Counted from the stretch's first letter, positions 1 to 20,102 are shown. The stretch is DNA of 20,102 bases from a virus (IMGVR_UViG_3300021368_000626:1-20102); one strand, 5' to 3'. A program made the numbers and translations. Notes: generated from the letters alone by a model not told the origin.

Positions 1-33
1 AAAGAAAAAAAAAAAAAAAAGGAAGTAATAAAA

Positions 34-1272
34 ATGAATAATGAAATAGAAAATGAAATAAGAAAGGCGGCTGAAATACTCGGTATGACCGAAGAAGAGG
101 GTAAACAGAAGTTTATGGATATATGTGAACAAAACAATATAGACATAGACAAAGAATCTTTACTCGCTCGAAGTCTATGGAGACAGTATTTTAGTAATGC
201 AAAGATGGCACAAGGTAGAACAACGAACAACAATGATGATGATGGGTTCTTTAAGAAAGCAGTTGGTTTCTTTATATCTTTAGATGATGCTAGAGATATG
301 ATGGCTGCTCAAAGAGAAAGAATCGTTGCATCTTATCATAGAGATTCAGATATGACTTATGAACAAGGTCAAGTGGCTATGTTCACTAAGATTGATGATA
401 GTTCGTATGAAGGTAGAATGATGGTTAAGGGTGAAGAAGTTGTTAAGATTATGACTAAGTTACCAAACAACAATGTAGAAGTTGATACAGGTTTGTATCT
501 AGTACCATTAGATAATACAGAAAAGTATGGTACTTATGTAAATAAAAACTTTGGTAAGCCACTACCTAAATCAGAATTTAGAAGAAGTGGTGTATTTGTT
601 GGTGAAGTTAATGGTAATTTTGGTAAATATTTCTTTAACTACAAAGGAGAACACTGTCAAGAGTTTGCACCAAATACATTTGATTTGGTACACTTTGTTT
701 GTACGGTTAATACTAATAATGGTACTAGAATACACGGAGTTACAGATAAGACTTCATCTAGTCTTATGTTAAATTCTGAATTAGCAATGGATAGTTCACT
801 AAGAATACAAGAAACAGATATCAATATGCAAGACATGTTGATGGAACATTCTAGTGACAATTTTAGCCCATTGATTGATTTAGATAGATATCACACTGAA
901 TGCGTCAATAAAGAATACAACAATAGATTTGTATTTACTGATGGTAGTGTTACAAGTATCAATATGAACCCAACAAAGAATGGTAATAGGATTATCAACC
1001 TTGATGATTTAAACACAGACTTTGATTTCGATAGTGAAGGTTGGAGTGGTACTACTTGTTGGATACCATCAAATATTGATATTGATTTTGGTATTGGTTC
1101 TAATGTTATAGTAGTTGGTAGAACTTCTCAATCTAGAGATATGGATGGTAACTTACAACCTGTTACTATCAATGTTACAGGATTGTATGTTACAAAGAGG
1201 AGAGGTGGAAGTCCACAACAAATAGACTTTGTAGAAGAAGAAGACGATAATACTGATTGGTTTTTTAGTTGA
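34..1272 (+). CDS. Putative OB-fold single-stranded DNA-binding protein (RPA-like)
   Basis: A 412-aa protein that probably coats single-stranded DNA during viral replication. The start is supported by GGAAG at 21-25, 8 nt before ATG. The N-terminus (about residues 1-60) is helical and charged, followed by a short Asn/Asp-rich linker (NNNDDD near 66-71). The last third contains a pattern typical of an OB-fold core, with hydrophobic strands around VIVVGRTSQS followed by VTINVTGLYV, as in archaeal RPA. The C-terminus is acidic and ends in aromatic residues (EEEDDNTDWFFS), which resembles the protein-binding tails of many SSBs. It opens the cluster of RecA-like ATPase, PCNA and PolB, which supports a replication role. 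No zinc finger is seen. The RPA assignment rests on weak motifs and context; it could be another replication accessory protein. Confidence 0.6.
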   Translation: MNNEIENEIRKAAEILGMTEEEGKQKFMDICEQNNIDIDKESLLARSLWRQYFSNAKMAQGRTTNNNDDDGFFKKAVGFFISLDDARDMMAAQRERIVASYHRDSDMTYEQGQVAMFTKIDDSSYEGRMMVKGEEVVKIMTKLPNNNVEVDTGLYLVPLDNTEKYGTYVNKNFGKPLPKSEFRRSGVFVGEVNGNFGKYFFNYKGEHCQEFAPNTFDLVHFVCTVNTNNGTRIHGVTDKTSSSLMLNSELAMDSSLRIQETDINMQDMLMEHSSDNFSPLIDLDRYHTECVNKEYNNRFVFTDGSVTSINMNPTKNGNRIINLDDLNTDFDFDSEGWSGTTCWIPSNIDIDFGIGSNVIVVGRTSQSRDMDGNLQPVTINVTGLYVTKRRGGSPQQIDFVEEEDDNTDWFFS

Positions 1273-1565
1273 GTGTGATTTCTTTGTCAAATTATACTTT
1301 ACTAGAATACGATAGTGAGATGGGAGAAAGAAAAGAATTATTTGTACAGGGGAGAAGTTTTTGCTTCCCCCTGTCACAAGTATCTTTTGTTACTTGGAGA
1401 ATGAATGACGAAACTGGAAGTTACTGGTTGAAGTTTCACTTCTCTTCAGGTAAAGAAATACGAATTAAGGTCAATTTAGAAGAACTTAATGATATATTAG
1501 AACAATGGACAAATACAAATATAAATTACAGAGGAAATAAAAATGAGTTGGAAAACACAAGATAA
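1269..1565 (+). CDS. Small hypothetical protein between the ssDNA-binding candidate and the RecA-like ATPase
   Basis: I do not recognise a family for this protein of about 98 aa. The start is uncertain: TTG at 1269 overlaps the upstream stop (TTGA), GTG at 1275 is an alternative, and neither has a clear ribosome binding site. The sequence alternates hydrophobic and polar residues in the middle (FCFPLSQVSFVTW, YWLKFHFSSGKEIRIKV), suggesting a small beta-rich fold, then a short helix (LEELNDILEQW). The last 23 nt overlap the next gene. Its place in the replication operon suggests an accessory role, but no function can be assigned. Confidence 0.6.
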   Translation: MSVISLSNYTLLEYDSEMGERKELFVQGRSFCFPLSQVSFVTWRMNDETGSYWLKFHFSSGKEIRIKVNLEELNDILEQWTNTNINYRGNKNELENTR

Positions 1566-2403
1566 AAATGAAGCAATAACAACAGAAGAAAAACAAAAAG
1601 GCTCTTTCGCAATCGGAAGAGAAGCATATCTTGCTAAGAGAAAGATAGCACAAGAGAGAAATAAAAACTACTTGTGTGTTGGTATTTGGGGAGCACCCAA
1701 ATCCGCAAAGTCAGGTTTAGCAGCAGATATATTATCTGAAGAGGATATTAAGAATGGTATGCATGTTTTTGTATGGGATTATGATAATAGATTTATTGAT
1801 GTTAAAAGAAATCACTACGCTAATGTAGAAAATCTAGTTGTCTTTAATCCTATAGAGAGACATCCTGATACGTTGGTAGATATTAAGGCTACAAAACACA
1901 ATGCAGAAATGCATTATCAAGAGGCTATGTCTTTCTTAGAAAAAGGTAAACTAAAGGCAGTAATTGTAGATGGTGCAGATAAGTTTCTAACTGATGTATG
2001 TGAAACATATATGAGAGTTAAACATAATTTAGATGCTGATACAGTAATTAAACAATTACCATTTGTATGGGGAGATAGAAATACTCCTTACAAGAATTTC
2101 TTACACAAGAAAATATTAGAAATGGATTGTCATAGAATAGTAATTGCTCATTCTAAAGATAAATATGTAGATGGAAATCCTGTCGGTACTATTGCCAATT
2201 GGCATGAGAGTACAGAAGATATTTTTACATCTACTATTAAAATGGATAGAAGAATGAGTAGTGGTACTGCCACGTTTACTGCTCTGATAGAAGCATCTGC
2301 TACAAAACCGGAACTGATAGGAACAAGGCATGTTGTTCTTACTATTGATAATGGTAAAGTAGATTGGAAAGGATTAGAAATGTTGAAGAAGGGAGAACTA
2401 TGA
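1543..2403 (+). CDS. RecA/RadA-like P-loop ATPase (AAA_24-type)
   Basis: A 286-aa P-loop NTPase resembling viral RecA-like recombination or replication ATPases. Start ATG 1543 is preceded by AGAGGAAAT. The Walker A region is at residues 50-57 (GAPKSAKS), where the usual second glycine is alanine (GxxxxAKS instead of GxxxxGKS). Walker B is at about 140-146 (VIVDGAD, Asp143). There is a plausible catalytic region near 195-220 (HRIVIAHSKDKYVDGN). The length suits a single RecA core without the N-terminal domain of cellular RadA. It sits directly upstream of PCNA, whose ATG overlaps its stop, so it probably acts in strand exchange, recombination-dependent replication or DNA loading. The ATPase fold is well supported; the exact role is inferred. 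Confidence 0.8.
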   Translation: MSWKTQDKNEAITTEEKQKGSFAIGREAYLAKRKIAQERNKNYLCVGIWGAPKSAKSGLAADILSEEDIKNGMHVFVWDYDNRFIDVKRNHYANVENLVVFNPIERHPDTLVDIKATKHNAEMHYQEAMSFLEKGKLKAVIVDGADKFLTDVCETYMRVKHNLDADTVIKQLPFVWGDRNTPYKNFLHKKILEMDCHRIVIAHSKDKYVDGNPVGTIANWHESTEDIFTSTIKMDRRMSSGTATFTALIEASATKPELIGTRHVVLTIDNGKVDWKGLEMLKKGEL

Positions 2404-3179
2404 AATTTACAATTTCTTCAAAAAAATTAATTGATGATTTAGAAACTGTTATGTTAAAGGGTAAATACTTTCAGAGTGAAGGAGCAAAAAATGGCTTCTT
2501 AACTAACTATGCAGTATTAGATATTACCAATGATAATGATAAAATGGAAATATATAATGCTGACACAAGTACTGCTTGTATGGTTTCTTCACCGATAACA
2601 GGTGAGACAGAAGAAGGACAATGTGTAGTAGATATATCTAAAACTATTAGTTATCTAAAACCATTTAGTTCTGATGTTGTTATCACTATTGGAGACTATA
2701 TTACTATAGAAGATAGTAGAGATGGTGTAAGTAAAAAGGCTACATTGCCTAAAGTATTAACACATGAAGGTATGGGTTTAATTGCAAGGATGATTAATTT
2801 TACAAATTCTTGGAATTATAATGATGTTTCTTCACCATTACCTACCTTTAGTAAAACAACTTTTGATACATGTGTACAGGTATTATCTTCGGACTTAGTT
2901 CCTGTTGCTAAATCATGTGAAGTTGTTGGAGTGGCAAAATACAAGTTTGATTTTGACAATGATATACTAACTATATCTAGTACAAAAACAGAAGTAGAGA
3001 AATACGAAGGTGGTTTGATACCACTTGATTATACAGGAGAGTATTCTACTGTAGAGTTTACAGGAAACTTTCACAAGTTTCTTGATGGGTTAGTAAGAGT
3101 ATACATGAAAGATGATGCACCAATATTAATGGTATGTCAGAATAGAATGTTATTGAAAGCACCATATTTATCGGGATGA
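2400..3179 (+). CDS. pcn: DNA sliding clamp (PCNA)
   Basis: A 259-aa archaeal/eukaryotic-type sliding clamp, which would encircle DNA as a trimer and tether the polymerase. I chose ATG 2400, overlapping the stop of the upstream ATPase as ATGA, because GGGAG lies 4 nt upstream; an in-frame ATG at 2364 lies inside the upstream gene and adds nothing conserved. The two-domain clamp pattern is visible: an N-terminal beta-alpha-beta start (FTISSKKLIDDLETV), a central linker, and a C-terminal strand set (YMKDDAPILMVCQNRMLLKA) matching the PCNA ending in which the chain returns to a hydrophobic AP motif. It is followed 4 nt later by the polymerase. No clamp loader gene is in this window, so loading would rely on the host RFC or a viral gene elsewhere. 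Confidence 0.85.
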   Translation: MKFTISSKKLIDDLETVMLKGKYFQSEGAKNGFLTNYAVLDITNDNDKMEIYNADTSTACMVSSPITGETEEGQCVVDISKTISYLKPFSSDVVITIGDYITIEDSRDGVSKKATLPKVLTHEGMGLIARMINFTNSWNYNDVSSPLPTFSKTTFDTCVQVLSSDLVPVAKSCEVVGVAKYKFDFDNDILTISSTKTEVEKYEGGLIPLDYTGEYSTVEFTGNFHKFLDGLVRVYMKDDAPILMVCQNRMLLKAPYLSG

Positions 3180-3183
3180 TATT

Positions 3184-4839
3184 ATGATTATAAATAGGTT
3201 AAAGGAAGGAATTGGTCTTAGATGGCGTAATGATTCCGGTATTCGTCAAGAGTGTGTTGTACCTTTTGACGAGTACCAACCCTATTTTTATATTAATTCA
3301 GATGCAGAACAACCATCTCAACTTATCATTGGTGATAAATGGGGTAGGTTTCCAGTGGAACTAAGTTATCATACAGGTGACTATTATAATTTAAATGGTG
3401 AACAATTAACTAAGGTTACTTGGACACCAAGTAATTCAAACCATATAAGAAAACTAAAGGATTGTTTTGAATATACATACGAAGCAGATGTTGCTTTTCA
3501 CTATAGATTTTGTGTAGATGAATTAGAAGTCTTACCGGAATACAAACTCAATAAATGGTATTGGGATATGGAATGGATACAAGGCGGTGATTATGATGGG
3601 GCTATTACTTGTATATCTTTATATGATTCTTATAGAAAAGAATGTGAAGTATTATGGTGGAGTCCAAATAAAATTCAAGTTAAAGGTCACAAAAAACATT
3701 TTAGTTCTGAAAAGGCAATGTTACATTACTTCATGAATTTGATTGAAGAAGATGACCCCGATATGTTAATTTCTTGGTTTGGTTGGAAGTTCGATTTACC
3801 TAAATTAATAGATAGATTAGTTGTAAATGAAATAGATGTAAGAGATTTATCACCGTTCCAACAAGTAACAGGTATTGGTTGGTCTACTAAAACATCGAAG
3901 ATTAATTTACATAGTAACGTTGTTAATAACTATTCACCAATTAGTCAACCAATAAAAGGTAGAATTTGTGTACCATTAGATTTAGCATTTGAAAGACAGT
4001 GGAATGATTCACAAAGAGGAACATTACCATCAATGGCTTTAGACTATGTAGCAGAACTTACATTAGGAGAAAGGAAATTAGTTAGTGAGAAGTTTCCTGA
4101 TAAGAACGAGTTCTTTACAAGAGGTTGGTTAGAAGATACTCAAACTTATTTAGACTATGCTAAAATAGATACAGAGTTATTAGTTAGAATTGATAATGAA
4201 ATGTATATTACAGAATCTATTTTAGCACTACAGAGATTACTAATTGCTCCTTTTGATGCTTGTTTCTATGCAAGTAATATGGGAGGAATATACTTTATGA
4301 GAAACGCCACTTGGAAAGCCCCTACAGGAAAGAAAGGTGACAGGGTAGACTATGATGGTGCAATGGTCTATGACCCTCTCAGTGAGGCTACAAACGGTCT
4401 TCATTTAGGAGTTGCAGCATTCGATTTCGCAGGTCTATATCCGAGTATGATGATTGCTAGAAATATCTCTTGGGAAACTAAAACTGATGTACCAACTGAA
4501 TTTGCAGTTAATATAAAAACACCAAAAGACTTTTCTGAAATAAAAGAAACAGAAATGCGATATTACAAAACAGACAAGTTGGGATTATTACCTAAAGCAG
4601 TATTAGAACTTAAAGAATTAAGGAGTAAATATAAAAAATTAATGAAAGATTCTAAGTCTAAAGAAGAGTACAATAAATGGAATAGTAACCAATTAGCAGT
4701 AAAAAGATTATCTGCTTCCTTTTATGGTATCACTGCCTATCAAGGGTTCGGTTGGGCTGATGTTGATTTAGCCGCTAGTATAACTGCTAGTGCTAGAGAG
4801 GCAATCAGAGAAGCGGCATTTAAAGCGAGGGAATTGTAA
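3184..4839 (+). CDS. polB: Family B DNA polymerase, N-terminal part (exonuclease plus palm motifs A and B)
   Basis: A 551-aa N-terminal portion of a replicative family B polymerase. It has an N-terminal domain (about 1-120), then a DEDDy 3'-5' exonuclease with Exo I (Asp128/Glu130, WDMEW), Exo II (FDLP, Asp204) and Exo III (Tyr325/Asp329, YAKID) all intact. Polymerase motif A is DFAGLYPS (Asp414) and motif B is KRLSASFYG (Lys507 to Gly515). Both deviate: the Ser of DxxSLYPS is Gly417 and the Asn of KxxxNSxYG is Ala511. The chain ends 36 residues after motif B at KAREL, just before motif C would begin. Motif C is encoded by a separate gene starting at 5814. ATG 3184 lies 4 nt after PCNA. The two chains presumably assemble into one enzyme. 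Confidence 0.9.
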   Translation: MIINRLKEGIGLRWRNDSGIRQECVVPFDEYQPYFYINSDAEQPSQLIIGDKWGRFPVELSYHTGDYYNLNGEQLTKVTWTPSNSNHIRKLKDCFEYTYEADVAFHYRFCVDELEVLPEYKLNKWYWDMEWIQGGDYDGAITCISLYDSYRKECEVLWWSPNKIQVKGHKKHFSSEKAMLHYFMNLIEEDDPDMLISWFGWKFDLPKLIDRLVVNEIDVRDLSPFQQVTGIGWSTKTSKINLHSNVVNNYSPISQPIKGRICVPLDLAFERQWNDSQRGTLPSMALDYVAELTLGERKLVSEKFPDKNEFFTRGWLEDTQTYLDYAKIDTELLVRIDNEMYITESILALQRLLIAPFDACFYASNMGGIYFMRNATWKAPTGKKGDRVDYDGAMVYDPLSEATNGLHLGVAAFDFAGLYPSMMIARNISWETKTDVPTEFAVNIKTPKDFSEIKETEMRYYKTDKLGLLPKAVLELKELRSKYKKLMKDSKSKEEYNKWNSNQLAVKRLSASFYGITAYQGFGWADVDLAASITASAREAIREAAFKAREL

Positions 4840-4991
4840 TGGCTAAAACAGACCAAAGTAAACCAATAAGAAGAGAATGTGTAGTTTGTCATAAAATATT
4901 TAGATTGGCAAAGAGAGATGTAAAACGTTGTGCTACTTGTGCTCGTAAGGCAAGAGAGGCTATTCGTAAAGCAAAGGAGGAAAAGAAATGA
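4839..4991 (+). CDS. Zinc-ribbon microprotein (50 aa) inside the PolB split
   Basis: A small basic protein whose ATG shares an A with the PolB-N stop (TAATG). It has two Cys pairs, C14-x2-C17 and C31-x2-C34, the layout of a zinc ribbon, followed by a Lys/Arg-rich helix (ARKAREAIRKAKEEKK). The next gene starts within its stop (ATGA). A nucleic-acid-binding or protein-binding role is likely from the Cys pairs and positive charge, but no family is recognised. Confidence 0.65.
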   Translation: MAKTDQSKPIRRECVVCHKIFRLAKRDVKRCATCARKAREAIRKAKEEKK

Positions 4992-5239
4992 ATAAATTTA
5001 GATTAGCAAGTGTTAAACATGCAGAGTATGAAATCTATAAGGGAATGTTAATTAATAAACGTGATGAACCTATACAAAGAACAATGCAAAATATCTTTGA
5101 TAGAGTAGTTCCCAAAGGAGATAAAGTTGCTTTAAAGAGATGGAATACTGCAATTAAAAATGTTAAACAACAGATGGAAAATAAAATGGAAAATAGAAAA
5201 CAATATTTACCAAAGTATCATGTAGATGGGGATGAATAA
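4988..5239 (+). CDS. Hypothetical basic protein (83 aa) inside the PolB split
   Basis: A small, mostly alpha-helical, lysine-rich protein of unknown function. The start is well supported by AAAGGAGG at 4973-4980, 7 nt before ATG 4988, and it overlaps the upstream stop by 4 nt. The middle (IQRTMQNIFDRVV, then ALKRWNTAIKNVKQQMENK) predicts amphipathic helices. There are no cysteines and no membrane segment. It is the largest gene of the cassette separating the two polymerase halves. No homing endonuclease motif (LAGLIDADG, GIY-YIG or HNH) is visible. Confidence 0.7.
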   Translation: MNKFRLASVKHAEYEIYKGMLINKRDEPIQRTMQNIFDRVVPKGDKVALKRWNTAIKNVKQQMENKMENRKQYLPKYHVDGDE

Positions 5240-5241
5240 TA

Positions 5242-5385
5242 ATGGAAGTACCATGTATTGATTGCGATAAGTTATTTACTTTACGTGGTGGTACTAGTGG
5301 AAATGCTACAAGAAGATGTGGTAAATGTTATTTAGAATGGCAAAGAGAAAGAAGGAGGAAAAAAAATGATAAGAAAGTGTACTAG
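5242..5385 (+). CDS. Zinc-ribbon microprotein (47 aa) inside the PolB split
   Basis: Begins 2 nt after the previous stop. It has C5-x2-C8 and C26-x2-C29 pairs separated by 17 residues, a typical zinc ribbon, then a strongly basic tail (WQRERRRKKNDKKVY). The layout matches the 50-aa microprotein at 4839-4991, with Cys pairs followed by a basic tail, so the two may be distant paralogues. Its tail overlaps the next tiny gene. Function unknown. Confidence 0.6.
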   Translation: MEVPCIDCDKLFTLRGGTSGNATRRCGKCYLEWQRERRRKKNDKKVY

Positions 5386-5458
5386 AAAGGGATGTGACAA
5401 AGCGATGTTTATGCATGGTGAATGTTATCATCATTATTTTATAGCGTGGGAGAATTGA
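5366..5458 (+). CDS. Cys/His-rich 30-aa microprotein
   Basis: A 30-aa ORF with a strong AAGGAGG site (5352-5358) 7 nt before ATG 5366. It contains CTRKGC and CYHH, so three Cys and two or three His could form one zinc site. The strong ribosome binding site lies inside the previous gene, whose last 20 nt this ORF overlaps. Because it is very short, confidence depends on the ribosome binding site and the Cys/His pattern. Confidence 0.45.
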   Translation: MIRKCTRKGCDKAMFMHGECYHHYFIAWEN

Positions 5459-5459
5459 A

Positions 5460-5696
5460 ATGTTAATGTATAGTTTATCTGTAATAGGAGGATTTGCATT
5501 AGCAAAATGGGCAGTGCCTAGAGTACCTTCGTTAAAGACAGAAAAATATCATTTACACCATTGGATATGGTCTTCACTGATATTGTTAGGATTTATGTTT
5601 ATTACTGTAACAGATATTACTATTGGTCTATTTACAGGTGTTGCTTTACAAGGTTTAACTTACAAGAATTGGGGGATTAAAAGAAATGGTAGTTGA
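5460..5696 (+). CDS. Small membrane protein (78 aa) with HLHHW motif
   Basis: A 78-aa protein with an N-terminal hydrophobic stretch (LMYSLSVIGGFALAKWAV), a polar loop, then HLHHW followed by a strong membrane segment (IWSSLILLGFMFITV) and a further weakly hydrophobic segment. It ends in a basic tail (YKNWGIKRNGS). GGGAG at 5448-5452 lies 7 nt upstream of ATG. The three clustered histidines at the membrane edge could bind a metal or stack against a headgroup. It is one of two membrane microproteins in the PolB-splitting cassette. Family not recognised. Confidence 0.65.
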   Translation: MLMYSLSVIGGFALAKWAVPRVPSLKTEKYHLHHWIWSSLILLGFMFITVTDITIGLFTGVALQGLTYKNWGIKRNGS

Positions 5697-5823
5697 AACA
5701 GATTTATTATTATACGGTGCATGTTGTGCAGGTTTATGTTTTTTAATATGTGTTGGATATATTATAGTAGAAAATCTGCGTACAACATATCAGATTATTC
5801 AAGATGGAGTTGAGTGGCCTTGA
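5686..5823 (+). CDS. Single-span membrane microprotein (45 aa)
   Basis: A 45-aa ORF starting inside the end of the previous gene (11-nt overlap) and ending 10 nt inside the PolB C-terminal gene in a different frame. Residues 7-28 form one cysteine-rich hydrophobic segment (LLLYGACCAGLCFLICVGYI) followed by a soluble tail ending in GVEWP. A GGGGGATT tract lies 10 nt or more before ATG 5686. Its 3' end carries the GGAG ribosome binding site for the PolB C-terminal gene, so the two are probably translationally coupled. Confidence 0.5.
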   Translation: MVVETDLLLYGACCAGLCFLICVGYIIVENLRTTYQIIQDGVEWP

Positions 5824-6716
5824 AAGTAGTTTATGGACATACAGATTCTATTTATGTACAAATAGATAATATAGAAGAATCTAAAAAAACATTAGACATT
5901 CTAAACAAACACGTGAGGAAGAGTTTTCCTAATGTTCTTGGGTTGAATGAACACCCCGTTGTTTTAGAGTTTGAAAAGTATTTTCATAGTCTTGGTGTAG
6001 GTGTAACTAAGAATAGGAATGCAGGTCTAATAACATGGAAAGATGGTAAAGACTTAGAAGAAATGGAATTCACAATGACAGGGTTTACTGCAAAAAGAGT
6101 TTCTGAAACGAAGTTATCTAAAGAAGTACAACTTACTGTACTAAAAATGTGGGCAGAAAGTAAAACTGAAGAAGAGATTAGTTCATATCTTAATGATAAG
6201 TATTATGAAGTATTAAATGGAAATGTACCTTTGTCAGAAATTACGAAAAGAAGTAGATATCGAGATGCTAGATTTCAAGTAGAATGTAAAACATGTAAAA
6301 GAAATTCTAATCTCAATGAATTAGTAATGAGTCCTTGTTGTAGTTTACCCAAATTACAAACAACAGAAGGTAAAAATGTTACAGTGGGAGCAGGAATTGC
6401 AGGTATATTATTTTATAATAATCTTCCAAATAACTCTCCTATTACTGATTCGTATTTATATTGTAAAATAAAAGAGAACAGTAATAATAAGTTTTTACAC
6501 CCTGTTACTCAACAGACTATCATAACAACATGGTATTCTGCAAATAACGAAAAAGAAATAGAACTATTTTTAAAATCTTCACGTAGTTCTATTGATTGGT
6601 TTTATTATGCCAATACTGTAGTGAAGAAAGCAGAACCAGTGTATTTAGCAATGGGTTGGTCAACTGCGAATATAACAAAAGACAAAAATCAAAAGGATTT
6701 AGGAGAATGGTTTTAA
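5814..6716 (+). CDS. polB: Family B DNA polymerase, C-terminal part (motif C, palm and thumb)
   Basis: A 300-aa second half of the polymerase. The GTG start at 5814 has GGAG at 5806-5809; the chain begins MALKVV directly before motif C (residues 7-12, YGHTDS). The first Asp of the normal YGDTDS is His9, while the catalytic second Asp (Asp11) is kept. PVVLEFEKYFHS (about 48-59) and the KxRYAG-like element KNRNAG (66-71, Tyr replaced by Asn) follow in the usual order. A Cys cluster (C158, C161, C175, C176) sits in the thumb region and may bind zinc. Placed after the 551-aa part, the distance between motifs B and C is about 41 residues, as in intact archaeal enzymes. It would need to associate with the N-terminal chain to work. 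Confidence 0.85.
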   Translation: MALKVVYGHTDSIYVQIDNIEESKKTLDILNKHVRKSFPNVLGLNEHPVVLEFEKYFHSLGVGVTKNRNAGLITWKDGKDLEEMEFTMTGFTAKRVSETKLSKEVQLTVLKMWAESKTEEEISSYLNDKYYEVLNGNVPLSEITKRSRYRDARFQVECKTCKRNSNLNELVMSPCCSLPKLQTTEGKNVTVGAGIAGILFYNNLPNNSPITDSYLYCKIKENSNNKFLHPVTQQTIITTWYSANNEKEIELFLKSSRSSIDWFYYANTVVKKAEPVYLAMGWSTANITKDKNQKDLGEWF

Positions 6717-6985
6717 TGGCAAGAAGTAGTAATACAAATGAATATACATATCAATGGGTAGCAGATACATATGGTGATGAAGATTTACCAATATTAAAAA
6801 TAACTAAATCATCATTTGGTTCTTTCCAATGGTGTCCTAAAAAATATCAATTTTCATATATTGAAAGATTACCTCAAGATACAACTGAAGCAATGTATAA
6901 GGGTACTATTATTCACAATGCTAGAGAAGCATTCTTTGATGATTTGACATTGCTAAAGCAGAAGATATGTCACATTCAGAATTAA
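6716..6985 (+). CDS. Cas4/RecB-like PD-(D/E)XK nuclease, N-terminal fragment (frameshifted)
   Basis: The N-terminal part of a nuclease whose remainder is in another frame. ATG 6716 overlaps the PolB stop (TAATG), with AGGAG at 6701-6705. It has the RecB/Cas4-type opening ITKSSFGSFQWCPKKYQFSYIERL, whose Cys would be the first ligand of a 4Fe-4S cluster, and the helix GTIIHNAREAFFDD carrying the conserved His. After about 6943 the frame loses similarity and ends in a short tail (LLKQKICHIQN). Reading one base back at that point gives FDIAKAEDM and joins the downstream frame. A missing T in the TTT at 6943-6945 would explain this, either as a sequencing error or as a true mutation. Confidence 0.7.
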   Translation: MARSSNTNEYTYQWVADTYGDEDLPILKITKSSFGSFQWCPKKYQFSYIERLPQDTTEAMYKGTIIHNAREAFFDDLTLLKQKICHIQN

Positions 6986-7599
6986 TTAATTATTGTCTTA
7001 GTTTACACCCTATAGATGACTATACGGAGATGTATGAAACTATGTCTATCTTTGAGGCTAATAGATTTATAGAAGCCAAAGAACAAGATATGTTAGATGA
7101 TTTTATTCCTGTTGTTAATGAAGTATTATTAGATGCTAAGATTACTGTAGGTCAATACGATAACCCAAAGTATACACTCAAAAGAGATTATACTGTACAT
7201 CTTCAAGGTATCATTGACCGTATGTTTTATGAAGACGGTTCATATATCCCTATGGAGTTAAAGACAGGTCTTTGGAAAGATTACAAAACAACGATGATGA
7301 GAAAGGAAATGGCGTTTTACAAATTGTTATTCGAGAATGCTTCTGATGAATTATTAGAAAGTGCAAACTTAGACAGAAATATACCCATTACTCATTGGGG
7401 TTGGTATTATCCTGCATCCAATTATTTACACATGGAAAAGATGAAACCTAGTAGTGTTACATCAGTAAAGAAAGGAATAGCAGAATTAATATACGCATAT
7501 GAACACGGAGTATTCCCCACTAAATATTTTGCAAGAACTTGTGCTTCTTGTAGTTTTTTTGGAATATGTGATGCGGCTAATACGGAGAGTTGGTTATGA
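6943..7599 (+). CDS. Cas4/RecB-like PD-(D/E)XK nuclease, C-terminal fragment
   Basis: The continuation of the nuclease in a different frame; the first internal ATG is at 6967. It carries the catalytic PD-(D/E)XK core: the Asp in LQGIIDRMFY and the E-x-K of MELKTG, followed by the RecB-family helix with a KEMAFYKLL pattern. The C-terminus has C-x2-C-x5-C (CASCSFFGIC), which with the N-terminal Cys of the upstream fragment would bind a 4Fe-4S cluster as in Cas4. Rejoined, the protein would be about 295 aa. Such enzymes resect DNA ends in replication or recombination; nothing here points to a CRISPR role. No ribosome binding site is seen at 6967, consistent with a broken single gene rather than a second gene. 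Confidence 0.75.
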   Translation, partial: FDIAKAEDMSHSELINYCLSLHPIDDYTEMYETMSIFEANRFIEAKEQDMLDDFIPVVNEVLLDAKITVGQYDNPKYTLKRDYTVHLQGIIDRMFYEDGSYIPMELKTGLWKDYKTTMMRKEMAFYKLLFENASDELLESANLDRNIPITHWGWYYPASNYLHMEKMKPSSVTSVKKGIAELIYAYEHGVFPTKYFARTCASCSFFGICDAANTESWL

Positions 7600-7754
7600 T
7601 GGGAAACGAATGTACAATGTGCGATAAAAAAGCAAAATACATAGTAGAAAATTTAGCAGTAGGAACAAGAGTATTTTGTTCTGAAAAATGTTATGCTATG
7701 TATGTTGGATTACCAATTAGAGGTAATGGGTATTATGGGTTGGTTATGTTATGA
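7596..7754 (+). CDS. Zinc-finger microprotein (52 aa)
   Basis: A small ORF starting with ATGATG that overlaps the nuclease stop. It has C6-x2-C9 and C28-x3-C32 (CTMC and CSEKC), spacing close to treble-clef or MYM/TRASH-like zinc fingers, followed by an aromatic, glycine-rich tail. It is one of five Cys-rich microproteins in the replication region. A role in binding metal or a partner protein is plausible; no specific family is assigned. Confidence 0.55.
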   Translation: MMGNECTMCDKKAKYIVENLAVGTRVFCSEKCYAMYVGLPIRGNGYYGLVML

Positions 7755-7778
7755 GAATAATATCAAGAATAATATCAA
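7754..7778 (+). repeat. Tandem 12-bp direct repeat
   Basis: Two perfect head-to-tail copies of GAATAATATCAA (7755-7766 and 7767-7778), preceded by the matching A. They lie between the zinc microprotein and the next gene. They may be a slippage product or a short regulatory or protein-binding site. The + strand could also encode a 23-aa peptide here (7751-7822), which I do not count as a gene. Confidence 0.7.
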
Positions 7779-7802
7779 ACACAAAATTATGGAGAAATAA
7801 AA

Positions 7803-8213
7803 ATGATAGAAGAAAAAATTAAAGAATTATTAAAAGAACGAAAATGGACATTTGTAGACTTTCAAAATATGCAAGGTATAATTGATGAGTTTAATCTAAC
7901 CCTACAAGATACTATGACTAAATTAGAAAAGTTAGATTTTATATATAACAAATCTATTTATGCTCATGAATCCGATGGGAACTTAGGAAATGTTATTCCC
8001 GTTAGGTGGGAATTTCACGATATATTTTCTAGAACAGTATCAGAACATCTAGATATTACTATAGCAAATGTATTGAAAGAACAATTAATGAATGCAAATA
8101 TAAATTTCAATAAGGAGGTTGAGAATAATGAAGTTTCCGAGAACAGTTTGGTCAGGAAGTCATCTAAAAGGAGCAAGACAGTTCCCAAGAAGAGTGATGC
8201 ACTCAAAAAGTGA
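7803..8213 (+). CDS. Hypothetical protein (136 aa) overlapping the primase start
   Basis: Unknown protein with a helical N-terminus (EEKIKELLKERKWTFVDF) and further predicted helices to about residue 108, ending in a basic Ser/Lys-rich tail (SSKRSKTVPKKSDALKK). GGAG at 7791-7794 precedes ATG 7803. The last 86 nt overlap the primase gene out of frame, and the primase ribosome binding site lies inside this gene. Position suggests a replication accessory protein, perhaps one touching DNA through its basic tail; this is inference. Confidence 0.6.
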   Translation: MIEEKIKELLKERKWTFVDFQNMQGIIDEFNLTLQDTMTKLEKLDFIYNKSIYAHESDGNLGNVIPVRWEFHDIFSRTVSEHLDITIANVLKEQLMNANINFNKEVENNEVSENSLVRKSSKRSKTVPKKSDALKK

Positions 8214-9111
8214 ATTTATCGAATGGTTTAATTTACATAACGGTATAATGAACTGTTATACTACAGTGTATGATTTTGCAGAATATTCAGAGTCAATACA
8301 ACTAGACCACAGTGTTATACTAGACAGAATGTTTTTAGATTTTGATGCTCATGATAAACCCTTAATAGAAGCATACAATGATTATGATAAGTTAAGAGAT
8401 TATTATATCGACCACGAAATTAAGTTTGATTCTTTCTTTAGTGGAAAGGGTTTTCATATGATAGTCTATGGTGAAGTTGTAGATGATATCAGACGCATTC
8501 AACAGTATTATACCAAGATGGCTATTGATTATCCTACCCTTGATAGAACAGGTATACAAACTAAAAGACTTCGTAGATTACCTAATTCGATGAATCTAAG
8601 TAGTGATGGATATTTTTGTATTCCACTAGATAAGAAATATGATTTAGATACAATACTAGACCTAGCCAAAAAACCACATCTAGTTTCTTCTAGGATTGAA
8701 GGTGGTTTGATAAAATGGCCTGTAGTAAAATCAATGGAACTTTCTGATGTAGAAGTAGAAATACCAAAACCTATCGGTAGATTACCATTACTACCTTGTT
8801 TACATAATGCAATTACAGTTGAAAATCCTAGTCATTATGCTAGAGTTTATTTGATTCAATGGTATAGAGATTTATTATCATTAGGTGATAGACATATAGG
8901 AATTCAAAAACAAGAAGAAATAATTGAAGCCATTATGACAGAACTGGAATTGATTGCTAGTGGAGAAGACATTTGGTTAGATTGGGATGCCTCTAAAACT
9001 AGGGGCTATGTGTCAGGGATTGTTAGAAAAGGATATAATGCAGCCGGTTGTAAATCTGTATTAATCCCACAAGGGTATTGTGTAGGTAAATGTTGGAGGT
9101 ATACTGAATGA
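8128..9111 (+). CDS. Archaeo-eukaryotic primase with PriS-like catalytic and PriL-like Fe-S domains
   Basis: A 327-aa single-chain primase that would make primers for the viral polymerase. I chose ATG 8128 because AAGGAGG (8112-8118) lies 9 nt upstream. The catalytic AEP core has motif I at Asp71/Asp73 (FLDFDAHDK), motif II at about 105-110 (SGKGFH) and a basic motif near 139-156 (DRTGIQTKRLRRLPNS). The C-terminal part resembles the large-subunit Fe-S domain of archaeal/eukaryotic primase: C224 (LPCLHNAI) before a helical stretch with SHYARVYLIQW, then C308, C318 and C322 near the end, a four-Cys pattern expected for a 4Fe-4S cluster. Both subunit functions therefore appear in one polypeptide. 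It overlaps the ERCC4 nuclease by 4 nt. Confidence 0.8.
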   Translation: MKFPRTVWSGSHLKGARQFPRRVMHSKSEFIEWFNLHNGIMNCYTTVYDFAEYSESIQLDHSVILDRMFLDFDAHDKPLIEAYNDYDKLRDYYIDHEIKFDSFFSGKGFHMIVYGEVVDDIRRIQQYYTKMAIDYPTLDRTGIQTKRLRRLPNSMNLSSDGYFCIPLDKKYDLDTILDLAKKPHLVSSRIEGGLIKWPVVKSMELSDVEVEIPKPIGRLPLLPCLHNAITVENPSHYARVYLIQWYRDLLSLGDRHIGIQKQEEIIEAIMTELELIASGEDIWLDWDASKTRGYVSGIVRKGYNAAGCKSVLIPQGYCVGKCWRYTE

Positions 9112-9791
9112 ATAAACTATTGATTGATAGTCGTGAAGATTCAAAATTGACAGATGAAGTATTAATTAAATGTCATGAAATGAATATCCAATTTGAAAAG
9201 GAATGGTTAGAAATCGGAGACTATACATTTAACGATGTATGTTTTGAAGCAAAATCTGCATACGATTTTTTATTATCAGTTTTGAATAAACGTCTTTGGA
9301 ATCAACTAGATAATATGGATAGAGCCTTTGACAATAATTTAGTTATTGTTTATGGTTCTTTTCAAGATGCTTACAAAGAATATAGACAATATGGTAAATC
9401 ACCATATGGCATGGTTAAAAATAAATTCTATGGAGCAATGGGAAAAATAATATTAGATTTAGATTGTAATATATTATTTGTTCCTAACGAAAAAATTGCG
9501 GCACAATTAATTGCCGTAGTTTGTAAAATGCAACCTATCAATCGAGATGTATACAATCCTCGTTTAATTAAACAACGTAAAATAAGTACATCTGATTTAA
9601 GGATTGATGTGCTAATGACTGTAAAGGGTATTAGTGAAAAGAAGGCTAAACTTTTAATCAAGGAGTTTGGTTCTATTATGGAAATAGGAGAAGCAGAACC
9701 GTCAGAGATTGCTATGCTAGACGGATTCGGAAAAGTGTTAGCAGAAAGGCTTTCAGAGGTATTAAACTCGGAAGAAAAACAGGTGATATAA
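9108..9791 (+). CDS. XPF/ERCC4-type structure-specific nuclease with C-terminal HhH
   Basis: A 227-aa nuclease of the XPF/Mus81/Hef family lacking a helicase domain, as in short archaeal XPF. GGAGG (9095-9099) is 8 nt before ATG 9108. The ERCC4 core shows LLIDSRE (Asp7, Glu10), EIGDYTF (Asp38), and FEAKSAYDFLLS, a version of the ERKxxxD motif in which Arg is replaced by Ala (EAK, residues 48-50). The C-terminal 60 residues form a double helix-hairpin-helix (GISEKKAKLLIKEFGS and LDGFGKVLAERLSEVL), which binds branched DNA. It likely cuts replication or recombination intermediates such as flaps and stalled forks. Archaeal XPF often binds PCNA, but no clear PIP box is seen at the C-terminus. Confidence 0.88.
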   Translation: MNKLLIDSREDSKLTDEVLIKCHEMNIQFEKEWLEIGDYTFNDVCFEAKSAYDFLLSVLNKRLWNQLDNMDRAFDNNLVIVYGSFQDAYKEYRQYGKSPYGMVKNKFYGAMGKIILDLDCNILFVPNEKIAAQLIAVVCKMQPINRDVYNPRLIKQRKISTSDLRIDVLMTVKGISEKKAKLLIKEFGSIMEIGEAEPSEIAMLDGFGKVLAERLSEVLNSEEKQVI

Positions 9792-11282
9792 ATGGATAAT
9801 AATGATAATGATTATATTGAAGCAGAAAAAGATAGACTATATTTTGAACAGTTATATGATTCAAACCCAATACTTAGTTTGAAAGATAGAGCAACTCCAA
9901 ACAGAAGCAATCTACCGAAGGTAGTTGAGGCATATGTTAAGAGTGCTACAGAAGTATCAAAATACAATGAAGTACCATCAGCAGTATCTTTCTATGTGTT
10001 ACTAGGACAGATATGTAAAGACATGGTAGCCATACCTAGTGGTAGAAGAATAGATGATACAAGAGTACACTTCATTTGGATGCAGACTTCAGGAACAGGC
10101 AAATCAACATTGTATGACTTTTTTGGGCCTGTTTCTGATTTATCCTTTGAATTAATCAACAAGAAACACAAAACAAATTTTGATGTCTTTTCAATTAAAG
10201 ATACTACTGATGCTGCATTAGTGGGTTCTATGGGAGAAGAGTTTGTTGAAGATGTAGATGACGAAGGTAATGTAACAAGAATCAAACAACCTGTACAAAT
10301 AATGGGAGCATTAGAAGGTGCAGGTTTAGCAGCATATGATGAGTTTGAATATTCAGGTGTCTTTAAACAAAGCCAACATAAAGAAAATGTTATTATGTAT
10401 TTGAATACATTCATGAATTCTTTACATGGAGAAAATTGGATTATTACTAAGAAACTAAAAGACGGAGATACTATTGAGTGTAGATGTCAAAGGTCTACCT
10501 TTGCCACTACATATATTCCAACTATGCTTACAACAGTTATTGCAGAAAAAGGGGTTATGCAAAGAACCTTAATTTATATTAGAGAAGTTCCACAACATAT
10601 ACAAGACGAATTAAGAGATTCTATTATTGATGAAGTGGGTACTATTATCAATCGAGATTTACCGATAACGAAGTTTGCAAATAATTTTCTTTTAATGTAT
10701 GAAACATTAAAGAAACACTTTGACGAAGGAGATGGAGACCCACTAAAAACAATTAAGTTTGGGAGAGGTATTACTGATGCTATCAAGAATGAGTCTTGGA
10801 AAATGAGAAATTATGTTGCTAGTAGTAGACCTGAAGTTTTTAGTATTGCGAGTAATTTTATTACTAGACTAAATGGTACTATGGTAAAGATGGCAGTGTT
10901 ATCTTGTATTGCCGAAGCACCTAGTTTACAGAAAGAACAACGGTTTATTGTAACCGACAGACACGTTAGACAGGCATCGTTTCTTGTTAGACAATGTTAT
11001 AAATCATTGGTATCATGGCTTGACACTGCATTGAAGGTTAAGCAGAGTAGTTTGGAAGACAAAGCAAACATGAATACATTTAGAGAATTATATTTTAAAA
11101 TGAAAAAGAAGGATGATGATTACGTGAATAAAACGGCATTATTAGAGGAAGTTAGAAAAACTACCCACAAGGCTCAACCAAGTGTATACCGTTGGTATCG
11201 AGACATCAAACATAATTTTGAAGAAAAGAAAATAGGAAGAAGCGTATACATAAAAATAAAAGGAAGTGAAATGAATGAGTGA
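9792..11282 (+). CDS. AAA+ helicase-like ATPase with C-terminal winged helix (MCM-like or DUF3987-like)
   Basis: A 496-aa ATPase, the best candidate for the replicative helicase in this window. Walker A is at about 98-106 (QTSGTGKST) and Walker B at about 179-184 (LAAYDE). An Arg-finger-like GVMQRTLIYIRE follows near 254-265. The last 80 residues (from about TFRELYFKMKKK) look like a winged helix, including LLEEVRKTTHKAQPSVYRWY, a feature also found at the end of MCM. Its place after the primase and ERCC4 nuclease fits a replisome module. Sequence alone does not separate a divergent MCM from DUF3987-type primase-associated ATPases or other viral AAA+ helicases. Confidence 0.75.
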   Translation: MDNNDNDYIEAEKDRLYFEQLYDSNPILSLKDRATPNRSNLPKVVEAYVKSATEVSKYNEVPSAVSFYVLLGQICKDMVAIPSGRRIDDTRVHFIWMQTSGTGKSTLYDFFGPVSDLSFELINKKHKTNFDVFSIKDTTDAALVGSMGEEFVEDVDDEGNVTRIKQPVQIMGALEGAGLAAYDEFEYSGVFKQSQHKENVIMYLNTFMNSLHGENWIITKKLKDGDTIECRCQRSTFATTYIPTMLTTVIAEKGVMQRTLIYIREVPQHIQDELRDSIIDEVGTIINRDLPITKFANNFLLMYETLKKHFDEGDGDPLKTIKFGRGITDAIKNESWKMRNYVASSRPEVFSIASNFITRLNGTMVKMAVLSCIAEAPSLQKEQRFIVTDRHVRQASFLVRQCYKSLVSWLDTALKVKQSSLEDKANMNTFRELYFKMKKKDDDYVNKTALLEEVRKTTHKAQPSVYRWYRDIKHNFEEKKIGRSVYIKIKGSEMNE

Positions 11283-11544
11283 TATATATGAACATCAATA
11301 CTTAGTATTTAGTGTTGAAGATGGCCCAAGAGTGATTAATGAAGCATTAAATGCTTCAGGAAGAGAAGGTTGGCAATTGTCTACGATGATTACAGTAGGT
11401 AATGGAGAACACATAGTTGCATGGATGAGTAAGTGTAATACTATACATGCTCCTGACCCTGTTAAATCTAAAGAGAGTGAAATAGCCGCACTTTGGTCTT
11501 CTGCTGAAGCAGAAACAAAACCCAAAAGCGGTGGCAAAAAATGA
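11275..11544 (+). CDS. Small DUF4177-like protein
   Basis: An 89-aa protein starting inside the end of the helicase-like gene (8-nt overlap), with AGGAAG upstream. The first 55 residues fit the small DUF4177-type pattern: a strand (YEHQYLVFSV), a helix (VINEALNASG), the G-x-E-G-W turn (GREGWQLSTM), then a final strand (HIVAWMSK). The rest is a disordered tail ending in basic residues. Its function is unknown. It overlaps the exonuclease by 4 nt (ATGA). Confidence 0.65.
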   Translation: MSDIYEHQYLVFSVEDGPRVINEALNASGREGWQLSTMITVGNGEHIVAWMSKCNTIHAPDPVKSKESEIAALWSSAEAETKPKSGGKK

Positions 11545-12134
11545 GTGTAATGGCTATTGACATAGAAACTAAAAACTTTGCACATGAGATTGGTGGTTGG
11601 AATAACACCCATATGTTTCAGGTTTCTACTGTTTGTACATGGGATGGAGATGTAGGCACAATATACATAGATAAATCTGTAGATGATTTAAAGAAAAGCA
11701 ATGTTATAATTAAGCCATTATCTGATTTAAAATTCGACTTAGATGAATTTCATAAAAGTGGTGGAACTCTATTAGGTCATAATATTGTAGGTTTTGATTT
11801 ACCTGTTATGAAAAATGCAATGGATATTTATTGTATCAAAAAATATCTTGATGATAAATCATATATTGATACTAGTATGATAATCAATAAAGAACATGGT
11901 GAAAGATATAGTTTGAATAATTTAGTACAGAATACATTAGGTGAAAATAAAATTATGGATAGTGCTGATGCACCAACTGTTTGGAAATCCGGTGGATATT
12001 CAGAAGTTGCAGAATATTGTTTGAAAGACTGTCAACTTGTATATGATTTATGGCAATATGGGCAAAACAATAAAATGGTAAAGGGGTTCTCGTTAGAACA
12101 AGAGGAAACACTAGATTTAGGAGTGGAATGGTAA
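11541..12134 (+). CDS. Stand-alone DEDDy 3'-5' exonuclease (RNase H-fold, PolB/DnaQ-like)
   Basis: A 197-aa exonuclease with all four acidic ligands and the Tyr of the DEDDy class: Exo I Asp7/Glu9 (AIDIETK), Exo II Asp86 (GHNIVGFDLP), and Exo III Tyr159 with Asp163 (YCLKD). The start overlaps the upstream gene as ATGA; ATG at 11550 is a possible alternative that keeps Exo I. Such enzymes remove mismatched or single-stranded 3' ends. The same genome already has an intact exonuclease domain in the polymerase N-terminal chain, so this one may trim primers, act in repair or degrade host nucleic acid. Confidence 0.85.
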   Translation: MSVMAIDIETKNFAHEIGGWNNTHMFQVSTVCTWDGDVGTIYIDKSVDDLKKSNVIIKPLSDLKFDLDEFHKSGGTLLGHNIVGFDLPVMKNAMDIYCIKKYLDDKSYIDTSMIINKEHGERYSLNNLVQNTLGENKIMDSADAPTVWKSGGYSEVAEYCLKDCQLVYDLWQYGQNNKMVKGFSLEQEETLDLGVEW

Positions 12135-12296
12135 ATGGCAACAACATTTGAATGGATTGTTTGGTTTGTCTTTCTTTGCTTTCTTTCATTGTTATTCTTT
12201 GCAGCATTCGGAGGTTCAAAATATTCCGAATCAAACATTGATGAATACATGGAGAAATTAATTGATGAGGAGAGAAGTCGGAATGGCTCTCGCTGA
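12135..12296 (+). CDS. Single-pass membrane microprotein (53 aa)
   Basis: A 53-aa ORF starting directly after the exonuclease stop. Residues 5-27 form one strong hydrophobic segment (FEWIVWFVFLCFLSLLFF), followed by an acidic then basic soluble tail. Its 3' end overlaps the next zinc microprotein. Unknown function; spanins, holins or other membrane effectors cannot be distinguished. Confidence 0.55.
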   Translation: MATTFEWIVWFVFLCFLSLLFFAAFGGSKYSESNIDEYMEKLIDEERSRNGSR

Positions 12297-12420
12297 ATTA
12301 TGCAAATTTTGTAACAAAACAACAATACCTAAGAGAATAAAAGGCAAGTATGTCGGTTCGGCAGAATCAATTTTCATTTGGCAATGTAGAGAATGTAAGG
12401 CTTTGTGGTCACAAGAATAA
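12283..12420 (+). CDS. Zinc-ribbon microprotein (45 aa), last gene of the replication operon
   Basis: A 45-aa ORF overlapping the membrane microprotein by 14 nt. It has C7-x2-C10 (CKFC) and C35-x2-C38 (CREC), a standard zinc ribbon with a 24-residue loop, and TKxxTxPKRIKGKY-like basic residues between the pairs. It ends just before a T-rich stretch that looks like the operon terminator. Probably nucleic-acid-binding or protein-binding; no family assigned. Confidence 0.55.
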   Translation: MALAELCKFCNKTTIPKRIKGKYVGSAESIFIWQCRECKALWSQE

Positions 12421-12447
12421 CTTGTGGCTGCAAGGTCGCTTTTTTTT
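12411..12447 (+). terminator. Putative T-rich terminator after the replication operon
   Basis: A run of eight T (12440-12447) follows the last stop by 19 nt. It is preceded by small inverted repeats, ACAAG/CTTGT (12411-12425) and CTTG/CAAG (12421-12434). Archaeal termination mainly uses U-rich tracts, so the T run is the stronger evidence. A second T7 run is at 12487-12493. Confidence 0.45.
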
Positions 12448-12653
12448 ATGCAAAAATTTTTTGGTTTTCCGCTTCTCAAATAGCGATTTTTTTCTAATTA
12501 CGAATAATGAATTTATAGAATTGTAGATTAAGAATAAACTATTTCTAGTTTTAATCACGACTTTGAGAGTATTTAAACTCCGTAAAAAATTAAAATCAGG
12601 ATTTTCTTTACCTTAAGCAAAGATAAAATACTAGTGGTTTACTTTCTACACTA
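12448..12653. other. AT-rich intergenic region between two + strand gene groups
   Basis: About 200 nt without a convincing gene, far longer than any other gap in the window. It holds CAAAAATTTTTTGG (12451-12464), a near-palindrome; a T7 run; and two A/T-rich boxes, TATTTAAAC near 12569 and GATAAAATA at 12621-12629. It may separate early and later transcription units or hold a replication or regulatory site. No iteron family or tRNA-like structure is visible. Confidence 0.5.
12615..12632 (+). promoter_or_regulatory. Possible archaeal promoter (TATA-like box) for a leaderless transcript
   Basis: AGCAAAGATAAAATACTA contains an A-rich BRE-like stretch followed by a TATA-like GATAAAATA. The box is centred about 28 nt before ATG 12654, which has no ribosome binding site (ACTTTCTACACTA precedes it). 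A TATA box about 25-30 nt before an ATG with no Shine-Dalgarno is typical of leaderless archaeal genes. Short motifs like this are common in AT-rich DNA. Confidence 0.35.
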
Positions 12654-12749
12654 ATGTCTGACGAGCCGAATCCGAGAAAACACCACAATGGTTCTTGTAA
12701 ATGGATGAAAGATTTCATGAAAGATGCTTTTAGTGAGTGGGAAGAATGA
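12654..12749 (+). CDS. Acidic 31-aa microprotein
   Basis: A short ORF heading the second + strand group. The protein begins MSDEPNPRKHHNGS and ends in an amphipathic acidic helix (KDFMKDAFSEWEE). It would be leaderless (TATA-like box 28 nt upstream, no ribosome binding site). Its stop overlaps the next ATG (ATGA). Existence is supported mainly by this chain of overlaps. Confidence 0.35.
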   Translation: MSDEPNPRKHHNGSCKWMKDFMKDAFSEWEE

Positions 12750-12907
12750 ATTTAGACATCAATTCTACCATGAGGTTTTTAGAAAATGATATTCCCGTAA
12801 GCCTTTCTTCTTTAGATTCTCCCTTACTCAAATTAAGTTTATTTATTGTTACGATGAGCGTAATTGTTGGCACTACAATTTATAGGTGGAATTTAAATCG
12901 TGAATGA
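12746..12907 (+). CDS. Single-pass membrane microprotein (53 aa)
   Basis: A 53-aa ORF linked to the upstream one by ATGA. The N-terminal half is soluble, then a hydrophobic span covers about residues 27-46 (LLKLSLFIVTMSVIVGTTIY), ending in a short charged tail (RWNLNRE). This looks like a small anchored viral membrane protein. Function unknown. Confidence 0.45.
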   Translation: MNLDINSTMRFLENDIPVSLSSLDSPLLKLSLFIVTMSVIVGTTIYRWNLNRE

Positions 12908-12968
12908 TATTAATTGGGATTATTGGGAAGTAATATTAGAAGGTATAATTAATGAACAAAATAGATAA
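12900..12968 (+). CDS. Possible 22-aa peptide
   Basis: A GTG-initiated ORF overlapping the upstream stop by 8 nt and the next start by 17 nt. It would encode an acidic, aromatic peptide (NDINWDYWEVILEG). There is no clear ribosome binding site. Listed because it fills the gap in the chain of overlapping microgenes; it may not be translated. Confidence 0.2.
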   Translation: MNDINWDYWEVILEGIINEQNR

Positions 12969-13029
12969 AGCATTTTACACATTATCAAATAAGTTCTTTG
13001 TTTGGTTGGCTCTTAGAAAAAAGAATTAA
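12952..13029 (+). CDS. Possible 25-aa basic peptide at the convergence point
   Basis: ATG 12952 with AAGGT about 8 nt upstream. The peptide is basic and amphipathic (KAFYTLSNKFFVWLALRKKN). Its stop overlaps the stop of the - strand chaperone-like gene by 4 nt (TTAA). It is short enough to be chance. Confidence 0.3.
   Translation: MNKIDKAFYTLSNKFFVWLALRKKN
13015..13024 (-). terminator. Possible T-tract terminator for the - strand tail operon
   Basis: On the - strand, a six-T tract (TTCTTTTTTC, + positions 13017-13022 being A) begins 4 nt after the last stop of the tail operon. It lies inside the last + strand microgene. No stem is evident; a U-rich tract alone can suffice in archaea. Confidence 0.3.
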
Positions 13030-13244
13030 ATCCAAGAAGGTTTTGTTGGAAAATTAGCATAACAATCTTCAGGAGTATCAAAGGTTTGTGGCAACTGTAG
13101 TAAAGCAGTTCTATATGTTGCTAATTCTGTTTTTTGTGAATCTGTTAATCCTGCATAAACTAATGTCAGTTGATATTTATCAATTGCTCTTAATGCACTA
13201 TTTCTATCTTGCCTCAAATAATCCCATTCTGCTTCAGTAACCAT
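13026..13244 (-). CDS. Tail fibre assembly chaperone-like protein
   Basis: A 72-aa protein (74 aa if TTG 13250 is used, which overlaps the fibre stop and sits 5 nt after GGAG). It begins VTEAEWDYLRQDRNSALRAID and continues with an L-T-D-S-Q-K-T-E-L-A-T-YRTALLQLP pattern and a C-terminal NFPTKPSWI. This order (paired helix with R-x-x-R/RN, LT-Q-K then YR-AL-LP, final P-x-xP) matches small phage tail-fibre or tail-assembly chaperones (PF16778-like). Its location directly after a fibre gene is the usual one for a fibre chaperone. It would help fold or trimerise the fibre and not remain in the virion. Confidence 0.65.
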   Translation of the reverse strand: MVTEAEWDYLRQDRNSALRAIDKYQLTLVYAGLTDSQKTELATYRTALLQLPQTFDTPEDCYANFPTKPSWI

Positions 13245-13246
13245 AA

Positions 13247-14941
13247 TCAATCAAACTCCACGAATATAACACCTACCGTATCTCCCATATCAACACTATT
13301 GGCATTTGTTCTTTGTATTCTAATTTCATCTCCTCTATCAAAAGTATGGTTTACAACCACTGAACCTCTCCATATTGTACTTGAATGAGGAGATTGTGTT
13401 AATTCCATTGTAGCACTTCCACTTACTCCTGAATCATCTTGAGTTGCACTCTTCGCTACTGCAATTTGGAAAAATTCTCCCGAACTAGAATTATCATTAT
13501 TATTGTTTATTTTCCAAGTTTGTTCATTTGTACTTGTAACTGTATGGGCTCTAGTGTTTATTGTGAAATATTTTACTGTTCCCGATTTAGGCATAATATA
13601 TCCCCAATGGTTATTACTTGAAGCGACATCATTTGCTACTGCTTTTAGATTTACTGCACCGGAATTCATGTCACTTCTATTATACACAAATGAAACACAA
13701 CTGTTAATGTTACCTAACGAAGTTTTAATTTCACCTGTAACTTCTGCACCCGTAGCAGTTGTAGCAAACTTAGCCGAGTTATTATGATAGAGAGTTACTG
13801 CTCCATTATCATTGAATACTGCTCCCGATTCTGCTGCATCTGTTCCCATCATTATTTTGACATTTGTTCCGGCTAAAATTAAATCACCTGTACCACCATC
13901 ATTAACATAAGAGTTAGAACCATCATGGTATATCTCTAGGTCGCCACCAGTTCCGAGTTTTAATTTATTATCGTCATTAAGTTGTATATTACCTGCAACC
14001 TCTAATATTTCAGAAGGAGATTCTGTACCAATACCAATTTTACCTCCTAATGGTTGTAATGAAATATCTCTAGCGGCATTACCACTATTTCTTCCTTGAA
14101 TCCAAAGTGAATAAGGAGAATCGTTATCTAATCCAAATGCAAACTCTGAATTTTCATTTTGAAATATTTGTCCTGCCGTAGCACCAAATGTTAATGATGG
14201 TGCAATAGTTGATTGTGTATCTACATGAAATTTTGCGGCAGGTGCATTAGTACCAATTCCAACTCTTGAAGTACCTGCATTACAATAAAATATATCATTT
14301 TCTGTATCAGAGTTCCAAACTAGGTCTATATCATCTTGATTTGCATTTATTTCTACTTGTCTAGCACTACCACGAAGTCTCATATACTCCTGTTCTACTG
14401 AACCCGCTTCTGTTAGTCTGAATATCATCTCACCATCTTCTGTGCCATTGCTGACATCATTCGGTTTCATCACTATTCTACCGAAGTTGGTCTTCTCACT
14501 TGCATCGTTATTGGCACTCCAAACTATTGCACCAATATCATCCGCATCACTTGAGTTAGCACTATCGTTTCTATACAAATCAAGTATAGGCCCATCAACC
14601 GCATCAGCATTTGTATTCTCTAAAATCAAAGTAGAAGTATTAGATGCACTATTTGTAATAGTAACAGATTTAGTTTGAGCATTCATTGAAATAGTTCCAT
14701 CGGCATTAATTGCCATACTTTGTATTCCTGATATATCATTAACACTAAAGATATCTCCACTATTTAATGTTGGAGATATAGAGAAAACTTGTCCTTGAAC
14801 CCCTTCAAAAGATAGAGTATTATCATCTAATATTTTCAAGTCTACTGGACTGTTATCTTTACCCGTAAATGTAATTTTAGGATGAGTAGTTGCCACACCT
14901 GTATTCGGTGTAATTAAAATATCTTTATCACTATCTGCCAT
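13247..14941 (-). CDS. Tail fibre / adhesin protein with shared beta modules
   Basis: A 564-aa structural protein. The N-terminus (DKDILITPNTGVATTHPKI, then DLKILDDNTLSFEG) resembles the virion-attachment end of many marine phage fibres. The middle holds two GIGT anchors (RVGIGTNAPAAKFHV and KIGIGTESPSEILEV) and an LGTGGDLEIYHDGSNSY module also found in the long fibre to the right. The last 150 residues, after a GEIKTSLGNINS linker, are different: a Ser/Asn-rich globular region ending in VDMGDTVGVIFVEFD, probably the receptor-binding tip with a C1q/jelly-roll-like look. The start overlaps the upstream stop (TAATG). It likely recognises the host surface; the ligand is unknown. Confidence 0.75.
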   Translation of the reverse strand: MADSDKDILITPNTGVATTHPKITFTGKDNSPVDLKILDDNTLSFEGVQGQVFSISPTLNSGDIFSVNDISGIQSMAINADGTISMNAQTKSVTITNSASNTSTLILENTNADAVDGPILDLYRNDSANSSDADDIGAIVWSANNDASEKTNFGRIVMKPNDVSNGTEDGEMIFRLTEAGSVEQEYMRLRGSARQVEINANQDDIDLVWNSDTENDIFYCNAGTSRVGIGTNAPAAKFHVDTQSTIAPSLTFGATAGQIFQNENSEFAFGLDNDSPYSLWIQGRNSGNAARDISLQPLGGKIGIGTESPSEILEVAGNIQLNDDNKLKLGTGGDLEIYHDGSNSYVNDGGTGDLILAGTNVKIMMGTDAAESGAVFNDNGAVTLYHNNSAKFATTATGAEVTGEIKTSLGNINSCVSFVYNRSDMNSGAVNLKAVANDVASSNNHWGYIMPKSGTVKYFTINTRAHTVTSTNEQTWKINNNNDNSSSGEFFQIAVAKSATQDDSGVSGSATMELTQSPHSSTIWRGSVVVNHTFDRGDEIRIQRTNANSVDMGDTVGVIFVEFD

Positions 14942-15657
14942 TATAAACCAACCCTTCCTCTTATATTATTAAATGATTGCACTACTTCTGCCGTTGTCAA
15001 TGCAGTATCGTATATCTTTACGAGAGCAACTTGCCCATTAAAGTGTCCTGCATAACCCTTGCCGATTGTAATATTATGTGTAGCGGCTTCTGCGGCAGTT
15101 ATTACTTCACTATTCGTACTTACAAAACTTGTATCAGTAGATAAGAGTGTTCCATTTTTATAATGTCTTTGTTGTGTATTAGTAAAATCTCTTACGACAG
15201 TATAATGATGCCATACATTATCAACATTAAAATGAGCACCTGCACCAGTACCATTGTAATAATTTGTACTAGCATCTGCACCATCTCCAAAATATAGAGT
15301 CATAGAACCATTTGTTTCATTTGTTATTGTTCCTGTACCATGATAACTTTTATTATAAATATTACATCTATTATCACGATTATCTGATTTAAACAATAGT
15401 TCCCATGTAGCATCACCTGTTAAGTTATCAACTAATGGTGTATCTCCAACTTGAAAATAGTCATCACTTCCATCAAAATCAAAATATCCTGCATTGTTAG
15501 TACTAAATGTAGCACCATTAGTAACAGTAGCGGCAATATTTTGTATAACATCATAAACAGTAGTACCACTTCCTGAGTATGATTTAGGATTAGCCGCATC
15601 ATAACAGAAAATTAGATTATTAGGTTTAGATAACTTTGCTCCTCCCGATACTCCCAT
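14941..15657 (-). CDS. LamG / concanavalin A-like lectin domain protein (third paralogue)
   Basis: A 238-aa virion-associated protein with a single jelly-roll (LamG-like) domain. GGAGG (15665-15669) lies 7 nt before ATG 15657. It opens with LSKPNNLIFCYDAANPKSYSG, followed by FDFDGSDDYFQV, a central TWELLFKS strand, HHYTVVRDF, and a closing LVKIYDTALTTAEVVQSF then RGRVGL. This D-A-A-N-P start and R-G-R ending are typical of small LamG proteins in marine phage tails and are shared with the two paralogues to the right. Likely binds glycans on the host or decorates the tail. Confidence 0.75.
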   Translation of the reverse strand: MGVSGGAKLSKPNNLIFCYDAANPKSYSGSGTTVYDVIQNIAATVTNGATFSTNNAGYFDFDGSDDYFQVGDTPLVDNLTGDATWELLFKSDNRDNRCNIYNKSYHGTGTITNETNGSMTLYFGDGADASTNYYNGTGAGAHFNVDNVWHHYTVVRDFTNTQQRHYKNGTLLSTDTSFVSTNSEVITAAEAATHNITIGKGYAGHFNGQVALVKIYDTALTTAEVVQSFNNIRGRVGL

Positions 15658-15659
15658 AT

Positions 15660-15791
15660 TTATTCCTCCAATGATTCGATTATATCTAAAGCGGCAGTTT
15701 GTAATTCTACAGTAACATGTTTTCCAATACCTTGTAGTATATTATTTAATTGCTTGACAGAATATTTTTTACCATTTATTTCATATTTCAT
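15660..15791 (-). CDS. Small hypothetical protein (43 aa) between LamG genes
   Basis: A 43-aa ORF linked by ATGA to the second LamG gene and ending 2 nt before the third. GGAG (15801-15804) is 9 nt upstream. The protein starts MKYEINGKKYSVKQLNNIL and ends in a helix (ELQTAALDIIESLEE). The junction pattern supports a real gene. It may be a small partner or chaperone of the neighbouring lectin-like protein; no family recognised. Confidence 0.55.
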   Translation of the reverse strand: MKYEINGKKYSVKQLNNILQGIGKHVTVELQTAALDIIESLEE

Positions 15792-16549
15792 ATTCCAACT
15801 CTCCCTCTTGTTGCATTAAAATTCTGTAATATTTCTGCGGCAGATAATGTTTTAGAATAAATTCTAGCACAAAGCATACTTCCCATAAAACCATATCTAG
15901 ATGTTCCTGAAGAATAACTTGCCATTATTCTATTAACTGTTAATTCAGAATCAGAAAGTGTTACAGTATTTCCTGTTTGTATTCCATCAACATAAAACGT
16001 TAGGACTCTTCCAGTTGTCGCAGTAAATACAACCTGATGCCAGTCTTTATTCCCTGTTGAAATATCAGTTCCACTAGAATGATAATTACCACCATCATCT
16101 CTAAATCTAGGATACCAACTATTAGCACCTGACATTTGCCATATCATCCAATTAGTAGTAGTACCTTTTCCCCCTAAACTTTGAAAGGTTTGAACTGCAT
16201 TAGAACGAGGTTTAGCCCAAAATTCACAAGACCAAGCATCTTCATCAGCAAAAGTAATACCATCATCAAGTTGTAATCTATTATCAAAATTAGTAGCATC
16301 TGTACTACTATTTCTTCCTGTTATTCCTAAATCAATTGCCTTAACTGCACCCGTATCTGTAGGAAAAGAAAAAGATGCAGTTGTTCCTGCACCTGTAATT
16401 CCTCTATCTCCCCTAGAAGAATGAGAAACAATAGCACTATCTCTCATACTTGTTACTTCATCATCAGAATCAGTACACTTTACATTACCTGCATCAAATG
16501 AAAATATTAGTGAATCACTAACAACATTTAATCCATTATGAAATCCCAT
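15788..16549 (-). CDS. LamG / concanavalin A-like lectin domain protein (second paralogue)
   Basis: A 253-aa protein. I start at ATG 16549, which overlaps the upstream stop (TAATG) and has GAGGAAG just upstream; the in-frame extension to 16603 adds a basic stretch encoded inside the previous gene. The order is the same as its paralogues: NVVSDSLIFSFDAGN near the start, a central WSCEFWAKPRS strand, WHQVVFTATTGRVLTFYVDG, and a C-terminal ARIYSKTLSAAEILQNF then RGRVGI. It has a longer, Ser/Thr-rich insertion in its first third than the others, so binding surfaces probably differ. Confidence 0.75.
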   Translation of the reverse strand: MGFHNGLNVVSDSLIFSFDAGNVKCTDSDDEVTSMRDSAIVSHSSRGDRGITGAGTTASFSFPTDTGAVKAIDLGITGRNSSTDATNFDNRLQLDDGITFADEDAWSCEFWAKPRSNAVQTFQSLGGKGTTTNWMIWQMSGANSWYPRFRDDGGNYHSSGTDISTGNKDWHQVVFTATTGRVLTFYVDGIQTGNTVTLSDSELTVNRIMASYSSGTSRYGFMGSMLCARIYSKTLSAAEILQNFNATRGRVGI

Positions 16550-16818
16550 TATTCTTCCTCGGTTATAACTTCTATTGGGGCAGGTTCTTCTTCTCCTTGC
16601 CATTCAGGGTAAGTTAAAATTTCTTTTATTTCTTTATGATTTAATGGCCCAACTGTATTTTTTAATTTAGAAATAAAATATGGTTTTCTTCCTTCCCATT
16701 TTACAAATGTTCTTTTGTTATCTTTACTATAACGTAATGTATCTTTAGAAGTTTCAAGTACCTTTTCAAAGTCAATTGAATCTACATCTTTTGTATTTAA
16801 TATCATATATTTTCTCAT
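16549..16818 (-). CDS. Conserved small phage structural-region protein (89 aa)
   Basis: An 89-aa protein, ATG overlapping the stop of the first LamG gene (ATGA). The pattern KYMILNTKDVDSIDFEKVL, then SKDTLRYSKDNKRTFVKWEG and the HKEIKEILTYPEW ending recalls small proteins found among fibre and LamG genes of marine tailed phages. The C-terminus is acidic and proline-rich (EEEPAPIEVITEEE). Role unknown; from its position it could assist fibre or lectin assembly. Confidence 0.65.
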   Translation of the reverse strand: MRKYMILNTKDVDSIDFEKVLETSKDTLRYSKDNKRTFVKWEGRKPYFISKLKNTVGPLNHKEIKEILTYPEWQGEEEPAPIEVITEEE

Positions 16819-17498
16819 AATCCAAACCTCTTTCTATTTGCATCAAAGTTTTGTTTAACTTCAGCAGGAGTTAATGCTTTCTTATACATTCTAGCCATAG
16901 CCATTCTTCCTTCATAATAAGTTCCTTGAGCACCACTAGCCGCTTGTTGACTACAAATCTTCCAATCAGCATCTTCGGGAGTTCCATCTCCTGTTATATC
17001 AGAAGGGTCATAGGATTGTCCCAATTCTCCATTTTTATATATTGCCATCAATGTATCATTTTCCCAAGTCATAATAAGATTATGCCAAGCATCTCTAGTA
17101 ATACTTACACTTCTTTGTTTAGAAGTACTTCCTGCTCTAACCCATGCACATACTTGATTATCAGTTGAAGTTCTCCATATTCCATGTGAACCTGCATAAC
17201 CTCCTCTTGTAAATATAGAAGACTTAAACGAATTAGACCAAGTAGCATCTGAAGGAACATATATCCAAACTTCTAAACTAAAGTCATCAGCAAATGTAGC
17301 AGGATAACTATTATTTGTTATAGTTAAATCTTCATTAACACCATCAAAGGTAAAATAACCATCTGTACTATGGGTTGGAGTATTAGCAAGAGTGGTAGCA
17401 TTTCCTCCTGCTATATCAGTAGCACTAGAAAATGATTTAGGATTTAGAGCATCAATACAAACTTCTAATTCTTGTACTATTTTTGGCCCATAGTGCAT
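16815..17498 (-). CDS. LamG / concanavalin A-like lectin domain protein (first paralogue)
   Basis: A 227-aa protein. ATG 17498 is preferred over the longer frame from 17558: it overlaps the fibre stop (TAATG) and GGAG lies 5 nt upstream. It shows MHYGPKIVQELEVCIDALNP, FTFDGVNEDLTI, FSLEVWIYVPSD, WHNLIMTWENDTLMAIYKNG, then ARMYKKALTPAEVKQNFDA and a final KRFGL. This is the standard arrangement of the single-domain LamG proteins that many marine phages carry near tail fibres. Likely a carbohydrate-binding virion component. Confidence 0.78.
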   Translation of the reverse strand: MHYGPKIVQELEVCIDALNPKSFSSATDIAGGNATTLANTPTHSTDGYFTFDGVNEDLTITNNSYPATFADDFSLEVWIYVPSDATWSNSFKSSIFTRGGYAGSHGIWRTSTDNQVCAWVRAGSTSKQRSVSITRDAWHNLIMTWENDTLMAIYKNGELGQSYDPSDITGDGTPEDADWKICSQQAASGAQGTYYEGRMAMARMYKKALTPAEVKQNFDANRKRFGL

Positions 17499-20102
17499 TA
17501 ATACTCCACCACCATCTTCGCTATATCCTTTCTTTCTGCTTGAATGAAATAATAACAATTGATATCATGCATCTTTTCATTTTCAACATACACTTTATTA
17601 TCTTCTATCTTGTCAACATATAATCTTTGGAATCTAGTTTTACCTGTAAGTTGTACTGTTATACTATCTTCATCTACTAGTCCTAACCAATACTCCGGTA
17701 ATTCAATAAATCCTTCTGTACTATCTGTGGTTTCTAATGTTCCTCTAACATATACACCATGTTCAGGGCCTTCTAAAGAACCATGTCTTAATGTCTTTCT
17801 TTCTTTAGTTGGATGAGGAATAACGAATGATTTACTTGTAGCAGATAATGTTCCTGTTACTGTAACACCATCAGCACTTGTTGCTAATTTAGCCACATTA
17901 TCATAATAAAGAGTTACTGCACCGTTATCCATAAATGTAGCCATATTTTCTGCGGCATCATCCCCACCTTTTATGGCAACTTGAGTTGAGTTAATGATTA
18001 AAGAACCAGTTCCTTCTTCGTCTATGTATGAATTAGAACCATCATGATATATCGTTAAATCCGAACCTGCACCAAATATTAATTTATTATTGTCAGCATC
18101 AAGATGTAAGTTTCCTGTGTGTACTGAATCTCCTGTAATATCTAAACCTCTATATGAAAGTACACTACTATTAGTAATTCTCATTATGTTAGAACCACCA
18201 TCATCAAGCCATACACCATCATTTCCATCTAATCTTAATAGACCTGTATCACTGTCAATGTAACTGTTAGTTCCATCATGGAATATTTGTAGGTCTTGAC
18301 CTGCACCTAATCTTAATCTTGTATCATCAGTAGGTATATCTACATGTCCTAATTCACCATCTACTTTCATTACTGTTACTTCAGTTCCATCTGAATCAGT
18401 ACCACCTTTGTTTACATTGAATTTAATATCGTCATTATCACGTACTGTTTGTAAAACTAAGGCGTTGCCATGACCTTCTATAATAGATGAACCTGCATCA
18501 CCATGAATTTTAACAAGACCACTATTTGTATTTCCAAGCATTAGATAGCCACTACCATCTACTTTTATATCTGCATTATTTGAAAGTCTTATATTACCAT
18601 TAACACCTAATACTTCAGCAGGAGTGCTTGTACCAATTCCAACTTTATTATTTCCTGCATCTACAAATATCATATTAGCATTAGAATCTGATTCTACACG
18701 GAAATCCCATGCGGCTAATCCACCTTCATTGAAAACTGCACCATATAATGCATCTAATTTTAATGCGGAATTATTAACATCTGTTGAACCACCTACTGCG
18801 GGCATAAAAAATAATTGTCCATCTTCACTTCCTGCTGAAACATCTCTTGTTTTAGCACCTATTCTAGCATAGTATTTTTCACTACCACCATCATCATTAG
18901 CCTTAAAATCAACAATCCCAACAAAATCTGCATCAGCCGGACTTGATGTGTTTCTATATAATACTAAATCGGGAGCAGAAGAATTACCTGCATCTGTTCC
19001 TTCTAATCTTAATAAATCAGAAGTAGTTGAACTTACAACATGTAATGGAGCAGAAGGACTTGTAGTTCCTATTCCAACTTTATTTGCGGAAGCATCGGAA
19101 AAGAAATTTGTCGAACCATCATCTGATTTAATCAACACATCTACGTTTCTCTCACTGTCGTTGAATGTGATTTGGTTAGACGCAACTTTTAGATTTACTC
19201 TTGCAGTTCCCATTTCATATAGTTTGAATTGGAATGCGGCATTTTCAGTAGTATCGGTTTCATCTTCAATTAAGTTTATGATTTCACCATAAGTTACTTT
19301 CTCATCATTGTCATTCTCGCCTGTAAACTTAATATTACCGATAACATCGTTCACGGCGGGAGAGGCAGAATGCCTATACAAATCCAATGTAGGTGCGGAG
19401 GCACTACCCGCCTCTGTTGATTCTAATAATAACATAGTATCAGTAGATGAACTTTTAACATGTAATGGAGCAGAAGGACTGTTAGTACCTATTCCAACTC
19501 TTCCTGTATCAACATTAATGTTTAAGTTACTATTATGAGTACCTGCATAACCACCAAGAGAAAGATGTCCTGCACTTCCACCACCCGCATTAAGATATGC
19601 AGTTGTATCATTATCTTTCATTGACATAGTTACTAAATCATCAGTAGATTGAAGTCTAAATAATTCGTTATCAGAACCACCATTTACATGTAAATTAACT
19701 GAAGGACTTGTAGTACCTATTCCAACTCGGTCTTCTGATGAATCAACAACTAAAGTATCTGTATCCCAAATTAAATCACCCGTTCCACCAGTAAGAGCAG
19801 TTAAAGTTCCAAGAGCAGTAATAGAGCCTTGATGTTGAGTAACATTAGAGGCGGCTATTCTAGCATCTGCAAATGTACCGGAAGTAATTTTACTTGTTGC
19901 TAAATTAGGAATATGAGATGCAGATAGATTAGCAGTAATATCTCCTGCCGCAGATAATGCTATTCCTGCGGATGCTGATACTGCTACTGTTCCTCCTGCA
20001 TTAGGTAAAGTAATTGTTCTATCAGCAGTTGGGTCTGTAATAGTTAATGTAGTTTCATAAGCATCAGCAGTTGCTCCTTCAAACACTACTGCATTAGCCG
20101 CT
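17498..20102 (-). CDS. Long tail fibre protein, N-terminus beyond the window
   Basis: At least 867 residues are visible; the frame stays open to the right edge, so the start is outside, and the GTG at 20086 is an internal Val. The visible N-terminal part has the common phage fibre repeat FEGATADAYETTLTITDPTA followed by DRTITLPNAGGTV. Next come four GIGT-anchored beta modules (VGIGTTSPS, LHV, then a LYR segment), then two or more LGAGxDLxIxHDGxNSY modules. The last 115 residues are a separate conserved domain (KSFVIPHPTKERKTLRHG, SLEGPEHGVYVRG, then LPEYWLGLVDEDSITV) known from marine cyanophage fibre ends. Likely a trimeric fibre that contacts the host. Confidence 0.85.
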   Translation of the reverse strand, partial: AANAVVFEGATADAYETTLTITDPTADRTITLPNAGGTVAVSASAGIALSAAGDITANLSASHIPNLATSKITSGTFADARIAASNVTQHQGSITALGTLTALTGGTGDLIWDTDTLVVDSSEDRVGIGTTSPSVNLHVNGGSDNELFRLQSTDDLVTMSMKDNDTTAYLNAGGGSAGHLSLGGYAGTHNSNLNINVDTGRVGIGTNSPSAPLHVKSSSTDTMLLLESTEAGSASAPTLDLYRHSASPAVNDVIGNIKFTGENDNDEKVTYGEIINLIEDETDTTENAAFQFKLYEMGTARVNLKVASNQITFNDSERNVDVLIKSDDGSTNFFSDASANKVGIGTTSPSAPLHVVSSTTSDLLRLEGTDAGNSSAPDLVLYRNTSSPADADFVGIVDFKANDDGGSEKYYARIGAKTRDVSAGSEDGQLFFMPAVGGSTDVNNSALKLDALYGAVFNEGGLAAWDFRVESDSNANMIFVDAGNNKVGIGTSTPAEVLGVNGNIRLSNNADIKVDGSGYLMLGNTNSGLVKIHGDAGSSIIEGHGNALVLQTVRDNDDIKFNVNKGGTDSDGTEVTVMKVDGELGHVDIPTDDTRLRLGAGQDLQIFHDGTNSYIDSDTGLLRLDGNDGVWLDDGGSNIMRITNSSVLSYRGLDITGDSVHTGNLHLDADNNKLIFGAGSDLTIYHDGSNSYIDEEGTGSLIINSTQVAIKGGDDAAENMATFMDNGAVTLYYDNVAKLATSADGVTVTGTLSATSKSFVIPHPTKERKTLRHGSLEGPEHGVYVRGTLETTDSTEGFIELPEYWLGLVDEDSITVQLTGKTRFQRLYVDKIEDNKVYVENEKMHDINCYYFIQAERKDIAKMVVEY
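18620..19735 (-). repeat. Four diverged GIGT-anchored repeat modules in the long fibre
   Basis: The protein motif VGIGT(T/S/N)SPS or TPA followed by LHV or LGV recurs near + positions 19720, 19485, 19070 and 18635. On the + strand each appears as a variant of GTACCTATTCCAACT. The spacing is irregular (about 235, 415 and 435 nt). These are coding beta-structure repeats, diverged at the DNA level, and could promote recombination between fibres. Confidence 0.65.

Follow-up and report, generated by a model that had tools for sequence, protein, structure and literature searches.

A putative two-chain family B replicase of single origin, with a hypervariable microgene junction, in uncultured ocean archaeal viruses

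The virus record analysed here, called the window, has a length of 20.1 kb (20,102 nucleotides), about 33% G+C and a strand switch near 13 kb. Its plus strand carries a conserved replication block which reads, from left to right, an unassigned 412-aa protein, an unassigned 286-aa protein, a putative sliding clamp, a split family B DNA polymerase (PolB), a PD-(D/E)XK nuclease, a likely primase, an ERCC4 nuclease, a likely MCM-type helicase and an exonuclease. The virion-type genes lie on the opposite strand from about 13 kb. Only the names of the polymerase, the PDDEXK nuclease, the ERCC4 nuclease and the exonuclease are backed by family matches, and the rest are read from gene order and appearance. 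By appearance only, the 412-aa and 286-aa proteins were labelled SSB and RecA. The features around the polymerase are the following.

2400-3179, plus strand: putative sliding clamp (PCNA/beta-clamp-like), adjoining the N chain upstream; a conserved neighbour
3184-4839, plus strand: PolB N chain, 551 aa, with the N-terminal and exonuclease domains, motif A (DFAGLYPS), fingers and motif B (KRLSASFYG); PF00136 and PF03104 matches, PHROG 262 (E 3.6e-64), end conserved in split relatives
4837-4841, plus strand: TAATG, the N-chain stop overlapping the start of the first microgene; same arrangement in most relatives
4839-4991, plus strand: microgene 1, 50 aa, Cys-rich and zinc-ribbon-like, paralogue of microgene 3, weak DZR_2 match; dN/dS 0.14-0.25
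4988-5239, plus strand: microgene 2, 83 aa, without a known domain, family in 26 loci; dN/dS 0.02-0.15
5242-5385, plus strand: microgene 3, 47 aa, Cys-rich
5366-5458, plus strand: microgene 4, 30 aa, Cys/His-rich, family in 10 loci
5460-5696, plus strand: microgene 5, 78 aa, hydrophobic (membrane-like), family in 8 loci; dN/dS 0-0.11
5686-5823, plus strand: microgene 6, 45 aa, hydrophobic; stop codon and C-chain TTG start overlap as TTGA
5820-6716 (from 5814 with a GTG start), plus strand: PolB C chain, with motif C (YGHTDS), the remaining palm, a thumb with a Cys insert and the PIP-like tail QKDLGEWF
6716-7599, plus strand: PD-(D/E)XK (Cas4/RecB-like) nuclease, 3' of the C chain; PDDEXK_1 match (E 7.6e-6)

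The nuclease gene is frameshifted in this contig, which is thus not error-free.

The two polymerase genes match consecutive segments of the DNA_pol_B family (PF00136), the N chain covering 34-194 (E 5.9e-22) and the C chain 221-363 (E 4.3e-9), both above the cut-off and in consecutive order across the halves. This agrees with the original prediction, made from the DNA alone, that PolB is split between motifs B and C. The exonuclease motifs DxE, FD and YxxxD, the DFAGLYPS motif and the last Asp of motif C are conserved in the alignment. Purifying selection acts on each half, as judged by a dN/dS of about 0.1 (range about 0.02-0.13) in comparisons with close relatives. The C chain alone has no sequence match among solved structures, so this half is easily missed in annotation.

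As predicted, the N chain ends with KAREL, 36 residues past the G of KRLSASFYG. The start proposed for the C chain, MALKVV, would use the GTG at 5814 and is possible; the TTG at 5820 (MKVVYG) is more likely, because nearly all relatives start with M-K/R-V-V-Y-G and because the TTG overlaps the preceding ORF stop by four bases. With this start, motifs B and C are 40 residues apart in the joined chains versus 41 in intact relatives, one of which reads ...AFKAIELGYEVIYGHTDS. Nothing is lost at the break, as had been claimed, and the split swaps little beyond the two codons GY for a stop and a start. In an alignment with the Deep Vent polymerase, the cut maps to a turn (about residues 533-536) which links a palm helix to the strand bearing motif C; the catalytic aspartates of motifs A and C are therefore on separate chains. 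The translation signals noted on both halves were found as overlapping stop-starts: in nearly all loci the N-chain stop shares bases with the start codon of whichever gene follows, C chain or first microgene, and in most loci the C-chain start overlaps the preceding stop. Upstream of its own conserved start codon the C chain also has a purine-rich sequence.

In the single-chain structure models, the N chain matches RB69 gp43 with a Z of 22.4 over RB69 residues 6-579. The thumb of the C-chain model matches archaeal PolB with a Z of 12.6 and RB69 at residues 734-903. The two models thus match complementary parts of one fold. Both are poor in the palm, with pLDDT <50 at residues 349-473 and 508-551 of the N chain and 52-95 of the C chain, and the alignments were shallow. 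Poor palms are expected if the chains need each other, and equally from shallow alignments, so they count neither for nor against a two-chain enzyme.

The N-chain search of IMG/VR gave 555 candidate places, of which the best 80 were retained, and further scans added loci. In total there are 168 split, 59 intact (including HVTV-1) and 24 N-only loci, with some contigs fetched twice. At <93% identity, 55 split loci (window included) and 28 intact ones (27 without HVTV-1) are non-redundant. The split and the cassette between its halves thus recur in related genomes. Among the best 80 of the 555 candidates, wherever the end is reached, the N-chain stop of the split relatives is at the same site, with rare extensions, and the C chain starts M-K/R-V-V-Y-G-H-T-D-S or at an alternative start near there. 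The N-only loci with a listed remaining length are on contigs which end within known cassette lengths, hence they do not contradict the split. An exact-pattern scan for short motif B-C spacing found no reversion to an intact polB inside the split clade; it yielded eight loci with ATGA or TAATG overlaps and one intact sister (L163). The C-chain search of the phage collection returned HVTV-1-like records only and no close magrovirus relative, and the genome collection gave a single match, a viral contig in an Altibacter bin.

In the 27 non-redundant intact relatives, polB is in the same operon as the split version, and apart from the polymerase region the gene order of the two clades is identical. 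In the N-region tree, the split and intact states are separated by one change, and a branch with support 93 divides the split set from the intact relatives, which group with HVTV-1. The C-region tree likewise has one change, on a branch with support 96. The mirror-tree distances of the two halves correlate with r 0.84, a raw value which includes shared descent. The rooting is tentative, because a very long branch (about 10) leads to the outgroup HVTV-1, and the support of the deepest branches is moderate. The sequence characters follow the same division: motif B is KRL[MS]ASFYG in nearly all split loci and KRxVNA[FL]YG in the intact ones, and a loose Cys pattern (CxxC plus further Cys) is found in the thumb of 154 of 163 split C chains but in none of the 59 intact proteins. 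Split and intact versions alike have YGHTDS as motif C, a His replacing the usual first Asp. The best explanation of these comparisons is that the split is derived and goes back to one event close to the root of the clade.

The families of the six microgenes each recur in 8-26 loci. Their dN/dS values are mostly 0.02-0.29 and weaker (0.3-0.65) for microgenes 3 and 6 and for the distant comparison of microgene 4, which has 0.07-0.09 versus three close relatives and 0.49 versus L009. By these comparisons all six are real ORFs, most of them under purifying selection, which is weakest for microgenes 3 and 6. The description of a six-gene cassette cutting polB therefore stands as to the ORFs but not as to a fixed unit, since the junction holds anything from no insert to about 2.4 kb while the split is fixed in the clade. 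Across the split loci, the distance from the N-chain stop to the C-chain start ranges from -4 (ATGA) and -1 (TAATG) up to about 2.4 kb, with a median of 385 bases. Gaps of <60 bases make up only 7% at this junction in the split clade, against 87% from the clamp-like gene to the N chain and 97% from ERCC4 to MCM. Single large gap values also occur at two other junctions. Parsimony favours a common ancestor of the split clade that already had an insert, followed by four later losses. The lineages without the cassette (L058, L074, L110 and L153) all retain the split, which thus persists without the insert. On this reading, the junction has behaved as a hot spot of microgene gain and loss, whose hypervariable cassette was lost cleanly at least four times.

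In the intact sister clade, a variable block of 603-2675 bp lies between the clamp-like gene and polB; in the split clade, this gap is usually a few bases (median 7) and the block is found between the polymerase halves instead. One microgene family, f9, stands directly before the intact PolB gene in L163 and L174 and also in the cassette of an early-branching split group, with up to 57% identity between the clades (E 4e-19). A second, f10, is shared likewise (E 3e-17). Beyond these two, the profile-profile comparison of cassette families between the clades gave one good match, of two Cys-rich families. The cassette may accordingly pre-date the split, which amends the earlier picture of a cassette interrupting polB, and most likely the microgene block was already at the junction when the split arose. 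This arrangement suggests, short of proof, that the block and the N half swapped places.

That the N-terminal half of polB traded places with the microgene block, as opposed to insertion of a cassette into polB, is a real possibility that stops short of being probable. Such a swap could have come about through tandem duplication of the block together with the N half, followed by loss of one copy of each. The otherwise equal gene order, with the block before the intact gene in one clade and between the halves in the other, and the two families common to both blocks speak for it. Most cassette families are nevertheless confined to one clade, HVTV-1 is too distant to give the ancestral order, and six families (f5, f8, f10, f13, f27 and f28) are also found at other junctions, so that family sharing may reflect shuffling. 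The fuller scenario, in which the N half and a pre-existing block changed places in a way that divided the active site and left a permanent hot spot between two essential, translation-coupled subunits, is rather doubtful, and we offer an origin by block exchange as a tentative, testable idea. That a small frameshift made an overlapping ATGA stop-start and cassettes entered the junction only afterwards would fit the small indels around the codons GY which separate cassette-less loci from intact genes (GAATTAGGCTATGAAGTA versus GAATTAGAATGAAAGTA), and the relative frame, which is identical in all zero-gap loci. These loci are, however, four isolated tips, and the parsimony root of the split clade has an insert, which makes this order of events unlikely.

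The gene polB is a frequent intein host, and the original prediction pointed to the proximity of the break to a known intein site. That an intein or homing endonuclease once divided the gene in two and the break is its relic, as for the PolB3 of Methanobacteriales, is very unlikely, even though such an origin is proposed for other split archaeal PolB genes (PMC4104785). The cut lies in the turn upstream of motif C, outside the motif. We found no intein there in the intact relatives, whose complete proteins have about 797-812 aa, and profile searches of the window cassette detected no intein or endonuclease domain, in keeping with the earlier statement that no such sequence remains. An intein relic is thus unsupported. 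Split-intein halves flanking the break are likewise absent, the KAREL-stop and MKVVYG ends bearing no extra domain. Joining of the halves into one chain before use, by programmed frameshift, trans-splicing or read-through, is highly improbable: a frame change alone could fuse the zero-gap loci, but most loci have intervening genes, up to 2.4 kb, there is no split-intein sequence, and the C chain has its own conserved start codon and purine-rich upstream sequence. As for decay of the polymerase gene or a fault of assembly, the frameshift in the neighbouring nuclease gene of the same contig would point that way, but the same cut in 55 non-redundant loci is neither chance nor misassembly, dN/dS is about 0.1 in both halves and the catalytic motifs are retained, so that the probability of either is practically negligible. 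Relatives with an intact gene at this place had been named beforehand as part of a case for misassembly; the 27 non-redundant ones that exist indicate a derived split of single origin instead.

We consider it very probable that the two genes together specify one replicative family B DNA polymerase, each coding for half of an obligate non-covalent heterodimer which is made by stop-start coupled translation and whose C chain has a clamp-binding tail. The reading draws on the consecutive-half homology, the intact syntenic orthologues, the single change of state, the purifying selection and the conserved junction and tail; from these we infer that the chains pair, are active, bind a clamp and are translated in a coupled way. 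Both chains would come from one operon by stop-start coupling (ATGA/TAATG/TTGA). The N chain would supply the exonuclease, the fingers and the motif A aspartate, and the C chain the motif C aspartate, the remaining palm, the thumb and the PIP-like tail, which could bind the virus's sliding clamp. This C-terminal tail, Qxx[LI]xx[FWY][FWY], is QKDLGEWF in the window, with Q, L and W invariant in alignment A2, and is present in 151 of 163 split C chains and in 51 of 59 intact proteins. The gene at 2400-3179 may encode such a clamp, an identity to which Pfam, PHROGs, NCBIfam and PDB profiles lend little support: one of the 21 members of the family matches DNA_pol3_beta_3 (E 4.5e-4), and no PDB profile matched.

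Split polymerases are known, mostly as isolated cases. Here the cut separates the two catalytic aspartates. It is a fixed feature of a large, deep clade of uncultured archaeal viruses from the ocean, whose intact sisters keep the gene in the same operon. Together, the split and intact clades give a natural before-and-after view of an essential one-chain enzyme becoming a two-chain one, and they mark the cut site as a permissive place for dividing family B polymerases. As far as comparative sequence analysis can tell, this is a real, conserved two-chain replicase of single origin with a hypervariable microgene junction, and strong comparative evidence is what lets us infer the heterodimer.

Among known systems, the window resembles the Poseidoniales virus YSH_150918 of the Aoguangviridae (Magrovirales), a marine archaeal tailed virus of low G+C with a family B polymerase in its replication block, and it shares the Magrovirales traits of PolB as NTD and CTD genes, opposed replication and virion blocks and low G+C. 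The legend of the genome figure in the ICTV profile of this family gives PolB-NTD and PolB-CTD as separate labels (PMC10768690). The split in this virus order is therefore not new, having been drawn in print already, and the original prediction is amended in this respect. In the literature examined, we found no account of where the Magrovirales PolB is cut, of a single origin, of intact sisters or of a variable cassette, though an earlier description of the split in text is possible. New here are the reach of the split, its single origin, the intact sister clade and the behaviour of the junction. HVTV-1 of the Druskaviridae, whose PolB is among the nearest named ones in the phage collection (about 22-24% identity), differs from the window in having a single uninterrupted gene, the canonical YGDTDS and other neighbours. 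Like the window, Methanobacteriales (PolB3) and Nanoarchaeum equitans have an archaeal PolB in two chains; these splits are cellular and have a proposed intein origin, with trans-splicing and non-adjacent parts in Nanoarchaeum (PMC4104785). The Aeromonas T4-like phages 44RR and 25 have a viral PolB in two adjacent cistrons, gp43A and gp43B; the split 43A and 43B of phage 25 co-purify and have polymerase activity (PMC2988022). Unlike in the window, 44RR has just 49 bases between the genes and no microgene cassette, and in these phages the cut is in the fingers before motif B, which leaves motifs B and C both on 43B, whereas here motif B is on the N chain.

A Cys-rich insert in the thumb of the C chain, which possibly binds zinc, is found in 154 of the 163 split C chains and in none of the intact relatives. 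Features of the window include:

5832-5849, motif C of PolB (YGHTDS), also found in the relatives L001-L225
6280-6360, Cys-rich insert in the thumb of the C chain
6716-7599, PD-(D/E)XK nuclease gene, in two overlapping ORFs owing to a frameshift
13247-20086, minus strand, succession of long tail-fibre-like and LamG-like proteins with repetitive sequence

The nuclease gene is in a single frame in 76 of the 77 compared loci, the window copy being the lone frameshifted one. The frameshift probably reflects either an indel introduced in sequencing or assembly, or a mutation that occurred recently. The putative sliding clamp (2400-3179) obtained almost no support from single-sequence or profile searches, because its sequence is so divergent.

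In the sister viruses with intact PolB (L163-L222), a variable microgene block of their own separates the clamp-like gene from polB. In many of them this block encodes a protein of 290-352 amino acids, which by eye looks like a relative of IMP dehydrogenase/GMP reductase. An intact magrovirus-like polB with 87% identity to that of the comparison locus L176 is also carried by a contig binned as Altibacter (L261, NZTP01000016.1), which is on this sequence evidence probably a misbinned viral contig.

The minus-strand tail-fibre-like and LamG-like proteins, which have similar C-termini, are placed after the replication block on the opposite strand.

In motif C of the magrovirus-like PolBs, split and intact alike, the usual first Asp is replaced by His, whereas the distant intact PolB of HVTV-1 (Druskaviridae) has Asp at this position.
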